Assembly (NCBI RefSeq): GCF_036700095.1 | Contig: NZ_CP144918.1 | Coordinates: forward strand, 1,303,001 to 1,367,000 | Source: Pelagerythrobacter marensis | Lineage (GTDB): Bacteria; Pseudomonadota; Alphaproteobacteria; Sphingomonadales; Sphingomonadaceae | Direction of reading: 5' to 3' | DNA: 64,000 nt | Part shown: piece by piece, positions 1 through 64,000 of the stretch | Numbering within the stretch: the first letter of the stretch is position 1 | How the letters are laid out: the number at the start of each line of letters is the position of its first letter | The notes under the pieces: model-generated | Seen by the model: the letters and a program-made list of their open reading frames with translations, nothing else | Database searches by the model: none | What the model was told of the DNA's origin: nothing | Position numbers and translations under genes: made by a program

Positions 1-1
1 G

Positions 2-793
2 CTCGGCCCCGTGATGGAGGCCGTCCCGCACGAGATGATGATTATCGGCGGCGCCGCGATCGGCGCCCTGATCGCGGGCAATTCGCTGCACGAGCTGAAG
101 GCCATCGGCACCTCGTTCGTGAAGATCTTCAAGGGGCCGCGCCATTCGCGGCAGGATCATATCGACGCGATCGCGCTGACCACCCGGCTGATGAAGCTGA
201 TGCGGACCGAAGGCCCGATCGCGCTGGAAAGCCATGTCGAGAACCCGCAGGATTCGGAAATCTTCGCCGAATACCCGAACCTTCTCGCCAACCGCGCGCT
301 GACCGCGCTGATCTGCGACACGCTCACCCTGCTGGTCGTATCGTCGGGCACGCTGGAAACCCACGCGGTGGAAGACGTGATGGACAATGCGATGAAGACG
401 CAGTTCCACGAAATGCGCGAGCCGCAGCACGCCTTGCAATCGCTGGCCGACGCGCTGCCCGCGCTGGGGATCGTCGCCGCGGTGCTGGGCGTGGTCAAGA
501 CGATGGGATCGATCGACCAGCCGCCCGCGGTGCTGGGGGGCATGATCGGCTCGGCGCTGGTCGGCACGTTCCTGGGCGTGCTGCTGTCCTATGGCGTGGT
601 CGGCCCGCTGGCGAGCCGGCTGAAGCAGATCATCGACCAGGACGAGCAGATATTCCACGCGGTCAAGCAGGTGATGATCGCCTCGCTCAACGGCTATCCG
701 CAGCCGCTGGTGGTCGAAAGCGCGCGTTCGGGCCTCGGCCATGCGTTCCGCCCCGGCCTGTCGGAACTGCTCGATAGCCTGAGGGGGCGGTAA
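2..793 (+). CDS. motA: MotA flagellar stator subunit, 5' end cut by window edge
   Basis: MotA is the inner-membrane stator protein that, with MotB, couples ion flow to flagellar rotation. The reading frame is open from base 2, with Leu-Gly-Pro before the first possible GTG/ATG, so the N-terminal membrane segment lies outside the window. Visible are the family hallmarks: the early HEMMIIGGAAIGALIAG segment, a long cytoplasmic loop, and the paired C-terminal membrane segments with ALPALGIVAAVLGVVKTMG and GSALVGTFLGVLLSYGVVGPL. The final A of its stop codon is the first base of the motB start, so the two are translationally coupled. Confidence 0.95.
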   Translation, partial: LGPVMEAVPHEMMIIGGAAIGALIAGNSLHELKAIGTSFVKIFKGPRHSRQDHIDAIALTTRLMKLMRTEGPIALESHVENPQDSEIFAEYPNLLANRALTALICDTLTLLVVSSGTLETHAVEDVMDNAMKTQFHEMREPQHALQSLADALPALGIVAAVLGVVKTMGSIDQPPAVLGGMIGSALVGTFLGVLLSYGVVGPLASRLKQIIDQDEQIFHAVKQVMIASLNGYPQPLVVESARSGLGHAFRPGLSELLDSLRGR

Positions 794-1632
794 TGGCCGC
801 TCCCGGCGGGGCAGGGCGCAACGACCCGGCGCCGATCATCGTCAAGAAGATCACCGTCGTCGAAGGCGGCGGCCATCACGGCGGCGCGTGGAAAGTGGCC
901 TATGCCGATTTCGTGACCGCGATGATGGCCTTCTTCCTGCTGCTGTGGCTGCTCGGTTCGACGACCGAGGCGCAGCGCAAGGGGCTGGCCGACTATTTCA
1001 CCCCCACGCTTGTCAAGCTGAAGGAACAGAGCGCCGGGTCGGACGGGTTGTTGGGCGGGGCTTCGCTGGTCGATCCCGACAACTACCCGCATCGCGCCGC
1101 GCAGACCGGGCGGCGCACGCTTACCGTCCCGCGCGATGCGGCCGGGGGGCAGAAGGAAGCGCTCGACCGCGTGCGCCGGATGCGCGAACGGGTGGAGGCG
1201 GAAGTGCAGAGCGACCGCAGCCTGCGCCGCCTGATGCGCCAGGTGCGGATGGTCGACACCACCGAAGGCGTGCGGATCGACCTGGTCGACGATGCCGATT
1301 TTTCGATGTTCGTGCTCGGCACCACGGTGCTGACGCCCGACGCGCGCAAGCTGCTCGACGTCATTGCCGAGGCATTGCGGCCCGAGCCGGGGACCCTGAC
1401 CATCCGCGGGCACACCGATGCCCTGCCGTGGAAGAGCGGGGCCCAGGCGAACAACTGGTCGCTCTCGGCCGGCCGGGCGGAGGCGACGCGCCAGGCGCTG
1501 ATGCGCAACGCCATCGGCGAACGGCGCTTCCGCCGGATCGAGGGCGTGGCCGACCGCGAGCCGCTGGTCGGCGACAACCCGCAGGACCCGCGCAACCGGC
1601 GCATCTCGATCCTGCTGACGGGTGCCGGCTGA
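793..1632 (+). CDS. motB: MotB flagellar stator subunit
   Basis: MotB anchors the stator to peptidoglycan and carries the ion-binding Asp of the motor. The 279-residue protein has a short cytoplasmic N-terminus, a single membrane helix (about residues 36-55) with the conserved Asp39 in the AYADFVTAMMAF motif, a plug/linker region, and an OmpA-type peptidoglycan-binding domain (about 170-279) with IRGHTDALPW and NRRISILL. The predicted ion is H+ or Na+; the sequence alone does not decide. The start overlaps the motA stop by one base. No terminator with a T-tract is seen directly after it. Confidence 0.96.
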   Translation: MAAPGGAGRNDPAPIIVKKITVVEGGGHHGGAWKVAYADFVTAMMAFFLLLWLLGSTTEAQRKGLADYFTPTLVKLKEQSAGSDGLLGGASLVDPDNYPHRAAQTGRRTLTVPRDAAGGQKEALDRVRRMRERVEAEVQSDRSLRRLMRQVRMVDTTEGVRIDLVDDADFSMFVLGTTVLTPDARKLLDVIAEALRPEPGTLTIRGHTDALPWKSGAQANNWSLSAGRAEATRQALMRNAIGERRFRRIEGVADREPLVGDNPQDPRNRRISILLTGAG

Positions 1633-1797
1633 GAAGAACCGCCCGCAGGGGCGTCGCAGAATGGGGAGGGAGGCGCGGCGTGCCCGCTTTTGGCGGCGGT
1701 GCCCGTTTGCCATTCGTGCCCCTTGTCATCCCGCCCTTTGTCAGCCGCGCCCCTTGCCATCCCTGCGCATTGTCATCCGGCCCTTGCCCCCACCTCT

Positions 1798-1869
1798 TGT
1801 CATCCCCGCGAAAGCGGGGATCCAGCTTCTGCCGCCGGACAATGGATCCCCGCTTTCGCGGGGATGACA
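1798..1869. repeat. REPIN-like palindromic doublet, family A
   Basis: Two perfect 26-bp inverted arms (1798-1823 and 1844-1869) begin with tgtcatccccgcg and are separated by 20 bp. Each arm is itself a small hairpin (ccccgc-gaaa-gcgggg type). A second, diverged copy with the same tgtcatcccc start lies at 59872-59944. This is a widespread intergenic repeat type in proteobacterial genomes; the REPIN-like label is inferred from the two-hairpin, inverted-doublet design. Confidence 0.85.
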
Positions 1870-1917
1870 CAGAGAGAGTTGTGCGGGAATGACAGAGGGA
1901 ATCGCTTGGGGCTGGAA

Positions 1918-1963
1918 GAGCGAATCGCCCGGCGATGACAGAGCGAATCGCCCGGCGATGACA
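1918..1963. repeat. Perfect 23-bp tandem repeat (two units)
   Basis: Bases 1918-1940 and 1941-1963 are identical; each starts gagcgaatcgcc and ends ggcgatgaca. Read on the minus strand, further degenerate units of about the same length, each ending or starting with tgtcat, continue on both sides (about 1690-1990) and run into the arms of the palindromic doublet at 1798-1869. It looks like a decayed minisatellite that shares its tgtcat edge with that repeat family. Confidence 0.8.
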
Positions 1964-2730
1964 GGGGGGAGTTGCGCGAGAGCGACGGGGGGACTTACGC
2001 CGCGATCACAGAAAGAACCGCGCCGGGACGGCGAACGGCCGGACTGAGGCTTCCCCCGCCCCTGCGTCTGCGCCGGCATGAGCGCGTCCACGCCGCATCC
2101 TCCGGCGGCGAACCCGGATGCGTGACGCCTGGAACTCGGATCGCGCGGCCGGTGCGGCACGCCAGGCGGCGTGCGCGCGGGTCGGGCGGTTGGCGGTTTA
2201 TTCGCGAACGACCGACGGACGCGCCACGGCGTGAGGTTCGCCGCACACATCCGCTTGCCCGCCGCCGCCGCGGTGGGGCCCGGTTCGATCCCTCGATTTC
2301 CGGGACTGGCGGGCGCGGACGGCCGGGACTCGCCAAAAGTCCGCCCATGCCCCGTGGCTGATCGGCCACGCCAACGTGCGGGTGAGCCGCTGCCGGGAGA
2401 CCCGGGGCTGATCGCCGGGTTCGCAAGGGCAACGGGCAGACACCGCCAACATCCATATCCCGGCTTCCGGCGGAAGGGAGCGAGCTTCCGGCTCCATGGG
2501 AGATCAACGCCCGAGCCCGAATGCATCGCACGCCAGCCGCACCGGCCGCGCCGCCGTGAGCGGGAAGGGAAGCCCCTGTCCGCGCCGGCGGAATAGAGAC
2601 CTGTCGCCGTCGACAAGGCGCAGGCCCCGATCCTCGTTGCCCGGCGTTGAGGCCCACCGGGCGGGGGTGTGCATAACCCAAATGGTTCGCAATGTCAAGA
2701 TCGACGTGCCGATTTGTTGCTGTTGGGGCA

Positions 2731-2812
2731 GGTAGGAGCAGGTGGGGCGGTTGCCCGCCCGGGAGGCGGGGGGCAGGGTTCTATCGGCGGGTGGGAGCGG
2801 GTGGCGCGGTTG
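2731..2812. repeat. Imperfect 23-bp direct repeat
   Basis: Bases 2731-2753 and 2790-2812 match at 20 of 23 positions (ggt-a/g-ggagc-a/g-ggtgg-g/c-gcggttg). The second copy ends inside the left edge of the inverted-repeat element at 2809-2970, and gttgggg-cagg just before the first copy also resembles that element's outer edge. This suggests an older fragment of the same element family. Confidence 0.6.
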
Positions 2813-2970
2813 GGACAAGGCCCCTCCACCACGCGCTTCGCGCGCGGTCCCCCTCCCCATCGCAAGACGATGGGGAGGAATGGGTGAGGCCGGGACCGTT
2901 CCTCCCCAACGACTTGCGTTGGGGAGGTGGCAGCCGCGCAAGCGGCTGACGGAGGGGCCCCTGCCCCAAC
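2809..2970. repeat. MITE/REPIN-like inverted-repeat element, family B doublet
   Basis: A 162-bp element made of two inverted arms of about 72 bp around a spacer of about 20 bp. Both arms begin gttggg at the outer edge and end ggggaggaa at the inner edge. Each arm carries two hairpins: CCTCCCC plus 4 bp against its complement (loops caaga and acttg), and a second one (cgcgc-ttc-gcgcg on the left, cagccgc-gcaa-gcggctg on the right). The stems differ in sequence between arms but stay paired. The same two-hairpin unit flanks the DUF559 gene at 50068-50115 and 50525-50572. Confidence 0.8.
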
Positions 2971-3028
2971 GCCGCCCGTTCCGCGCCCCACCGGCCGGCA
3001 GGGCGCGACGACGCAAGCGCCGGGCGCG

Positions 3029-3331
3029 TCAGCCCTTGCCGATCAGCTTCTGGCCCTGCTGGCGCACCGCGCCCGCGATCATCGGTTCGAGGAAGCCGAG
3101 CGCGGGCGGGAGGTCGATTTCGAACACCAGCTCGCTTTCCTCGATATCGACTCGCCCGTCGAGGTTCTGGCCCATCGCGCTGATCCGCATGGTCATGCGG
3201 TTCTCGCTCGGCCAGTCGGTGGTCACTTCGGCCATGCCGCCGGGGATATGGCCGGCGATCTCGTGGCTGCGGCGGCGCATCCGTTCGCGCACGGTTTCGC
3301 GCGGAAGATCGTGCGGGATCGCGACGCGCAT
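3029..3331 (-). CDS. Polyhydroxyalkanoic acid system family protein (PHA_gran_rgn-like)
   Basis: A 100-residue soluble protein resembling the PF09650 family, which is associated with PHA granules; its biochemical role is not settled. It begins MRVAIPHDLPRETVRERM and ends with a hydrophobic segment (ALGFLEPMIAGAVRQQGQKL). The start ATG shares its A with the upstream TGA stop (TGATG), so it is translationally coupled to the xpaC-like gene and telA. A longer upstream reading in the same frame is only antisense-like sequence over that neighbour and was not used. Confidence 0.75.
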   Translation of the reverse strand: MRVAIPHDLPRETVRERMRRRSHEIAGHIPGGMAEVTTDWPSENRMTMRISAMGQNLDGRVDIEESELVFEIDLPPALGFLEPMIAGAVRQQGQKLIGKG

Positions 3332-4071
3332 CAGCTTTCGTCCTTTCCAGCGCCTTCGCCGTAGCGGTAATCGAGATAGCGGTGCCGCACGGCGAGATCG
3401 TCGAGCGCGCCGTCGGCCAACTGCCGGGTGACCGAATCGATTTCGCGGCTGATCCGGCCCAGCCCTTCGGCCAGCTGCGCGTCGGGCGTGGCGCCGGCGC
3501 GTTCCTCGCCGCGCAAGTGCGCGGGCACCTTGCGATAGGAATCGATCATCTCGGGCAAGTGTTCGCCGACGAGCTGGCGCACCTCGCGCACCGCCGGATG
3601 GTCCTGGTCCACCGTTTCGAGCTGGAGCCCCAGGGCATCGAGCTGCACGCCGAGATCGTCGACGATCTTCGCCGCCGGCGGGGGCAGGGCGGGGCGCTGG
3701 TGTTCGAGCCACAGCTCGGTCCGCCCGACCAGCTCGCGCGCGCTGCCCTTGTTCAGCTCGGCCCGCCGGGGCACCTTGATTTTCGGGAAGGCGGCGAAGA
3801 CCCCGACCGCGATCACGATCGCAAGGGCCGTCAGCATGACCCCGGCAAAGCCGATCCCGCCGACGATCAGCCCGGCGACCATCGCGGCCACGACGATGGC
3901 CCCGACGGCGAGCACGATACGCTTGATCTTGCCGACCAGGTGGCGCGTCTTCAGATCGGCCGATCCGCGCCCGATCGAAGCGCGCCGATGATACCCGCCG
4001 GCGCGGTTTTCCGCCAGCGAGCGGCGCGCATCGGCGAGGATGGCATCGCTGTCCCGTGTCGTGTCCGCCAT
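3331..4071 (-). CDS. XpaC-like membrane protein (5-bromo-4-chloroindolyl phosphate hydrolysis family)
   Basis: A 246-residue protein with a charged N-terminus, two adjacent membrane helices (about residues 50-95, IVLAVGAIVVAAMVAGLIVGG and VMLTALAIVIAVGVFAAF), then a long helical cytoplasmic domain (KIVDDLGVQLDALGLQLETV...). This matches the XpaC family, whose genes commonly sit next to telA; the family name comes from an old phenotype and the real function is unclear. The start at 4071 was chosen because it lies just after the telA stop. It ends in a TGATG overlap with the PHA-granule gene. Confidence 0.75.
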   Translation of the reverse strand: MADTTRDSDAILADARRSLAENRAGGYHRRASIGRGSADLKTRHLVGKIKRIVLAVGAIVVAAMVAGLIVGGIGFAGVMLTALAIVIAVGVFAAFPKIKVPRRAELNKGSARELVGRTELWLEHQRPALPPPAAKIVDDLGVQLDALGLQLETVDQDHPAVREVRQLVGEHLPEMIDSYRKVPAHLRGEERAGATPDAQLAEGLGRISREIDSVTRQLADGALDDLAVRHRYLDYRYGEGAGKDES

Positions 4072-4079
4072 GCCCGGCC

Positions 4080-5291
4080 CTAGCTTTCCAGAGCCAGGAG
4101 CGAGGGTTCGGAACCGACTTTGGCCTGCGCCTGCGCCTGCCCTTCGGCCCGTGCGATATAGCCTTTCGACTTCTCGACCTCCTGCCCCAGCGCGGTCACC
4201 GTCTGCTTCATCGAATCGAGCGCGCGCAGCTTGAACTGGTCGACTTCGTCCATCGTGTCGTAGATGTTCTGGAACGCGCGCTGGAGCGTTTCCAGCGGGA
4301 TCGTGCTCGACGCCGCCTGCTCGTGGATCTTGCCGGTCTGTTCGCGCAGCATCGTGCTGGTCGAATCGATGATCCCGGCGGTCGTGTCGTTGAGCGCGGT
4401 GATCTGCTGCAGCACCAGCCGCTGGTTGGTCATCGCCTCGCTCACCGTCACCGCCGTGCGCAGCGCGCTTACCGTCGTCGTGCTGGCGCGGTCGACGCCT
4501 TTCACCAGTTCGACGTTGTTCTTCTTCACCAGGTCGAGCGCGAGATAGCCCTGCACGCTGACCGCCATCTGCGTCAGCAGGTCCTGCGTCCGCTGGCGGA
4601 CGTAGAACAGCGCGGTCTCGCGGATTGCCTTGGCCTTGGCCGGGTCGGTCGCGTCGAGTTCCGCCGCCTTGTCCTCCAGCCGCTGGTCGAGCGTCTGGGA
4701 AATGTGGATCATCTGTTCCAGATTGCCCATTGCTTCCCACAATTTGGCACGCTCGACGTCGATCGCGGCATTGTCCATCAGCAGCTCGTCCTTGCCGTTG
4801 GCGAGCTTGGACAGGATTTCCTGGATATGCGTCTGCGCGCTCTGGTAGCTGCGGAAATAGTCGTTCAGCTTGTTGCCGAAGGGAATGATGCCGAGCAGCT
4901 TTTTCGGCCCCGTCAGCTTGCCCCGGCGCGAGGGGTCCAGCTCTTCCACCGTGCGGCGCAGCTCGGCCAGATTGGCGCCGACCCCTTCGTCCTTGTCCAT
5001 CGCCCGGACCGGGCGGTCGAGAAAGCGGTTCGAATGCTGCGAGGCGGCCATGATCTCCTTGCGGCCCATATTGGTGATCTGGTCGACCTTGGTTCCGAAT
5101 TCGGGCGAATTGGCGTCCACCGAAACGAGATCGGCGACAAAGGCGTCGACTTTCTCGTCCAGCTTTGATTTCTTCTCCTCGCTCACCGGCACCAGGCCGG
5201 CGGCCTTTTCCGGGGCGACCTGCGGCACCGGATCGGGCGGGGTCAGTTCCAGGTCGGTTTCGGTCGCCGTGGCGGTCTGATTCGTGGCCAT
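4080..5291 (-). CDS. TelA/KlaA toxic anion resistance family protein
   Basis: A 403-residue, largely helical cytoplasmic protein of the TelA family (PF05816), originally linked to tellurite resistance and more broadly to envelope and stress phenotypes. Family features include MGRKEIMAASQHSNRFLDRPVRAM, the central RQRTQDLLTQMAVSVQGYLALDLVKKNN segment, and QITALNDTTAGIIDSTSTML. The ATG at 5291 is preferred because agcagg lies just upstream; an in-frame ATG at 5336 would add 15 Arg/Ala/Glu-rich residues. It leads the telA-xpaC-PHA_gran unit. Confidence 0.88.
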   Translation of the reverse strand: MATNQTATATETDLELTPPDPVPQVAPEKAAGLVPVSEEKKSKLDEKVDAFVADLVSVDANSPEFGTKVDQITNMGRKEIMAASQHSNRFLDRPVRAMDKDEGVGANLAELRRTVEELDPSRRGKLTGPKKLLGIIPFGNKLNDYFRSYQSAQTHIQEILSKLANGKDELLMDNAAIDVERAKLWEAMGNLEQMIHISQTLDQRLEDKAAELDATDPAKAKAIRETALFYVRQRTQDLLTQMAVSVQGYLALDLVKKNNVELVKGVDRASTTTVSALRTAVTVSEAMTNQRLVLQQITALNDTTAGIIDSTSTMLREQTGKIHEQAASSTIPLETLQRAFQNIYDTMDEVDQFKLRALDSMKQTVTALGQEVEKSKGYIARAEGQAQAQAKVGSEPSLLALES

Positions 5292-5437
5292 ACCTGCTTT
5301 TCGCTCCTCGCGGGCCGCCTGTCCGGCCCTTCGCATAGTGTATTAATGGCGTAAGACACGAAATTCAACAATCGCGCCCGGTGCGGTCTTGCGAATGTCG
5401 GCTTTTTTCATGCCAAGGCAAGCGCTAAAGACCGCTG

Positions 5438-6985
5438 ATGGACGGTGAGACGACAGGCGAGAAAGGCCGCCCGGCGGGCGAGGTCGCGGCGGCGGTCCGA
5501 AACCCCCAGTGGTCGTTCCTGCGCGTGGTGGTGAGCTTTCGCCGCTGGTGGCGCGAAATGGTGGTCGGCACGGTCGAGCAGGGCGAGGTGATCGCCCGGC
5601 GGCGCGAAGAATGCGCGCTGTCCTCGCGCTATCTGTTCATGACCGCGATGTCGGCGGGGATCGCCGTTCTCGGCCTGCTGCTTTCCTCCCCCGCGGTGGT
5701 GATCGGCGCGATGCTGCTCTCGCCGCTGATGGACCCGATCATGGGCCTCGGTTTCGCGCTGGCGATCGGCGACTATCGCTGGCTGCGCCAGTCGGCCCGC
5801 TCGCTGGCCTGGGGCACGGCGATGGCGGTCGGCCTGTGCGCGGTAATCGTGTTCATGTCGCCGCTGCAGGACATCACGCCCGAGATCGCCTCGCGCACGC
5901 GGCCGAACCTGTTCGACTTGCTGGTGGCGCTGTTTTCCGCGCTTGCCGGGGCCTATGCCATGATCCGCGGGCGCGAGGGGACGATCGTCGGCGTCGCCAT
6001 CGCCACCGCGCTGATGCCGCCGCTGGCGGTGGTCGGCTTCGGGCTGGCGACGGCCAACTGGACGGTCTTCTGGGGCGCGCTGCTGCTCTATATCACCAAC
6101 TTCGTGACCATCGCGCTCACCGTCTGGGCGATGGCCCGGCTTTATGGCTTCAGCGTCACGCTGACCGAGCGCCAGTCGCGCTGGCAGAACTTCGTGCTCG
6201 GCGCGGTTTTCGTCGCGCTGGTCGTGCCGCTCGGCCTCTCGCTGCGCCAGATCGCCTGGGAAGCGGCCGCGGCGCGCCAGGTGCGGAGCGAACTGGCGCA
6301 GAATTTCGGCAGCGCGGCGCGCCTCTCGCAGCCCGAGATCGAGTTCGATACCGAACCGATGCGCGTTTCGGCCTTCGTCTGGACCACCCGGCTGCAGCCC
6401 GATGCCGAAGTGCGGGCGGAGGAAAGCCTGGCGCGGCGGCTGGGCACGCCGGTCGATGTCCAGCTCAAGCAGTTCCTGGTGCGCGACGAACAGAGCGCCG
6501 AAGAAGCGCAGCTCGCTTCGGCCAAGGAAGCGGAGGAGAGGGCGGCGCGCGACCGGCTCGACGATCTCGCCACGCGGCTGGCGGTGGCGGCGGGGACCAG
6601 CGAGGACGACGTCCTGCTCGACCGGCAGCGCCGCCGGGCGCTGGTGCGCGCCGAGCCGCTGCCGGGGGCGGGCCTGGCGGCATATGCCGCGCTCGAACGC
6701 CGGGTCGCCGCGACCGAGCCGGAATGGCGGATCGAGCTGGTGCCGCCGGTTTCGGCCCTGCCGCCGATCGCTTTCGAGGGCGAGGAGCCCGATGCCGCCG
6801 CGCGCGAGGCGATCGCCCTGGCGGGCTGGGCCGCGCGCCGGCTGGGCCGTCCGCTGATCGTCTCCGGCCCCGAAGCGCGCGCCGAAGCGGTCCGCGCGCT
6901 TCTGGCCGAGCAGGGGGCGGAGGCGCGCCTCGGCGAAACCGGTGGCACGCTGCGGCTGGCCTGGGGCGACTTCGCGGCGGAGTGA
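5438..6985 (+). CDS. DUF389 (TIGR00341 family) membrane protein
   Basis: A 515-residue protein. After a hydrophilic N-terminus of about 70 residues come several membrane helices in the DUF389 pattern (AGIAVLGLLLSSPAVVIGAM, LLSPLMDPIMGLGFALAIGDY, GTIVGVAIATALMPPLAVVG, WGALLLYITNFVTIALTVWA). A long hydrophilic C-terminal part (about 270-515, with a coiled-coil-prone EEAQLASAKEAEERAARDRLDDLA) follows. The function of the family is unknown; transport has been proposed. It is transcribed divergently from telA across a 146-bp gap. Confidence 0.88.
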   Translation: MDGETTGEKGRPAGEVAAAVRNPQWSFLRVVVSFRRWWREMVVGTVEQGEVIARRREECALSSRYLFMTAMSAGIAVLGLLLSSPAVVIGAMLLSPLMDPIMGLGFALAIGDYRWLRQSARSLAWGTAMAVGLCAVIVFMSPLQDITPEIASRTRPNLFDLLVALFSALAGAYAMIRGREGTIVGVAIATALMPPLAVVGFGLATANWTVFWGALLLYITNFVTIALTVWAMARLYGFSVTLTERQSRWQNFVLGAVFVALVVPLGLSLRQIAWEAAAARQVRSELAQNFGSAARLSQPEIEFDTEPMRVSAFVWTTRLQPDAEVRAEESLARRLGTPVDVQLKQFLVRDEQSAEEAQLASAKEAEERAARDRLDDLATRLAVAAGTSEDDVLLDRQRRRALVRAEPLPGAGLAAYAALERRVAATEPEWRIELVPPVSALPPIAFEGEEPDAAAREAIALAGWAARRLGRPLIVSGPEARAEAVRALLAEQGAEARLGETGGTLRLAWGDFAAE

Positions 6986-7043
6986 GGCAGCTCCCCTCCG
7001 AAGCCCCGCCCGCCTTTCCCGTTCGCCGGCCCGGTCTGCGCCG

Positions 7044-8798
7044 TCAGGCCGCCTGCATCAGCGAGAGCGGCTGGATTTCCCCGGCAAGGTAGAGCCGCTT
7101 GGCCTTGGCCCGGCTGAGCTTGCCCGAACTGGTGCGCGGCAGGGTGCGCGGGGGCACCAGTTCGACCACGCAGTTCATGCCGGTGATCGAGCGGACCTTG
7201 TCGCGGATCTGCTCGTGCAGGCGCACCCGCTCTTCCGGGTCGGAGACGCGGCAATGGACGAGCACCGCGGGCGCTTCCTCACCGTTCTCGGTCTCGACCG
7301 CGAAGGCCGCGATGTCGCCGTGGTTGAAGCCGGGCAATTGCTCCACCGCCCACTCGATGTCCTGCGGCCAGTGGTTCTTGCCGTTGATGATGATCATGTC
7401 CTTCGCCCGGCCGACGATGAACAGATAGCCGCCCGCCATGTAGCCCATGTCGCCGGTGTCGAGCCAGACATCGCCGTTTTCCCTGGCGACCAGGCAGTCG
7501 CGGGTCGCTTCCTCGTTGCGGAAATAGGAATGCATCACGCTCTTGCCGCGGCACCAGACTTTGCCGATCTTGTGATCGCCCTTGGCCTTCCCGTCTTCCC
7601 CGCGGATCTCGACTTCCATGCCGGGCAGCGGCTTGCCGCAGTTGACGATCGCGCGATAGCGGGCCGGGCGCGAGAAATCGGCGCGGGTGCCGGAAAGCCG
7701 CTCTTCCTCCACCAGTTCGACGCGGATGCCTTCGCCCGGAGGCATGACGGTAACGGCCAGGGTCGCTTCCGCCAGGCCGTAAGACGGGGTGAAGGCACTG
7801 GCGCGAAAGCCCGCATCGGCGAAAGCGTTGACGAAATTCTGCATCACGTCGGGCCGGATCATGTCCGCCCCGTTGCCCGCGGTGCGCCAGCGCGAGAGGT
7901 CGAAGCGTTCGGCGACGCTGCTCTGGCTGGAGATCCGGCGCGCGCAGATGTCGTAGCCGAACGTGGGGGAGTAGGAGAGCGTGTTGCCCTTGTTGCGGCT
8001 GATCAGATCGAGCCAGGCGAGCGGGCGGCGCGCGAAATGTTCGGTCTTGAGATAATCGACCGAAGCCTGGTTGGCGATCGGCGAGAGGAAACAGCCGACC
8101 AGGCCCATGTCGTGATACCACGGCAGCCACGACACCACGCGGTCGTTTTCGCCCAGGTCCACCGCGGTCGCGTGGCCGAACAGGTTGTGCAGCAGCGCCT
8201 CGTGCGTCACCGCCACTCCGGTCGGAAAGCGGGTCGAGCCGGACGAATACTGGAGATAGCAGATGTCGCCCGGCTTCGCTTCGGGCAGTTCGCACTCCGG
8301 CGCGGCGCGCTCGGCAAAGCTGCCCCAGTCGATCCCTTCGCACCCTTGCCGCCGGGCCGCGGCCTGCGCCATCTCGGCGATCTCGGGGGGGTAGATCAGC
8401 ATCTTGGGATCGCAGCTTTCGAGCTGCACCGCGAGCTGGTCGATATAGCTTTCCTTGCCGCCGAAGCTGGTCGGCAGGGGCAGCGGCACCGGCCAGGCCC
8501 CGGTATAGACGCAGGCGCAGAACAGGGCCGCGAATTCCGGCCCGGTTTCGGCGACCAGCGCAACGCGATCCTCTTTCCCGATCCCCGCCGCGACCAGCCG
8601 GCGCGCCATCGCCAGGGCATCCTCGCGCATCTCGCGATAGGGATAGGGCCGCTGGAGCGTGCCGCGCATATCGTGGAAATTGAGCCCCTTCTCGCTCCGC
8701 GCGGCATAGTCGACCGCCTCGTTGAAGGTCGCGAAGTCCGACCGGCGGCGCGGCAGAGCGCAGTCGTTCGGGGTCGGAAGCAGGTTGGTTTCTGTCAT
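7044..8798 (-). CDS. Fatty acyl-AMP ligase (FAAL-type acyl-activating enzyme)
   Basis: A 584-residue ANL-superfamily enzyme that adenylates a fatty acid and probably passes it to an acyl carrier protein rather than to CoA. The P-loop-like motif is YSSGSTRFPTGVAVTHEAL, followed by SWLPWYHDMGLVGCFLSPI and YSPTFGYDICARRI, then the C-terminal DTGDMGYMAGGYLFIVGRAKDMIIINGKNHWPQDIE with the hinge Asp and the catalytic loop near LPRTSSGKLSRAKAKRLYL. The motif wording fits FAALs better than CoA ligases. No PKS, NRPS or carrier-protein gene is adjacent, so the acceptor is unknown. Confidence 0.88.
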   Translation of the reverse strand: MTETNLLPTPNDCALPRRRSDFATFNEAVDYAARSEKGLNFHDMRGTLQRPYPYREMREDALAMARRLVAAGIGKEDRVALVAETGPEFAALFCACVYTGAWPVPLPLPTSFGGKESYIDQLAVQLESCDPKMLIYPPEIAEMAQAAARRQGCEGIDWGSFAERAAPECELPEAKPGDICYLQYSSGSTRFPTGVAVTHEALLHNLFGHATAVDLGENDRVVSWLPWYHDMGLVGCFLSPIANQASVDYLKTEHFARRPLAWLDLISRNKGNTLSYSPTFGYDICARRISSQSSVAERFDLSRWRTAGNGADMIRPDVMQNFVNAFADAGFRASAFTPSYGLAEATLAVTVMPPGEGIRVELVEEERLSGTRADFSRPARYRAIVNCGKPLPGMEVEIRGEDGKAKGDHKIGKVWCRGKSVMHSYFRNEEATRDCLVARENGDVWLDTGDMGYMAGGYLFIVGRAKDMIIINGKNHWPQDIEWAVEQLPGFNHGDIAAFAVETENGEEAPAVLVHCRVSDPEERVRLHEQIRDKVRSITGMNCVVELVPPRTLPRTSSGKLSRAKAKRLYLAGEIQPLSLMQAA

Positions 8799-8933
8799 GT
8801 TTGGAGGTGTTACCCGTCATTTGCGCGCAACATGGCGCGTGCATTGTCCCCTATAAGCGACGCTCTTTATCCCGTGCCCGGCGACGTTTCAAACTTTCCC
8901 ATTTCCTAACGAGTGTGGCACGAATAAGGCCGC

Positions 8934-9503
8934 ATGGTCGACCACACGATGAACAAGCGGCGAACACGCCGTGCGCCAGGGCCGCTCGATCCCGCCCGGA
9001 TCGAGGAACTGGCGCTCGGCTATGTCGCCCGTTTCGCCACCAGCACGGCCAGGCTGGAAGCCTATCTGACGCGCAAGCTGCGCGAGCGGGGGTGGGAGGG
9101 GGAGGAGCAGCCCGATCCCGCCGCGATCGCCGCGCGTTTCGCAGCGCGCGGCTATATCGACGACGAAAGCTATGCCCGCAGCCGGGCCGAAGGACTGCTG
9201 CGGCGCGGATACGGCGCTCGCCGGATCGACGAGACGCTGCGCGGCGCCGGGATCGACGATGCGCTGCGCGGCGCGGTCGAGCCGGGGGAGGGCGCGCGCC
9301 GCGCGGCCGCCCTGCGGCTGGCGCGCAAGCGGCGCTTCGGCCCCTTCGCCCCCGAACCGCCCGACCGCGACCGGCGCGAGAAGCAGATTGCGGCGCTGGT
9401 GCGCGCGGGGCATGGATTCGACATCGCGCGCGCGGTAGTGAACGCGGCAGGCACGGAAGAGGCGGAGCAATGGGCCGCCGAAGCTCAAGCCGAAGACTGC
9501 TAG
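8934..9503 (+). CDS. recX: RecX family regulatory protein
   Basis: A 189-residue Arg-rich helical protein. RecX modulates RecA filament growth during recombination and SOS. Visible repeats of the three-helix RecX unit include ALGYVARFATSTARLEAYLTRKLRERGW, FAARGYIDDESYARSRAEGLLRRGYGARRIDETLRGAGI and a weaker third unit. The start is either ATG 8934 or ATG 8949 (MNKRRT). The TAG stop is followed directly by aggag, the ribosome site of the next gene. recA is not in the window. Confidence 0.85.
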   Translation: MVDHTMNKRRTRRAPGPLDPARIEELALGYVARFATSTARLEAYLTRKLRERGWEGEEQPDPAAIAARFAARGYIDDESYARSRAEGLLRRGYGARRIDETLRGAGIDDALRGAVEPGEGARRAAALRLARKRRFGPFAPEPPDRDRREKQIAALVRAGHGFDIARAVVNAAGTEEAEQWAAEAQAEDC

Positions 9504-9514
9504 GAGATCGACCG

Positions 9515-10009
9515 ATGCGCCGCATGATGTCCGTTTTCGTTCTGGCGCTCGCCGCCGCCTGTTCGCCGCCGGCCGGTGCGGGCGGGGCCGCGACGGCCAC
9601 CCCCGGGGCGGAGGCGGCGGAAAGGCGGCACCCGGTGTCGGGGCTGGAAGTCGTCGATCTGGCGGTCGTGACCGGCGAGGGGCGGCACGTCTTCGCCGTC
9701 GAAGTCGCCAGGACGGCGCAGGAACAGGCGCGCGGGCTGATGTTCCGCACCGAGCTGGGGCCGAACGAAGGAATGCTGTTCCCGCGCAACCCGCCCGATA
9801 TCGCCAGCTTCTGGATGAAGAACACGCCGCTGCCGCTGGACATTATCTTTATCGGCGAGGACGGGCGGATCATCAACATCGCCGCGCGCACCGTGCCCTA
9901 TTCGCTCGATCCCGTGGGGGCCGCCGGATTGACGAGCGCCGTGCTGGAGCTTCGCGGCGGCCGGGCGGCCGAACTGGGGATCGAACCGGGCGACCGGGTC
10001 GAATGGTAA
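9515..10009 (+). CDS. DUF192 family lipoprotein
   Basis: A 164-residue exported protein with a short signal and lipobox-like Cys (LALAAACSPPAG), followed by a low-complexity linker and the DUF192 domain: EVARTAQEQARGLMFRTEL, NEGMLFPRNPP, ASFWMKNTPLPLDIIFIGEDG and the C-terminal VLELRGGRAAELGIEPGD. The family's function is unknown; it is periplasmic in most bacteria. aggag at 9502-9506 overlaps the recX stop and supports the ATG at 9515. Confidence 0.88.
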   Translation: MRRMMSVFVLALAAACSPPAGAGGAATATPGAEAAERRHPVSGLEVVDLAVVTGEGRHVFAVEVARTAQEQARGLMFRTELGPNEGMLFPRNPPDIASFWMKNTPLPLDIIFIGEDGRIINIAARTVPYSLDPVGAAGLTSAVLELRGGRAAELGIEPGDRVEW

Positions 10010-10070
10010 TGCCGCGTCGCTGCGATTGCGCGCTTGGCCGCGCGGGCCGAATCGGCTAACCGCCCGCTTC

Positions 10071-10469
10071 ATGAAATTCCTGGCCAAGATCTTCACCTGG
10101 TGGGATGGCGCGACCATCGGCACGCTGCTGCACAGCTGGCGCCATGGCGAGCATGTCGGCACCGATGCGCAGGGCAACCGCTATTACCGTTCGCGCCGGA
10201 AATCGTCCGACGGGCGCGAGCGGCGCTGGGTGATCTACGACGGATCGAACGACGCGAGCCGGGTGCCGCCCGAATGGCACGGCTGGCTGCACGGCGCATT
10301 CGACGACGTGCCCGAAAGCTATCTGCCCCCCGCGCGGATCTGGGAAGCGGACTATACCCCCAATGCCACCGGCACGCCGGCGGCCTATCTGCCGCAAGGG
10401 GCGCTGCAGCGCGGCGGCCGGCGGGCGGCGGCGACAGGCGATTACGAAGCGTGGTCGCCGGACAGTTGA
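10071..10469 (+). CDS. NDUFA12-like NADH:ubiquinone oxidoreductase accessory subunit
   Basis: A 132-residue protein of the NDUFA12/B17.2 family, a supernumerary Complex I subunit found in alphaproteobacteria and mitochondria. Key features are the N-terminal MKFLAKIFTWWDGATIGTLL, the GTDAQGNRYYRS motif, RRWVIYDGSNDASRVPPEWHGWLHG and the C-terminal PARIWEADYTPNATGTPAAY. The ATG at 10071 is chosen over an upstream TTG because the family begins at this point. The DUF2155 gene follows after two bases, as is common in this lineage. Confidence 0.92.
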   Translation: MKFLAKIFTWWDGATIGTLLHSWRHGEHVGTDAQGNRYYRSRRKSSDGRERRWVIYDGSNDASRVPPEWHGWLHGAFDDVPESYLPPARIWEADYTPNATGTPAAYLPQGALQRGGRRAAATGDYEAWSPDS

Positions 10470-10471
10470 AC

Positions 10472-10996
10472 ATGCGCGCACTGGCCGCCATGCTCCCTCT
10501 CGCGGTGGCCATGGCCGGTTGCGCCCAGGAGCCGCCGGCGCCCGAGCCGGTCGAAACCGAAGTGCCCGAAGAGCTTGCCACGCCCCAGGCGCCCGAGGTC
10601 GTGCAGGAGAGCAGCGAAGGGACGCCGATGGAGGAGCGTGTGGCAACGCTCGGACTGCTCAACAAGCGCAACAATCTGTCGCAGGACCTCGAAATGAAGC
10701 CGGGCGAATCGCGCCGGGTGGGCGACGTGATCGTCCGCCTCGCGGCGTGCGAGCGCACCGCCCCCTGGGAAATGCCGCGCGAGACGGGGGCCTTTGTCCA
10801 GGTCCTGGTGCGCAATGCCGCGTCTTCGGGCGAGGGCCAGTGGCAAAAGATCTTCTCCGGCTGGCTGTTCCGCAACTCCCCCAGTCTCAATGTTGTCGAG
10901 CACCCGATCTACGACGTCTGGGTGAAAGACTGCGCGATGAGCTTTCCGGGCGAGGACGACGGAGCCGCCTCCGCCTCCGCCAATAGCGCCGAATAG
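10472..10996 (+). CDS. DUF2155 domain lipoprotein
   Basis: A 174-residue protein with a lipobox-like signal (LAVAMAGCAQE), a Pro/Glu-rich linker, and a C-terminal DUF2155 domain (about 80-160) with VATLGLLNKRNNLSQDLEMKPGES, VIVRLAACERTAPWEMPRETGAFVQV and KIFSGWLFRNSPSLNVVEHPIYDVWVKDC. The paired Cys residues may form a disulfide in the periplasm. The function is unknown. The last 88 bases overlap the end of aat on the opposite strand. Confidence 0.88.
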   Translation: MRALAAMLPLAVAMAGCAQEPPAPEPVETEVPEELATPQAPEVVQESSEGTPMEERVATLGLLNKRNNLSQDLEMKPGESRRVGDVIVRLAACERTAPWEMPRETGAFVQVLVRNAASSGEGQWQKIFSGWLFRNSPSLNVVEHPIYDVWVKDCAMSFPGEDDGAASASANSAE

Positions 10997-11610
10997 GCTT
11001 CGGGAAGGCTCTGTCCCGGCGCGCCGCGCGCTTCTGCGAGCAGCGCGCGGTAGCGCGGCTGCGGGATTTCCACCGCGCCCAGCGAGGCGAGGTGCGCGGT
11101 CATGAACTGGCAATCGAGCAAAACGAATCCCGCGCGCCGCATCAGCGCGACGAGCCAGGCAAGCGCGACTTTCGATGCGTTGTCGGCCCGGCTGAACATG
11201 CTTTCGCCGCAGAACGCCCGGTCCACCGCGAGGCCGTAGAGCCCGCCGACCAGTTCGTCGCCGCGCCAGCATTCGATCGAATGGGCATGGCCCTGGCCGT
11301 GCAAGGCGGCGAAGCTCGCCTCTATCCGGTGGCTGATCCAGGTCCCCTCGTGGTCGTCGCGCGGGGCGGCGCAGGCGCGCAGGACATCCTCGAACGCCGC
11401 GTTGCAGGTGACCGTATAGGCCCCGCGCCGCAGGACCTTGCGCAGCGATCGCGCGCAGCGGAACCCGTCCAGCGGGATGATCGCGCGCCGGCGCGGCTCG
11501 ACCCAGAACAGCGCGTCGTCGTCGCGACTGTCGGCCATCGGGAAAATGCCGTTGCGATAGGCGTGCAGCAGCAGGTCGGGCGGGATCGGGCCTTGCGCGG
11601 GCGCGTGCAT
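10909..11610 (-). CDS. aat: Leucyl/phenylalanyl-tRNA-protein transferase
   Basis: Aat attaches Leu or Phe to N-terminal Arg/Lys and so marks proteins for the ClpS/ClpAP N-end rule pathway. The 233-residue protein has all the family signatures: LLLHAYRNGIFPMADSRD, FWVEPRRRAIIPLD, GTWISHRIEASFAALHGQGHAHSIECW, LVGGLYGLAVDRAFCGESMFS and LLDCQFMTAHLASLGAVEIP. Its C-terminal 29 codons lie antisense to the DUF2155 gene. Confidence 0.95.
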   Translation of the reverse strand: MHAPAQGPIPPDLLLHAYRNGIFPMADSRDDDALFWVEPRRRAIIPLDGFRCARSLRKVLRRGAYTVTCNAAFEDVLRACAAPRDDHEGTWISHRIEASFAALHGQGHAHSIECWRGDELVGGLYGLAVDRAFCGESMFSRADNASKVALAWLVALMRRAGFVLLDCQFMTAHLASLGAVEIPQPRYRALLAEARGAPGQSLPEAYSALLAEAEAAPSSSPGKLIAQSFTQTS

Positions 11611-11750
11611 GATCCGCTGCCTTTACCGCCCGCGCGGCCCGGTGCCTAGGGCGCGCGCGGCGGCCCGCACCGTGCGTGCGGCGCGCCCGGCCCGCGTTCG
11701 CGCCGCCTTGCCATCGCCCGCGCTTGGCTCTAGAGGGCGGCTCCGCCTGC

Positions 11751-11826
11751 AGGGGTGTAGCTCAGTTGGTAGAGCATCGGTCTCCAAAACCGAGGGCCAC
11801 GGGTTCGAATCCTGTCACCCCTGCCA
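11751..11826 (+). tRNA. tRNA-Trp (CCA anticodon)
   Basis: A 76-nt cloverleaf with encoded CCA: acceptor AGGGGTG pairs with CACCCCT, D arm GCTC-AGTTGGTA-GAGC, anticodon stem TCGGT/ACCGA with loop CTCCAAA (anticodon CCA), T arm ACGGG-TTCGAAT-CCTGT, discriminator G. The usual downstream partners secE-nusG are absent. An ACT-domain gene on the minus strand reads through the tRNA gene in antisense. Confidence 0.97.
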
Positions 11827-12109
11827 GGCGATGTCCTCCATGCCGACAGACCGTGTCGCCGCTGCGCTGTCCCCCGTGGTGCAGCGTGTCGCATTCCACC
11901 GATAGGACCGCGAACGTCTCGCCCAGACCGGCGGCGACGATTGCCGCCTGCTGCGGGTCCAGGCCGGCGATATGCGCCTCGATCCGGCATCCGTCGCCCT
12001 CGCGCCGGGCCGCAAGCGCGATGGGGACGAGGGCGCGCCGGGCGAAGGCGCCGACCACGCGGGGAAGCGTTTCGGGATCGGCCAGAGCGTGGATGCGAAA
12101 GCGGTGCAT
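11762..12109 (-). CDS. Small ACT-domain protein (acetolactate-synthase regulatory-subunit-like)
   Basis: A 115-residue frame starting MHRFRIHALADPETLPRVVG with an ACT-like pattern: a first strand, RALVPIALAARREGDGCRIEAHIAGLD, and an IVAAGLGETFAVLSVECD closing strand. The homologous part ends near residue 85; the last 30 or so residues are read through the antisense of tRNA-Trp, where the first stop occurs. It starts 14 bases after the amino-acid dehydrogenase stop, so the two are probably co-transcribed and the ACT domain may sense an amino acid. Confidence 0.6.
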   Translation of the reverse strand: MHRFRIHALADPETLPRVVGAFARRALVPIALAARREGDGCRIEAHIAGLDPQQAAIVAAGLGETFAVLSVECDTLHHGGQRSGDTVCRHGGHRLAGVTGFEPVALGFGDRCSTN

Positions 12110-12123
12110 TGCAACGCGGCGGG

Positions 12124-13184
12124 CTATGCCGCTGCCGTCGCCGGCCGCCGCGCCCCCGCGATGACCTCTTCGGCCAGGTCGTCGGCAACTGCAGCGGGCG
12201 AGCGACCTTCGCGAGCGGCGCGTTCGAGCAGGGCGACGACCCGCGGAGCGATCGCCGCCACGCGCCGGCCGACATCGGCCGCGTCCTCGCCCAGATACTC
12301 GGCCGAAACGCTGATGATCCCGCCCGCGTTGGCGACGTAATCGGGCACGTAGGCAATGCCGCGCCGGCGCAGCGTCTCCGCCACCTCGGGCCGGGCGAGC
12401 TGGTTGTTCGCGGCACCGCAGACGAGCCGCGCGGCGATCCGTTGCGCACTGCGCGCGTCGAGCACGCCGCCGAGGGCGCAGGGCGCGAAGACATCCGCCT
12501 CCGCCCCGACGATGGCGTCGACGTCCACCACTTTCGCGCCGTGCAGCGCGCGCAGGTTTTCGCAGCGGTCCGGGTCGACATCGGCGACGACCAGCCGCGC
12601 GCCGGCTTCGGCCAGGCGGCGGCACAGGTCCGCGCCGACATGGCCGACGCCCTGAACGGCGACGGTCAGGTCGCCGAGATCGCGTTCCAGGGCAAAGGCC
12701 GCCGCTTCGCGGATCGATTCGAACACGCCCTGCGCGGTCCACGGCGACGGATCGCCCCCGGCCCGCCCGTCCCTGGCCGGCAGGCCGGCGACATGGCGCG
12801 TGGCGCGGGCGACGTCCTGCATGTCGGCGACCGAGGTGCCGACATCTTCCGCCGTTACGTAGGTGCCGCGCAGCTCGGCGACCGCCTTGCCGAAGGCATG
12901 AAACAGGCGGGCGCGGTCGAAATCGCCCTCGGGCCGGCGCAGGACCGCTTTGGCCCCGCCGAGGGGGAGACCGGCGAGCGCGTTCTTGTAGCTCATCCCC
13001 TCGGCCAGCCGCAGCGCGTCGGCCCGCGCCCGATCCATGTCGGGATAGCTCCAGAAACGGCAGCCGCCCGCGCCCGGGCCGAGCGCCGTCGAATGGATCA
13101 CGATCACGCCTTCCAGCCGGCTTTCGGGATCGTGCAGCGGCACGCACTGGACGGGCGGTGTCAGGCGGGTGGGGTGGGTAACCA
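12124..13184 (-). CDS. Glu/Leu/Phe/Val family amino-acid dehydrogenase
   Basis: An NAD(P)-dependent oxidative deaminase of branched or aromatic amino acids. It has the N-terminal catalytic domain (GPGAGGCRFWSYPDMDRARADALRLAEGMSYKNALAGLPLGGAKAV, with the substrate-side and catalytic Lys) and the C-terminal Rossmann domain (VAVQGVGHVGADLCRRLAEAGARLVVADVD). ADVFAPCALGGVLD and CGAANNQLARPEV are typical of leucine dehydrogenases. ATG 13184 is preferred because ggag lies nine bases upstream; ATG 13200 (METLAM) is the alternative. A divergent Lrp/AsnC gene probably controls it. Confidence 0.9.
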
Positions 13185-13285
13185 TTGCAAGCGTCTCCAT
13201 TTTTCGCTGGCCGGAGTATTGCACCGCGGCGCCGAACAATCCGCGTCCCGATGGCACCCGAAATCGGCTGATGGTGGATGGATTA

Positions 13286-13300
13286 TCCTGCAATTCAGGA
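13286..13300. promoter_or_regulatory. Candidate Lrp/AsnC operator, TCCTG-N5-CAGGA
   Basis: A perfect 5-bp inverted repeat around CAATT, in the 129-bp gap between the amino-acid dehydrogenase and the divergent Lrp/AsnC gene, 14 bases before the latter's start. The position fits an autoregulatory site. No experimentally known site for this particular regulator was used. Confidence 0.4.
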
Positions 13301-13313
13301 ATATGGGGCATGG

Positions 13314-13778
13314 ATGACCCAGCTTGACCGATTCGAAATAAAGATTCTCCGCGAATTGCAACGGGACGCGAATCAAACCACGGCGCAGATTGCCGAGCGG
13401 GTGGGGCTTTCGCCTTCGCCCTGCTGGCGCCGGATCGACCGGCTCGAGCGCGAAGGCTATATCCGCAAGCGGATCGCGGTGGTCGACCGGCGCAAGGTCG
13501 GGCTCAACGCCCATGTCTTCGCGCAAGTGAAGCTCAACGCCCACGGGCGCGCCAATCTCGACGAATTCAGCGCCGCGATCCGCGCCTTTCCCGAAGTGCT
13601 CGACGCCTATGTCCTGATGGGCACGATGGATTTCATGCTGCGGATCGTGGCCAGGGACATCGATGCGTACGAGCGGTTCTTCTTCGAGCATCTGAGCAAG
13701 CTTTCGGGCGTGCAGGAAATCCACTCCACCGTCGCGCTGTCCGAAATCAAGGCGACCAACGAATTGCCCCTGGGATAG
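13314..13778 (+). CDS. Lrp/AsnC family transcriptional regulator
   Basis: A 154-residue regulator: an N-terminal winged HTH (LDRFEIKILRELQRDANQTTAQIAERVGLSPSPCWRRIDRLEREGYI) and a C-terminal RAM effector domain (about 65-150) ending in VQEIHSTVALSEIKATNELPL. The HTH wording with SPSPCWRRI is typical of Lrp-like activators of amino-acid catabolism. It is divergent from the leucine-dehydrogenase-like gene, which points to local control by an amino acid. Confidence 0.93.
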   Translation: MTQLDRFEIKILRELQRDANQTTAQIAERVGLSPSPCWRRIDRLEREGYIRKRIAVVDRRKVGLNAHVFAQVKLNAHGRANLDEFSAAIRAFPEVLDAYVLMGTMDFMLRIVARDIDAYERFFFEHLSKLSGVQEIHSTVALSEIKATNELPLG

Positions 13779-13786
13779 CGTTGCCG

Positions 13787-13813
13787 GGCGCGGCCGCGCT
13801 TGCCGGCCGCGCC
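13787..13813 (+). terminator. Candidate terminator after the Lrp/AsnC gene
   Basis: Perfect 9-bp inverted repeat ggcgcggcc ... ggccgcgcc with a 9-base loop, nine bases past the stop codon. There is no real T-tract, so termination efficiency is uncertain. Confidence 0.45.
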
Positions 13814-13834
13814 GCCGCGTCTTAAGCCCGCGCG

Positions 13835-14095
13835 ATGGAATTCGACGACCTTCTGCGGCGCTATTTCGCGACCGACGATATTGCCGCGGCAAGCCCCGCG
13901 GTGCTGGCGGCGGGGATCGAGCGCTGCCAGGTCGACCTGGGGCTGGAGCGGGACGCGGGCAAGCGTTTCGCGCTCTGGGCGCTTCTGCACATGCTCGGCG
14001 CCGCGCCCGACCTCGACGTCGCGTTCGAGGACGAGGCCGCGCGCGAGGCCGCGCGCAATTTCATGGACCTGCTCGACGCGACCAGGCCGTCGTAG
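13835..14095 (+). CDS. Small hypothetical protein
   Basis: An 86-residue acidic, helix-prone protein (MEFDDLLRRYFATDDIAAASPAVLAAGIERC...FALWALLHMLGAAPDLDVAFEDEAAREAARNFMDLLDA). It has no signal peptide or membrane helix. I do not recognise a family. The composition and codon pattern match real neighbours, and it lies cleanly between two well-supported genes, ending three bases from the end of the convergent queuosine-precursor transporter gene. Confidence 0.65.
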   Translation: MEFDDLLRRYFATDDIAAASPAVLAAGIERCQVDLGLERDAGKRFALWALLHMLGAAPDLDVAFEDEAAREAARNFMDLLDATRPS

Positions 14096-14098
14096 CCG

Positions 14099-14773
14099 TC
14101 AGGCGGCGCGGTCGAGCCGGCGGGCGACTTTGACCGCGATCGCGATCAGCAGCGGCACGAGCACCAGCGAGAGCACGATCTTGGCCAGGGCCTGGCCCGC
14201 GATCAGCGAGCCGATCTCGCGCTCTCCGCCGAAGGCGAGAGTGATGAAGATGACCGAATCGATCGCCTGGCTGAGCGCTGAGGCGACAGCGCCGCGGATC
14301 ATCAACCCGATATTGCCCTGCGCCTCTTCGCTGCCGCGCAGGCGCGAGAAGATCCAGACATTGAGCAGCAGCGAGACGAGATAGGCAACCGGCCCCGCGG
14401 CCATGATCCGCGGGGTCGTGGCATGGATCAGCTGGAACGCCTCCAGCCCTTCGGGCCACATCGCCGGATCGGCCGGCAGGCGCAGGACCAGCAGGATGAG
14501 GACGATCGACACGGCCAGCGGCAGGAAGCCCCAGACCACCAGCCGGTTCGCCGCCGCGGAGCCGTGGACTTGCGCGGTCGCGCTCGACAGCACGACGAGC
14601 ACGAGAAAGGCGAAGATGCCCGCCTCCACTCCCAGCCCGGTTGGCCAGAGCATGACCTGCTTCACTGCCAGGAACCCGGCCAGCACCGTCATCCCGCCGT
14701 AAAGCAGGGCGAAGACGAACAGCGAACGGGGCAGGGAAGCGGCGGGGACATGGCTGTCGGGGGTGTCGTGCAT
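14099..14773 (-). CDS. Queuosine precursor transporter (YhhQ/DUF165 family)
   Basis: A 224-residue inner-membrane protein with about six helices (FALLYGGMTVLAGFLAVKQVML, GIFAFLVLVVLSSATAQVHG, RLVVWGFLPLAVSIVLILLVLRL, AGPVAYLVSLLLNVWIFSRLRG, LSQAIDSVIFITLAFGG, ALAKIVLSLVLVPLLIAIAVKV). The QVHG, SLLLNVWIF and SQAIDSVIFI wording fits the YhhQ family, which imports queuine or preQ0/preQ1. No queuosine biosynthesis gene or preQ1 riboswitch is seen beside it. Confidence 0.85.
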   Translation of the reverse strand: MHDTPDSHVPAASLPRSLFVFALLYGGMTVLAGFLAVKQVMLWPTGLGVEAGIFAFLVLVVLSSATAQVHGSAAANRLVVWGFLPLAVSIVLILLVLRLPADPAMWPEGLEAFQLIHATTPRIMAAGPVAYLVSLLLNVWIFSRLRGSEEAQGNIGLMIRGAVASALSQAIDSVIFITLAFGGEREIGSLIAGQALAKIVLSLVLVPLLIAIAVKVARRLDRAA

Positions 14774-14901
14774 CGCCCCGGATTATGGGCTGGCGGGCGA
14801 AAAGGGAAGCGTGGCCAAAGCGGCGTGCGCGTTTGACTGTGGATGCCCGGCAGGCAAGAGAGGGACATTGCCCTGTCGCGAGCAAACGGATTCTCACCCC
14901 T

Positions 14902-16209
14902 ATGCACCCAGTCGTTGCCAGCCTGCTCGGGATCGTCGCGATCCTGGCGATCGCGGTCCTGCTTTCCACGGCGCGGCGGCGGATTCGGTTGCGGATCGTG
15001 GTCGCGGCCTTCGCGCTCCAGGCGCTGCTCGCCTTCCTCGTCCTGCAAACACCCTGGGGGCGGGCCGCGATCAGGGGGATGAGCGACGGGGTCGCGGCGC
15101 TGCTGTCCTATGCCGATGCGGGCACGGCCTTCCTGTTCGGGGCCGACAATCCGCTGGCCAACACGTTCGCGCTGGGCGCCCTGCCGGTGATCGTGTTCTT
15201 CGCCTCGCTCGTCTCGATCCTCTATCACCTCGGCATCATGCAGCGGATCGTGCGCTGGGTCGGCGGGGCGATCGGCTGGGTCACCGGGATCAGCCGGGTC
15301 GAATCGCTCGGTGCCGCAGCCAATATCTTCGTCGGCCAGAGCGAGAGCCCGCTGGTCGTGCGCCCCTATCTCGCCGCGCTCGCGCCCAGCCGCCTGTTCA
15401 CGCTGATGAGCGTGGGCATGGCCGGCGTCGCGGGCACGATCCTGGCCGCCTATGCCGGGCTGCTGGGCGCCGAATACCTGCCTTTCCTGCTCGCCGCCGC
15501 CTTCATGTCCGCCCCCGGCGGCATCCTGATGGCCAAGATCATCATGCCCGACGAGGACGAGGCTTCGCCCGAGGCGGAAGGCGAGATCGCCCTGCCGCGC
15601 ACACGGATCAGCGCCGAAGGCCCGGCAGCGATCACCGAAGGGGGCAAGGCGCATGAAGTCGAAGTGGCCGAGACGTTCGAGGAAGGTCAGCGCCCCGCGA
15701 ATGTGATCGAAGCGGCTGCCCAGGGCGCGCAGACCGGCGTGAAGCTGGCGGTGGCGGTCGGCGCGATGGTGCTCGCCTTCGTCGCGCTCGTCGCGCTTGC
15801 CAACGGCCTGCTGGGCGCGGTCGGCGGCTGGTTCGGCATGCCCGAGCTGTCGTTCCAGATGGCGCTCGGCTGGCTTTTCTCGCCGGTCATGTTCCTGATC
15901 GGCGTGCCGTGGGAAGAGGCGGGCGTCGCCGGCGGCCTGTTCGGGACGAAGATCGTGCTCAACGAATTCGTTGCCTTCATCGAGCTGGGGCAGATCGACA
16001 CGCTGACCGAGCGCAGCCGGGCGATCGTGACGTTCGCGCTGTGCGGTTTCGCCAATTTTTCCTCGATCGCCATCCAGATGGCGGTTACGGGCGGGCTTGC
16101 ACCGAATCAGCGCCCCGTCATCGCGAAGCTCGGCCTGCGCGCGCTCGCCGCGGGCAGCTTGGCCAATCTGATGAGCGCGGCGCTGGCCGGCCTGTTCCTG
16201 CCCTATTGA
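14902..16209 (+). CDS. NupC-type concentrative nucleoside transporter
   Basis: A 435-residue CNT-family symporter. Membrane segments begin at MHPVVASLLGIVAILAIAVLLS; the core signatures are SVGMAGVAGTILAAYAG, GAEYLPFLLAAAFMSAPGGILMAKIIMP, VPWEEAGVAGGLFGTKIVLNEFVAFIEL and IVTFALCGFANFSSIAIQMAVTGGLAP. A charged cytoplasmic insert (about 213-265) follows the sixth helix, as in other alphaproteobacterial members. It imports nucleosides with H+ or Na+. ATG 14902 gives the usual family N-terminus. Confidence 0.93.
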   Translation: MHPVVASLLGIVAILAIAVLLSTARRRIRLRIVVAAFALQALLAFLVLQTPWGRAAIRGMSDGVAALLSYADAGTAFLFGADNPLANTFALGALPVIVFFASLVSILYHLGIMQRIVRWVGGAIGWVTGISRVESLGAAANIFVGQSESPLVVRPYLAALAPSRLFTLMSVGMAGVAGTILAAYAGLLGAEYLPFLLAAAFMSAPGGILMAKIIMPDEDEASPEAEGEIALPRTRISAEGPAAITEGGKAHEVEVAETFEEGQRPANVIEAAAQGAQTGVKLAVAVGAMVLAFVALVALANGLLGAVGGWFGMPELSFQMALGWLFSPVMFLIGVPWEEAGVAGGLFGTKIVLNEFVAFIELGQIDTLTERSRAIVTFALCGFANFSSIAIQMAVTGGLAPNQRPVIAKLGLRALAAGSLANLMSAALAGLFLPY

Positions 16210-16230
16210 GCCGCGTATAGAGGCTTGCCC

Positions 16231-17160
16231 ATGTCCGATATCGCTTCCGTTTCCATCGCCCGTCCGCTGAGCGAGGTCGCCGCCGAGATCGGCCGCAGTT
16301 TCGAGGAATACGGCTTCGCGGTGATCCGCGACCACGGCATCCCGGCCGACCTGATCGCGCGGGCGGAAGACTTGTCGAAGGCGTTCTTCGCGCTGCCCGA
16401 CGCGGTCAAGCGCCAGTATCACATCCCCGGCGGGGGCGGCGCGCGCGGCTATACCCCGTTCGGCACCGAGAAGGCGAAAGACGCCGAGGTCCACGATCTG
16501 AAGGAATTCTGGCACGTCGGCCGCACACTGCCCGAAGGGCACCCGCTGTCGGAATTCATGGCGCCCAATGTCTGGCCGCGCGAGATCGACGGGTTCGAGG
16601 AGACGTTCGAAGCGCTCTATGCCGCGTTCGAGCAAGCCGGGGGCCGTGTGCTGGAAGCGATCGCGCTGCACCTGGGGCTGGAACGCACCTGGTTCGCGCC
16701 GACGGTGGAAGACGGCAACTCCGTCATGCGTCTGCTCCACTATCCGCCGCTCTCCGGGGCCGACGCAGAAGGCGCGATCCGCGCCGCCGCGCATGGCGAC
16801 ATCAACACGATCACGCTGCTGCTCGGCGCGGAAGAGGCGGGGCTGGAACTGCTGACCGCCAGCGGCGAGTGGAAAGCGATCGACGTGCCGGAAGGCGCGC
16901 TGGTGGTGAACATCGGCGACATGCTGGAACGGCTGACCAACGGCAAGCTGCGCTCGACCACCCACCGCGTGGTCAACCCGCGCGGCGAAGCGGCCTATCG
17001 CTCGCGCTATTCGATGCCCTTCTTCCTCCATTTCCGGCCCGATTTCACGATCGAGACGCTGGAAAGCTGCATCGACCCCGATGCCCCCGGCGATCGGCCC
17101 GAGCCGATCTCCAGCCACGACTTCCTGATGCAGCGCCTGCGTGAGATAAACCTCGCCTGA
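16231..17160 (+). CDS. Isopenicillin-N-synthase-like 2-oxoglutarate/Fe(II) oxygenase
   Basis: A 309-residue oxygenase with the N-terminal DIOX_N part (EIGRSFEEYGFAVIRDHGIPADLI) and the C-terminal double-stranded beta-helix domain. The iron triad is visible as His and Asp in AAHGDINTITLLLG and the distal His in LRSTTHRVVNP, with the 2OG-binding Arg in YRSRYSMPFFLH. Substrates of this bacterial clade are unknown, and the name does not mean antibiotic synthesis. It starts 21 bases after the nucleoside transporter gene and may be co-transcribed with it. Confidence 0.88.
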   Translation: MSDIASVSIARPLSEVAAEIGRSFEEYGFAVIRDHGIPADLIARAEDLSKAFFALPDAVKRQYHIPGGGGARGYTPFGTEKAKDAEVHDLKEFWHVGRTLPEGHPLSEFMAPNVWPREIDGFEETFEALYAAFEQAGGRVLEAIALHLGLERTWFAPTVEDGNSVMRLLHYPPLSGADAEGAIRAAAHGDINTITLLLGAEEAGLELLTASGEWKAIDVPEGALVVNIGDMLERLTNGKLRSTTHRVVNPRGEAAYRSRYSMPFFLHFRPDFTIETLESCIDPDAPGDRPEPISSHDFLMQRLREINLA

Positions 17161-17199
17161 TTCGGCCTTATCGCGGGCCGGGACCCGATTTCTCGATAT

Positions 17200-17217
17200 T
17201 GTTGCATTGCAGCAACA
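17200..17217. promoter_or_regulatory. 18-bp palindrome TGTTGC-N6-GCAACA upstream of the TonB receptor
   Basis: A perfect inverted repeat with an inner tgca-t-tgca, about 175 bases before the receptor start. It is suggestive of a metalloregulator (Fur/Zur class) or other dimeric repressor site. No specific factor can be assigned from sequence alone. Confidence 0.35.
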
Positions 17218-17286
17218 GCCCGAAATTCCCGGAATTCCGCCATTCCCGAGGTCGGGGGGATAGGGCGGCGGCGGCCAGGCCACCAC

Positions 17287-17304
17287 TGTCACTTTTCGGT
17301 AACA
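17287..17304 (+). promoter_or_regulatory. Weak candidate Pho box upstream of the TonB receptor
   Basis: CTGTCAC-tttt-CGGTAAC: two 7-bp half-sites at the 11-bp spacing of PhoB sites, the first intact and the second matching 5 of 7 positions. It lies 87 bases before the start codon. Compare the stronger site before the phoX-like gene at 40204-40221. Confidence 0.3.
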
Positions 17305-17391
17305 AAACCGACTTCCTAGCGTCGCGGTTCGAAACTATCGGGCCGGCAGTCACTTTCATCTGCCCACCGAGCCTCACCGAAGGAACCGTAC

Positions 17392-19860
17392 ATGAAGCTC
17401 AAATATTTGCTCGCCGCCAGTGTCGTCAGCCTGTCCGCATCGGCGCTCATGCCGACCGTGGCCCAGGCGCAGTCGACCGGCTCCGTCGATTTCGAAGACA
17501 CCGAGATCATTGTCACCGGCAGCCGCGAAACGGATGTCGGCGGTGTCGATATTCCCGCAACACCCAAAGCGCGCGTCGAAATCCAACGCGAATTGATGCT
17601 GCGGCAAACGCCGGGCCAAACAGTCAATGACATCATCAATCTGGTGCCCGGTGTCAGCTTCACCAATAATGACCCGTTCGGTTCGCTGGGCGGCAACTTC
17701 ACCATCCGAGGTTTCGGTTCGGACCGGATTTCGCAGACGGTTGACGGCATCCCGCTCAACGACTCAGGCAATTATGCCCTCTACACGAACCAGCAGCCTG
17801 ACCCCGAAACGCTTGAATCCGTGACGGTGTCTCTCGGCTCCACCGACGTCGATAGCCCCACCGCCTCGGCTGTTGGTGGCACGATAAATATCCGCACCCT
17901 GATGCCGCGCGACGAGTTCGGCGCGATGGCCTCGGTCAGCTACGGCGATCTCGTTGCGCGCGGCGATCCTGGCAGCCGTCCGTTCCACCGCGTGTTCGGA
18001 ATGATCCATACCGGCGACATTACCGGCGCCGGCACCAAGGCGTGGTTCTCCGCCTCGCGCGCGGTCAATGATAGTACGTTCTCGAACTACGGCGGCGTCA
18101 ACAAGCAACAGTACAACGGCCGGATTTATCAGGAGCTTGGCGCAAACGGCGATTTCATCGCGATTGCCGGGCACTACAATCAGAACCGGAATAACTTCAA
18201 CGGCTCTCCGAACAGAAACAGCGACTTCTCGCTGGAGCCGGAAGATCGTTTCTACGACCTTTATGATGGTACCCCCTGCACGACCGCTCCTGCAGTGGAA
18301 GGCGAAGTCGATACGCCGAACAGCTGCGGCTCGCCGTTCGAGCGTCGGTACAATCCATCCAACACCGGCAATATCCGCGGCAGCTCGCGCTTTACCCTGT
18401 CTGACGGACTCGTGCTCACCGTCGACCCGAGCTACCAGTACGTTAAGGCGAATGGCGGCGGCACGAGCATCGGGATCGAAGGCACGAGTTCCGAAGGCTT
18501 CACCGGTGTAATGTTTGATACCGTGCCCTTCGTCAGCAGCCGGGGTGCGGTGTACTACTTCGCTGGCGATCGCGATCTGAACGGCGACGGGGATACGCTC
18601 GACGCAGTGCGTATTCTTTCGCCCAGTCAGACCCAGACTCATCGTTACGGGGTCATCGCAAATATCGCATACGACATCAGCGACAATCACCGCGTCCGTT
18701 TTGCTTACACCTACGATCGAGCGCGACATCGCCAGACGGGGCAAGCCGGTTTCCTTTATCCGAGCGGCGAACCTGCGGACGTGTTTCCGATCAACGACCC
18801 CATCCTCGACGATGGCGGCAATCAGCTGAACAAGCGAAATCGGCTTTCCTATGCGACGCTGCATCAGGTTTCCGGCGAATATCGTGGTGAGTTTTTCGAT
18901 GACGATCTCGTTGTTTTGCTGGGAGGGCGCATGCCGTTCTTCGAGCGTGACCTGAACCAGTACTGCTTCACGACCTCTTCGAGTGGTTTTGTGGATTGCG
19001 TTTCGCCTGAAGATCAAGCCGGCTATGCGGCGGCCAACCCGAATGCGGCGTTGCCGACCTCGCGGGTGTTCAAGTACGACAAGTTCCTGCCGAACGTCGG
19101 CTTCACGTACAATTTCACCGATGCGGCAAGCATTTTTGCCAGCTACGCCAAGAACCTCTCGGTTCCGGGAACTGACGCTCTTTACGGGGCGCTCTACTTC
19201 GACGAATCCGATCCTGCAGCGCAGCCTGCGCCTGAAACATCGGACAGCTTCGACTTGGGACTGCGGTACCAGAGCGGCATTGTGCAAGCGCAGATCTCGG
19301 GCTGGTACACCAAGTATCAAGACCGACTGGCCTCGGCTTACAGCCTCGAATGCGACTGCTCGGTCACTCGCAACCTAGGCGAGGTGGAAAAGTACGGTAT
19401 CGATGGGTCGATCGCGGTCCAGCCGATCCCGCAATTGCTCGCCTACGTCTTCGGTTCCTATCAGGACTCGGAGATCAAGGAAGATGTTTTGCTCGGAGAG
19501 GATGAAGTCGCACAGACGGCTGGCAAGCGTGAATCGGGTGTCCCAGAGTACACCTACGGCGCCCGCCTCCAGGCCACCCTTGGCGCGTTCGAAATCGGCG
19601 CCCAGGTCAAACGCACTGGTTCGCGTTTCCTGAACGATATCAATACGATAACCCTGCCTGGCTACACCGTAGCTGACCTCGACCTGCGCTATTCGCTCGC
19701 AGACGCCGGACTCGATCGGTCCTACCTGCAGCTTAATGTCACCAATCTCTTCGACGAGGTGTACATCGGCTCTGCCCCGACCGATCTTGTCAGCGAATCG
19801 GAGTACGTGAACATTGGCGCACCGCGTACGGTCGTAGCTTCGCTGATCGTTGGTTTCTGA
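17392..19860 (+). CDS. TonB-dependent outer-membrane receptor
   Basis: An 822-residue receptor with signal peptide (cleavage after AQAQS or so), a plug domain (about 50-165: IIVTGSRE, LMLRQTPGQTVNDIINLVPGVSF, GNFTIRGFGSDRISQTVDGIPLND) and a 22-strand barrel ending in Phe (VVASLIVGF). The ligand is unknown. Its codon choice and GC content look distinctly lower than all neighbours, suggesting acquisition by transfer. A factor-independent terminator follows, then a TonB gene. The upstream region holds a palindrome and a weak Pho-box match. Confidence 0.95.
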   Translation: MKLKYLLAASVVSLSASALMPTVAQAQSTGSVDFEDTEIIVTGSRETDVGGVDIPATPKARVEIQRELMLRQTPGQTVNDIINLVPGVSFTNNDPFGSLGGNFTIRGFGSDRISQTVDGIPLNDSGNYALYTNQQPDPETLESVTVSLGSTDVDSPTASAVGGTINIRTLMPRDEFGAMASVSYGDLVARGDPGSRPFHRVFGMIHTGDITGAGTKAWFSASRAVNDSTFSNYGGVNKQQYNGRIYQELGANGDFIAIAGHYNQNRNNFNGSPNRNSDFSLEPEDRFYDLYDGTPCTTAPAVEGEVDTPNSCGSPFERRYNPSNTGNIRGSSRFTLSDGLVLTVDPSYQYVKANGGGTSIGIEGTSSEGFTGVMFDTVPFVSSRGAVYYFAGDRDLNGDGDTLDAVRILSPSQTQTHRYGVIANIAYDISDNHRVRFAYTYDRARHRQTGQAGFLYPSGEPADVFPINDPILDDGGNQLNKRNRLSYATLHQVSGEYRGEFFDDDLVVLLGGRMPFFERDLNQYCFTTSSSGFVDCVSPEDQAGYAAANPNAALPTSRVFKYDKFLPNVGFTYNFTDAASIFASYAKNLSVPGTDALYGALYFDESDPAAQPAPETSDSFDLGLRYQSGIVQAQISGWYTKYQDRLASAYSLECDCSVTRNLGEVEKYGIDGSIAVQPIPQLLAYVFGSYQDSEIKEDVLLGEDEVAQTAGKRESGVPEYTYGARLQATLGAFEIGAQVKRTGSRFLNDINTITLPGYTVADLDLRYSLADAGLDRSYLQLNVTNLFDEVYIGSAPTDLVSESEYVNIGAPRTVVASLIVGF

Positions 19861-19895
19861 TGTAAGCGGCAACTACTACAAAAAACTACAAAAAC

Positions 19896-19931
19896 GCGGC
19901 GGCGTCCCTCGCGGGGCGCCGCCGCTTTTTT
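19896..19931 (+). terminator. Rho-independent terminator of the TonB receptor gene
   Basis: A perfect 9-bp stem gcggcggcg / cgccgccgc with a 12-base GC-rich loop, followed by tttttt. It is preceded by an A-rich stretch, so it could also act on the other strand. Confidence 0.9.
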
Positions 19932-20020
19932 CTTGTCTCTCGCGTCTGGTTCTGTCCCAATTGCGTCCGGGAACCGCGCAGGCCCGCCGCGGATTTGGCG
20001 GGAGGGAGGATCCGGGCACG

Positions 20021-20773
20021 ATGGCAGACGGGCAAGGGGGGACGAGGCCGGAGGCGGAGCGGACCGGATACGCGGCCATGCGACGTCGGCCCCGCCTTGG
20101 CACGCTGGCGCTGGTCGCGCTGTTGCATGGCCTTGCCATCTACGGTCTCGCCAAGGTTTTCGCGCCCGATTTCACCGGCATCGTCGAGCGGGAAGTGATC
20201 GAGGCGATCGCCGTGACCGTAACGACCCCGCCCGAAGAATTGCCCGAACCGGAACCCGAGCCCGATCCCGGCGCCGCGGGAGAAGCGGGGCGCGAGGCGA
20301 CCCCGCGCGAGGTGACCGCCCCCGAACCGCCCGTGTCTGTCCAGCCCCCCGTCCCCGTGCCGCAGGCTGCGTCCACCGGCACTGCCGACAGCTCGGGCGC
20401 GCGCGAGACGGGCGCGGGAACGGGCGCCGGCGGGACCGGGAGCGGCACCGGCAGCGGGCAGGGTGGCGGCGGCACCGGCGGCGGCGCGGTGACCAGGCCT
20501 GTTCACATCTCCGGCACGATCGACGATGCCCGCGATTTTCCGGTGCCCGAAGGCGGTCGCGCCGCCCGGCGGGGGACGGAGGTGATCGTGCGAGCGATCG
20601 TCGGCGTAAACGGCCGCGCATCCAACTGCACCGTCTATCGCCCGAGCCCCGATCCCGAGGCGGACCGCATTACCTGCCGCCTGGTCGAAGAACGGCTCCG
20701 CTTTCGCCCGGCGACCGACGCAGCCGGCAATCCCGTGCCTGCGCCGTTCTATTGGCGGCAGCGCTGGTTCTAG
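20021..20773 (+). CDS. TonB family energy transducer
   Basis: A 250-residue protein with a cytoplasmic N-terminus, one membrane helix (about 25-48, LGTLALVALLHGLAIYGLAKVFA), a long Pro/Glu then Gly/Thr-rich periplasmic linker (about 70-165) and a C-terminal TonB-like domain (VIVRAIVGVNGRASNCTVYRPSPDPEADRITCRLVEERLRFRPATDAAGNPV). It probably energises outer-membrane receptors, plausibly the one just upstream. ggagggagga upstream supports ATG 20021. No exbB/exbD is present. Confidence 0.85.
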   Translation: MADGQGGTRPEAERTGYAAMRRRPRLGTLALVALLHGLAIYGLAKVFAPDFTGIVEREVIEAIAVTVTTPPEELPEPEPEPDPGAAGEAGREATPREVTAPEPPVSVQPPVPVPQAASTGTADSSGARETGAGTGAGGTGSGTGSGQGGGGTGGGAVTRPVHISGTIDDARDFPVPEGGRAARRGTEVIVRAIVGVNGRASNCTVYRPSPDPEADRITCRLVEERLRFRPATDAAGNPVPAPFYWRQRWF

Positions 20774-20840
20774 GTTCTGCCGGTCGGATCGCACGCCCCG
20801 GCTTGCCCTCGCGCGCGAGGTGGTCGATGACGATGCCCGC

Positions 20841-21899
20841 ATGACCGAGGCAATCCATCCCGTGATCCTGTGCGGCGGCAGCGGCACCCGGCTCTGGCCC
20901 AGAAGTCGGGCCAGTCGCCCCAAGCCGTTCCTGCCGCTGCTCGGCCAACGCTCGCTGTTCGAGGAGACCCTGGCGCGCTGTACCGGGGCGCGTTTCGCCC
21001 CGCCGATAGTCGTGGCGGGGGAGCGGCATGTGGCGCCGGTCGAGGAACAGGCGCCGCCGGGCACGCGGCTGGTGGTCGAGCCGGCGGCGCGCAACACGGC
21101 CCCGGCGATTGCGCTTGCGGCGGGCCTTCTTCCCGACGATGCAATCGTGCTCGTCTGCCCCAGCGACCATCATATCGCGGATGTCGACGCCTTCGGGGCG
21201 GCTGTGGAGGCGGCGGCGAAGCTGGCCGCGCGCGGGCACCTCGTCGCCTTCGGGATCGCGCCCGACCGGCCCGAGACCGGCTATGGCTATATCGAACGCG
21301 GGGCGCCGATGGAGGGCGGGTTCGCGATCGCGCGCTTCGTCGAAAAGCCCGATGCGACGCGCGCGCGCGAGTTCCTCGCCGCCGGCAGGTTCGACTGGAA
21401 CGGCGGTATTTTCGCCTTCCGCGCCGATGTCCTGCGCGAAGAGCTTGCCGCCTTTCGCCCCGACATGGCGCAGGCCGTGGCGGAGGCAGTGGCGGGCGGA
21501 TCGTGGAGCGGCGGTCGGTTCCGGCCCGCAGCGCCGCCGTTCGCGCGGATCGAGGGCGAATCGATCGATTACGCCGTGATGGAGAACACGCGCCGCGCGG
21601 CACTGGTGCCGGCGGCCATGGGCTGGTCCGACATCGGCAACTGGGCCGCGCTGCGCGACGCGCGCGCGGCAAGCGAAGCGGGCGGCGACGGGGCGGGCAG
21701 CGACGGGGCGGGCAATATCGTGCGCGGCAAGGCCGAGCTGGTCGATTGCCGCAATGTCATGGTCGACAGCGACGGGCCGCGCGTGTCGTGCATCGGCCTG
21801 GAGGATGTCGTCGTCGTGGTCGATGGCGACGAGGTTCTGGTGATCCGCGCGTCCGCCGCGCAGGATGTGGGCAAACTGGGCGGCGCGCGCGAACAATGA
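20841..21899 (+). CDS. manC: Mannose-1-phosphate guanylyltransferase
   Basis: Makes GDP-mannose for polysaccharide and glycoconjugate synthesis. The nucleotidyltransferase fold shows the pyrophosphorylase motif VILCGGSGTRLWPRSRASRPKPFLPL, then DAIVLVCPSDHHI, TGYGYIERG, FVEKPD, WNGGIFAF, and the C-terminal MGWSDIGNWAALRD. It is shorter than bifunctional ManC/ManA proteins because the isomerase is encoded by the next gene. ATG 20841 is preferred over an upstream GTG at 20820. Its stop overlaps the isomerase start (ATGA). Confidence 0.92.
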   Translation: MTEAIHPVILCGGSGTRLWPRSRASRPKPFLPLLGQRSLFEETLARCTGARFAPPIVVAGERHVAPVEEQAPPGTRLVVEPAARNTAPAIALAAGLLPDDAIVLVCPSDHHIADVDAFGAAVEAAAKLAARGHLVAFGIAPDRPETGYGYIERGAPMEGGFAIARFVEKPDATRAREFLAAGRFDWNGGIFAFRADVLREELAAFRPDMAQAVAEAVAGGSWSGGRFRPAAPPFARIEGESIDYAVMENTRRAALVPAAMGWSDIGNWAALRDARAASEAGGDGAGSDGAGNIVRGKAELVDCRNVMVDSDGPRVSCIGLEDVVVVVDGDEVLVIRASAAQDVGKLGGAREQ

Positions 21900-22711
21900 G
21901 CGGGCGCGCGCTTTCCCCCAGGGCAGTGGCCAAGGTCTGGGGGCGCGAGCGCCTGCCCGCCCCCTTTGCCGCACCGGAGGGGGAGCGGATCGGAGAGATC
22001 TGGTTCGATCCCCCGCGCGAACTGCCGGAGATCCTCGCCAAGTATCTGTTCACCAGCGAAAAGCTTTCGGTCCAGGTCCATCCCGACGATGCCCATGCTC
22101 CGCCCGGTGCGCGCGGCAAGGACGAATGCTGGCTGGTGCTCGATGCCGAGCCGGGGGCATCGCTCGCGATCGGGTTCGACCGGCCGGTGACGGGCGAGGC
22201 GATGCGCGCGGCAGCGCTCGACGGATCGATCGAGCGGCTGCTCGCCTGGCACGCGGTCTCGGCGGGCGATTTCTTCTATCTCCCCGCAGGAACGGTCCAT
22301 GCGATCGGGCCGGGGCTGTCGCTGGTCGAGATTCAGCAGAACAGCGACGTGACCTATCGCCTTTACGATTACGGCCGCCCGCGCGCGCTGCATCTCGACC
22401 AGGCGATCGCGGTCGCGCGGGGCGAACCTTACGACAGCACGCGCCATCGCCGGCACGCGGGCGGCGGGGCGGCCGCGCTGGTCGAAGGGCCGCACTTCCG
22501 GCTCGATCGGGTGGCCGGCGCGCCGGGCGCGGAGGTGGCCGCGCGCTACGACGGGCCGCTGCTGGTCATGCCGCTCGACGGGGGCGTCGTGCTGGACGAA
22601 GCGTATGTCGCGGCGGGCGGATGCGCGCTCGCGGAACGGCTGGAAGCGGTCGATTTTGCGCGCTGCCACGCCGCCCTGCTGGCCCAGCCGGTCCGGCGCG
22701 GGGTGCCCTAA
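21896..22711 (+). CDS. manA: Class I mannose-6-phosphate isomerase
   Basis: Interconverts fructose-6-P and mannose-6-P, feeding the manC reaction. The 271-residue cupin-type protein shows the zinc-site pattern LSVQVHPDDAHAP, KDECWLVLDAEP and FYLPAGTVHAIGPGLSLVEIQQNSDVTYRLYDYGR. It overlaps manC by an ATGA junction. Downstream lies a strong palindrome shared with the convergent flagellin gene. GDP-mannose may serve exopolysaccharide or surface glycosylation. Confidence 0.9.
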   Translation: MSGRALSPRAVAKVWGRERLPAPFAAPEGERIGEIWFDPPRELPEILAKYLFTSEKLSVQVHPDDAHAPPGARGKDECWLVLDAEPGASLAIGFDRPVTGEAMRAAALDGSIERLLAWHAVSAGDFFYLPAGTVHAIGPGLSLVEIQQNSDVTYRLYDYGRPRALHLDQAIAVARGEPYDSTRHRRHAGGGAAALVEGPHFRLDRVAGAPGAEVAARYDGPLLVMPLDGGVVLDEAYVAAGGCALAERLEAVDFARCHAALLAQPVRRGVP

Positions 22712-22716
22712 CAAGA

Positions 22717-22748
22717 AAATGGCCCGGCGCTGCATGCAGCGCCGGGCC
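22717..22748 (-). terminator. Bidirectional terminator between manA and the flagellin gene
   Basis: A perfect 28-bp palindrome (22721-22748, ggcccggcgctgca and its complement). Read on the minus strand it is followed by attttctt, making it a good terminator for the flagellin mRNA. On the plus strand it would terminate manC-manA more weakly. Confidence 0.85.
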
Positions 22749-22772
22749 CGAAGTCGGTTCGAGAAGAAGAAG

Positions 22773-23582
22773 TCAGCGCAGCAGCGAGAGAACGTTCTGC
22801 TGGCTCTGGTTGGCCTGCGACAGCATCGCGGTCGAAGCCTGGCTGAGGATCTGCGCCTTGGCGAGCGCGGTCGTTTCAGCCGAATAGTCGGTGTCTTCGA
22901 TGCGCGAACGCGCGTCGGAGAGGTTGGTGACATTGTTGGTCAGGTTGTTGACCGCCGATTCCAGGCGGCTCTGACCGGCACCCAGCGAAGCGCGGGTGGC
23001 GGCGACTTCGGCCAGCGCGGCATCGACGGTGTCGATCGTGGTGTTGGCATTGGCCGCCGTATCGACGGCGAGCGTCGACATGTCGGTCGTGATCGCCTTG
23101 GACGTCAGCGTGACCGTGTCGCCGCTGTTGGCGCCGACCTGGATGTCCAGCGTAACGTCGGCCATCGTGTCGAACACGGCATTGCCGTTGAACTCGGTAT
23201 CCGAGATCACACTGGCGATCTGCGCCTTCAGCTCGGTCACTTCCGAATTCATGTAACCGCGGTCGGCGTCCTGATACGAACCCGAAGCCGACTGCACGGC
23301 CAGTTCGCGCACGCGCTGCAGCATGTTGGTGACTTCGCTCAGCGCGCCTTCGGCGGTCTGCGCCATCGAGATGCCGTCGTTGGCGTTGCGAATGCCCTGG
23401 CTCATGCCGCGCACTTGCGCAGTCATGGTCGTGGCGATCGCGAGGCCGGCGGCGTCGTCCTTGGCGCTGTTGATGCGCTTGCCGGTCGACAGACGTTCCA
23501 TGGCAGTGCCGAGCGCCTTGTCCGCCGCAGTGGAGGCATTTGCCGCCCGCATCGCACTGATGTTGGTATTGATAACAGCCAT
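22773..23582 (-). CDS. fliC: Flagellin
   Basis: The filament subunit, exported through the flagellar secretion system. The 269-residue protein has the conserved D0/D1 N-terminus ([70 protein letters not shown]) and C-terminus ([57 protein letters not shown]). The variable central part is short, giving a compact filament. It reads away from the rest of the flagellar cluster and has its own sigma-28 promoter and terminator. Confidence 0.97.
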
Positions 23583-23652
23583 TGTTCAAACTCCCACAAT
23601 GCTCTTCGAACGCTCCCCCCGAGAAACCCATCCTGGGCGGTAGCTGGAGCGA

Positions 23653-23679
23653 AGACCGGCAGGGGAGGCGAAAGTTTTA
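23653..23679 (-). promoter_or_regulatory. Sigma-28 (FliA-type) promoter of the flagellin gene
   Basis: On the minus strand TAAAACTT (-35, 23679-23672) is followed by 11 bases and GCCGGTCT (-10, 23660-23653). The core spacing is exactly TAAA-N15-GCCG, the consensus for the flagellar sigma factor. It lies about 70 bases before the flagellin start. Confidence 0.8.
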
Positions 23680-23815
23680 GGGGGAAGGCGACCGAATTCG
23701 ACCGCTACGTAATTATACTTAAGGGTCAATCGCTGTTAACCATTAAGGCGATCTTGCCCATGCCGGCTCCAATACCGCTCGCGAACGGAACTTGGTTAAC
23801 CAGCAGGGGGCTGAA

Positions 23816-25108
23816 GTGGGATCGATCGAGCAGACGGAAGGCTTCGAGAAAGCTCACGCACCGGTGGCGGGCAAGTTCGCGGGGATCGCATCCTCGCTGT
23901 TCCCGCGCCAGCCGGTGCACCTGGCGGATCACGCCGAAAGCGGCGCGGGCAAGCTGCCCAACGCGATTGCGCTGGCACGGGGGGAAACCCCGTCGATCGC
24001 GCGGAGGGGAACGGGCGCCGTTCTCACATATGCCGATCCCGTGTCCGAAGCGACGTTCGGCGCGCTTGTCGCGCTGGTCGCCGGCCGGGGCGGCGGGCCG
24101 GTTGCCGCCGACCCGGAATCGCTTTCCGTTCTCGCGCTTGCCGACCGGCTGGCACAGACGGATATTCCCGTTCTGATCAACGGCCCCACCGGCACCGGCA
24201 AGGAAGTCCTTTCGCGGTTCATCCACGATCGCAGCGCGCGCCGCGCCAAGCCGTTCGTGGCGGTCAACTGCGCCGCGATCCCCGAAACCATGCTGGAAGC
24301 CCTGCTGTTCGGCCATCAGAAGGGCGCCTTCACCGGCGCCAGCGCGGCGGGCGAAGGGTTCTTCCGCGCGGCCGAAGGGGGCACGCTGTTGCTCGACGAA
24401 ATCGCCGAGATGCCGCTTTCGCTTCAGGCAAAGCTGCTGCGCGCGCTGCAGGAAGGCGAAGTCGTGCCCGTCGGCGCGACCACGCCGGTCAAGGTCGACG
24501 TGCGGATCATCGCCTGTGCCAACCGCGACCTGCCGGTCGAGGTGGAGGAAGGCCGCTTCCGCGCCGACCTGTTCTATCGCCTCAACGTCTTTCCGATGAA
24601 TCTGTCGGCGCTGCGCGAGCGGCCGACCGACATCGTTCCGCTCGCCTTCGCGATGCTGCTGCGCCATGCGCCGCAGGGCGCACGGGTGCCGTGGCTGACC
24701 GACGGCGCGATCGCCATGCTCAAGCAGCACGGCTGGCCGGGCAATATTCGCGAGCTGGAAAACGTCATGCGGCGCGCGCTGGTTCTGGCCGGCGACGCGG
24801 GGACGATCGGCACCGGTCATATCGTGTTCGACCGCCCCGCGCGCCTGGTGGAACGGCAAGCCGGGAGCGCGGCCGCCACCCCGGCCGAACCCCTGGCCGC
24901 CCCGGCCGAGCCACACGGCGCCGGAACCGGAAGAAAACTGGCAAAAGTGGTCCAGCTTTCCGAAGCGCGCGCGATCATGGAGACGCTCGACGCCTGTGGC
25001 GGCAAGCGGGCCGAGGCCGCGCGCCAGCTGGGCATCAGCGAACGCACGCTGCGCTATCGCCTCGCCTCGTTCCGTGAGGCCGGGCTGGCGGTGGGAGGCC
25101 GGCGATGA
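23816..25108 (+). CDS. FlbD-like sigma-54-dependent flagellar activator
   Basis: A 430-residue bacterial enhancer-binding protein. The AAA+ domain has Walker A GPTGTGKE (about 123-130), the sigma-54 contact loop GAFTGA (170-175), Walker B TLLLDEIAEMPL and arginine-finger segment RFRADLFYRLNVFPM. A Fis-type HTH closes it (ARAIMETLDACGGKRAEAARQLGISERTLRYRL). The N-terminal 110 residues show no acceptable receiver domain. GTG 23816 is chosen because aggggg sits six bases upstream; a TTG at 23792 is the other option. ATGA overlap with fliE. Confidence 0.9.
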   Translation: MGSIEQTEGFEKAHAPVAGKFAGIASSLFPRQPVHLADHAESGAGKLPNAIALARGETPSIARRGTGAVLTYADPVSEATFGALVALVAGRGGGPVAADPESLSVLALADRLAQTDIPVLINGPTGTGKEVLSRFIHDRSARRAKPFVAVNCAAIPETMLEALLFGHQKGAFTGASAAGEGFFRAAEGGTLLLDEIAEMPLSLQAKLLRALQEGEVVPVGATTPVKVDVRIIACANRDLPVEVEEGRFRADLFYRLNVFPMNLSALRERPTDIVPLAFAMLLRHAPQGARVPWLTDGAIAMLKQHGWPGNIRELENVMRRALVLAGDAGTIGTGHIVFDRPARLVERQAGSAAATPAEPLAAPAEPHGAGTGRKLAKVVQLSEARAIMETLDACGGKRAEAARQLGISERTLRYRLASFREAGLAVGGRR

Positions 25109-25476
25109 GCGGCATCGACGGCCTCGGCGGCGCGGGTTCGGTCCAGCAGATCATGTCGCTGCGCCAGCAGATCCTCGAACGGTCGAGCACGCTGCAGGAA
25201 ATTCACCGGAGCCGCGAGGCCGGGGCACCCGCCGCACCCGCGACCGAGCCGGCGGGTGGCGGTTTCGCCGACACGCTGCGCAGCGCGCTCGACGGGGTCA
25301 ACGACGCGCAGTCGCGCGCCTCGACGCTGACCGAAGGGTACGAACGGGGCGAGGTGACCGATATCGCCAAAGTCATGCTCGCCCGCCAGGAAGCCGGCGT
25401 CGCCTTCGAAGCGACGCTGCAGGTCAGGAACAAGCTGTTGTCCGCATACCAGGACATCATGCGGATGGGGGTCTGA
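25105..25476 (+). CDS. fliE: Flagellar hook-basal body protein FliE
   Basis: FliE connects the MS ring to the rod and is an early export substrate. The 123-residue protein has a variable N-terminus and the conserved C-terminal half (FADTLRSALDGVNDAQSRASTLTEGYERGEVTDIAKVMLARQEAGVAFEATLQVRNKLLSAYQDIMRMGV). It overlaps the activator gene by four bases, placing the regulator and fliE in one transcript. Confidence 0.95.
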   Translation: MSGIDGLGGAGSVQQIMSLRQQILERSSTLQEIHRSREAGAPAAPATEPAGGGFADTLRSALDGVNDAQSRASTLTEGYERGEVTDIAKVMLARQEAGVAFEATLQVRNKLLSAYQDIMRMGV

Positions 25477-25479
25477 TAG

Positions 25480-27114
25480 ATGAGCGAACTCGTTCCCGCC
25501 AATGCCGCGCAAGGCTCGGTGCTCGCACCGCTGCGCAGCGGCGGCTCGTTCAGGGACCGCGCCGCGCGCTTCGTCGGCCAGCCGGCCGTCAGGAAGGCGC
25601 TGCCGTGGTTCGCCGGCCTCGCGCTCGCTGGCCTGCTCGCGCTGGTCTGGGCCGGCCTGTCGCCGGCTCCGCAGCGGATCCTCTATTCCTCGCTCGGCGA
25701 TGCGGAGCGTGCCGGCGTCGTCGGCGCGCTCGATGCCGCGTCGATCGACTATACGATCGACAACAATACCGGCGCCCTCAGCGTGGGCGAGGACGATCTT
25801 TATCGTGCGCGTATGGTCGTCGCCGCCGACGGCGCGCTGGCGACGCCCGAAACGGGGCAGCAATTGCTCGACTCGCTGCCGATGGGCGCCAGCCGTACGC
25901 TGGAAGGCGACCGGCTGCGCGCGGCGCAGGAACGCGACCTGATGCTGACGATCAAGGAGATCGACGGCGTCGAATCGGTGCGCGTCCACCTCGCCCGGCC
26001 CGAACGCTCGGTCTTCGTGCGCGACACCGTGGCCCCGACCGCTTCGGTCATGCTGCGTCTGGCGCGCGGACGCCAGCTGTCCGATTCGCAGGTGACCGCG
26101 ATCGCCAACCTCGTCGCCGGTTCGGTGCCGGGGCTGTCGATCGATTCGGTTCGCATCGTCGACCAGCACGGGCGCCTGCTGTCCGAACCGCAGGGCGCCG
26201 ATTCCGACGGCCTGGAACTGCAGACGCGGATGGAAGCGAAGCTGCGCTCGCAGATCGACCAGTTGCTGACCCCGATGATCGGGGCGGAAAATTTCTCCAG
26301 CGAAATCCAGGTCGCGCTCGATATGAACGAAGTGACCTCGGCCCGCGAAAGTTACGACAAGGACGGGGCGGTCCGCCGCGAGACGACGCAGACCTCCACC
26401 GCCACTGCCGCCGGCAACGCGGTCGGCGTGCCGGGCGTTCTCGCCAATACTCCGCCCCCGGCGCCCGAGGCGGTCGAGGGCGCGCCCGAAGGCGGCCCGG
26501 CGGAAGGCGGGGCCAATGAAATCGGCGAAAGCAGCGCCACCCGGACATACGAGCTTGGGCGCGAGGTCGCCGTGTCGAACATCGCGCCGGGCAGCGTCAA
26601 GCGCCTCTCGGTCGCGGTCGCGCTCAACCAGGATGCCCTGAAGGGCGCCAACCCGGCCGATCTCGAGAAGTTCGAGGAACTGGTGGCCGCGGCGGTGGGG
26701 GCGAACCCCGATCGGGGCGATACGGTCGCGGTCGTGGTCCGCCCGTTCGAACCGGTGGTGGCCGACGAGATACCCTTCTGGGAGCAATCGTGGTTCGCGA
26801 TGGTCGTGCGTCACGCGGTCGCGCTGATCGCGGTCCTGCTGATCCTGTTCTTCGTCGTCCGCCCGATAATGCGCACCGTGACCGACAGGAACCGCGGGGG
26901 CGAGGACGAGGATACCGAGGCGGGCGACGAGCCGGGACTGATTACCCAGACACGCCGCACCGCGCTGCCTGCCCGGTCGGACGAACCGAGCCGCGAGGAA
27001 CTGTCCGCCCAGATCGAGCTGGCCCAGCGCATCGCGCGCGAGCAGCCCGACGATGCGCTCCAGGCCCTGCGCCGGATGCTGGGCGAAACGCGCAGCACCG
27101 AAGGGGTGGCCTGA
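25480..27114 (+). CDS. fliF: Flagellar MS-ring protein FliF
   Basis: FliF builds the MS ring in the inner membrane around the export gate. The 544-residue protein has an N-terminal membrane helix (about 42-62), YscJ/FliF ring-building motifs (ILYSSLGDAERAGVVGALDAASIDYTID, TIKEIDGVESVRVHLARPERSVF), a low-complexity periplasmic loop (around 320-350), a second membrane helix (about 445-465, MVVRHAVALIAVLLILFFVV) and the cytoplasmic tail that binds FliG. It ends in a TGATG overlap with fliG. Confidence 0.97.
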   Translation: MSELVPANAAQGSVLAPLRSGGSFRDRAARFVGQPAVRKALPWFAGLALAGLLALVWAGLSPAPQRILYSSLGDAERAGVVGALDAASIDYTIDNNTGALSVGEDDLYRARMVVAADGALATPETGQQLLDSLPMGASRTLEGDRLRAAQERDLMLTIKEIDGVESVRVHLARPERSVFVRDTVAPTASVMLRLARGRQLSDSQVTAIANLVAGSVPGLSIDSVRIVDQHGRLLSEPQGADSDGLELQTRMEAKLRSQIDQLLTPMIGAENFSSEIQVALDMNEVTSARESYDKDGAVRRETTQTSTATAAGNAVGVPGVLANTPPPAPEAVEGAPEGGPAEGGANEIGESSATRTYELGREVAVSNIAPGSVKRLSVAVALNQDALKGANPADLEKFEELVAAAVGANPDRGDTVAVVVRPFEPVVADEIPFWEQSWFAMVVRHAVALIAVLLILFFVVRPIMRTVTDRNRGGEDEDTEAGDEPGLITQTRRTALPARSDEPSREELSAQIELAQRIAREQPDDALQALRRMLGETRSTEGVA

Positions 27115-28130
27115 TGAGCGCGCCGATCGAATTCGATGGCGCGGACCGCGCCGCCGTGATGGTCATGCTGCTGGGCGAGGAAGAGGCCGCGCGCCTGCTG
27201 GCCGGGCTTTCCCCCGAAGAGCTGCGGACGCTCGGCGCCAAGATGTGCGAGATGGGCGATATCGGCCCCGCGGCGATTGCCGATGCCATTGCCAACTTCG
27301 CCAGTTCGGCCGGCAGCGCGAGCATTTCCGCGCACGGCCGGATCGACGAAGTCCGCCGGTTGATGACCGGCGCGCTGGGCGAAGTGAAGGCCGACAGCAT
27401 CATGCGCCGCGTCGCTCCGCCCGAGAGTGCACCGCGCACCCCGGCGCTCGAAATCGCGCAGTGGCTCGAACCCGAAGTCCTGATCCCGCTGGTGCAGGAC
27501 GAGCACCCGCAGGCGATCGCCGTCCTGCTGGTCCAGCTGGAACCGGCGACCGCGGCGGCGGTGCTGGCCGGCCTGCCCGAACCGCTGCATACCCCGGTCG
27601 TTCACCGGATTGCGAAGCTGGGGCCGGTCTCGCCCGAAGCGATCGCGATTCTGGAGGAAACGCTCGCCGCGCGGATCGCCGGAGTCCACGGCATCAAGCG
27701 CCTGGAAATGGGCGGCGTCCGCGAAGCGGCCGAAATCATCAACAGCGCCGCGCGCAGCGTGGAAAAGCGCGTGATGCCGGGGCTCAACAAGCTGGACAAG
27801 AAGCTGGCGCGCGACCTGGAAAGCGAGCTGTTCAAGTTCGAGCACCTGTTCGATCTCGATCAGCAGATGATGGGCCAGCTGCTGCGCGAGGTCGAAAGCG
27901 AGCTGCTGATCGACGCGCTGAAAGGCATCGAGGAGACACAGCGCGAAGTCTTCTTCCGCGCCATGTCAAGCCGCGCGGCCGACGGCCTGCGCGACGAAAT
28001 CGAGGAACGCGGCCGGATCAAGCGAGCCGATGTGGAGGCGGCGCAGAAGGCCATCATCGCCGTCGCGAAGAAACTGGCCGCCGACGGTACGATCGTGATC
28101 GGGGCGGGGGGAGACGACGATTATGTCTAG
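27114..28130 (+). CDS. fliG: Flagellar motor switch protein FliG
   Basis: FliG is the C-ring protein that contacts the stator. The 338-residue protein has the three FliG domains; the EHPQ motif of the middle domain is in LVQDEHPQAIAVLLVQLEP and the C-terminal torque helix region is ELFKFEHLFDLDQQMMGQLLREVESELLIDALKGIEETQREVFFRAMSSRAADGLRDEIEERG. It ends with Asp-rich DDDYV. The start shares a base with the fliF stop; the end overlaps fliH by eight bases. Confidence 0.97.
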   Translation: MSAPIEFDGADRAAVMVMLLGEEEAARLLAGLSPEELRTLGAKMCEMGDIGPAAIADAIANFASSAGSASISAHGRIDEVRRLMTGALGEVKADSIMRRVAPPESAPRTPALEIAQWLEPEVLIPLVQDEHPQAIAVLLVQLEPATAAAVLAGLPEPLHTPVVHRIAKLGPVSPEAIAILEETLAARIAGVHGIKRLEMGGVREAAEIINSAARSVEKRVMPGLNKLDKKLARDLESELFKFEHLFDLDQQMMGQLLREVESELLIDALKGIEETQREVFFRAMSSRAADGLRDEIEERGRIKRADVEAAQKAIIAVAKKLAADGTIVIGAGGDDDYV

Positions 28131-28737
28131 CGCCACCGCGCTCAAGGCCAGTCTGCCGCTCGATCGCCTGCGCGGCGGCGGCGGTTTCGCCCGCGACCCG
28201 CGCTTTTCCGGCCTGTTCCGCAATCCGGCGGCCGAGGCGGCGGCCGCCGCTGCCGCCGCGCCGGAGCCGGATCCGGTCGCCGAAGCCTATCGCAAGGGGT
28301 TCGAGGAAGGCCGGGCCGAAGCCGAAGCCCATGCCGCCGAGCGCGAGCGCGAACGCGAGGCGCAGCGCCAGGCGATCGAGCTGGCTTTCGCCCGCTTCGA
28401 CGCCGCCAGCGCCGAGGCGCTGCGCGAACGCCTGCGCCAGACCGTGCTCGCGTTGTGCGAGGAGGCCGTTCTGCCGCTGGCTATCGACCCCGAAGGCCTC
28501 GCCGCGCGGGTGAAAAAGGCCGTGGCCATGCTCCAGCGCGCGCAGGACGAGCGGCGCGTGCTGCTCCATCCCGACGATATTGCTCTGGTCAGGGATCGCC
28601 TTCCCGCCGACCTCGAACTGGTCCCCGACCCCGCGGTCGAACGCGGCGCTTTGCGGATCGACAGCGAGGACGGCGGAATCGAGGACGGGCCGAAACAATG
28701 GCGGCGCATCCTGGCCGAAGCGTTCGGCGAATGCTGA
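28123..28737 (+). CDS. fliH: Flagellar assembly protein FliH
   Basis: FliH holds the export ATPase FliI and links it to the C ring. The 204-residue protein has an Ala-rich N-terminus, a charged coiled-coil middle (about 55-110, YRKGFEEGRAEAEAHAAEREREREAQRQAIELAF) and a C-terminal FliH/YscL domain with VRDRLPADLELVPDPAVERGALRIDSEDGGIEDG. It overlaps fliG and fliI on both sides. Confidence 0.88.
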   Translation: MSSATALKASLPLDRLRGGGGFARDPRFSGLFRNPAAEAAAAAAAAPEPDPVAEAYRKGFEEGRAEAEAHAAEREREREAQRQAIELAFARFDAASAEALRERLRQTVLALCEEAVLPLAIDPEGLAARVKKAVAMLQRAQDERRVLLHPDDIALVRDRLPADLELVPDPAVERGALRIDSEDGGIEDGPKQWRRILAEAFGEC

Positions 28738-30062
28738 CCCTGGCCGAGGCGACCCTGGGCGAGCTGGCCGCTGCGCCGCTCGACCTCGCGCCGCGCCGCT
28801 TCGGGCGGGTCGCGGCGTGCGACGGCGGGCTGATCGAGGTCAGCGGCCTGTCGGTCCCGATCGGGGGACTGTGCCGGATCGACGACGGCAAGGGGACGAC
28901 CCTGACGGCGGAGGCCATCGGCTTTCGCAACGGGCGCACGATGATGATGATGCTGGGCGACAGTGTGCTGCTGCGCCCTGGCGTTGCCGTCCGACCGGAA
29001 GGGCGGCCGGGGATGCTGCCGGTCGGCCCGGCCTATCTCGGCCGCGCGGTCGACGGCCTGGGCGAACCGATCGACGGCGGCCCGGCTCTGCACGCCAGCG
29101 CGCAATGGCCCGCTGGCGGAAAGCGCACCGGTGCGCTGGACCGCGCGAGCGTGCGCGAGCCGTTCGACACCGGCATTCGCGCGATCAACGCGCTGACCAC
29201 GTTCGGCGTCGGCCAGCGGGTCGGCATCATGGCGGGATCGGGCGTGGGCAAGTCGGTCCTGATCGACATGATCGCGCAAGGGGCCCAGGCCGATGTGGTC
29301 GTGGTCGGCCTGATCGGGGAGCGTGCGCGCGAGGTTTCCGATTTCGTCGAGCGGCACATGCACGGCGAAGCCGCGGCGCGCACCGCGGTTGTCGCGGTGC
29401 CTGCCGACCATGCCGCCAACCTGCGGCTGCGCGGGGCAATGCTGGCGACTTCGCTGGCCGAGTATTTCCGCGCCCAGGGCCTGCGCGTCCTGCTGATCCA
29501 GGACAGCCTGACCCGCATCGCCCATGCCGCGCGCGAAATCGGCATCCTGCTGGGCGAACCGGGCGCGGCGCGCGGCTACCCGCCCTCGGCCCTGTCCACC
29601 GTAACCAAGCTGGTCGAACGCGCCGGCAACTCGGCCGAAAGCGGCGGATCGATCACCGCGATCTATACCGTGCTGGCGGACGGCGACGATCAGAACGATC
29701 CGGTGGTCGATACCGCGCGGTCGATCCTCGATGGCCATATCGTGCTTTCGCGCGATCTCGCCCAGCGCGGGCAATATCCGGCCATCGATGTCGGGGCCTC
29801 GCTCAGCCGAGTGATGGCCGATGTCGCCGATCCGCGCCTCAACGCCTGCGCGCGCAAGCTGCGGGCGCTGGTCTCGGCCTACGAAAGCAATCGCGACCTG
29901 CTCCTGATGGGCGCCTATCGCGCCGGGGCCGACCCGCTGATCGACCGCGGGATCGCGCTCCAGCCGCAGATCGCGGCGTTCCTGGCCCAGGCGATGGAGG
30001 AGCGCGTCCCGCTCGACCGCGCGAAGGCCGAGCTTGAAAGGCTGATCGGCGATGAGCAGTGA
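28731..30062 (+). CDS. fliI: Flagellum-specific export ATPase FliI
   Basis: A hexameric ATPase of the flagellar type III secretion system, related to F1-beta. The 443-residue protein has Walker A GSGVGKS near residue 170, VVVGLIGERAREVSDFVERHM, Walker B LRVLLIQDSLTRIAHAAREIG, and GYPPSALSTVTKLVERAGNSAESGGSITAIYTVLADGDDQNDPV. The start ATG overlaps the fliH stop by seven bases and the end overlaps the fliJ-like gene by eleven. Confidence 0.97.
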   Translation: MLTLAEATLGELAAAPLDLAPRRFGRVAACDGGLIEVSGLSVPIGGLCRIDDGKGTTLTAEAIGFRNGRTMMMMLGDSVLLRPGVAVRPEGRPGMLPVGPAYLGRAVDGLGEPIDGGPALHASAQWPAGGKRTGALDRASVREPFDTGIRAINALTTFGVGQRVGIMAGSGVGKSVLIDMIAQGAQADVVVVGLIGERAREVSDFVERHMHGEAAARTAVVAVPADHAANLRLRGAMLATSLAEYFRAQGLRVLLIQDSLTRIAHAAREIGILLGEPGAARGYPPSALSTVTKLVERAGNSAESGGSITAIYTVLADGDDQNDPVVDTARSILDGHIVLSRDLAQRGQYPAIDVGASLSRVMADVADPRLNACARKLRALVSAYESNRDLLLMGAYRAGADPLIDRGIALQPQIAAFLAQAMEERVPLDRAKAELERLIGDEQ

Positions 30063-30474
30063 CGCGGCGCGCCTGCGCCGGGCGCGGCTGATCGAAAGGA
30101 TGCGCTCCGCCGAACAGCGCCAGGCCGCTGCCGAAGCGCATCGGGCGGAAGCCGTGCGGCAGAAACTGGAACAGCTTTCGGCGCGGACCCGGACGCTGGC
30201 CGAACTCTACACGCTGCGCGACACGTCGCGCGACGGGGCCGACTTGCGCAGCGCCAGCGTGCTCGGCAGCCATCTGCGCGATCTGGGCGCGACCGCGGCC
30301 CGTCAGGCGGCCGATGCCCGGCGCGAAGCCGACGACCGGCTGGCCGACCTCGCAGTGGCCGACCGGCGGCTGCAGCACGCGGAGGAGGGGCGCCGCGATC
30401 TCGCGCGTGCGATCGACGAGAAGGCCGATCGCGACGAAATCCCCCGAATGCGGAAGAACTGGCACGCATCTTGA
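30052..30474 (+). CDS. fliJ: FliJ-like export chaperone
   Basis: A 140-residue, almost entirely helical, Arg/Ala/Glu-rich protein (RLIERMRSAEQRQAAAEAHRAEAVRQKLEQL...), as expected for the coiled-coil FliJ that acts in the FliI hexamer. Sequence similarity to named FliJ proteins is weak; the assignment rests on coiled-coil character, length and position between fliI and fliK. Its stop codon lies inside a sigma-54-like promoter for fliK. Confidence 0.7.
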   Translation: MSSDAARLRRARLIERMRSAEQRQAAAEAHRAEAVRQKLEQLSARTRTLAELYTLRDTSRDGADLRSASVLGSHLRDLGATAARQAADARREADDRLADLAVADRRLQHAEEGRRDLARAIDEKADRDEIPRMRKNWHAS

Positions 30475-30475
30475 A
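30460..30475 (+). promoter_or_regulatory. Sigma-54-like promoter before fliK
   Basis: TGGCACG-catc-TTGAA matches the -24/-12 consensus TGGCACG-N4-TTGCA except for C to A in the -12 GC dinucleotide. The mismatch coincides with the TGA stop of the fliJ-like gene (30472-30474), which constrains that base. A sigma-54 activator gene heads the same cluster. Confidence 0.45.
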
Positions 30476-30489
30476 TAACCGTCTGCGTC

Positions 30490-31854
30490 ATGAACGCAAA
30501 CGGCAGGCCGATGATCTCTCAGCTTCTTTCCAACACGCCAATGTCCGCCACGCCCACGAAAGGCGAGCCGCGTCCGGCCCCCGGCGAGGATAACGCAGAA
30601 GCGGGGGGGTTCTCCGGCCTTCTCGCCACACTCGGCAGCGCCGTTCGCGGCGCCGCGTCGGGCGAGAACGCCGGCGAGGATATGCTCGCGGTTTCCGGCG
30701 CCGCCGACGAGGGCGAGGCAGCCGAACAGGCGCCCGACCCGCTGGCCCTGGCGCTCGCGGTGGATGCGGAATTGCCGGCGATTGCCGGGACCGGCAAGGT
30801 CTTGCCGGTTTCCGCCGCAGAATTGCCGGCCGGCACGGTGCCGCCGGCCGAAGGCGGCAGTGCCGCGGCGGCGATGCCGACCCTCCTGGGGCGCGGAGCC
30901 GGAACCGTCGCGAGTGAAATCCCGGCCGGGCGCACGACGGGGGCACCCGCCTTGTCAGCCGAAAACGCGCCATCGCCGGGTGCCGCCGCGATCCAGCAGG
31001 CCGCGCGCCCCGCAGTGGCGATCGAGGTCGCGCCGCGCCCGTCCAACCTGGCAGGCGAGATCGGCGGGACCGGTCCGCTGCATCAGGCCGCTGGCACGGC
31101 GCTGGACGTTTCCGCCGGTCGGGAAGCCGGGCAGCGCGAGGGGGGCGGCCATATGCGGAACCAGAGCGATGCGCAGCCGGCCCCCCGCGCGACGGCGGAA
31201 CAGGCCGCGGCCGCGAATCCGAAACCTTCCGCCGAACAGGCGACTTTCGCGGCAACCGCCGCCGCCGCGACCGCCGCCAGTGGCGGTGCATCCGGCGGGG
31301 CGCAAGGCGGCCTTGCCCCGAACGCAGCGGCGATCCCCGCACCCGGCGCGCCGAGCGTCGAAACCGCAAACCCCTTCACGGCGAACAGGCCGGCAATCGA
31401 AACCCAGGTCGCGCGCGAACTGGGGCGGATCGTCGACAGCCTCGCCTCCGCCCGCGAAGCTTTCACTGCCAGGGCGGCCACGCTGGCGCTCGATCATGCC
31501 GAGTTCGGCGAGCTTTCGCTGCGTTTCGACCAGCGCCGCGACGGGCAGCTGGCCGTCCAGCTTTCGGCCACCGATCCCGAGGCGCACCGCGCGATCGCCG
31601 CAGCGGTTGCCGAGCGTCCGACTGTGGCGAACGGCGATGCCGGCGCCGCGAGTGGCCAGAACGGCGCACAGGCCGGCGGCAATGCCTCGGCCCGTGCAGG
31701 CGCGGAGCGCGGCGATGGCGGCTTCGCCGAAGACCGCGCCGCGGGCCGCGACCGCCGCGAACCGGGCCGCGATGCCGACCGCCATTCCGGCGGGCGCGGG
31801 CAGCCCGGCGGCCAGGCCGCTTCCGGCAATGGCCGCGCGGCGATCTACGCCTGA
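30490..31854 (+). CDS. fliK: Flagellar hook-length control protein FliK
   Basis: FliK is the secreted ruler that sets hook length and switches export specificity. The 454-residue protein is Ala/Gly/Pro-rich and low complexity for about 300 residues, then carries the Flg_hook domain (about 305-380: VARELGRIVDSLASAREAFTARAATLALDHAEFGELSLRFDQRRDGQLAVQLSATDPEAHRAIAAA) and a Gly/Arg-rich tail. If the sigma-54-like site upstream is used, ATG 30511 (MISQLL) may be the true start. Confidence 0.87.
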   Translation: MNANGRPMISQLLSNTPMSATPTKGEPRPAPGEDNAEAGGFSGLLATLGSAVRGAASGENAGEDMLAVSGAADEGEAAEQAPDPLALALAVDAELPAIAGTGKVLPVSAAELPAGTVPPAEGGSAAAAMPTLLGRGAGTVASEIPAGRTTGAPALSAENAPSPGAAAIQQAARPAVAIEVAPRPSNLAGEIGGTGPLHQAAGTALDVSAGREAGQREGGGHMRNQSDAQPAPRATAEQAAAANPKPSAEQATFAATAAAATAASGGASGGAQGGLAPNAAAIPAPGAPSVETANPFTANRPAIETQVARELGRIVDSLASAREAFTARAATLALDHAEFGELSLRFDQRRDGQLAVQLSATDPEAHRAIAAAVAERPTVANGDAGAASGQNGAQAGGNASARAGAERGDGGFAEDRAAGRDRREPGRDADRHSGGRGQPGGQAASGNGRAAIYA

Positions 31855-31889
31855 CCCCCCAACGAACAGCCAGATCGAGGAACCGAACG

Positions 31890-32471
31890 ATGAGTGACAA
31901 GAAGGGCAAGCAGGACCAGCCGGCGAAGAGCCGCGGCCTGCTCAAGATCGCGCTGCTGGGCCTGGCGCTGGCGGGCGCCGGGGGCGGGACCGTGTTCGGC
32001 CTGATGGCCGCGGGCGTGATCGAGACCGCCGATGCCGGCGCCCGGGAAGCCGGCCCGCAATTCGTGCTCAAGGGCGAGAAGGACCCTTATGCTCCCCCGG
32101 TCGCCAAGGGCAAGGAGGCCGCCAAGCTGGTGCACGGCGAGGGCGGAACCAAGTATCGCACCGCCTATTTCAGCTTTGCCGAGGATTTCACTTCCAACCT
32201 CAGGGACAGCAACGGGCTGATCCAGGTCAGCCTCGCCGCCTCGACCCGGCGCGACGGGCGCGTGCTCATGTGGCTCGACGAACACCAGCTCGCGATCCGC
32301 TCGCGCCTGCTGGTCGAGCTGGCCGATACGCCCGAAGAAGAGGTGATCTCCAGCGAAGGCAAGACCCGGCTCCAGAAGCGCCTGACCGACGCGGTCAACG
32401 AAGTGCTGGTCGAACAGGAAGGCTTCGGCGGGGTCGACAACATCTATTTCCGGACTTTCATCGTCCAATGA
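31890..32471 (+). CDS. fliL: Flagellar basal body-associated protein FliL
   Basis: FliL surrounds and activates the stator. The 193-residue protein has a cytoplasmic basic N-terminus, one membrane helix (about 17-41, LLKIALLGLALAGAGGGTVFGLMAA) and the periplasmic FliL domain (AYFSFAEDFTSNLRDSNGLIQVSLAASTRRDGRVLMWLDEHQLAIRSRLLVELADTPEEEVISSEGK) ending with the typical VDNIYFRTFIVQ. It overlaps fliM by an ATGA junction. Confidence 0.95.
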   Translation: MSDKKGKQDQPAKSRGLLKIALLGLALAGAGGGTVFGLMAAGVIETADAGAREAGPQFVLKGEKDPYAPPVAKGKEAAKLVHGEGGTKYRTAYFSFAEDFTSNLRDSNGLIQVSLAASTRRDGRVLMWLDEHQLAIRSRLLVELADTPEEEVISSEGKTRLQKRLTDAVNEVLVEQEGFGGVDNIYFRTFIVQ

Positions 32472-33370
32472 TACGCCCCGCGACCTCTTCGCCCCGGCGG
32501 CCCGCCAGCCATTGCGCCGCGCTGCTCAGCCAGCGCGAGCCCTCGGCCGATCTCGGGCCCGAGTTCGAACGCTTCGGTGCCCGCCTGTGCCGCGCGCTCC
32601 ATGCGAGCGTGACCGAACTGGCCGACGATGCCGGGGTGCGTATCGCCTTGCAGGATACGCAGAATCTCCAGGGCAGCCAGTTCGCCGGCCATTGCGCGCC
32701 GCTGGCGGCGATCAGCCGCCACCGCTTCGGCGTCGCCGGCCATGTCCTGGCGCTGGCGGTCGATGGCCGCGCGATCCTCGAACAGCTCGACCGTACGTTC
32801 GGCGGGTCGGGCGATATCGGCAAGGATCTGCCGGCCGCGCTGCCGCATACCGCGCGCCTGCTCTCGCGCCGTTTCGAAAAGCGCGTCATCGCGGCGGTCG
32901 CCGGCGAGCTGGCCGGGCTGGAATTCCGCACCGAAGACGATGCGTCGTCGACCGACACCGCCACCCCGTTCGCGCCCGAGGCCGAGCTGACCGCGCTGGC
33001 TCTGGCCGTCACCGGATCGGACGGGCGCGAGTGGCGTCTCGTGCTCGCGCTCGAAACCGCCGCGCTCGCATCGCTTCTGCCCAAGCGTGCCTCCGCCCGC
33101 CGCGCCCCTGTGTCGCGGCGCAAGCGCGGGATCGACGAGGCGCCGTTCGCGGAGCTGCCGCTGGCTGCCAGCGCGCGGCTGGTCGACATGGCGATCCCGC
33201 TCCACCGCGTCGCCGCGATCGAGGCGGGCACCGTCCTGCCGATCATGGTTGCGCGCAACGTGCCGCTGCAGATCGGCGAAGCCGTCGTCGCCCGCGGCAC
33301 GGTGGGCGAAGTGGACGACCAGGTCGCTCTCCAGATTACCCAGACTTTCACCGGAAAGGATTCCCAATGA
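32468..33370 (+). CDS. fliM: Flagellar motor switch protein FliM (divergent N-terminus)
   Basis: FliM is the central C-ring protein between FliG and FliN. The 300-residue protein has the middle CheC-like domain (HRFGVAGHVLALAVDGRAILEQLDRTFGGSGDIGKDLPAALPHTARLLSRRF) and a C-terminal SpoA domain (LVDMAIPLHRVAAIEAGTVLPIMVARNVPLQIGEAVVARGTVGEVDDQVALQI). The usual N-terminal CheY-P binding peptide with the EIDALL core is not recognisable; the protein starts MIRPATSSPRRPASHCAALL. ATGA overlaps on both sides fix the start. Confidence 0.88.
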   Translation: MIRPATSSPRRPASHCAALLSQREPSADLGPEFERFGARLCRALHASVTELADDAGVRIALQDTQNLQGSQFAGHCAPLAAISRHRFGVAGHVLALAVDGRAILEQLDRTFGGSGDIGKDLPAALPHTARLLSRRFEKRVIAAVAGELAGLEFRTEDDASSTDTATPFAPEAELTALALAVTGSDGREWRLVLALETAALASLLPKRASARRAPVSRRKRGIDEAPFAELPLAASARLVDMAIPLHRVAAIEAGTVLPIMVARNVPLQIGEAVVARGTVGEVDDQVALQITQTFTGKDSQ

Positions 33371-33693
33371 CCGACGCAACCCAGGGCTTCGGCCTGATCC
33401 AGGACATCGACGTCCGCCTGACGGTCGAACTCGGCCGGGCGCAGATGAACTTGCGCGAAGTGCTCGACCTGGCGGAAGAAAGCGTGGTCATGCTCGACCG
33501 CCTGACCGACGAGCCGCTCGACGTGCTGGTCAACGGGAAGCTGATCGCCAAGGGCGAGGTTGTTGCCGAAGGCAACCGGTTCGGCCTGCGCATCCTCGAA
33601 CTCGTCGGCGAGGGACGCGGTGGCGCCCAGCGCGAACGCCGCGCCCCGCCGATCGAAGTCACGACCAAGCAGCCGGAGGGGAGCGCGGCCTGA
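33367..33693 (+). CDS. fliN: Flagellar motor switch protein FliN
   Basis: FliN forms the base of the C ring. It is a 108-residue protein with a single SpoA domain: LIQDIDVRLTVELGRAQMNLREVLDLAEESVVMLDRLTDEPLDVLVNGKLIAKGEVVAEGNRFGLRILEL. A short charged tail follows. The start overlaps fliM by four bases and the stop shares a base with the fliO start (TGATG). Confidence 0.95.
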   Translation: MTDATQGFGLIQDIDVRLTVELGRAQMNLREVLDLAEESVVMLDRLTDEPLDVLVNGKLIAKGEVVAEGNRFGLRILELVGEGRGGAQRERRAPPIEVTTKQPEGSAA

Positions 33694-33977
33694 TGGGCTG
33701 GTACATTCTCAAGCTGCTGATCCTGCTGCCGCTGATCGGCCTGATGATCTGGGGCAGCCTGAAGCTCGCCCAGAAGATGCAGGGCCAGTTCGGCGCGCCG
33801 CAAGGCGGAGGGGCCAAGGCCGTGCGGGTGGTCGAAACGACGATGCTGTCGCCGACCATGCGGCTGGCGGTGATCGAGTTCCACGGGCGCGAGATCCTGG
33901 TCTCCACCTCGCGCGCGGGGCTGACCCGTCTGGCCGAGGCGCCGGCGCGCACGACCGTGGCGGAGCGCGGCGAATGA
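33693..33977 (+). CDS. fliO: Flagellar biosynthesis protein FliO
   Basis: FliO is a small membrane protein that helps assemble the FliP ring. The 94-residue protein has one N-terminal helix (MGWYILKLLILLPLIGLMIWG) and a short cytoplasmic domain with VRVVETTMLSPTMRLAVIEFHGREILVSTSRAGLTRLAEAP, which is the FliO pattern. It is coupled to fliN and fliP by overlapping codons. Confidence 0.85.
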   Translation: MGWYILKLLILLPLIGLMIWGSLKLAQKMQGQFGAPQGGGAKAVRVVETTMLSPTMRLAVIEFHGREILVSTSRAGLTRLAEAPARTTVAERGE

Positions 33978-34729
33978 AACGGCTTGCCGCCCTTTCCGCT
34001 GCCGCCACGGCCTTCGCGCTGCCTGCCGCGGCGCGGGCCCAGGCCGCTGTCCCCGGCGCGCTCGACCGTGCCTTCGGCGAACTCGGCGGATCCGGTGGCG
34101 AACCGCTGAGCATGTCGCTCCAGCTGCTCCTCGTCATGGGGCTGCTGACGATCCTGCCCGCGCTCATCCTGATGATGACCAGTTTCACCCGGATCATCGT
34201 CGTGCTCGCGATCCTGCGCCAGGCGCTGGGCCTGCAGCAGTCGCCGCCCAACCAGGTCCTGATCGGGCTGTCGCTGTTCCTGTCGCTCTTCGTCATGGCG
34301 CCGACGCTGGAGCGGGTGAACGAGGCCGCGATCGCGCCCTATGCCGCAGGACAGGTCAACGCCGAGGAGGCGATCGAGCTGGCAGGCAACGAATTCCACG
34401 GCTTCATGATCCGCCAGACGCGCGAGCGCGACTTGCAGATGTTCGCCGACATCGCCGATGCGCCGCAGTTCGCCAGCCCGGCGGATGTCCCGTTCTCCAT
34501 TCTGCTGCCGGCCTTCGTCACCAGCGAGCTGAAGACCGCGTTCCAGATCGGCTTCATGCTGTTCCTGCCGTTCCTGGTGATCGACCTTGTCGTGTCGAGC
34601 GTGCTGATGAGCCTGGGCATGATGATGATGAGCCCAATGCTCGTCTCGCTGCCGTTCAAGCTCCTGCTGTTCGTCCTGGTCGACGGGTGGGCCCTGCTGA
34701 TGGGCTCGCTGGCATCGAGTTTCATCTAG
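33974..34729 (+). CDS. fliP: Flagellar export gate protein FliP
   Basis: FliP is the main subunit of the export gate (FliP5-Q4-R1). The 251-residue protein has a cleavable signal (ALPAAARAQA) and then LLLVMGLLTILPALILMMTSFTRIIVVLAILRQALGLQQSPPNQVLIGLSLFLSLFVMAPT, a periplasmic loop, and the terminal helices VIDLVVSSVLMSLGMMMMSPMLVSLPFKLLLFVLVDGWALL. It overlaps fliO by four bases. Confidence 0.97.
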   Translation: MKRLAALSAAATAFALPAAARAQAAVPGALDRAFGELGGSGGEPLSMSLQLLLVMGLLTILPALILMMTSFTRIIVVLAILRQALGLQQSPPNQVLIGLSLFLSLFVMAPTLERVNEAAIAPYAAGQVNAEEAIELAGNEFHGFMIRQTRERDLQMFADIADAPQFASPADVPFSILLPAFVTSELKTAFQIGFMLFLPFLVIDLVVSSVLMSLGMMMMSPMLVSLPFKLLLFVLVDGWALLMGSLASSFI

Positions 34730-34744
34730 CCGGGGGCGACGACG

Positions 34745-35017
34745 ATGGACGAACTGCCCATTCTTCTGGCGCTGGCGGACCGGATGCTGTGGATCACCGC
34801 GCTGGTGGCCGCGCCGGTCCTGCTCGCCAGCCTTGCGATCGGCCTGGTCATCGGCCTGATCCAGGCCGCCACTTCGGTCAACGAACAGACGCTGACTTTC
34901 GTGCCCAAGCTGGCCGCCGTGGCGCTGGTGCTGGTCCTGTTCGGGGCTTCGATGATGGCGCTGCTGAGCGACTTCATGCAGGAAATCTTCATGGAAATCG
35001 CCAGGATCGGGCAGTGA
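34745..35017 (+). CDS. fliQ: Flagellar export gate protein FliQ
   Basis: A 90-residue protein with two membrane helices (LWITALVAAPVLLASLAIGLVIGLIQAATSVNEQTLTFVPKLAAVALVLVLFGASMMALL). The central motif QAATSVNEQTLTFVPKL is invariant in the FliQ/SctS family. It starts 15 bases after fliP, the widest gap within this part of the cluster, and overlaps the GTG start of fliR. Confidence 0.96.
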   Translation: MDELPILLALADRMLWITALVAAPVLLASLAIGLVIGLIQAATSVNEQTLTFVPKLAAVALVLVLFGASMMALLSDFMQEIFMEIARIGQ

Positions 35018-35799
35018 TCGCACTCGACCTCGGCCTCGGCGCGATCGAGCAGGATTTCTGGCGCATCGTGTTCCTGATGACGCGGATCGGCGCCGGCCTG
35101 CTGGCCGCGCCGTTCTTCGGTGCCGCCTCGGTGCCGATGACGGTGCGCGTGTGCCTGACCGGGGCGCTGGCGATCTTCGTCGGCGTGTGGATGCCGGCGG
35201 TCCAGCCGCCCGAAGCGCTGTTTTCCGCCGCCGGCATGCTGGCGGTCGCAGGCGAAGTCGCGATCGGCCTCGCGCTCGGCTTCGTGCTCCAGATCGCCTT
35301 TGCCGCGCCGGTCATCGCGGCCGAAGTGATCGGCGGGGCGATGGGCATGAGCATGGCGATGGCGGCCGATCCGAACGGCGGCGGGCAGACCACCGCCTTC
35401 GGCCAGTATTTCACCATCGTCCTGACGCTGATCTTTCTCGCGCTGGGCGCGCATCTGCAATGGATCGCGCTGCTTGCCGAAAGCTATCGCGTCTTCCCCC
35501 CGGGCGACACCTGGATGGGGGCGGAAGGTTTTGCGCAAGTGGCGGGTTTCGCCGGGGCGATGTTCGAAACCGCGGTGCGCATCGCGCTGCCCGTCACGCT
35601 GGTCCTGCTGCTGGTGCAAATGGTGACCGGCGTGCTCAGCCGTTCGGCCCCGTCGCTCAACCTTTTCGCGCTCGGCCTGCCCGCCGGCGTGCTCGCGGGG
35701 ATCGCGGCGCTGATCATCGCCGCGCCGATGATCTACGACCAGTTCGGCGACATCGTGCGGCTTTCGATCGATCAGGCATCCGGGGTGCTGGTGCGATGA
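35014..35799 (+). CDS. fliR: Flagellar export gate protein FliR
   Basis: A 261-residue membrane protein with about five to six helices. Family features are VFLMTRIGAGLLAAPFFGAASVPMTVRVCLTGALAIFV, the segment IAAEVIGGAMGMSMAMAADPNGGGQTTAFGQYFTIVLTLIFLALGAH and SAPSLNLFALGLPAGVLAGIAALIIAAP. The start is the GTG in GTGA overlapping the fliQ stop; no ATG fits. The end overlaps flhB by an ATGA junction. Confidence 0.95.
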   Translation: MIALDLGLGAIEQDFWRIVFLMTRIGAGLLAAPFFGAASVPMTVRVCLTGALAIFVGVWMPAVQPPEALFSAAGMLAVAGEVAIGLALGFVLQIAFAAPVIAAEVIGGAMGMSMAMAADPNGGGQTTAFGQYFTIVLTLIFLALGAHLQWIALLAESYRVFPPGDTWMGAEGFAQVAGFAGAMFETAVRIALPVTLVLLLVQMVTGVLSRSAPSLNLFALGLPAGVLAGIAALIIAAPMIYDQFGDIVRLSIDQASGVLVR

Positions 35800-36926
35800 G
35801 CGAAACCGCCGGCGAGAAGACCTTCGCCCCGACCGACAAGCGCCGTCGCGACGCGGCCCGCAAGGGCGATGTCCTGCGCTCGCGCGAGATCACCACGGCG
35901 GCCGCGATCCTGTTTGGCGGCGGCTGGCTGATGTTCGGCGGCCCCTGGCTGCTGGAGGAAATGACCGGGATCGTGCGCGACGCGCTGGTGTTCGACCGGG
36001 GCGAGATGATCGATTTCCAGCCGGGGCAGATGATGCTGACCGGCCTGCTCGCCGCGCTGCCGCCGATCCTGACCATCGCCGGGCCGATGATCCTGATCGC
36101 CCTGATCACCCAACTCGGCCCCAGCGCCGATGGCCGCTGGGTGAACGAGAATCTGGCCTTCAAGGGATCGCGGATCAATCCGCTTTCGGGCCTGAAGCGC
36201 ATGTTCGGCACCAACGGCTGGATCGAGATGGGCAAGGGCATTCTGAAAGTCGCGCTGCTCGGCGCGATCGCCTGGTTCTGGGCGCGCGCCTGGCTGGACA
36301 CGATCGTCGGACTGGGCAGCGGCAACCTGTCGCAGCAGCTTTCCGCCGCCTGGGGCGCGGTGATCTCGCTCCTCCTCGCGCTCGGCGGCGGGCTGGTCGT
36401 GATCGCGCTGGTCGATGCACCGATCCAGTGGGTCCGGCGCAACCAGCGGCTGAAAATGAGCCACCAGGAAATGCGTGACGAGCACAAGGAAGCCGAAGGC
36501 TCGCCCGAGGCGCGCGCCCATCGCCGCCAGCGCCAGCGCGAAATCGCCGCCGGCGGGGTGGCCCACGCCATGCGCGAGGCGCAGTTCGTGCTGACCAACC
36601 CGACCCATTTCGCGGTGGCGATGACTTACGATCCCGACAAGGCCGCGGCGCCGCTGGTCCTGGCCAAGGGGCGCGGCGACAAGGCGCAGGCGATGAAGGA
36701 GCTGGCGCGCGAATACGGCGTGCCGATGCTCGAATACCCGCAACTGGCGCGCTCGGTCTATTTCACAACGCGCGAGAACCAGACCATCCGCGAAGAGCTT
36801 TACGCCGCGCTGGCCGCGGTGCTGGCCTTCGTCTTCTCGCTCAAGCGGGGCGAATGGCGTCCGGCCCCGGCCATCGAGGTGCCGGTGGAGCTGCGCTTCG
36901 ACGCGGAGGGGCGCCGTGCGGGGTGA
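35796..36926 (+). CDS. flhB: Flagellar export switch protein FlhB
   Basis: FlhB controls the change from rod/hook to filament export. The 376-residue protein has the N-terminal KTFAPTDKRRRDAARKGDVLRSREI, four membrane helices (about 33-215), and a cytoplasmic domain with the self-cleaving NPTH motif at about 268-271 in VLTNPTHFAVAMTYDP (cleavage after Asn is known for the family). It then continues PLVLAKGRGDKAQAMKELAREYGVPMLEYPQLARSVYFTT. The downstream gap to fliD carries three hairpins. Confidence 0.96.
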   Translation: MSETAGEKTFAPTDKRRRDAARKGDVLRSREITTAAAILFGGGWLMFGGPWLLEEMTGIVRDALVFDRGEMIDFQPGQMMLTGLLAALPPILTIAGPMILIALITQLGPSADGRWVNENLAFKGSRINPLSGLKRMFGTNGWIEMGKGILKVALLGAIAWFWARAWLDTIVGLGSGNLSQQLSAAWGAVISLLLALGGGLVVIALVDAPIQWVRRNQRLKMSHQEMRDEHKEAEGSPEARAHRRQRQREIAAGGVAHAMREAQFVLTNPTHFAVAMTYDPDKAAAPLVLAKGRGDKAQAMKELAREYGVPMLEYPQLARSVYFTTRENQTIREELYAALAAVLAFVFSLKRGEWRPAPAIEVPVELRFDAEGRRAG

Positions 36927-36927
36927 A

Positions 36928-36978
36928 CGCCGAAATCGTCGGCGCTGCCGAACTTCGGCGCGGCCTCTTAAGCCGCGC
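36928..36978 (+). other. Three consecutive hairpins between flhB and fliD
   Basis: cgccga-N5-tcggcg (36928-36944), gccgaa-c-ttcggc (36947-36959) and gcgcggc-N7-gccgcgc (36958-36978). They fill most of the 75-bp gap that breaks the otherwise overlapping gene series. They could be a stem cluster for partial termination or mRNA end protection. There is no T-tract. Confidence 0.4.
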
Positions 36979-37001
36979 GGCACACGGCCGTTCTCAGCGG
37001 C

Positions 37002-38423
37002 ATGAGCGAAGTATCGTCCATTATCGCCGGCCTGGGCGCGGGCAGCGGCATCGACATGGTCTCGCTGGCCAGCGACCTCGCCGACGCGCAGTTCGCGCTG
37101 CGCAACGACCGGCTGAGCGCGCGCAGCGAAGTGCTGGAACGGCAGATTTCCGCTGCTTCCTCGCTCAAGAACACGTTGTCGCTGCTTGCCAGCGCGCTGG
37201 GCGACCGGGTGCGCGCGGGCGACCTGGCGGTCAAGCCGCAGATCGCCAACCCGTCGGTGGCCACGGCGACCAGCCCGCCCGGCACGATGGGCTCGGGGTC
37301 CTACAGCCTCGAGGTTCTGGCGCTCGCCCGCACGCAGACCCTGGCGAGCCCGGCTTTCGCCGATCCGGCGGCCGCGGTCGGGTCGGGGACGTTGACCATC
37401 CGTTTCGGCGAGACCGACGGCACGGCGTTCGCTGCCGACCCCGGGCGCGAAGCGCTGACCGTCGATATCGCCAGCGGCGCCACGCTGTCGGACATTGCCG
37501 GCGCGATCAATGCGAAGAACGCCGACGTCACGGCCTATGTCGCACAGACCGCGCAAGGGGCGCAGCTCGTGCTCAAGGGCGCCGAAGGGGCGCAGAACGG
37601 CTTTATCGTAGAGGCGACCGAAACGCCCGGCGAGGAAGGGCTTGCCGCGCTTGCCTGGAACCCGTCTGCCGGGGACGATCCGGCGCGCCTTCTGGCAGCG
37701 TCCGCCGATGCCGAGTTCCGGCTGGACGGGCTGGCGATGACCAGCGCGTCCAACGATGTCGGCACCGTCGCGCCCGGCCTGTCGCTCAAGCTCACCGGAA
37801 CCAATGCCGGGGCGCCGACGACGATCGATTTCCCCAGCCCTGTGGGGACGATCGCGGACGCGATGCAGGACATCGTGAGCGCGCTGAACGAAGTCGTCGG
37901 CGAACTCAACGCCGCGACCGATCCGATGTCGGGCGACCTCGCCCGCGATCCCGGCGCCCACGCGCTCAAGAAAACCCTGTCGGGGCTTGCGGGCATGGAG
38001 ATCATGCCCAACGCGCCCGAAGGCGCCCCGCGCACGCTCGCCGATCTGGGCCTGGCCATTCAGCGCGACGGCACGTTCCGGCTCGACAGCGCGCGGCTGG
38101 ACGCCACGCTCGCGCGCGACCCCGGCGGCGCGGCGGCGATGTTCACCACCGGCCTCTACGGGGTCTATGCCACGGTCGACAAGATAGCGCGCTCGGCTTC
38201 GCGCACCGGCGATCCCGGATCGCTCGCCGGCTCGATCGCGCGCTATCAGTCGCAGTCGGCCGACATTTCGGAAGAGGCTGCGAAGCTGGCCGACCAGCAG
38301 GAGCGGCTGCGCGCGAACATGATCGCGCGCTTCGCCAAGGCGGATACCCGCATCGCGGCTTCGCAATCGACGCTGTCGTTCCTGCAATCGCAGATCGACG
38401 CCTGGAACGCTTCGCGCGACTGA
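37002..38423 (+). CDS. fliD: Flagellar filament cap protein FliD
   Basis: FliD caps the filament and folds flagellin subunits. The 473-residue protein has the FliD_N motif IAGLGAGSGIDMVSLASDLADAQFALRNDRLSARSEVLERQISAASSLKNTLSLLASAL, a variable middle with GATLSDIAGAINAKNADVTAYVAQ, and the FliD_C helical end (YQSQSADISEEAAKLADQQERLRANMIARFAKADTRIAASQSTLSFLQSQIDAWNASRD). It is separated from flhB by 75 bp and from fliS by one base. Confidence 0.95.
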   Translation: MSEVSSIIAGLGAGSGIDMVSLASDLADAQFALRNDRLSARSEVLERQISAASSLKNTLSLLASALGDRVRAGDLAVKPQIANPSVATATSPPGTMGSGSYSLEVLALARTQTLASPAFADPAAAVGSGTLTIRFGETDGTAFAADPGREALTVDIASGATLSDIAGAINAKNADVTAYVAQTAQGAQLVLKGAEGAQNGFIVEATETPGEEGLAALAWNPSAGDDPARLLAASADAEFRLDGLAMTSASNDVGTVAPGLSLKLTGTNAGAPTTIDFPSPVGTIADAMQDIVSALNEVVGELNAATDPMSGDLARDPGAHALKKTLSGLAGMEIMPNAPEGAPRTLADLGLAIQRDGTFRLDSARLDATLARDPGGAAAMFTTGLYGVYATVDKIARSASRTGDPGSLAGSIARYQSQSADISEEAAKLADQQERLRANMIARFAKADTRIAASQSTLSFLQSQIDAWNASRD

Positions 38424-38424
38424 C

Positions 38425-38799
38425 ATGCTGGCGCTGACCGATCCGCACGAGGCCTATCGCCGCAGCGCCTTCGACGCGCGGATACAAGGCGGAGATTCGG
38501 CCGCGCTGGTGCAATTGTGCCTCGAACAGGCCATTGCCGGTCTCGGCTCGGCGCTGTTCGCGCAGGAGCGCGGCGATGCCTCGCTGCGCAGCAAGGCGCT
38601 GACCCGCACGCTTACCGCGATCACCGCGCTCGAAATGGGGGTCGACCGCAATGCGCCGCTGGCGCAGGCCCTGCTCCAGGTTTACGGCGCCGCGCGCAAG
38701 GCGGTGCTCGACAGTGTAACCGATTTCAATCCCGAGCTGCTGCGATCGGTGCGGCAGGATTTCCTCGATATCGAATCGGCCCTGCGCGGAGCCGATTGA
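38425..38799 (+). CDS. fliS: Flagellin-specific chaperone FliS
   Basis: A 124-residue four-helix protein that binds flagellin before export. Family-like features are the early DPHEAYRRSAFDARIQGGDSAALVQLCLEQAIAGLGSALFAQERGD and the C-terminal AVLDSVTDFNPELLRSVRQDFLDIESAL. It follows fliD at once, the usual pairing. It is somewhat diverged from enterobacterial FliS. Confidence 0.88.
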   Translation: MLALTDPHEAYRRSAFDARIQGGDSAALVQLCLEQAIAGLGSALFAQERGDASLRSKALTRTLTAITALEMGVDRNAPLAQALLQVYGAARKAVLDSVTDFNPELLRSVRQDFLDIESALRGAD

Positions 38800-38975
38800 G
38801 CGGGCGGAAATCGGCAAGTGGCGTAATGAAACGATTGCGGCCCACTTCCCGTTACGTTAGTTTACATTGCATTGAACGGGGGTTCGATTGGGGTTTGGGG
38901 GCGCAGACCCGCTGCATCATCGGCCTCGCATAACGAAGTGCGTCGCATCATCTGCGCGGAAATTGGGACCGATCG

Positions 38976-39620
38976 GTGAAGCTGGCAATGCAAGTGACCG
39001 ACGTCGCGGGCGGGGTTCTCGTGCATGTTATCGACTCCGATACGCGCCGCCGCGCCGAGGTCTCGCGCACGCTGCTCGCGCTTGGCGTTCATGCCGAAAT
39101 CTACGAGGATACCGGCGAATTCCTGCGGATGCTGCCCGCGCGCGGCGCGGTCCTGCTGGTGGAATCGGGTGAGGGCGACCTCGCCGAATTCATGGAGAGC
39201 CTGCGCGCGCGGCAGCGCTATTATCCCGTCTCGCTCTATTCGGACGCGCCGCGCCCCGAACGGGTGGTGCGCGCCTTGCGCGAAGGGGCGCTCGACTATC
39301 TCGCCTGGCCTTTCGAACCCGCCCTGTTCGAAGAATCCCTGCGCAAGCTGAACGAGACCGGCGACCGGCAGCGGCGGCTCGAACGCGTCCGGGCCGATGC
39401 GCGCGCGCGGGTCGAACAGCTGACGGGGCGCGAACGCGAAGTGCTCGTTTCGCTGCTCGACGGCAATTCGAACAAGCAGATCGCCGCGCTCCTCGATCTC
39501 AGCCCGCGAACGGTCGAGATCTATCGCAAGAACGTGATGCGCAAGCTGGACGCCAGATCGACGTCCGACGCCGTGCGGATCGGCATCTATGCCGATCTGT
39601 GGGAATTGCCGGTGGCCTGA
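38976..39620 (+). CDS. LuxR/FixJ-type regulator with an atypical receiver domain
   Basis: A 214-residue protein with an N-terminal receiver-like fold (about 12-125) and a C-terminal LuxR HTH (LTGREREVLVSLLDGNSNKQIAALLDLSPRTVEIYRKNVMRKLDARSTSDAVRIG). The acidic pair is present (VIDSD), but the phospho-acceptor position reads VLLVESG (Glu instead of Asp) and the conserved Lys before Pro-Phe is Trp (LAWPFEP). So it is probably not controlled by ordinary phosphorylation. The start is GTG 38976 or ATG 38988. It follows fliS after 176 bp. Confidence 0.85.
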   Translation: MKLAMQVTDVAGGVLVHVIDSDTRRRAEVSRTLLALGVHAEIYEDTGEFLRMLPARGAVLLVESGEGDLAEFMESLRARQRYYPVSLYSDAPRPERVVRALREGALDYLAWPFEPALFEESLRKLNETGDRQRRLERVRADARARVEQLTGREREVLVSLLDGNSNKQIAALLDLSPRTVEIYRKNVMRKLDARSTSDAVRIGIYADLWELPVA

Positions 39621-40027
39621 ACGTCGCGCCCGGGTTGCAGCGACAGCAGGAAGCCCGCCCATGCCAGAACCAGCGCGCGCGCCGCAGTGGGCGCATGCGC
39701 CAGCGCTTCGCCCGGTTGCCCTTCGCTCCAGACCCGCGCCGAAGCCGTCGACGCGCTCCGCGAAACGATTTCGTGCGACAAGGGCGGTCCGATCAACGCG
39801 GCTGCCGCGGCCTCGAACGCTTCCTGCGTCAGCAGTTCTTCGAACGCCGCCTCGTCGATCCGGCAGGCAACGATGCGATCGAACGGGGGCGGGGCCAGAA
39901 CGCAGAGATGGCGCGACAGACGCAGGCAGTTCTCGACTGGCGCATCGCCGCCCGTCCGATCGGACAGCCTGACGAGGCTTTCGATCCAGGTCGCCGTATC
40001 AAGACAGGCGGTATTGTTGTCTGCCAT
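39587..40027 (-). CDS. Hypothetical protein
   Basis: A 146-residue protein (MADNNTACLDTATWIESLVRLSDRTGGDAPVENCLRLSRHLCVLAPPPFDRIVACRIDEAAFEELLTQEAFEAAAAALIGPPL...). ggaaggggcc eight bases upstream supports the start at 40027; in-frame ATGs further up (40054, 40117) are less likely. There is no signal peptide, and a weakly hydrophobic segment near the C-terminus (RALVLAWAGFLLSLQ). No family recognised. Its last 34 bases overlap the end of the LuxR-type gene on the other strand. Confidence 0.6.
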   Translation of the reverse strand: MADNNTACLDTATWIESLVRLSDRTGGDAPVENCLRLSRHLCVLAPPPFDRIVACRIDEAAFEELLTQEAFEAAAAALIGPPLSHEIVSRSASTASARVWSEGQPGEALAHAPTAARALVLAWAGFLLSLQPGRDVQATGNSHRSA

Positions 40028-40203
40028 CGGGGCAGGCCCCTTCCGGTTCCGCATCGGGTATACACCGATAACGGGCGAGTTGTTATCTTTCTCTTGCGGG
40101 CGATGCTGCGGGTACATTCAGCATCGAATTCGCGGCGGCGCGGAAAGTTCCCGCCTTGTCCGCGGCGCATTGGGCATTCTTCGGGCACAGCGCGTCGCGA
40201 TGG

Positions 40204-40221
40204 CTGTCACATCGCCTTCAC
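40204..40221 (+). promoter_or_regulatory. Pho box upstream of the phoX-like gene
   Basis: CTGTCAC-atcg-CCTTCAC: two 7-bp direct half-sites at the 11-bp periodicity of PhoB sites, 48 bases before the start codon, followed by tgctaag at a position suitable for a -10 element. This suggests phosphate-starvation control. Confidence 0.6.
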
Positions 40222-40269
40222 GATGCTAAGGCATGGCCACCCGCTCAACCACGCAGGATATCGTTGCTC

Positions 40270-41598
40270 ATGCCGTCTCCCTCTGCCGATCGCCGTACCT
40301 TTCTCGCCGCCACCGGTTCCGCTTTCGCCGCGCTGGCCGCCAGCGGCTGCACCACCGCCACGATCGCCACCGGCGGGCAGGGCGGCGGCGCGGGCTACGG
40401 ACCGCTGCGGCGCGATCCGGCCGGGCTGATCGACCTGCCCGAAGGGTTCGGCTATCGCACGATTTCCCGGCTTGGCGAAACGATGAGCGACGGGTTCACC
40501 GTGCCCGATGCGGCCGACGGCATGGGCTGTTTCGACCTCGGCGGCGGCAAGCTGGCGCTGGTGCGCAATCACGAACTGGTCCCGGGCAAGGACGGCGGCG
40601 GCGTCACCGGGCCGGCGTTCGATACCGTGGGGAGGAGCCTGGTCCCGCTGCCGGGCGGGACGACGACGCTGGTGCTCGATGCCGAAACGCTGGCGGTGGA
40701 GCGGCAGTATCGCTCGCTCGCCGGGACGATCCGCAACTGTGCCGGCGGGGTCACGCCCTGGGGCAGCTGGCTGACGTGCGAGGAGGCGCCGGTGCGCGCC
40801 GACGGACGGATCAACCAGGATCACGGGTGGACGTTCGAAGTTCCGGCCGATGCACCCGGGCTGGTCGACCCGGTGCCGCTGAAGGCGATGGGCCGCTTCA
40901 ACCACGAGGCGGCCTGCGTCGATCCGGCGACGGGCATCGTTTACCAGACCGAGGATCGCGACGACAGCCTGCTCTATCGCTTCATCCCGGCGGTGCCGGG
41001 CAAGCTGGCCGAAGGCGGGCGTTTGCAGGCGCTGGCGATCGTCGACGCACCGGCCGATACGCGCAACTGGGCCGGGGCGCCCTGGCCGACGGGAAGTTGG
41101 GCCGCCGTGCGCTGGATCGATCTCGACGACGTGGAGGCGCCCGAAGACGACTTGCGCCAGCGCGGCGCCGCGGGCGGCGCGGCACTGTTCGCCCGCGGCG
41201 AGGGCATCCACATGGGCGAAGGCGAGCTGTATTTCTGCTGCACCAGCGGCGGCGCGGCCAGGCTGGGCCAGGTGTTCCGCCTGGTGCCCGGTCGGGGCGG
41301 CGCAGCGGACCGGCTGCAGCTGTTCTTCGAATCGACCAGCCCCGACCAGTTTAACTACGGCGACAACCTCACCGTCGGCCCCAACGGGCATCTGGTGGTG
41401 TGCGAAGATCAGTATACCGATGTCGTGACCAACCACTTGCGCGGGATCACCCCGGCCGGAGAGGCCTATCCGCTCGCTCTGCTGCACCTTCAGACCGAAT
41501 GGGCCGGGGCCTGCTTCTCCCCCGATGGCAAGACTCTGTTCGTCAACGCATACAGCCCCACGATGACGTTCGCGATCACCGGGCCGTGGCTTGCCTGA
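40270..41598 (+). CDS. PhoX-like (DUF839) exported phosphatase/hydrolase
   Basis: A 442-residue protein with a twin-arginine type signal (ADRRTFLAATGSAFAALAASGC; the Cys also suggests a lipobox). The DUF839 region includes LIDLPEGFGYRTISRLGETMSDGF, NHELVPG, CAGGVTPWGSWLTCEE, GRFNHEAACVDP, YQTEDRDDSLLYRF and DNLTVGPNGHLVVCED, a beta-propeller pattern seen in PhoX, a Ca/Fe-dependent alkaline phosphatase of the periplasm. The protein is shorter than classical PhoX, so phosphatase activity is inferred. The upstream Pho box agrees. Confidence 0.83.
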   Translation: MPSPSADRRTFLAATGSAFAALAASGCTTATIATGGQGGGAGYGPLRRDPAGLIDLPEGFGYRTISRLGETMSDGFTVPDAADGMGCFDLGGGKLALVRNHELVPGKDGGGVTGPAFDTVGRSLVPLPGGTTTLVLDAETLAVERQYRSLAGTIRNCAGGVTPWGSWLTCEEAPVRADGRINQDHGWTFEVPADAPGLVDPVPLKAMGRFNHEAACVDPATGIVYQTEDRDDSLLYRFIPAVPGKLAEGGRLQALAIVDAPADTRNWAGAPWPTGSWAAVRWIDLDDVEAPEDDLRQRGAAGGAALFARGEGIHMGEGELYFCCTSGGAARLGQVFRLVPGRGGAADRLQLFFESTSPDQFNYGDNLTVGPNGHLVVCEDQYTDVVTNHLRGITPAGEAYPLALLHLQTEWAGACFSPDGKTLFVNAYSPTMTFAITGPWLA

Positions 41599-41671
41599 AA
41601 CGGGCGCGCGGCTTCGGTTGCGACAGCGATAGCGGCTTGTCCGCCGCCCCCGGCGGCTGCATGAACGGGCG

Positions 41672-42235
41672 ATGTCGTCGCTGTTCTTCGCCTTCGTCGC
41701 CGTGCTGTTGGGAACGCTCGGCGGCCGCGACCAGCTGATCGTGGCGCAGGTTTCCGGCGCATCGCAGCGCGGGCCCGGCGTGCTCTGCGCCGCGATTGCC
41801 AGCGCGACGCTGTCCGCGCTTGCAATGGCGCTCGCGGGGCAGGCCGTTGCGGGAATCCTGCCGGGGCCGGGCAAGACGATGCTGGTCGCCATCGCTCTGC
41901 TGTTTGCCGCGCTCGAGCTGGCCTGGCCGGTGCGGCAGGCCAAGGCGAAGGAGCCGAGCCGGTCGGTCGCGGCGATCGCGATCGTGCTCGTGGCCCGGCA
42001 ATTCGGCGATGGCGCGCGGTTTCTGGTCTTTGCCGTCGCGGCGGCCACCGGGGCGCCGCTGCTGGCGGGTATGGGCGGGGCGGTGGGGGGCATCCTCGCG
42101 CTGGCGGCGGGATGGGCCCTGGGGGAAAACGACCTGGCGCGCCTCCCCTTGCGTCCGTTGCGCGTGGCGCTGGCGGCGATAACGCTGCTGGCAGCAATCG
42201 TGATCGGCCTGGATGCGCGGGGAATTGTCGATTGA
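41672..42235 (+). CDS. TMEM165/GDT1-like membrane protein, motif-degenerate
   Basis: A 187-residue protein with six predicted membrane helices in two repeats, the architecture of UPF0016/GDT1 cation transporters. The two family motifs (E-x-G-D-K-[TS]) appear degenerate: LLGTLGGRDQLIVAQ in the first half and VARQFGDGARFLVFA in the second. Assignment to the family is therefore tentative, and transport of Mn2+ or Ca2+ cannot be claimed. It lies between the phoX-like and dps genes. Confidence 0.6.
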   Translation: MSSLFFAFVAVLLGTLGGRDQLIVAQVSGASQRGPGVLCAAIASATLSALAMALAGQAVAGILPGPGKTMLVAIALLFAALELAWPVRQAKAKEPSRSVAAIAIVLVARQFGDGARFLVFAVAAATGAPLLAGMGGAVGGILALAAGWALGENDLARLPLRPLRVALAAITLLAAIVIGLDARGIVD

Positions 42236-42292
42236 TCGCCTTTTGCGATCACAGCGTCAGTCAGATTTGGCGAAACCGATCCCGGCTTCGTC

Positions 42293-42309
42293 CGTTCGTA
42301 AGCCGAACG
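42293..42309. promoter_or_regulatory. 17-bp palindrome cgttcg-N5-cgaacg before dps
   Basis: Inverted repeat 26 bases before the dps start. It overlaps the end of a loose match to an EcfG-type stress promoter (gaaac, 16 bases, cgtt). Either a repressor site or a 5'UTR hairpin is possible. Confidence 0.3.
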
Positions 42310-42335
42310 TTGAATTCAGCAAGGAGGGTACATTT

Positions 42336-42797
42336 ATGAGCAAGACCGGCGACAATTCGAAGAAGGCATTGGTCGACGCGCTGAACGGGGCGCTGGCCGA
42401 TACGCTGGCGCTTTACGTCAAGACCAAGAATTTTCACTGGCACGTTGCCGGTCCGCGCTTTCGCGACCTCCACCTGCTGTTCGACGAGCAGGCGGCCCAG
42501 CTTATCGGCACGGTCGACCTGATCGGCGAGCGGGTGCGCAAGATCGGCGAACGGACGCTGACCTCGATCGGCTCGATCGCCACGGCGACCGGCGTTGCCG
42601 ACCAGGACGATACCTCGATCGATGCCGACAAGATGGTGGCGGAACTGCGCGACGATAACCGCAAGCTGCACGAACGCCTCAATCAGGTGAAGGAAGCGGC
42701 GGAAGAGGTGGGCGACAATGCCACCAGCGGGATCGTCGACGACTGGATCGACCAGACCGAAGAACGCATCTGGTTCCTTGCCCAGACGCTGAAGTAA
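42336..42797 (+). CDS. dps: Dps-family DNA-protection ferritin
   Basis: Dps forms a 12-mer that oxidises and stores iron with H2O2 and protects DNA. The 153-residue protein has the inter-subunit ferroxidase site: His in KNFHWHVAG and Asp/Glu in LHLLFDEQAAQL. The rest fits the four-helix fold (LIGERVRKIGERTLTSIGSIA, LHERLNQVKEAAEEVGDNATSGIVDDWIDQTEERIWFLAQTL). A full Shine-Dalgarno aaggaggg precedes the ATG at 42336. A terminator follows. Confidence 0.95.
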   Translation: MSKTGDNSKKALVDALNGALADTLALYVKTKNFHWHVAGPRFRDLHLLFDEQAAQLIGTVDLIGERVRKIGERTLTSIGSIATATGVADQDDTSIDADKMVAELRDDNRKLHERLNQVKEAAEEVGDNATSGIVDDWIDQTEERIWFLAQTLK

Positions 42798-42818
42798 AAA
42801 CATCGAAATTTTATGGCG

Positions 42819-42853
42819 AAAGCCCGTCGCGGCGCTTGGCCGCGGCGGGCTTT
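42819..42853 (+). terminator. Terminator between dps and pgl
   Basis: aaagcccg-t-cgcggc ... gccgcg-g-cgggcttt: a long stem with flanking A and T runs, beginning 22 bases after the dps stop codon. The A/T symmetry makes it potentially bidirectional. Confidence 0.8.
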
Positions 42854-42870
42854 ATGCTATTCGCTCGCGC

Positions 42871-43491
42871 GTGACCGATGTTGCACTGATCGAAGACGCC
42901 GACGACGATCGGGTCGCCGACTGGCTGGGCGATCGGCTCGGCTCCGCGCTTGCGGCGGAAGACGGGACGGTGGCGGTCACTGTCCCCGGCGGCTCGACTC
43001 CGTTCCCGATCCTCGAGCGGCTGGCCGCGCGCGGGCTGGACTGGTCGCGCGTCTGCGTGTGGCCGGGCGACGACCGTATCGTGGCGGAAGATCATCCGGC
43101 CAGCAACACCGGCCGCATCCGCGCCGCGCTGGAGCCGTTGGGCGCGCGGATCGTCCCGCTCGCCGAAGGTGCACAGCCGCCGCGCTTTGCGATTGCATGG
43201 CTGGGCATGGGGGCGGATGGGCACATTGCCTCGCTGTTTCCCAACACCGACCCCAGGGCGGACGATCCGGTGCCGGTGCGGCGGCTGACCCCCGATCCCC
43301 TGCCGCCCGAGGCGCCGTTCGACCGGGTGACCCTGACCATCCCCGCTTTGCTGGCGAGCGACGAGATCATGTTCGTCATACGCGGCGCGGAAAAGCGCGC
43401 GGTGTTCGAAGCGGCCATGCGCGGCGCGCACGATCTGCCCGTGGCGCGCCTGCTGTCCGCTGCGAGGCAGCCGGTAACGTGCTTCGCCTGA
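42871..43491 (+). CDS. pgl: 6-phosphogluconolactonase
   Basis: Hydrolyses 6-phosphogluconolactone in the oxidative pentose-phosphate/Entner-Doudoroff route. The 206-residue protein has the family motifs TVAVTVPGGSTPFPILERLA, VCVWPGDDRIVAEDHPASNTGRI, WLGMGADGHIASLFPNTDP and LTIPALLASDEIMFVIRGAEKRAVFEAA. The start is GTG 42871. zwf and edd, its usual partners, are not adjacent. The Nudix gene begins within its last 13 bases. Confidence 0.92.
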   Translation: MTDVALIEDADDDRVADWLGDRLGSALAAEDGTVAVTVPGGSTPFPILERLAARGLDWSRVCVWPGDDRIVAEDHPASNTGRIRAALEPLGARIVPLAEGAQPPRFAIAWLGMGADGHIASLFPNTDPRADDPVPVRRLTPDPLPPEAPFDRVTLTIPALLASDEIMFVIRGAEKRAVFEAAMRGAHDLPVARLLSAARQPVTCFA

Positions 43492-43946
43492 TCCCCCCTC
43501 CGGCGCACCGCTTCGCGCTGCGTCTGGCCCATGCGGTGCGCAAGCGGTGGTGGCGCATCGCGCGGCCGGAGCTGGAAAGCTGCGCGGTTATCGCCAGCGA
43601 CATCGATGGCCGCCTGCTGCTGGTTCGGCTCAGCTATGGCGCGGGAAACTGGGCGTTCCCCTCGGGCGGCGTGCGCCGGGGGGAAACGCCCGAGGACGCG
43701 GCGCGGCGCGAGCTGCGCGATGAAACCGGATGCCGGGCGCACGCCATGGCGCTGCTCGGCGTGCGCAACGAGAACCTGCACGGCGCCGCGAACCGGCTCC
43801 ATATTTTCGCAACGCATGTGTCCGATCATCCCCGGCCCGACCGGCGGGAGGTGGTGGAGGCACGGTTCTTCCCGCCGCATTCGCTGCCCGAACCGCTCGA
43901 CGCGCGCACCCGGCTCAAGATCGGCCTCTGGCGCAATCGGTCATAG
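43479..43946 (+). CDS. Nudix hydrolase
   Basis: A 155-residue protein with a clear Nudix box: GGVRRGETPEDAARRELRDETG (about 68-89), coordinating Mg2+ for pyrophosphate cleavage. The N-terminus is basic (RFALRLAHAVRKRWWRI). The substrate is unknown. Start GTG 43479 overlaps pgl by 13 bases, suggesting translational coupling. The end overlaps dinB (opposite strand) by six bases. Confidence 0.88.
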   Translation: MLRLIPPPAHRFALRLAHAVRKRWWRIARPELESCAVIASDIDGRLLLVRLSYGAGNWAFPSGGVRRGETPEDAARRELRDETGCRAHAMALLGVRNENLHGAANRLHIFATHVSDHPRPDRREVVEARFFPPHSLPEPLDARTRLKIGLWRNRS

Positions 43947-45071
43947 CAGCGAGAGCTGTGCGGTATCCTGCGACCGGTCCTCGCGCGCCGGGCCGCCCCG
44001 GTCGAGGTTGGACAGCGTCAGCCCCATCAGCCGGATCGGCAGCGGCAGCGGGAGCAGGGTGTCGAGCAGCTCGTGCCCGAGCTGCGCGAACTCCCGCTTG
44101 TCGGCGACAGTGCGCGGGAGGCTGCGCGACCGGGTGACGATGCGAAAATCGGTGTACTTCATCTTCAGCGTGACGGTCCGCCCCCTGGCACCGGTCCGCT
44201 CTATGCTGTCCCATACGATGTCGACGATCGCGTCGAGCGCCTCGCGCAGCGCGTGGCCGGAGGAGATGTCCTCGCCGTAGGTACGCTCGCCGCCGACCGA
44301 CTTGCGGATGCGGTTGGCCCGCACCGGGCGCAAGTCGACACCGCGCGCGGCGCGATAGAGGTAGTCGGCAAAACTGCCGAAATGCCTGCGCAGGAAAGCG
44401 ATATCCTTCGCCGCCAGGTCCGCCCCCGTCTCGATCCCCAGCCGGGCCATCTTTTCCGCGCCTTTCGGCCCGACCCCGTGGAACCGGCGGACCGGCAGAG
44501 TGGCGACGAACGCCGCGCCTTCGCCGGGGCGGATCACGCACAGACCATCAGGCTTGTTCTGGTCGCTGGCGATCTTGGCCAGGAACTTGTTGTAGGAAAC
44601 GCCCGCGCTGGCCGTCAGGCCGGTCTGTTCGCGGATCGCGGCCCGGATGCGCTGCGCGATCCGTGTCGCCGAGCCGATCCCGTGCAGGTCTTCGGTCACG
44701 TCGAGGTAGGCTTCGTCGAGGCTGAGCGGTTCGACGTGCGGGGTGTAGTGGCGGAAGATCGCGCGAATCTCCTGCGAGACCTGTTTGTAGACTTCGAACC
44801 GGTGGCGGACGAATATCAGGTCGGGGCACAGGCGCTTTGCCGTGACCGACGGCATCGCGCTGCGGACGCCGAACTTGCGTGCCTCGTAACTGGCCGCGGC
44901 GACCACGCCGCGCCCGCCCGCTCCGCCGACCGCGACCGGCTTGCCGCGCAATTCGGGGTGGTCGCGCTGCTCGACGCTGGCGAAGAAGGCATCCATGTCG
45001 ACGTGGATGATCTTGCGCAGGCCCTGCGCTTCGTCGGCGTCGCCGTCGCTGTCGTCCATCGTCACGTCCAT
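43941..45071 (-). CDS. dinB: DNA polymerase IV (Y family)
   Basis: An error-prone translesion polymerase. The 376-residue protein has the catalytic motifs IIHVDMDAFFASVEQRDHPEL and EPLSLDEAYLDVTEDL (metal-binding Asp and Glu), the steric/finger segment VVAAASYEARKFGVRSAMPS, HhH region (LPVRRFHGVGPKGAEKMARLGIETGADLA) and the little-finger domain (SVGGERTYGEDISS, GRTVTLKMKYTDFRIVTRSRSLP). It ends QLSLL, a perfect beta-clamp binding peptide (QLSLF type). The start is 45071 or 45059. Confidence 0.94.
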   Translation of the reverse strand: MDVTMDDSDGDADEAQGLRKIIHVDMDAFFASVEQRDHPELRGKPVAVGGAGGRGVVAAASYEARKFGVRSAMPSVTAKRLCPDLIFVRHRFEVYKQVSQEIRAIFRHYTPHVEPLSLDEAYLDVTEDLHGIGSATRIAQRIRAAIREQTGLTASAGVSYNKFLAKIASDQNKPDGLCVIRPGEGAAFVATLPVRRFHGVGPKGAEKMARLGIETGADLAAKDIAFLRRHFGSFADYLYRAARGVDLRPVRANRIRKSVGGERTYGEDISSGHALREALDAIVDIVWDSIERTGARGRTVTLKMKYTDFRIVTRSRSLPRTVADKREFAQLGHELLDTLLPLPLPIRLMGLTLSNLDRGGPAREDRSQDTAQLSLL

Positions 45072-45135
45072 TCGGTGCAGATTACGCCACCGGGTTGCAA
45101 AGCGGAACCGTTCGCAGCAGAGGCATCTTGTGCAG

Positions 45136-46410
45136 ATGCGAAATCGAACCATGGCCGGCGACGAGTCCGAAGTCCGGCGGCATTCCAGCCTCGCGGGGCG
45201 CGCCCCGATCGGGGAGCGCGAGCTGATCTGGATGATGGCCCTGCTGATGGCGCTCAACGCCTTCGGCATCGACGCGATTCTGCCCGCGCTCGACGATCTT
45301 GCGCGCGATTTCGGGGCGAGCGGCAACGACCGGCAGTTCGTGGTCGGGGTTTACCTGCTCGCGAGCGGGGTGGGGACCCTTCTGCCCGGCAGCTTCGCCG
45401 ACCGATTCGGCCGGCGGCCGATCCTGTTCGTGGCGCTGGGCGCCTATATCCTGCTGTCGATCGCCTGCGCGCTGGCCACCTCGTTCGCGATGCTGGTGGC
45501 CCTGCGCGCCGTGCAGGGCATCTTCGCCGCCGGCATCATCGCCCTGCCGCCCGCGATCATCCGCGACCGGGTGGGCGGCGACCGCATGGCCCGGATGATG
45601 AGCCTGATCTTCGTCATCTTCCTGCTCGTCCCCGCGATCGCGCCCAGCATCGGGCAGGGGATCGTCGCGGTCATGGGCGATTGGCGGTGGATCTTCGGCG
45701 CGATGGCCGCGCTGGGGATCGGAATGACGGCCTGGGTCTATTTCCGCCTGCCGGAGACGCTCCACGCCGCCGACCGGCAGGAAATCCGCCTGAAGCCGAT
45801 CGTGCGCAACATGACCAGCGCGGTGACGCTGCGCGCGACGATCGGATATACGCTGGGCAGCGCGTTGGTGTTCGGCGGCCTGTTCGGGTTCATCAATTCC
45901 AGCCAGCAGCTGATCGGCGAGGCGTTCGGGGCGGGCGACGCCTTCCCGATGATTTTCGCGATCTGTGCGGCCTGCATGGCGGTGTCGAACTGGTCCAATT
46001 CGCGCATCGTCGAACGCTTCGGCGCGCGCCGCGTCAGCCATGTCGCGCTGTTCGCCTTCATCGCCGTGGCAGCCGCGCAGCTGTGGTTCGCCAGCCAGCC
46101 GGACGAAAGCCTGTGGACCTTCGTTCCCCTGATGGCCGCGAACATGAGCCTGCTGGGCTTCATCGGCGCCAATTTCGGATCGATCGCAATGCAGCCGTTC
46201 GGCCATATCGCGGGCGCGGCCTCGTCCGCCCAGGGGTTCCTGCGGATGACCAGCGGTGCCGCGCTGGGCGGGTTCATCGGCTATGCCTACGACGGCACGG
46301 CGCGCCCGCTCGCGCTCGCGCTGCTGGCGACGGCCGTGCTGAGCCTGCTGTTCGTGCTGTTCAGCGAGAAGGGCGAACTGTTCGGCCCGCCGGTGCCCGA
46401 CGAGGATTGA
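45136..46410 (+). CDS. Bcr/CflA-type MFS drug exporter
   Basis: A 424-residue major facilitator with 12 helices. Features are LIWMMALLMALNAFGIDAILPALDDLARDF (the Bcr/CflA N-terminal signature with the membrane-embedded Asp), GTLLPGSFADRFGRRPILF (motif A), and LRAVQGIFAAGIIALPPAIIRDRVGG (motif C-like region). The substrate is unknown; family members export small drugs, dipeptides or sulfonamides. ATG 45136 and 45151 are both possible. It is divergent from dinB. Confidence 0.88.
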   Translation: MRNRTMAGDESEVRRHSSLAGRAPIGERELIWMMALLMALNAFGIDAILPALDDLARDFGASGNDRQFVVGVYLLASGVGTLLPGSFADRFGRRPILFVALGAYILLSIACALATSFAMLVALRAVQGIFAAGIIALPPAIIRDRVGGDRMARMMSLIFVIFLLVPAIAPSIGQGIVAVMGDWRWIFGAMAALGIGMTAWVYFRLPETLHAADRQEIRLKPIVRNMTSAVTLRATIGYTLGSALVFGGLFGFINSSQQLIGEAFGAGDAFPMIFAICAACMAVSNWSNSRIVERFGARRVSHVALFAFIAVAAAQLWFASQPDESLWTFVPLMAANMSLLGFIGANFGSIAMQPFGHIAGAASSAQGFLRMTSGAALGGFIGYAYDGTARPLALALLATAVLSLLFVLFSEKGELFGPPVPDED

Positions 46411-46437
46411 GCCGGACGGGGGAGCGCGCCGGCGAGC

Positions 46438-48333
46438 CTATTCGCCGGCCGGTTCCACCACTGCCAGCACTGCCTCCACCTGGACCTGTGCGCCCTCGCT
46501 CGCCGAAAGCGCGGTCACCGTGCCGTCGAACGGCGCGGTCAGCGCGTGTTCCATCTTCATCGCTTCGAGCACCATCAGCCGCTGGCCCGCGGTGACCGTG
46601 TCGCCTTCGGCAACGTCGACCGCGATCACTTTGCCCGGCATCGGCGCCAGGATGGCACCATCGGCGGCGGAGGCCGTCGCTTCGCCCAGCACGCGCGGCG
46701 TATCGAAGGCGAAGGCGTTGCCATCCTCGAACACGACGATCCGCTGGGCGGCTGTCTCGGCCATGCCCAGGGCATGGGCATCCATGATGTCGATGCTGCG
46801 CGTTTCCCCGTCGTGCACGACGGCGACGGGCGCGCGCGATTCGGCGTTGAGGCGCAGGCCGTCGATCCACAGCCACGGCGCCGCCTCGTCCGGCGCCGCC
46901 TCGCTGCTGCCGTCGACGGCCATCCGCGCGATCGCGGCCTCGCGCCAGGCGAGTTCGCTGGGCTGCGGCCGCGCGACGAGATCGTCGATCCGATCGCCGA
47001 TGAAATTGGTCGTCGCCGTCCCGGCACGAAATTCCTCCGCGTCGAGGCAGCGGGCGAGGAAGGCGGCATTGGTGCGAACCGGCCAGACCCGCACGTCGCG
47101 CGTGCCCTCCAGCAGCATGTCGATGGCCTCGTCGCGGTCCTCGCCCCGCGCGATCAGCTTGGCGATCATCGGGTCGTAGAAGGGCGAGACCGTGTCGTCG
47201 GGCACGACGCCGGTGTCCACCCGCAGCCGATCGTGGGGCAGTTCGAACAAGTCGAGATCGCCGGTGGAGGGCAGGAAGCCGCTGACCGGATCTTCCGCAT
47301 AGAGCCGCGCCTCCATCGCCCACCCGTCGATCGACAGCTCATCCTGCTTGAGCGGGATCGGCTCGCCGCTCGCGACGCGCAGCTGCCATTCGACCAGGTC
47401 GACGCCGGTGATCTCCTCGGTCACCGGGTGTTCGACCTGCAGGCGGGTGTTCATTTCCATGAAGAAGATGCGATCGGCGCGCAGCCCCTCGCTGGCGTCG
47501 GCGATGAATTCGATCGTGCCCGCACCCTCGTAATCGACGGCCTTGGCGGCACGCACGGCGGCGGCGCAGATTTCGGCGCGCGTCGCCTCGTCCATGCCCG
47601 GCGCGGGCGCTTCCTCGATCACTTTCTGGTGGCGCCGCTGGAGCGAACAGTCGCGTTCGAACAAGTGGACGACATTGCCGTGGCTGTCGCCGAACACCTG
47701 CACCTCGATATGGCGCGGGGTGGTGATCCATTTTTCCAGCAGCACTTCGTCGTTGGAAAAGCTGGCCTTGGCCTCGCGGCGGCAGGATTCGAGCGCCGCC
47801 TCGAAGTCCAGGGCTGCATCGACCTTGCGCATCCCCTTGCCGCCGCCGCCCGCGACGGCCTTTATCAACACCGGATAACCGATCGCGTCGGCTTCGGTCT
47901 TGAGACGTTCGGGCGACTGGTCCTCCCCCTCGTAACCGGGGGTGACCGGCACGCCCGCCTCGCGCATCAGTTTCTTGGCCGCATCCTTCAGGCCCATCGC
48001 CTCGATGCTCGACGGCTTCGGGCCGACCCAGATCAGGCCCGCGTCGATCACGGCCTGCGCAAAACCGGCGTTTTCCGACAGGAAACCGTATCCGGGATGG
48101 ATCGCCTGCGCGCCGGTCTGCCTTGCGGCGGCGATGATTCGCTCCCCGACGAGGTAGCTTTCGGTTGCCGGGGCAGGGCCGATCGGCACCGCCTCGTCGG
48201 CCTGGCGAACGTGCAAGGCCTGTGCGTCGGCATCGGAATAGACCGCGACGGTCGCGATATTCATTTCCCGCGCAGTGCGAATGATGCGGCAGGCAATCTC
48301 GCCGCGATTGGCGATCAGGAGCTTGGTGATCAT
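46438..48333 (-). CDS. Acyl-CoA carboxylase biotin-containing alpha subunit
   Basis: A 631-residue fusion of biotin carboxylase (about 1-445: LLIANRGEIACRIIRTAREMNIATVAVYSD, LIKAVAGGGGKGMRKV, MEMNTRLQVEHPVTEEITGVDLVEWQL), a bridging domain and a C-terminal biotin-carrier domain with the lipoyl-like EAMKMEH where Lys is biotinylated. It carboxylates propionyl-, acetyl- or methylcrotonyl-CoA together with a beta subunit not in the window. ATG 48333 was chosen; GTG 48339 adds two residues. Confidence 0.92.
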   Translation of the reverse strand: MITKLLIANRGEIACRIIRTAREMNIATVAVYSDADAQALHVRQADEAVPIGPAPATESYLVGERIIAAARQTGAQAIHPGYGFLSENAGFAQAVIDAGLIWVGPKPSSIEAMGLKDAAKKLMREAGVPVTPGYEGEDQSPERLKTEADAIGYPVLIKAVAGGGGKGMRKVDAALDFEAALESCRREAKASFSNDEVLLEKWITTPRHIEVQVFGDSHGNVVHLFERDCSLQRRHQKVIEEAPAPGMDEATRAEICAAAVRAAKAVDYEGAGTIEFIADASEGLRADRIFFMEMNTRLQVEHPVTEEITGVDLVEWQLRVASGEPIPLKQDELSIDGWAMEARLYAEDPVSGFLPSTGDLDLFELPHDRLRVDTGVVPDDTVSPFYDPMIAKLIARGEDRDEAIDMLLEGTRDVRVWPVRTNAAFLARCLDAEEFRAGTATTNFIGDRIDDLVARPQPSELAWREAAIARMAVDGSSEAAPDEAAPWLWIDGLRLNAESRAPVAVVHDGETRSIDIMDAHALGMAETAAQRIVVFEDGNAFAFDTPRVLGEATASAADGAILAPMPGKVIAVDVAEGDTVTAGQRLMVLEAMKMEHALTAPFDGTVTALSASEGAQVQVEAVLAVVEPAGE

Positions 48334-48381
48334 GGGCACGCTCGCTAGCCCAATTCTTTCGCCAATGCGAGGCGCGAAGCG

Positions 48382-49473
48382 TCATTCGTCGTCGGGCAGC
48401 GGGTCCATCGGCGGCTTGGCGATCGGGCCGGCCATGCGCACGTCGATCAGGATCGACCCGCGGGTCCATTCGGGCATCGCATCCGGTTCGGGCGGACGGT
48501 TCTTCAGCGCTTCCCAGAACGCCCCGGCGATATGTCCGGCCTTCTCGCGCCGGCCGATCGTCACCCGGCGATCCCAGGCTGCCGGGCCGCGGGCGCGGAC
48601 CTCGCGCCCGATCGCGCCGTATATGCGGGCCGCCGCGAGCACGGCCCAGCGGCTGCGGAAGGGCAGGCGCGCGACGCCCAGCCTGGCCGCGGCCTCGTGC
48701 CGTTCCATGTGGCCGACGAGCCGCGCGGCCATTGCCGCCAGTTCGCCCCGGTGGTGCGGCTTCATGTGCTGGCCCGGTTCGATATCCTGTTCCACCAGCC
48801 ATTCGATCGGCAGGTAACAGCGGTCGGCCGCATCGTCCTCGGCAATGTCGCGCGCGATATTGGAAAGCTGGAAGGCGATGCCCAGGTCGCAGGCCCGGTC
48901 CAGCGTCTCGCTGTCGCTGCCGGGCACGCCCATCACCACCGCCATCATGACCCCGACCGCGCCCGCCACGTGATAGCAATAGCGCGCCAGGTCCGCGTCG
49001 GTGCGCGGGCGCCAGCCCAGCGCGTCCAGCTCGAAACCCATGATAACGTCTTCGGCCATTTCGCGGGTCAGGCCGCATTCGCGGGCGACGAGGCCGAAGG
49101 CGTCGAAGGCCGGTTCGGCCGTCGGCAGGCCGTCGAACGCGCGCCCGGTCAGCAGCCGGATGGCGCGCAGCCGCTTGCCGGCATCGCCGAGGTCCTGGGG
49201 CGGATGGCCTTCCGGCGGCCGGCCGTGATCCTGCCCGTCGGCGAGATCGTCGCAGCGCCGGCACCAGGCGTAGAGCAGCCAGACCCGTTCGCGCGTCTCC
49301 CGGTCGAACAGCATGCTGGCGGTGTGAAAGCTGCGCGAACCCTGCTCTATCGCTTCGCGGGCCCGCTCGACCAGCGCCTCGCGGCTGCGCCCGCCGCCTG
49401 GCTGGGCCGGGGTGGTGCGCAGGATGCGCGAGGGCGCGAGCATTCGCGGAACTATGCGGCGCGCCCGTGCCAT
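48382..49473 (-). CDS. crtB: Phytoene synthase
   Basis: Condenses two geranylgeranyl diphosphates to phytoene, the first carotenoid step. The 363-residue protein has the two Asp-rich Mg2+/diphosphate motifs (WLLYAWCRRCDDLAD and LSNIARDIAEDDAADRCYLP), and SFHTASMLFD at the N-terminus. A Pro-rich tail of about 30 residues is extra. aagggg six bases upstream supports ATG 49473. It follows the LOG-family gene by 10 bases, at the end of the crtY-crtI-(DUF559)-LOG-crtB series. Confidence 0.94.
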   Translation of the reverse strand: MARARRIVPRMLAPSRILRTTPAQPGGGRSREALVERAREAIEQGSRSFHTASMLFDRETRERVWLLYAWCRRCDDLADGQDHGRPPEGHPPQDLGDAGKRLRAIRLLTGRAFDGLPTAEPAFDAFGLVARECGLTREMAEDVIMGFELDALGWRPRTDADLARYCYHVAGAVGVMMAVVMGVPGSDSETLDRACDLGIAFQLSNIARDIAEDDAADRCYLPIEWLVEQDIEPGQHMKPHHRGELAAMAARLVGHMERHEAAARLGVARLPFRSRWAVLAAARIYGAIGREVRARGPAAWDRRVTIGRREKAGHIAGAFWEALKNRPPEPDAMPEWTRGSILIDVRMAGPIAKPPMDPLPDDE

Positions 49474-49483
49474 CAGCGCCCCT

Positions 49484-50065
49484 TCACAACTCGTCCGCCC
49501 GCATGCGGAAGATCGGCGTGTGCGGCTCGTAAGCCGCCAGCCGGTCGAGCAGCGCGGTCAGGGTGGCTTCGGCGACGATGATCCCCTGATGCGCGGGCCG
49601 GACGAAGCCGACTTCGGCCATGTGGCGATAGAACGCGATCAGGTGGTCGTAGAAGCCGAAGGCATTGAGCAGGCCGACCGGCTTGGTGTGATAGCCGAGC
49701 TGCGCCCAGCTGACCGCTTCCCACAGCTCGTCCATCGTGCCGACGCCGCCGGGGATGGTCACGAACCCGTCGGACAGGTCGGTGAAGCGCTGCTTGCGCT
49801 CGTGCATTCCCGATACGGTGTGCAGTTCGGTGCAATCGGTGTTGGCGACTTCGCTGCCGGCCAGCGCCTCGGGGATGATCCCGATCACTTCGCCCCCGGC
49901 CTCGAGCGCGGCGCCGGCAACCGCGCCCATCAGGCCGAGCCGCCCGCCGCCGTAGACGACCCCGATGCCGCGCTGCGCCAGCGTGGCGCCCACCTCGCGC
50001 GCGAGTTCGATATAACGCGGATCGGCGGGCGTGGCGGACCCGCAATAGACGGCAAGACGTTTCAT
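49484..50065 (-). CDS. LOG family (TIGR00730) Rossmann-fold protein
   Basis: A 193-residue protein with the LOG signature: LAVYCGSATPADPRYIELAREVG, GIGVVYGGGRLGLMGAVA, ERKQRFTDLSDGFVTIPGGVGTMDELWE (PGGxGTxxE). Members act as cytokinin-activating or nucleotide phosphoribohydrolases. The ATG at 50065 overlaps the DUF559 stop (ATGA), and the Shine-Dalgarno (ggggagga) is supplied by the adjacent repeat. A longer reading would only add translated repeat residues. Its place between crtI and crtB is unexplained. Confidence 0.9.
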   Translation of the reverse strand: MKRLAVYCGSATPADPRYIELAREVGATLAQRGIGVVYGGGRLGLMGAVAGAALEAGGEVIGIIPEALAGSEVANTDCTELHTVSGMHERKQRFTDLSDGFVTIPGGVGTMDELWEAVSWAQLGYHTKPVGLLNAFGFYDHLIAFYRHMAEVGFVRPAHQGIIVAEATLTALLDRLAAYEPHTPIFRMRADEL

Positions 50066-50484
50066 AGATCCTCCCCGGAACGGGGAGGGGGACCAGCCGC
50101 CGGCTGGTGGAGGGGTACCATCGGTTTCTCCGTCCGTTGGGAGCAAATTTCGACAATGCGCCTAACTACCGGCTCGATATCTTCAAGCACAAGTTTGGCC
50201 GGAATGCGTGTCGTCGCAATGCCTTGCGAACGCAGAAATGCCGAACGGCGTGCATCCTTGCGCGCGCTGATCTCGTTGTCGTGCGTCCAGCCGTCCACCT
50301 CGATCGCAAGCCTGATCTTCGCGCAATAGAAGTCGAGAATGTAGTCGCCCGCGGAGTGCTGGCGGCGGAACTTGAATCCGCCCGGCCGTTTCCGAAGCTC
50401 TCGCCACAGCAGCGCCTCGGGCAGCGACATCTCGCTGCGCAGCTTGCGAGCCTTCCTGATCGTGTCGCGCGGACCTGTGATCAT
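50062..50484 (-). CDS. DUF559 (Vsr-like) endonuclease-fold protein
   Basis: A 140-residue protein with the DUF559 pattern: RKLRSEMSLPEALLWRELRK, FKFRRQHSAGDYILDFYCAKIRLAIEVDGWTH, RRSAFLRSQGIATTRIPAKLVLEDIEPVVRRI. The D in YILDFYC and E-x-D in IEVDG match a PD-(D/E)xK/Vsr-type active site. The last 16 or so residues (VPLHQPAAGPPPRSGE) are encoded by the flanking repeat. GC content is visibly lower than the crt genes around it. ggaggagg upstream supports the start. No Dcm-type methylase is nearby; the real function is unknown. Confidence 0.87.
   Translation of the reverse strand: MITGPRDTIRKARKLRSEMSLPEALLWRELRKRPGGFKFRRQHSAGDYILDFYCAKIRLAIEVDGWTHDNEISARKDARRSAFLRSQGIATTRIPAKLVLEDIEPVVRRIVEICSQRTEKPMVPLHQPAAGPPPRSGEDL
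50068..50115 (+). repeat. Two-hairpin repeat, left flank of the DUF559 cassette (family B)
   Basis: 48 bp reading atcctccccg ... ggtggagggg. It folds as CTCCCCG-gaa-CGGGGAG and ACCAGCC-gcc-GGCTGGT. It is an inverted copy of 50525-50572 (41 of 48 identical). It encodes the DUF559 C-terminal tail and the ribosome-binding site of the LOG gene on the minus strand. Confidence 0.9.
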
Positions 50485-50524
50485 GGCGATCGCGCCTCCT
50501 CCAAAATCCCGATCACGGCGCGTG

Positions 50525-50572
50525 CCCCTCCACCATGCTGCGCATGGTCCCCCTCCCCGTGGCGGGGAGGAT
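50525..50572 (-). repeat. Two-hairpin repeat, right flank of the DUF559 cassette (family B)
   Basis: 48 bp; on the minus strand it reads atcctccccg ... ggtggagggg, folding as CTCCCCG-cca-CGGGGAG and ACCATGC-gca-GCATGGT. All seven differences from the left copy fall in loops or are paired, compensatory changes in the second stem. Its outer end touches the crtI stop codon. Confidence 0.9.
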
Positions 50573-52134
50573 CATGCGCTCAAATCTCCGATCATCAGCC
50601 CGGCCGTCGCCTTCGCGCTGCCGACGACGCCGGGAATGCCCGCCCCCGGGTGCGTGCCCGCGCCGACCAGGTAGAAGTTCGCGATCGCATCGTCGCGATT
50701 ATGCGCGCGGAACCAGGCGCTCTGCGTCAGGATCGGTTCGAGGCTGAACGCGCTGCCGAGATGGGCGTTGAGGTCGAGCGCGAAATCGCGCGGGGCGTAG
50801 TGGAAGCTGGTGACGATGCGGTCGTGGATGTCGGGGATCAGCCGCCGCCCGACTTCGTCGAGGATGCGCCGTTCGAGCATCGGGCCGATCTGTTCCCAGT
50901 CCACCGCCAGCTTGCCCTGGTGGGCGACCGGGACCAGCGCGTAGAAAGTGGAGCGGCCCGGCGGCGCCATGCCCGGATCGGTCACGGTGGGATGGTGCAG
51001 GTAGATCGAGAAATCGGCCGGCAGGACGCCGTTTTCGTAGATGTCGTCGAGCAGCCCCTCGTAACGCGGCCCGAACAGGACCGTGTGATGGGGAATGCCA
51101 GGCCATGTCCCCTCCAGCCCGAAATGGACCACGAACAGGCTGGGGCTGAACCGCTTGCGCGCGAGCGAGCGGGCCTGCTCCGTCCCGCGCTTGGTCCCGC
51201 GCAGCAGGTCGCGATAGGTGTGCACGATGTCGGCGTTGCTGGCCACGGCGTCGAACGTTTCGCGCCAGCCGCTGGCGGTCTCCACCTCGGTCGCGCGGTT
51301 GCCGATCGTATGGACCTGCACCGCCGCGTCGCCCAGCCGCACGGTCCCGCCGAGCCGTTCGAAATGGCGCACCATGCCGGCCACCAGCCGGTTGGTGCCC
51401 CCGCGCGCCCACCACACGCCCCCGTCCTTCTCCAGCTTGTGAATGAGGGCGTAGATCGCGCTCGTCGTCATCGGATTGCCGCCGACCAGCAGCGTGTGGA
51501 AGCTGAACGCCTGGCGCAGCCGTTCGTCCTCGATATAGCGCGCGACCATCGAATAGACCGAGCGCCAGGCCTGGTGCTGCAGCAGGGCCGGTGCCGCGCG
51601 GATCATGGCCCGGAAATCGAGGAACGGGATGCTGCCCAGCCGCAAATACCCTTCGCGATAGACGCTTTCGGAATAGGCGAGGAATTCGTGATATCCCGCG
51701 ACATCGGCAGGGTTCAGACGTGCGATTTCGGCGTTGAGCTGCGCCTCGTCGTTCGAATAGTCGAACACCGTCCCGTCGGGCCAGTTGAGGCGATAGAACG
51801 GCGCGACTTTCATCAGTTCGACATCGGCATCCATGTCGCTGTCGGTCAGCGCCCACAGTTCGCGCAGGCAGGCGGGGTCGGTGATGACGGTGGGACCGGC
51901 ATCGAAGGTGAAGCCCTCGCGTTCCCAGTAATAGGCGCGGCCGCCGGGCTTGTCGCGCGCCTCGATCACCGTCGTGGCGATCCCGGCCGATTGCAGGCGG
52001 ATCGCCAGCGCCAGACCGCCGAAGCCGGCGCCGATCACGCAGGCGCGCTTCCCGTCGACGCGATCGGGCACGGGCGCCCCGGCGGCGGCGGGCGCGTCGT
52101 GCAGGAACGAGGTCTGCCGGTCGGTGTCGATCAT
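50572..52134 (-). CDS. crtI: Phytoene desaturase (lycopene-forming type)
   Basis: An FAD-dependent desaturase converting phytoene to lycopene. The 520-residue protein has the N-terminal dinucleotide fold ACVIGAGFGGLALAIRLQSAGIATTVIEARDKPGGRAYYWEREGFTFDAGPTVIT and the C-terminal bacterial signature NFYLVGAGTHPGAGIPGVVGSAKATAGLMI. The start overlaps the crtY stop (ATGA). The downstream repeat begins at the stop codon, so the DUF559 cassette has been placed without damaging the gene. Confidence 0.96.
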   Translation of the reverse strand: MIDTDRQTSFLHDAPAAAGAPVPDRVDGKRACVIGAGFGGLALAIRLQSAGIATTVIEARDKPGGRAYYWEREGFTFDAGPTVITDPACLRELWALTDSDMDADVELMKVAPFYRLNWPDGTVFDYSNDEAQLNAEIARLNPADVAGYHEFLAYSESVYREGYLRLGSIPFLDFRAMIRAAPALLQHQAWRSVYSMVARYIEDERLRQAFSFHTLLVGGNPMTTSAIYALIHKLEKDGGVWWARGGTNRLVAGMVRHFERLGGTVRLGDAAVQVHTIGNRATEVETASGWRETFDAVASNADIVHTYRDLLRGTKRGTEQARSLARKRFSPSLFVVHFGLEGTWPGIPHHTVLFGPRYEGLLDDIYENGVLPADFSIYLHHPTVTDPGMAPPGRSTFYALVPVAHQGKLAVDWEQIGPMLERRILDEVGRRLIPDIHDRIVTSFHYAPRDFALDLNAHLGSAFSLEPILTQSAWFRAHNRDDAIANFYLVGAGTHPGAGIPGVVGSAKATAGLMIGDLSA

Positions 52135-53312
52135 TGCAGCGGACCCTGCAACGGCGGGCCGGTCCGCGCAAGCGCGCCCATTGCCCGCACCACGGGAACC
52201 GGCGGCTTTCCGAGCAGCAGGCGGGCTTTATCCCCCGCCGTCGAGCGCGCGGCGTAGAATCGTTCGATCAGCTTTTCGTCGAGACGATAGAAACGCTGGA
52301 ATATGCGGTAGCGTTCGGCAGGCTTCGCAGCGCCGAACAGCATCGCGCCCAGCCGGCGATAGAACCGCGTGCGCCGCCACGTCCGCCGCGCCCGCGCGGC
52401 GAGCAGCGCGGCCAGCTGCTCGCCCGGCAGATCGGCCTCCGCCGCCACGGCGAGCGCGGTGTCGACGGCAAACGGCAGGGTATAGCTGGTGAGCGGATGC
52501 AGGAACCCGCCGCGCGCGCCGGCCCGCGCGACCCCCTCCGTCGCCTGCCCGCGCTGCCACCGGGCGAAGTCGCCCCCGGTCACGACCGGCAGGACGCCGG
52601 CTTCGCCGCCCAGGATATCGCCCTCCAGCCCGTGCCGCGCGCAATAGCGGTCGATCCGCGCGGACAGCGCGCCGCGATCGAGCACGGGGCTGTCCTGGTA
52701 ATAGGTGTCCTCGACGAAAAGCTCGTCCGCCCCGAGCGGGAGGAGATAGACGAAGCGATAGCCGCCGTGCTGGGCGACATCGGCGTCCATGACGACCGGG
52801 CGCGCGAGGCCGTGGGGGCGGGGCGTGCGCAAGTGGCGGCCGAGGAAGACCTGCCAGCCGCCGGTCAGCCCCTCGCCCGATGCGAACCCGCGGCAGTCGA
52901 TCACCGCGCGGGCGGAGATCCGCTCGCCGCCGTCCAGCGTCACGCCCCCGGCGTCGAGCGCGGCGACATCGCGCCCGGCCAGGACGGCCGCGGCGGGTAG
53001 CTCGCGCCGCAGGCCGGCGTCGAAATCGGCCGAAGCGAGCGAGGCGTAACCGGTGGCGAGCGTGCGGCGATAGGCGGGGAAGCGCACGGCGTAGCTGTCC
53101 CAGCCGGTCGTGCGGAACCGTGCCAGCAGGGCCGCGCCGGCAGGATCGAGGTCGCTGGCAAACCAGCTCCACCGGTGGTTGCCGCCCAGCACCTCGCCCC
53201 GTTCGATCAGCAGCACGGACATGTCGGGCCGCGCGCGGTGCAGCGCCAGCGCGATCAGCCCGCCGGCCAGTCCGCCGCCCACGATCGCGATTTCCACCCG
53301 GCGCCCGTTCAT
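52131..53312 (-). CDS. crtY: Lycopene beta-cyclase
   Basis: Cyclises lycopene to beta-carotene. The 393-residue protein has the N-terminal FAD fold IAIVGGGLAGGLIALALHRARPDMSVLLIERG, LGGNHRWSWFASDLD, ARAVIDCRGF, YRFVYLLPLGADELFVEDTYYQDSPVLD and GFLHPLTSYTLPFAVDTALAVA, all CrtY-type. ATG 53312 (MNGRRVEIA) is chosen; 14 more in-frame codons are possible. It is the first gene of the crt series, divergent from mipA. Confidence 0.95.
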   Translation of the reverse strand: MNGRRVEIAIVGGGLAGGLIALALHRARPDMSVLLIERGEVLGGNHRWSWFASDLDPAGAALLARFRTTGWDSYAVRFPAYRRTLATGYASLASADFDAGLRRELPAAAVLAGRDVAALDAGGVTLDGGERISARAVIDCRGFASGEGLTGGWQVFLGRHLRTPRPHGLARPVVMDADVAQHGGYRFVYLLPLGADELFVEDTYYQDSPVLDRGALSARIDRYCARHGLEGDILGGEAGVLPVVTGGDFARWQRGQATEGVARAGARGGFLHPLTSYTLPFAVDTALAVAAEADLPGEQLAALLAARARRTWRRTRFYRRLGAMLFGAAKPAERYRIFQRFYRLDEKLIERFYAARSTAGDKARLLLGKPPVPVVRAMGALARTGPPLQGPLQ

Positions 53313-53439
53313 GCCGTGTGGGGTAGGGCGTAAAGCCCTGCCGGGCAATCGCACCCGTACGCAAGGGCCCGATTGCGCTTCGGAACATGCGATGCAACCA
53401 TACGTTGCCGACAGAACAATTGCGGGAATATCTCAGGTT

Positions 53440-54300
53440 ATGAAATCGACACTCATGCTTGCCGGCGCAGCGCTGTCGGCGCTGGCCGCCGCGCCGGCGC
53501 TCGCCCAGGATGGCGAGGCCGCGGGACCGCCCGGTATGGAAGACAGCATCTATTCCGGCGACTGGATCATGATCGGCGGCGGGGCGGTCTATTCGCCCAG
53601 CTACGACGGGTCGGACGATTACGTCGTCTTCCCCATTCCGGCGATCATGGGCAAAGTCGGGCCGGTCAGCATCGTGCCCAGCGCGGGCGGCGTGGCGCTG
53701 GATTTCATCGAGAACCCCGACCGGGGCGTCGGGCTCGACCTCGGGTTCGTCGTCGGCCTCAATTCCAACCGTGCGAGCAAGATCGAAGACCCGGTGGTCA
53801 AGGCCGCGGGCAAGCTCGACCGCGCGGTCGAGATCGGGCCGAGCGCGGGGGTCAGCGTCTCCGGTATGCTCAACCCCTACGACCGGTTTTCGGTCGGCGT
53901 CGATGCCAGGTGGGACGTTGCCGGCGCGCATGAAGGCATGGTGGCGAGCCCGAGCGTGTCGTATTTCACGCCGCTCGGCCGGGGCGTGGCCAGCGCGCTG
54001 TCGATCAGCGCCGAATATGTCGACGACGACTATGCCGGCTATTACTACTCGGTGTCGCCGGCACAGAGCGCGGCCAGCGGCCTGCCGCTTTACGAAGCGG
54101 ACAGCGGTTTCACCAAGGCCGGGGCGACCGTCCTGCTCGGCGTCGATCTCGACGGCAATCTGGCCAATGGCGGATTGGCGCTTTACGGCCTGGGCGGCTA
54201 TTCGCGTATGCTCGGCGATGCCAAGCGCACCCCCTATACCAGCGTGCGCGGCGATGCGGACCAGTGGATCGCATCGCTCGGCATCGGCTACGCTTTCTGA
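53440..54300 (+). CDS. MipA/OmpV family outer-membrane protein
   Basis: A 286-residue protein with a signal peptide (LMLAGAALSALAAAPALAQ) and the MipA barrel: IMIGGGAVYSPSYDGSDDYVVFPIPAIMGKVG, GLDLGFVVGLNSNRASKIEDPVV, SPSVSYFTPLGRGVASALSISAEYVDDDYAGYYYSVSP and the terminal aromatic residue in IGYAF. In E. coli MipA is a scaffold for murein enzymes; here the role is unknown. It is divergent from crtY with a 127-bp gap. Confidence 0.92.
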   Translation: MKSTLMLAGAALSALAAAPALAQDGEAAGPPGMEDSIYSGDWIMIGGGAVYSPSYDGSDDYVVFPIPAIMGKVGPVSIVPSAGGVALDFIENPDRGVGLDLGFVVGLNSNRASKIEDPVVKAAGKLDRAVEIGPSAGVSVSGMLNPYDRFSVGVDARWDVAGAHEGMVASPSVSYFTPLGRGVASALSISAEYVDDDYAGYYYSVSPAQSAASGLPLYEADSGFTKAGATVLLGVDLDGNLANGGLALYGLGGYSRMLGDAKRTPYTSVRGDADQWIASLGIGYAF

Positions 54301-54312
54301 CCGGTGCGGCCT

Positions 54313-54352
54313 GCGGGGCGGGGCGCGGCCGGAAACCGCACCCCCGCCCCGC
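54313..54352. terminator. Convergent terminator-like hairpin between mipA and the S9 peptidase
   Basis: A perfect 11-bp GC-only stem gcggggcgggg / ccccgccccgc with an 18-base loop, between two convergent genes. There is no T-tract on either side. Confidence 0.55.
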
Positions 54353-54354
54353 GG

Positions 54355-56394
54355 TCAGTCGTCCGCCTCGTCGATCTTCAGTTCGGGCCGGGGCGGGGGC
54401 AGGGGCGCATCGCGGTCGCCCGGCTTCAGGTAAGTGTCGAACCATTCCATCATCCGCACGCTGTAGTCGTAGCGTGCGGCGGCCTTCGTGTTGCCGTGGC
54501 CCTCGCCCGGATAGAGCACCAGCCGCACCGGCGTTTCGGGCTTGCGCGTCTTGATGTGGCGATACAGCTCGTAACTCTGCGTCGGCGAAACGCGCGTGTC
54601 GCTGTCGCCGTGCATGATCAGCAGCGGCGTTTCCGCCTTGTCGACGTGGTAGATCGGGCTGCGCTCCATCAGATGATCCCATTCCTCCCACGGCCACTTG
54701 CGTTCGTGGACGAGGTACATCTCGTTGGGAATGTCGGTGGTGCCGAACTTGCTGATATTGTTGGAAATGCCGACGAACATCACCCCGGCGGCGAATTCCT
54801 GCGAGTAGTAGGTCGATCCCCATGCGGTGGCGAAGCCGCCGTAGGAACCGCCGGTAATGCCCACCCGGTCGGGATCGGCGATTCCGGCTTCGACCAGTGC
54901 GCGCTTGCCGTCGACCAGATCGTCGAATTCCTTGCCCGCATAATCGCCCTGGTGCTGCTTGGAAAAGGCGGTGCCGTAGGCGGTCGATCCCCGGTAATTG
55001 GGCATGAACACGGCATAGCCGCGGCCGGCGGCGACTTGTCCGGGCGAGCTGTAATAAGTCTGCCAGCCGTTCGATTCGTGCGCTTCCGGCCCGCCGTGGA
55101 CATCGAAGATCACCGGCGCTCCGCCGCGCGGGATGCCGCCCACCGGCTCGATCAGGACGCCTTCGATTTCCTGCCCGTCGCGCGCGGTGTAGGTGAAAGT
55201 GCGCTGGGCGCCCATGTCGATTTCGGCGAGCCAGGGATTGTGCTGCGTCCAGCGGGTGAATCGGCCGCCCGACATCACGAACAGTTCGGGCGGGTGCGCG
55301 GGCGAATGCGCCTCGACCGCGATCGTGTCGCCGCCGACTTCCAGGTCGCTCAGGATCAGCGCGCCGGGATCGTGCTCTTCCAGCACTTCGCCTTCCGCCG
55401 AATAGATTCGCAGCACGCTCTGCGCGCCGATATCGACGATTGCCGCCAGCCGCCCGTCGGGCAGGAATTCGGCATCGCCGGCGGCCTCGGGCGCGCCGGC
55501 GTTGAGCGCGCGATAAGTTCCGGTGGCGACATCGGCCAGGTGCAGCGTGGTCGCCGCCGGATCGTGCCGGTCGACCGCCGCGATCAGTGACAGGCGGCTG
55601 CCGTCGGGCGAGATTTCCACATCGCCCAGCTTGCCCGGCGTTTCGATCGCGCGCAGCACGCGCCCGCGGGCGAGGTCCACGATGTGCACCCGTTTGGAGG
55701 TGTAGCTGTCGTCCACCCGCGGCGAGGGCGCGCTTTCGACGATCGCGGTCGTCCCGTCCGGGGCGATCTGGATCTTGCTGACATGGCCGGGGATCTCGAT
55801 CGCCCGCGGGGCGCTGTCCACTTCGGCCCCGACGCGCGCGGCGAAGAGGCGGTTCAGCTTCGCCTCCTCCTCGTAGACGACGGCATCGAAGCCCGCTTTC
55901 TTGCGCTTGTCGAGCGCTTCGTCGGGCGCGGCCCCGGCAAGGAGGTAGAGCGTCGCGCCATCGGGTGCCCAGGCATAGCCGCGCACGTTGGCGTCCTCGA
56001 TCGCGGCCAGCTTGCGGTGCCCGCCGCCGTCGACGGGAATGCCCCAGACCGCGCGCTTCTCGTCGTCCGCCTTGTAAAGAAAGCTGACCATGCGCCCGTC
56101 GGGCGAAAAGCGCACCGCCGACACGTCGATGTCGGGGGGCAGGAAATCGCGCGCGCTGTCGGGGCCGTAGGCAAGCTTGAGCTGGTCGCTGCTGCCGCCG
56201 TTCTTCTCCCCTTCGGTCACGTCGGGCCGGCGCGAAGTGGTATAGGCGATGCGGTTGCCATCGGGCGAAACCGCGAGTTCGCCGACGATTTCCAGCTTGG
56301 CGACGTCCTCGCTCGTCATCGGCCGCGCGGCGGCCGTGGCGGCGAGCGAGACCGATGCGAGCAGGGTCGCGGCGCTTACCAGTGTCCGGGTCAT
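54355..56394 (-). CDS. S9 family (prolyl oligopeptidase/acylaminoacyl) peptidase
   Basis: A 679-residue exported serine peptidase. After a signal peptide (LLASVSLAATAAARP) come the WD40-like/PD40 propeller repeats (about 35-420, such as AVSPDGNRIAY, RFSPDGRMVSF, AWAPDGATLY), then the alpha/beta-hydrolase domain with the nucleophile in GITGGSYGGFATAW, Asp in LLIMHGDSDTRVSPTQS and His in LYPGEGHGNTK. It probably degrades peptides in the periplasm or outside the cell. Confidence 0.93.
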   Translation of the reverse strand: MTRTLVSAATLLASVSLAATAAARPMTSEDVAKLEIVGELAVSPDGNRIAYTTSRRPDVTEGEKNGGSSDQLKLAYGPDSARDFLPPDIDVSAVRFSPDGRMVSFLYKADDEKRAVWGIPVDGGGHRKLAAIEDANVRGYAWAPDGATLYLLAGAAPDEALDKRKKAGFDAVVYEEEAKLNRLFAARVGAEVDSAPRAIEIPGHVSKIQIAPDGTTAIVESAPSPRVDDSYTSKRVHIVDLARGRVLRAIETPGKLGDVEISPDGSRLSLIAAVDRHDPAATTLHLADVATGTYRALNAGAPEAAGDAEFLPDGRLAAIVDIGAQSVLRIYSAEGEVLEEHDPGALILSDLEVGGDTIAVEAHSPAHPPELFVMSGGRFTRWTQHNPWLAEIDMGAQRTFTYTARDGQEIEGVLIEPVGGIPRGGAPVIFDVHGGPEAHESNGWQTYYSSPGQVAAGRGYAVFMPNYRGSTAYGTAFSKQHQGDYAGKEFDDLVDGKRALVEAGIADPDRVGITGGSYGGFATAWGSTYYSQEFAAGVMFVGISNNISKFGTTDIPNEMYLVHERKWPWEEWDHLMERSPIYHVDKAETPLLIMHGDSDTRVSPTQSYELYRHIKTRKPETPVRLVLYPGEGHGNTKAAARYDYSVRMMEWFDTYLKPGDRDAPLPPPRPELKIDEADD

Positions 56395-56528
56395 GGATAT
56401 CCTTTCGAATGAAACTGCCTTGCCCGGTCATACAGGCTCGGGCGGCGAGGGCAAACGGCAGGCCGTGCCCCCCTTGCGCCGGACGGCGTGTGCGGGCATC
56501 ACTCGCGCCGGATAGGGAGGAGACCCCA

Positions 56529-57800
56529 ATGCAATTCAAGATGCTGCTGGCTGCCGCCGCTGCCGCCTTCGCTGCCGCGCCGGCGCTTGCCGAAACGATC
56601 GTCATCCACGCGGGCGCGGTGGTGACCGATGCCGAAAGCGATCCGCGCGGCCCCTCGACGATCACGGTGACCGACGGGCGGATCGTCTCGATCGCCGACG
56701 GCATCCAGCCCGCGCCCGCCGGGGCCGAAGTCGTCGCGCTGACCGACAAGACCGTGCTGCCCGGCCTGATCGACCTCCACGTCCATCTGACCGGCGATCC
56801 GGGCGGCGATTTCTGGAAGGAAGCGGTCGAGCCCGAAGAATGGGGGGTCGTCGTCGGGGCGAAGAACGCGCGGCTGACCGCGCTCGCCGGCTTCACCACC
56901 GTGCGCGAAGCGGGGAGCAGCCAGCATTCCGCCTTCTCGCTGCGCCGCGGGACGGCCGAAGGCATGATCGCCGGTCCGCGAATTATCGCTGCCGGCCCGG
57001 CGCTCGCGATCGTCGGCGGGCACGGCGACGTCACCGGCTTCCGGCCCGAGATCAACGCGATCCTCGCCTCCGGCTACGCCTGCACCGGCGCGGTCGAATG
57101 CGCCGAGAAAGTCCGCCGCGCGAGCCAGAACGGGGCTGACTGGATCAAGATCACCGCCACCGGCGGCGTGCTTAGCCAGCAGGGTCGCGGCCTCGGCGCG
57201 CACTTCACCAGCGAGGAGATGCAGTCGATCGCCGACACCGCGCACTCGCTCGGCCTCAAGGTCATGGCTCACGCCCACGGCGCGCGCGGGATCGAGGCGG
57301 CGAGCATGGCGGGGATCGATACGATCGAGCACGGCACTTACCTCGACGACGGCGCGATCCGTGCGATGAAGGCCAACGGCACCGTGCTGGTGCCCACGCT
57401 GATGGCGTTCCAGGGCATTTCCGAGCGGCTCGGCACCGGCACGTATACCCCGGTGGTGGAGGAGAAAGTGCGCGCCGTGGCGGAAGCTGCCAAGGTCTTC
57501 ATGGGCAAGGCGCACGATGCCGGCGTCAGGATCGCCTTCGGCACCGATTCGGGCGTCTACGAACACGGCCGCAATGCGCAGGAATTCCGCCTGATGATGG
57601 GCCAGGGGATGTCGAGCCGCGAGGCGCTGGCCAGCGCGACGACGGTTGCCGCCGAAGTGCTCGAAATGGAGAACGAGATCGGCCGCCTTGCGCCCGGCTA
57701 TTCGGCCGACATCATCGCGGTTGCCGGCAACCCGCTGGAGGACGCGACCGTGCTGGAGACCGTCGACTGGGTCATGGTTCGCGGGCGGGTGATCGAATAA
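56529..57800 (+). CDS. Exported metal-dependent amidohydrolase
   Basis: A 423-residue member of the amidohydrolase superfamily with a signal peptide (MLLAAAAAAFAAAPALAE). The metal ligands are visible: HxH in LPGLIDLHVHLTG, the candidate carboxylated Lys in GADWIKITATGG, His in VMAHAHGARG and DTIEHGTYLDDG, and Asp in IAFGTDSGVYEHGRNAQEF. This set is typical of prolidase/imidazolonepropionase-like peptidic hydrolases. The ggaggag upstream fits ATG 56529. It is divergent from the S9 peptidase. Confidence 0.92.
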   Translation: MQFKMLLAAAAAAFAAAPALAETIVIHAGAVVTDAESDPRGPSTITVTDGRIVSIADGIQPAPAGAEVVALTDKTVLPGLIDLHVHLTGDPGGDFWKEAVEPEEWGVVVGAKNARLTALAGFTTVREAGSSQHSAFSLRRGTAEGMIAGPRIIAAGPALAIVGGHGDVTGFRPEINAILASGYACTGAVECAEKVRRASQNGADWIKITATGGVLSQQGRGLGAHFTSEEMQSIADTAHSLGLKVMAHAHGARGIEAASMAGIDTIEHGTYLDDGAIRAMKANGTVLVPTLMAFQGISERLGTGTYTPVVEEKVRAVAEAAKVFMGKAHDAGVRIAFGTDSGVYEHGRNAQEFRLMMGQGMSSREALASATTVAAEVLEMENEIGRLAPGYSADIIAVAGNPLEDATVLETVDWVMVRGRVIE

Positions 57801-57942
57801 CCGCTCGTCGACTGGCGGGCCCCGCTCATCGAAGCGCGCCCGCCGCCGCGGCGCGGCGGCTCTAGAGTCGTTTTTATCGGGCCGGTGCCGCTTCAGCCGT
57901 GCTGCAAACGACCGACCGCATAGAATTCAGGGGAGATTTCGC

Positions 57943-59772
57943 ATGACCACGCTTCGCCTCGCGCTTGCCGCGACCACCGCGCTTTCGCTTGCCGCCGCCA
58001 TGCCCGCCGCGCCGGCTTTCGCCCAGGCCGCCGACGCGGCCTCCGCCGAGGCGGCGGCCCGGTCGGAGCACGACAAGCTCTTCGCCCTGTTCGCGGCGGC
58101 GAACGAGAAGCATCTCGAACTCAATCCGATCATGGCGCTCTTTCGCGGGGACATGCGCTATGCCGACCGGCTCGGCAATTACCTGACCGACGAATACAAC
58201 GCCCGCACCGTTGCCAATGCGCGGGAAAACCTGGCCGCCCTGGCGAAGATCGACCGCGCGGCGCTGAACCCCACCGACCGGCTTGCCTACGAGGTTTTCG
58301 AATACGATCAGCAGAACACGCTCAAGAACCACGCGCCCGAAATCCTCGCGCTGACCGACGTTCGCCCGATCAACCATTTTTCCGGCTTTCACACGTTCTA
58401 CCCGACCTTCGCCAGCGGGCAGGGGGCGGCGCCGTTCAAGACGGTCGAGGATTACGAGAACAATCTCAGCCGCCATGCCGAATATGTCGATCTGATCGAA
58501 CGCGCGATCGCCCGGTTCCGCGAAGGGCAGGCGAGCGGCGTCTATGCGACGAAGCTGACGATCGGCAATGTGGTCGAACAGCTCGACACCCAGCTCGCGA
58601 TGCCGATCGAGGAATCGCCGCTGTGGGGCCCGATCGGCATGTTTCCCGAGCATTTCTCGGAGGCCGACAAGGCCCGCCTGACCGCGGATTATCGCGCCTC
58701 GGTCGAAGCGATCTATGCCGTCCATACCCGGCTGCGCGACTATCTGCGCGACGACTATCTGCCGCAGGCGCGCGAATCCGTCGGGCTGTCGCAGATGAAG
58801 GGCGGGGCGAAGCTCTACGAACGCCTGATCGAGAGCACGACCACGCTGCCGCTGGGCGCCGACGAGATTCACCGGCTGGGGCTGGCCGAAGTCGCGCGGA
58901 TCAAGACCGGGCTGGAGGACATCAAGGCCGAAGTCGGCTTCGACGGCACGCTCAACGAATTTTTCGATTACGTCCGCACCGATCCCCGGTTCGCGCCGGA
59001 AAGCCGCGAGGCGCTGACGCAGAGCTATTACGACATCGGCGAGCAGGTCGATGCGAAGATCGGCGACTATTTCTCGCTCGTCCCCAAGACCCCGCTCGAG
59101 ATCAAGCCTTACGAGCCGTTCCGCGAGAAGTTCGAGGCCGGAGGATCGTATATGTCCGGCGCGCCCGACGGATCGCGGCCGGGCACGTTCTATTTCAACG
59201 CCTACGACCTGCCGAGCCGGCTGACGACGGGCAATGTCACGCTCTATCTGCACGAGGGCGCGCCGGGGCACCATTTCCAGATCAGCCTGGCGCAGGAAAA
59301 CGACGCGCTGCCCGCCTTCATGCGCTTCGGCGGCAATACCGCCTATGTCGAAGGCTGGGCGCTCTACGCCGAAACGCTCGGTTACGAGATGGGCTTCTTC
59401 GACGATCCCTGGAACCGCTACGGCACCTTGCAGGACGAACAGCTGCGCGCCATGCGGCTGGTGGTCGATACCGGGCTGCACGCCAAGGGCTGGACGCGCG
59501 AGCAGGCGATCGACTTCATGCTCGAAAATTCGGGCATGACCCGCACCGAAGTCGTGGCCGAGGTCGAACGCTATATCGCCATTCCCAGCCAGGCGCTGGC
59601 CTACAAGATCGGCGCGCTCAAGATTCAGGAACTGCGCGAGAAGGCCGAGGCGGCGCTGGGCGACGATTTCGACATCAAGGCGTTCCATGCCCAGGTACTC
59701 GGCACAGGCGCGTTGCCGCTGCCGGTGCTGGAGAAGAAGATCGACGCCTGGATCGCCACGGGCGGGGCCTGA
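57943..59772 (+). CDS. DUF885 family exported metallopeptidase-like protein
   Basis: A 609-residue protein with a signal peptide (ALSLAAAMPAAPAFAQA) and a long helical DUF885 domain. The metal-binding motif HEGAPGHHFQISLAQEN (about 435) resembles HExxH-type zinc sites of M32-like enzymes, followed by FGGNTAYVEGWALYAETLGYEMG. Members are presumed carboxypeptidases of the periplasm. It lies behind the amidohydrolase, and the two could work in peptide use. The gap between them holds GC-rich stem sequence. Confidence 0.9.
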   Translation: MTTLRLALAATTALSLAAAMPAAPAFAQAADAASAEAAARSEHDKLFALFAAANEKHLELNPIMALFRGDMRYADRLGNYLTDEYNARTVANARENLAALAKIDRAALNPTDRLAYEVFEYDQQNTLKNHAPEILALTDVRPINHFSGFHTFYPTFASGQGAAPFKTVEDYENNLSRHAEYVDLIERAIARFREGQASGVYATKLTIGNVVEQLDTQLAMPIEESPLWGPIGMFPEHFSEADKARLTADYRASVEAIYAVHTRLRDYLRDDYLPQARESVGLSQMKGGAKLYERLIESTTTLPLGADEIHRLGLAEVARIKTGLEDIKAEVGFDGTLNEFFDYVRTDPRFAPESREALTQSYYDIGEQVDAKIGDYFSLVPKTPLEIKPYEPFREKFEAGGSYMSGAPDGSRPGTFYFNAYDLPSRLTTGNVTLYLHEGAPGHHFQISLAQENDALPAFMRFGGNTAYVEGWALYAETLGYEMGFFDDPWNRYGTLQDEQLRAMRLVVDTGLHAKGWTREQAIDFMLENSGMTRTEVVAEVERYIAIPSQALAYKIGALKIQELREKAEAALGDDFDIKAFHAQVLGTGALPLPVLEKKIDAWIATGGA

Positions 59773-59871
59773 CGCACGGCCGCGCGGGCTGGCCGCGGGA
59801 CCCGGTCCGGGTCTAGGTTGTATCGGCATTCAGCCTTGATCGCGCTGAAACGGGAACACGCTTCCCCCACT

Positions 59872-59944
59872 TGTCATCCCCGCGCACGCGGGGATCCATG
59901 GTGCGGCCTTTCCTCCATGGATTCCCGCGTGCGCGGGAACGACA
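59872..59944. repeat. REPIN-like palindromic doublet, family A, second copy
   Basis: Inverted 30-bp arms (59872-59901 and 59915-59944) starting tgtcatccccgcg and tgtcgttcccgcg, around a 13-bp spacer. Each arm has an inner hairpin (ccccgcgcacgcgggg type). It sits in the 250-bp gap between two convergent genes. It matches the copy at 1798-1869 at the outer 13 bases. Confidence 0.85.
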
Positions 59945-60022
59945 TTCTGGGTCTTCTGGCACTGATCCGGTGCTCGCCTGCCAGTAGCGCCCGCTTTCGT
60001 CCGAATGGCGATACCGCCTGGG

Positions 60023-62233
60023 TCAGACCCGGGTGATCACCCGCACGTCGCCTTCGCGCTTGCGGACGTCGACCAGCACTTTGTTCCCCGACCGGTGCAG
60101 CATGATGTCCGCGCGGCCTTCGCCTACGGTCAGGTTGCGCAGCAGGACATCGTCGAGGAATTCGGGGAGATAAGGTTCGTCGAACGCGATCTGCCCCGCC
60201 GCGCCGTCCAGCGAGAGGCCGAGGCTCGACTGGATCAGGAACAGCGGCGCCGCCGCCGCCCAGGCCTGGGGAATGCACGAGACCGGATAGAACGTCGGCC
60301 CCTGCGCCGGCCGGCGGGCGAAGCCGCAGAACAGCTCCGGCAGGCGCCGCAGGTCGACGTAAGTGGACGCGGCGAACAGCCCTTCGAACACCGCCGTGGC
60401 CTCTTTGCGAAAGCCGTAGCGCGCCAGACCGGCGGCGATGATCGCGTTCTCATGCGGCCAGATCGACCCGTTGTGATAACTCATCGGGTTGTAGCGCGGC
60501 TGCCCCGCGGCGATCGTGCGGATGCCCCAGCCGGAAAACGATGCCGGCGCCATCAGCGTGCGCGCCGTCTGCCGCGCGCGCTCGGGGAAGGCGAGCCCGG
60601 TGAACAGCACGTGGCCCGCGTTCGATGCCTTGACCCGGCACGGCCGTTTGCCCCCGTCGAGCGCGAGGACGTAAGTGCCCAGCTCCTCGTCGAAGAAGTC
60701 GCGGTCGAACCGGTCGCGCAGCGCCTCCGCCCTGGTGCGGTAGACCGCCGCCTCCTCGCCATTGCCGAGGCGCGACAGAATGCTCGCGGCGGCCTGCCAG
60801 GCGCCGTAGACGTAGGCCTGCACTTCGGCGAGAGCGATGGGACCTGTCGCGAGCGAGCCATCCGCGTGGAAGATCGAATCGTGGCTGTCCTTCCAGCCCT
60901 GATTGATCAGCCCCTCGTCGGTATGGCGGCCGTATTCGACATAGCCGTCGCCGTCGCGGTCGCCGTGCTGTTCGATCCAGGTCAGCGCCGCCTCGATATT
61001 GGGCCACAGCGTTTCGAGCAGCGCGGTGTCGCCCGTCCGTTCGAGATAGGCGCCGGCGGTCATCACGAACAGCGGCGTCGAATCGATGCTGCCGTAATAG
61101 TGGCGGAACGGAACCTCGCCCAGTTCGGCCATCTCCCCCTGGCGCACTTCGTGCAGGATCTTGCCCGGTTCGGCATCGGCGACCGGATCGAACTCGCGCG
61201 CCTGGTGCACCGCGAGATAGCGCAGCACGCCGCGGGCGATCTCGGGATCGAGCCACAGCGTTTCGAGCGCGGTGATCAGCGCGTCGCGCCCGAAGACCGT
61301 GCTGAACCACGGGATACCGGCGTAGGGATAGGGGCCATACGGCGTTTCCGTAATCAGCATGTAGGTGTCCGCCACCGAGCGCTGGGCCGAACGGTTGAAC
61401 ACCTCGTTCGACGACAGGATCGAGGCGGCGCGCGATGACGAATCGCGCAAGGCGCGCCGGGCGCTGCGATAGGCGCGGATCAGCTCGCGCCTCAGCGACG
61501 CGCCTTCGTCCACGTCGCTGCAGCCGATCCGCACGATCAGCGTCTTGCGCGCACGCGGTTCGAGGTCGAGGCGGAACAGCGCCCGGTTGGCGGCGAGCGA
61601 AGCCGGGGCAGGCTCGAAGCGGATGTTTGTCGTGCGGCGAACCCCGTCGAGCCCGTCGTAGGCGAGGCGGACCCGGTCCGCCCCGACTGTCGGCTCGTGC
61701 AGCGTCCCGCGCCGCTCGCGCGTGCTGCCGCGCACTTCGAACAGGTCGGCGAAGTCGCTTTCGAAATAGAGTTCCAGCGACAGGCTGTGCGCCACGCTGT
61801 CGTAATTGCCGACGGTCAGGCGCTCGTACATCGCCCCCTGCCACAGGAACCGCACGCGGCGGATGTGGATCAGGTCGTTGGTGAGCACGGTCTTCCCGTT
61901 CGCGTCGGGCAAGTCCGGGTTGCTGAGATCGCACAGCAGCGCGATGTTGTCGTCGCGCAGCGACGAACTCAGCAGGATCGGGCGCTTTCCGCCGAGCGTG
62001 AGGTGCAGGTGCGACAGGTGCCGGGTGTCGCGGTGATAGATGCCCTCGGGGCTGCCGGGGCCGGCGATCGCATCGCCGCTGTGGTCGAACACGGCGAAGG
62101 TGTCGCCGTGTTTCAGCGTGCGCGGGCGCCGCTCGTGCAGCGAGGCGGCGGCGGGGATCGCGAACCGTTCCGGGTTCGCGCCCGCCTCCTCGATGGCGGC
62201 GTCCGCCCCGCGGGGGGTCGCAGATGCGTCCAT
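60023..62233 (-). CDS. Amylo-alpha-1,6-glucosidase / glycogen debranching-type glycoside hydrolase
   Basis: A 736-residue protein with the N-terminal GDE_N_bis domain (about 20-210: GDTFAVFDHSGDAIAGPGSPEGIYHRDTRHLSHLHLTL) and a GH-type (alpha/alpha)6 barrel (about 285-680: GIPWFSTVFGRDALITALETLWLDPEIARGVLRYLA, GYVEYGRHTDEGLINQGWKDSHDSIFHADG, YNPMSYHNGSIWPHENAIIAAGLARYGF). It probably acts on alpha-glucans or trehalose-like sugars in the cytoplasm. ATG 62233 begins the conserved part. The glycosyltransferase lies 40 bases upstream in the same direction. Confidence 0.9.
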   Translation of the reverse strand: MDASATPRGADAAIEEAGANPERFAIPAAASLHERRPRTLKHGDTFAVFDHSGDAIAGPGSPEGIYHRDTRHLSHLHLTLGGKRPILLSSSLRDDNIALLCDLSNPDLPDANGKTVLTNDLIHIRRVRFLWQGAMYERLTVGNYDSVAHSLSLELYFESDFADLFEVRGSTRERRGTLHEPTVGADRVRLAYDGLDGVRRTTNIRFEPAPASLAANRALFRLDLEPRARKTLIVRIGCSDVDEGASLRRELIRAYRSARRALRDSSSRAASILSSNEVFNRSAQRSVADTYMLITETPYGPYPYAGIPWFSTVFGRDALITALETLWLDPEIARGVLRYLAVHQAREFDPVADAEPGKILHEVRQGEMAELGEVPFRHYYGSIDSTPLFVMTAGAYLERTGDTALLETLWPNIEAALTWIEQHGDRDGDGYVEYGRHTDEGLINQGWKDSHDSIFHADGSLATGPIALAEVQAYVYGAWQAAASILSRLGNGEEAAVYRTRAEALRDRFDRDFFDEELGTYVLALDGGKRPCRVKASNAGHVLFTGLAFPERARQTARTLMAPASFSGWGIRTIAAGQPRYNPMSYHNGSIWPHENAIIAAGLARYGFRKEATAVFEGLFAASTYVDLRRLPELFCGFARRPAQGPTFYPVSCIPQAWAAAAPLFLIQSSLGLSLDGAAGQIAFDEPYLPEFLDDVLLRNLTVGEGRADIMLHRSGNKVLVDVRKREGDVRVITRV

Positions 62234-62273
62234 CCCGTAATCGCTCCCGTTGTTCTCGGCCCGTTGTCGCCGA

Positions 62274-63365
62274 TCAGGCCATGATCGGCAAATCGACCTT
62301 GTCCGCGCCCAGACGCATCGGCCTGCTCTGCGCCGGCACGCCGGAAAGCTCCCGATAGATCGACAGGTAATCGTCGACCATGCGTTCGGCCGTGAACCGG
62401 CGATCGAAGGTCTGGCGCACGCGCCGCCGGTCGAGACCGTCGAGCCGGCCGACCGCTTCGACCGCCTCCTCGACATTGTCGACGATGAAGCCCGATTCGC
62501 CTTCGTCGATCACTTCGGGGACCGAGCCGCAGCGGAACGCGATCGTCGGGGTGGCGCAGGCCATCGCCTCGATCATGACCAGGCCGAACGGTTCGGGCCA
62601 GTCGATCGGAAACAGCAGCGCGCGGGCATTGCCGAGAAAATCGGCCTTCTGCGCCTCGCCGATCTCGCCGACGAATTCGATATCGGGATAGGCGCGCACC
62701 ATCGGGGCGATCACGTCGTCCCAATAGCGCTGGTCCGCCTTGTCGATCTTGGCCGCGATCCTGAGCTTCATGCCCGCCGCCGCGGCGATCGCGATCGCCC
62801 GGTCGGGCCGCTTCTCGGGCGAAATGCGGCCGAGGAAGGCGAGGTAGTCGCCCTTCGGCTCGAACGTCGGCGTCAGCAGGTCGCGCGGAAGGCCGTGATG
62901 GACGGTTCCCGCCCAGTTGACCGGGGGCAGCGGCCGCCGCTGGTCGTTCGAGATCGAAACCAGCGGCAGGTCGCCGAACGTGCGATAGTATGGCTGCAGG
63001 TCGGGCAGGTCGAGCCGGCCGTGCAGCGTCGTCACCGTGGGCACGCCCAGGGTCCTGACCAGCGGCCCGTGCAGCAGGTCGATATGGAAATGGAGGATAT
63101 CGAATTCCGCCGCGCGCCGCCGCACCTCGTCGAGCAGGACGAGATGATGCGGCAGCGTGTCCTGCACTTGCGAGTCGAGCCGCAGGGCCGTCTCGCAAAT
63201 GGGAACGAGTTCGGCCGACGTGGCCGAATCGGCGCTCGCGAACAGCGTCACCTCGTGACCCTGCCGGACGAGTTCGTCGGCGATATAGGCTACGATACGT
63301 TCGGTACCGCCATAGAGCTTGGGCGGCACGCTTTCCATCAAGGGTGCGATCTGTGCGATCTTCAT
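62274..63365 (-). CDS. Group 1 (GT4) glycosyltransferase
   Basis: A 363-residue GT-B enzyme. The N-terminal domain has KLYGGTERIVAYIADELVRQGHEVTLFASAD; the C-terminal has the GT4 E-x7-E motif in EPFGLVMIEAMACATPTIAFRCGSVPEVIDEGESGFIV and LGRISPEKRPDRAIAIA. Similar genes sit beside the debranching-type gene downstream, suggesting a joint role in a glucan or glycolipid pathway. ATG 63365 (MKIAQIAPLM) is the family start; an upstream ATG is unlikely. Confidence 0.92.
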   Translation of the reverse strand: MKIAQIAPLMESVPPKLYGGTERIVAYIADELVRQGHEVTLFASADSATSAELVPICETALRLDSQVQDTLPHHLVLLDEVRRRAAEFDILHFHIDLLHGPLVRTLGVPTVTTLHGRLDLPDLQPYYRTFGDLPLVSISNDQRRPLPPVNWAGTVHHGLPRDLLTPTFEPKGDYLAFLGRISPEKRPDRAIAIAAAAGMKLRIAAKIDKADQRYWDDVIAPMVRAYPDIEFVGEIGEAQKADFLGNARALLFPIDWPEPFGLVMIEAMACATPTIAFRCGSVPEVIDEGESGFIVDNVEEAVEAVGRLDGLDRRRVRQTFDRRFTAERMVDDYLSIYRELSGVPAQSRPMRLGADKVDLPIMA

Positions 63366-63520
63366 TCTGCCAAGGCTCCTGAAAACAGGGGCCGGACGGG
63401 TGGCGAAGTCGCAACCCTCCGGTCGCCCGGTCACACAATGCCTGTGGGCGCGCTCCGTTCCGCGCGAGGCGCGTGACCTGCACGCTTGGCTGGACGGCGT
63501 GCGGCCGATGCCCTAAGTTG

Positions 63521-63621
63521 CGCGGCATCCCCGGGGAGCCTGGCGCGCAAACGCAGGTTGAGAGCGGAATATGCCGCGACCCGTCGAACCTGATCCCGGT
63601 AATACGGGCGGAGGGAGGGAA
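63521..63621 (+). promoter_or_regulatory. TPP riboswitch (THI element)
   Basis: The conserved core is present: ggggagcc, ggttgagagc (the CUGAGA element), then gacccgtcgaacctgatcccggtaatacgggcggaggga, the diagnostic GAACCUGAUC and GGAGGGA parts. It lies about 60 bases before thiC, where it represses when thiamine diphosphate is abundant. Confidence 0.95.
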
Positions 63622-63679
63622 CGGCTTTCGCTCCAGGAAACCGTGGCCTCGCTCCGATTTGAACGGAGAGCGAAATTTC

Positions 63680-64000
63680 ATGGCCGACATCAATTCCCAG
63701 TTCGAAATCGGCGTCACCACCGGCCCGATCCGCGGTTCGAGGAAGATCCACGTCGGGCCGCGCCGCGTGGCGATGCGCGAGATCGCGCTCGAGGGCGGCG
63801 AGCCGCCGGTGCGCGTCTACGACACCTCCGGCCCCTATACCGACCCCGAGGCGCAGATCGACATTCGCCAGGGCCTGCCGCCGCTGCGCCGCGAATGGCA
63901 GCTCGCCCGCGGCGATGTCGAGGAATACGAACCGCGCGAAGTCAAGCCGGAGGACAACGGCCAGCTCGGGCCCGACCGCTCCGGCGGCGTGCCCCCGTTC
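63680..64000 (+). CDS. thiC: Phosphomethylpyrimidine synthase ThiC, 3' end cut by window edge
   Basis: ThiC is a radical-SAM enzyme that makes the HMP-P pyrimidine of thiamine from AIR. Only the first 107 codons are in the window: [72 protein letters not shown], which is the conserved ThiC N-terminal domain. ggagag lies nine bases before ATG 63680. It is controlled by the TPP riboswitch just upstream. Confidence 0.96.

Follow-up and report, generated by a model that had tools for sequence, protein, structure and literature searches.

A DUF559 gene between inverted arms

The junction of crtI and LOG in the window (the whole 64,000-nucleotide stretch of DNA analysed here) is occupied by an open reading frame (ORF) of the DUF559 family (PF04480), which is flanked by inverted 48-bp arms (Table 1). 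Its 140-aa product matches PF04480 with an E-value of 2.7e-26 and 92 bits, against a curated cut-off of 20.6, and the GC content of positions 50123-50484 is 0.60, compared with 0.68 for LOG, crtI and the window. An earlier note on this DNA had described a 140-residue, lower-GC DUF559 gene between 48-bp inverted repeats, fitting exactly between the crtI stop and the LOG start, and both parts of this description are confirmed: the crtI stop codon abuts the right arm, the DUF559 ORF runs through the left arm, which encodes its last codons, and its stop codon overlaps the LOG start codon. The 180-bp flanks have an inverted-repeat score of 37, and a chance inverted repeat is excluded, since none of 2000 dinucleotide shuffles attains this score (maximum 28). 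The region matches no known RNA family in Rfam.

Folding of the single strand yields two hairpins in each arm (z -3.0 and -2.6). When the aligned arms were compared by eye, loops accounted for three of their seven differences (two for H1, one for H2) and the other four made up two compensatory stem-pair changes, bearing out the earlier placement of all seven in loops or compensated stems. Each arm consists of a pyrimidine/purine hairpin (H1), then a second hairpin (H2), then a tag; because the tag mirrors the H1 purine arm, an intrastrand triplex could form. Judged from sequence, the arms follow an intrastrand-triplex design, the triplex itself being predicted. By eye, the arms start with ATCCTCCCC and finish with GGAGGGG, and their hairpin ends lack the REP-type GTAG or CGTC tag. 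Across units, the tag resembles the purine arm better as a mirror image in 242 cases and as a direct copy in 77, with 104 ties, and the tag letters opposite A are A (468), T (304), G (21) and C (19). Every G is matched by the mirror in 379 of 765 tags and by the direct copy, which is thus also fairly common, in 180 of 765, compared with 35 in shuffles.

Table 1 Features of the cassette and of a gene-less doublet in the window.
Feature	Positions	Strand	Basis
DUF559 (PF04480) ORF	50062-50484	-	
LOG start codon (ATG)	50063-50065	-	
Left arm	50068-50115	+	
Left arm H1 hairpin (outer), CCTCCCC-GGAAC-GGGGAGG	50070-50088	+	sequence, folding
Left arm H2 hairpin, ACCAGCC-GCC-GGCTGGT	50092-50108	+	sequence, folding
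Left arm tag GGAGGGG, gene-facing; mirrors H1 purine arm GGGGAGG; possible triplex third strand	50109-50115	+	sequence
Right arm	50525-50572	-	
Right arm tag GGAGGGG, gene-facing	50525-50531	-	sequence
Right arm H2 hairpin, ACCATGC-GCA-GCATGGT; differs from left arm by two compensatory pairs	50532-50548	-	folding, alignment
Right arm H1 hairpin (outer), CCTCCCC-GCCAC-GGGGAGG	50552-50570	-	sequence, folding
crtI ORF	50572-52134	-	
Gene-less doublet of a related subfamily with 27-nt H1; inner H1 hairpins 2852-2878 and 2901-2927, outer tags	2809-2970		sequence, folding

The predicted fold of the DUF559 protein is a Vsr/EDxHD-like PD-(D/E)XK fold, EDxHD being the name for Vsr-like homing endonucleases of the I-Bth0305I type. 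Foldseek matches the model to the I-Bth0305I catalytic domain (3r3p, E 5.8e-5), PvuRts1I (1.5e-3) and Vsr (0.13). Residues E62, D64, H68 and D77, which presumably have catalytic roles, are invariant across 39 sequences, so that in predicted fold and catalytic residues the protein resembles an EDxHD/Vsr-like homing endonuclease. The window gene and the orthologous cassette in a second genome (G294) give a dN/dS of 0.16. E62, D64 and H68 are together retained in 180 of the 181 DUF559 loci with at least one arm and in 27 of the 32 without arms; this armless set includes four suf-linked paralogues that have lost catalytic residues, and the armless paralogues adjoining sufC-like genes look domesticated.

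Cassettes and palindromes within and across genomes

The window's genome contains seven PF04480 genes at seven places, and the cassettes examined are free-standing ORFs at gene junctions. The genes thus do not show the habit of homing endonucleases, which reside in introns or inteins and invade empty alleles of a single conserved site. By repeat search and reading of the flanks, five (L001, L003, L004, L005 and L006) are bracketed by palindromic repeats in inverted orientation, and at L002 units occupy a single side. L004 and L006, which share an arm subfamily, are the only two called two-sided by our structural scan, which is conservative. Gene-less doublets were seen by eye in more than 10 of 20 stretches examined in this genome, compared with the seven DUF559 genes, and closely similar ones are dispersed within one genome. 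The inverted doublet that the earlier note had reported near the start of the window, as the same two-hairpin unit, is real, but it belongs to a related subfamily and its layout is opposite to that of the cassette.

Among relatives, conserved gene junctions either contain a cassette or do not, and four other cassettes of the window's genome are polymorphic in this way. An HMM search of 30 fetched crtI loci found DUF559 in two (L098 and L099), with LOG adjoining crtI in 19. A purely vertical gene is ruled out by these empty and filled sites at orthologous junctions; for the Hsp20-like flank of L001, no orthologue was found. In four of nine paralogous pairs, homology begins and ends at the arms or a few bases off (L062/L063, L074/L075, L082/L084 and L041/L039). 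The other five pairs are not arm-bounded at both ends, and for L066/L067 the similarity extends ~1 kb upstream as well. When the edges of four cassette pairs and the valS and trmD comparisons were inspected by eye, no consistent target-site duplication of the kind associated with classical DDE insertion sequences and MITEs was seen. From this anatomy and polymorphism, we infer that the cassettes are probably mobile.

The pairing of gene and repeat is found in many Proteobacteria. Tagged hairpins flank 213 distinct DUF559 loci on both sides in 98 cases, on one side in 83 and on neither in 32, compared with 0, 22 and 341 of 363 neighbouring control ORFs. Of the two-sided loci, 67 show the inverted arrangement with inward tags that was expected, and 31 are arranged otherwise (RR 12, FF 10, RF 9). 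A flank inverted-repeat score above 37 was obtained for 39 of 97 DUF559 loci and 0 of 187 controls, and for 15 of 49 loci in a second sample, which had no control ORFs; in a third, 23 of 74 loci and 0 of 185 controls scored at least 37. Units are also present at two DUF559 genes (L019 and L026) whose neighbour was read from the flank letters as carA.

At the level of genomes, at least 10 H1 palindromes are carried by 36 of 72 genomes with a strong DUF559 match (PF04480, E<1e-20) and by 6 of 217 others. The searched palindrome is absent from 13 of the 72, and six genomes without a strong match carry 11 to 31 palindromes. When broken down by family, the association is up in 22, down in 5 and tied in 1 (n=28). 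Thus the objections that the earlier note had set against its own proposal, namely a repeat equally frequent without DUF559, a majority of unflanked DUF559 genes and vertical fixation at this locus, do not describe what is seen. Y1 transposases (PF01797) gave no match in the window's genome by profile search, and among 41 Y1-positive genomes without strong DUF559, none has at least five palindromes. In these genome samples, palindromes track DUF559, not Y1 (RAYT) transposases. Protein similarity also covaries with arm similarity (rho 0.61, 111 within-genome pairs, 0 of 500 permutations), which could stem from duplication of whole cassettes.

Relation to published repeats and nucleases

Repeats of similar design have already been published as TMECO/PIT, intrastrand triplex motifs known from E. 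coli and from over 260 genomes, with 23 copies in MG1655 (PMC4666352). The available part of that report describes local instability around them and reports neither a tie to transposons, phages or plasmids nor a function of the flanking genes, and the TMECO triplex was not detected in vivo (PMC4666352). Like the window arms, TMECO/PIT combine a C-rich arm, a G-rich arm and a mirrored G-rich third strand, and occur as inverted doublets; the window arms differ in that their stem is shorter and their second loop contains a second hairpin. For this reason, they do not match the published consensus CCCTCNCCC-N3-6-GGGNGAGGG-N3-GGGNGAGGG, but the window tag does follow the TMECO/PIT rule that the third strand mirrors the purine arm, with A or T opposite A. 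On comparison of the letters, E. coli TMECO/PIT obeys the same design as the window arms. An exact copy of the published consensus lies alongside L003 (G000:C1:1943746-1943781). The consensus is associated with DUF559 as well, in 42 of 83 genomes compared with 14 of 216, and outside Alphaproteobacteria in 21 of 27 compared with 11 of 159.

E. coli MG1655 YcjD matches PF04480 with an E-value of 1.4e-49, and one MG1655 TMECO/PIT copy is 167 bp away from ycjD. Units are seen only downstream of this gene in K-12, and three ycjD-lacking E. coli strains showed no clean empty site, other genes occupying the position. An E. coli of unspecified strain in a 14-genome control set gave no match to the PF04480 profile, unlike MG1655 YcjD. 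No report of an owner gene for TMECO/PIT, or of a link between DUF559 and repeats, was found in the open-access PMC literature. The triplex design of the arms, its occurrence in already published, ownerless repeats (PMC4666352, as far as the available part goes) and the identity of ycjD as a DUF559 gene beside one of these go beyond the earlier note.

The arrangement also resembles that of REP/REPIN sequences and RAYTs, with inverted short palindromes around one enzyme gene, gene-less doublets elsewhere and several subfamilies per genome. However, the enzyme belongs to DUF559, has a predicted PD-(D/E)XK/Vsr-like fold and is not an HUH/Y1 transposase, and the units obey the mirror-image (triplex) rule and lack the GTAG or CGTC by which the REP hairpin-end tag is defined in the available part of PMC3733652. 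I-Bth0305I, PvuRts1I/AbaSI and Vsr are similar in predicted fold, with E62, D64 and H68 invariant in DUF559, but I-Bth0305I-type enzymes are encoded within introns or inteins at a single homologous site, whereas DUF559 is a free-standing gene, bounded by its own palindromes, at several sites unrelated to each other. Caulobacter VsrA (CCNA_02930) shares the domain and is required for cells that lack a solitary cytosine methyltransferase to mount the DNA damage response, being tied to methylation at YGCCGGCR and SOS induction (PMC12907096). Compared by description only, it differs in being read as mismatch repair, and flanking repeats go unmentioned in the available part of that report.

Possible mobilization by DUF559 and alternative explanations

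The cassette is likely a copy of a REP/RAYT-like mobile palindrome element, in which two inverted terminal units enclose a DUF559 nuclease gene. The results support the earlier suggestion that DUF559 may play the RAYT role for a different REP-like family, and we infer that DUF559 is the probable mobiliser. A single-stranded unit would fold into a hairpin whose purine arm is capped by a mirror-image third strand, as an intrastrand triplex. The nuclease would recognise its own unit subfamily, binding and nicking the folded ends, probably when they are single-stranded during replication. It would thereby mobilise both the gene-bearing cassette and the short doublets that lack a gene, which is the part proposed for RAYT, a Y1 transposase, with REP/REPIN. 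PD-(D/E)XK enzymes are not known to form a covalent DNA intermediate, and joining at the new site would therefore presumably depend on host repair (cut-and-copy).

We also lean towards the broader view that a widespread class of mobile DNA has single-strand triplex-hairpin ends and a nuclease of the Vsr/homing-endonuclease fold as mobiliser, that it is the source of the orphan TMECO/PIT repeats, and that YcjD is a living or relic copy. If true, this would supply a repeat class of E. coli and more than 260 genomes with its owner and origin, offer a candidate cause of the local instability described around TMECO/PIT in the available part of PMC4666352, and ascribe a function to DUF559, including E. 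coli K-12 YcjD. A REP-like palindrome economy would then be shown to work with a nuclease in place of a transposase, and the Caulobacter VsrA phenotype would be due for re-reading.

DUF559 might instead be a homing-endonuclease-like passenger whose gene colonises doublets, entering through repair of the palindromes that the nuclease cuts, with the doublets spreading otherwise (by replication slippage or a transposase). The I-Bth0305I catalytic domain is the closest functionally characterised fold match, and gene-less doublets do exceed cassettes in the window's genome. We nevertheless consider this unlikely, since palindrome abundance itself follows DUF559, protein and arm similarity covary, the duplicated unit in four pairs is the entire cassette including its arms, and Y1, the sole other mobiliser searched for, is absent from the window's genome. 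More doubtful still is a housekeeping nuclease retained by the host for VSP-like repair or palindrome processing, the hairpins being terminators or protective structures and the association a by-product. The reported role of VsrA, the dN/dS value and the domesticated appearance of the sufC-adjoining paralogues would fit such a function, but orthologous junctions gain or lose cassettes, two-sided hairpins occur at none of the 363 neighbouring ORFs, and the four suf-linked paralogues, which have lost catalytic residues, are among the armless loci. That ordinary REP/REPINs are moved by RAYT, with DUF559 nearby by chance, is highly improbable despite the similar layout of inverted flanking copies and doublets; it is strongly disfavoured by the lack of a PF01797 match in the window's genome, by the 0 of 41 Y1-positive genomes and by two-sided flanking at 98 of 213 DUF559 loci compared with 0 of 363 controls. 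Relatives of the window protein, searched with this single query at E 1e-5, are rare on plasmids (36 of 72,556 records) and on phages (2 of 50,697 records).

Inverted palindromic arms around DUF559 genes

The intact DUF559 gene in the window is flanked on both sides by inverted 48-bp arms, each with two hairpins, the outer, pyrimidine/purine H1 (CCTCCCC...GGGGAGG) and H2, plus a gene-facing tag, GGAGGGG, that mirrors the purine arm of H1. When the alignment was read by eye, the seven differences between the arms were three in loops and two compensatory pairs. The repeat scores 37, against a maximum of 28 among 2000 dinucleotide shuffles (0/2000 reach 37). Comparison with the orthologous cassette (DUF559 gene plus inverted arms) of the congener G294 gave a dN/dS of 0.16, indicating purifying selection on the gene.

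Seven PF04480 genes (L001–L007) are present in this 2.9-Mb Pelagerythrobacter marensis genome. A repeat search, together with reading of the flanks, revealed inverted palindromic repeats of several subfamilies bracketing five of them (L001, L003, L004, L005 and L006). L004 and L006 are type-A cassettes of one subfamily, and their arm score of 44 tops the 21 own-genome pairs. At L002 the units are confined to a single flank; none of these palindromic units was found in the flanks of L007, which carries a different inverted pair downstream. The forward strand of the genome contains 52 matches to the pattern CCTCCCCN{3,25}GGGGAGG, compared with 12 for the reversed control. The 20 short stretches read include five gene-less doublets (two inverted units) of ~138 bp, with sharp ends (TCCTCCCC...GGGGAGGA) and 88–96% mutual identity; four lie within 10 kb and the fifth 0.6 Mb off.

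The association is found in many Proteobacteria. DUF559 was detected in 97/289 Alphaproteobacteria genomes (97 loci examined, including the seven above) and in 112/299 genomes of a phylum sample (48 further loci), and a named set contributed 80 loci from Sphingomonas, Variovorax, Luteimonas, Xanthomonas, Dyella, Nitrospira, SAR202 and others; all were chosen from longer match lists, mostly as the best-scoring. A structural scan for tagged pyrimidine hairpins at most 300 bp from the gene was run on 218 of the 225 loci, seven with short flanks being dropped. Tagged hairpins were found on both sides at 98/213 non-duplicate loci, on one side at 83 and on neither at 32, while the corresponding counts for neighbouring, crudely called control ORFs were 0/363, 22 and 341. 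The scan is conservative, as only L004 and L006 among the own-genome cassettes scored two-sided. Most two-sided loci (67/98) have inverted units with gene-facing tags, the remaining layouts numbering 12, 10 and 9. A score-based inverted-repeat test agrees with the scan: a score above 37, the 99th percentile of cross-paired flanks in the Alphaproteobacteria set, was reached by 39/97 loci of that set versus 0/187 control ORFs, and by 15/49 phylum-set loci, for which the comparison is with cross-pairs only. In the named set, 23/74 loci scored at least 37, versus 0/185 controls and 1.9% of cross-pairs.

Co-abundance, polymorphism and duplication

Repeat abundance follows DUF559. At least 10 copies of CCCTCYCCCN{1,12}GGGRGAGGG are present in 36/72 Alphaproteobacteria genomes with a strong DUF559 match (E<1e-20) versus 6/217 others; 13/72 strong-match genomes have no copy, and six genomes without such a match hold 11 to 31. 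Mean copy number is higher with DUF559 in 22 of the 28 families containing both kinds of genome, lower in five and tied in one. The published consensus of the E. coli intrastrand triplex motif TMECO/PIT occurs at least once in 42/83 strong-DUF559 genomes versus 14/216 (299 phylum genomes), and outside Alphaproteobacteria in 21/27 versus 11/159. DUF559 cassettes resemble REP repeats and their Y1 transposase (RAYT) in layout but differ in enzyme and in tag. Y1 does not account for palindrome abundance: of the Y1-positive genomes without a strong DUF559 match, 0/41 reach five copies; a Y1 search of the P. marensis genome returned no match.

Cassette presence varies among relatives at five own-genome sites, where gene names other than crtI-LOG represent a reading of the flanks and unfilled sites often hold other sequence. 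LOG adjoins crtI in 19 of 30 crtI loci fetched (own genome included), two of which, own and G294, contain DUF559; in G293, whose crtI is 92% identical, the interval is 46 bp versus 509. The pntA1-pntA2 site is filled in G294 and G308, with gaps of 18 bp in four congeners and 27 bp in G293. The trpA-trpB site is filled in G290 and G292 and unfilled in four congeners, and Lrp-accC is filled in G291 and G292 and unfilled in four congeners and G308. At the acyl-CoA dehydrogenase-carboxylase junction, DUF559 is found only in the own genome (G292 gap, -4).

Gene-less doublets are likewise polymorphic among congeners. The valS site is empty in three and filled like the own genome's in one; the trmD site is empty in one, and four carry a doublet of another family than the own genome's, the repeat family there differing between species. 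Both gene names again represent a reading of the sequence. Size differences among the congeners compared are multiples of three, and these in-frame doublets are reminiscent of Rickettsia palindromic elements. Separately, a Gallionella sp. DUF559 copy (L206) has a stop codon within the matched stretch and is perhaps a decayed element.

Nine pairs of paralogous cassettes were compared. In four (L062/L063, L074/L075, L082/L084 and L041/L039, the last from one single-contig genome), both limits of homology coincide with the terminal units or lie a few bases from them, and the flanks are unrelated. For L185/L196, L044/L045 and L085/L086, the right-hand end alone coincides with a unit or lies close to one; L057/L058 resemble each other over the gene and over discontinuous stretches of the arms, and similarity of L066/L067 extends ~1 kb upstream too. 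No consistent target-site duplication was seen by eye at the edges of the four bounded pairs or in the valS and trmD comparisons. Protein identity covaries with arm similarity (rho 0.61, 111 within-genome pairs; 0/500 within-genome permutations as high), in part because whole cassettes duplicate.

Coordinates of DUF559 genes and in-frame doublets
Feature	Position	Strand	Remark
DUF559 gene, 140 aa	window 50062-50484	-	PF04480 profile match, E 2.7e-26
Doublet in trmD-like coding region (L297)	G000:C1:2261200-2261560		frame open through doublet
Doublet in valS-like coding region (L300)	G000:C1:2050990-2051330		frame open through doublet
ycjD, DUF559 gene	MG1655 1,351,407-1,351,760		E 1.4e-49

Mirror tags and the E. 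coli triplex motif

Every hairpin was read on both strands, and asymmetric purine arms were used to distinguish mirror from direct tags. With at most one mismatch, the downstream tag fits the mirror image better in 242 cases, the direct copy better in 77 and both equally in 104; with all G matched, mirror tags number 379/765 and direct copies 180/765, compared with 35 mirrors in shuffled flanks. Opposite A, the tag has A 468, T 304, G 21 and C 19 times. An antiparallel purine-motif triplex permits A or T facing A, a rule that the dominance of these letters fits. As judged from sequence, the arms follow a triplex design.

TMECO/PIT has the same design according to its published description (PMC4666352); the window arms obey its triplex rule yet fall outside its consensus. 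That paper describes the triplex as stable in vitro with no in vivo footprint, assigns no function to flanking genes, gives no tie to transposons, phages or plasmids, and records raised local instability. Words starting with nuclease or endonuclease are absent from its main text (word search), and no report linking DUF559 to these repeats was found in the open-access literature, subscription papers and preprints being outside this scope.

TMECO copy 9 of MG1655 is tabled at 1,351,204-1,351,239 (PMC4666352, Table 1). By eye, a unit lies exactly there, 167 bp past the stop of ycjD, whose product is 40% identical to the window protein, and a degenerate second unit lies at the ycjD 3' end. Units are likewise 3' of the gene at L162, L163 and L168 (three genomes, one family) and on both sides in Cedecea (L260). 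Presence of ycjD varies within E. coli: at least 80% of a fabI-sapF query is present in 3333/5426 genomes, and in three strains without ycjD (L307–L309) fabI is followed by genes for a TetR regulator and for RND efflux. In Rouxiella silvae (L275, 4463-5312), a tandem array of ~87-bp period with units CCCTTCCCCAT..GGGGAAGG lies downstream of a DUF559 gene.

The enzyme and a proposed mechanism

Structural matches to the AlphaFold2 model of the window protein (mean pLDDT 88.6, pTM 0.76) include the endonuclease-like protein 3hrl of Neisseria gonorrhoeae (E 3.3e-6), the homing endonuclease I-Bth0305I (E 5.8e-5) and PvuRts1I (E 1.5e-3). The match to Vsr is weak (E 0.13), and some mitoribosomal proteins fall between the PvuRts1I and Vsr levels, from 5e-3. 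The predicted fold is one found in homing endonucleases, but the cassettes do not show their type of residence. We propose that the nuclease would bind the folded single-stranded ends of the element and nick at the foot of H1, after which host repair may copy or join the element elsewhere; the joining step is the weakest part of this proposal.

Residues E62, D64, H68 and D77 do not vary across 39 sequences. E62, D64 and H68 are jointly retained at 180/181 loci with at least one arm versus 27/32 armless loci. A sufC-like gene lies close to four of the six exceptions and directly beside L007; these armless paralogues (L007, L048, L049 and L052), with their catalytic residues replaced, have probably been domesticated.
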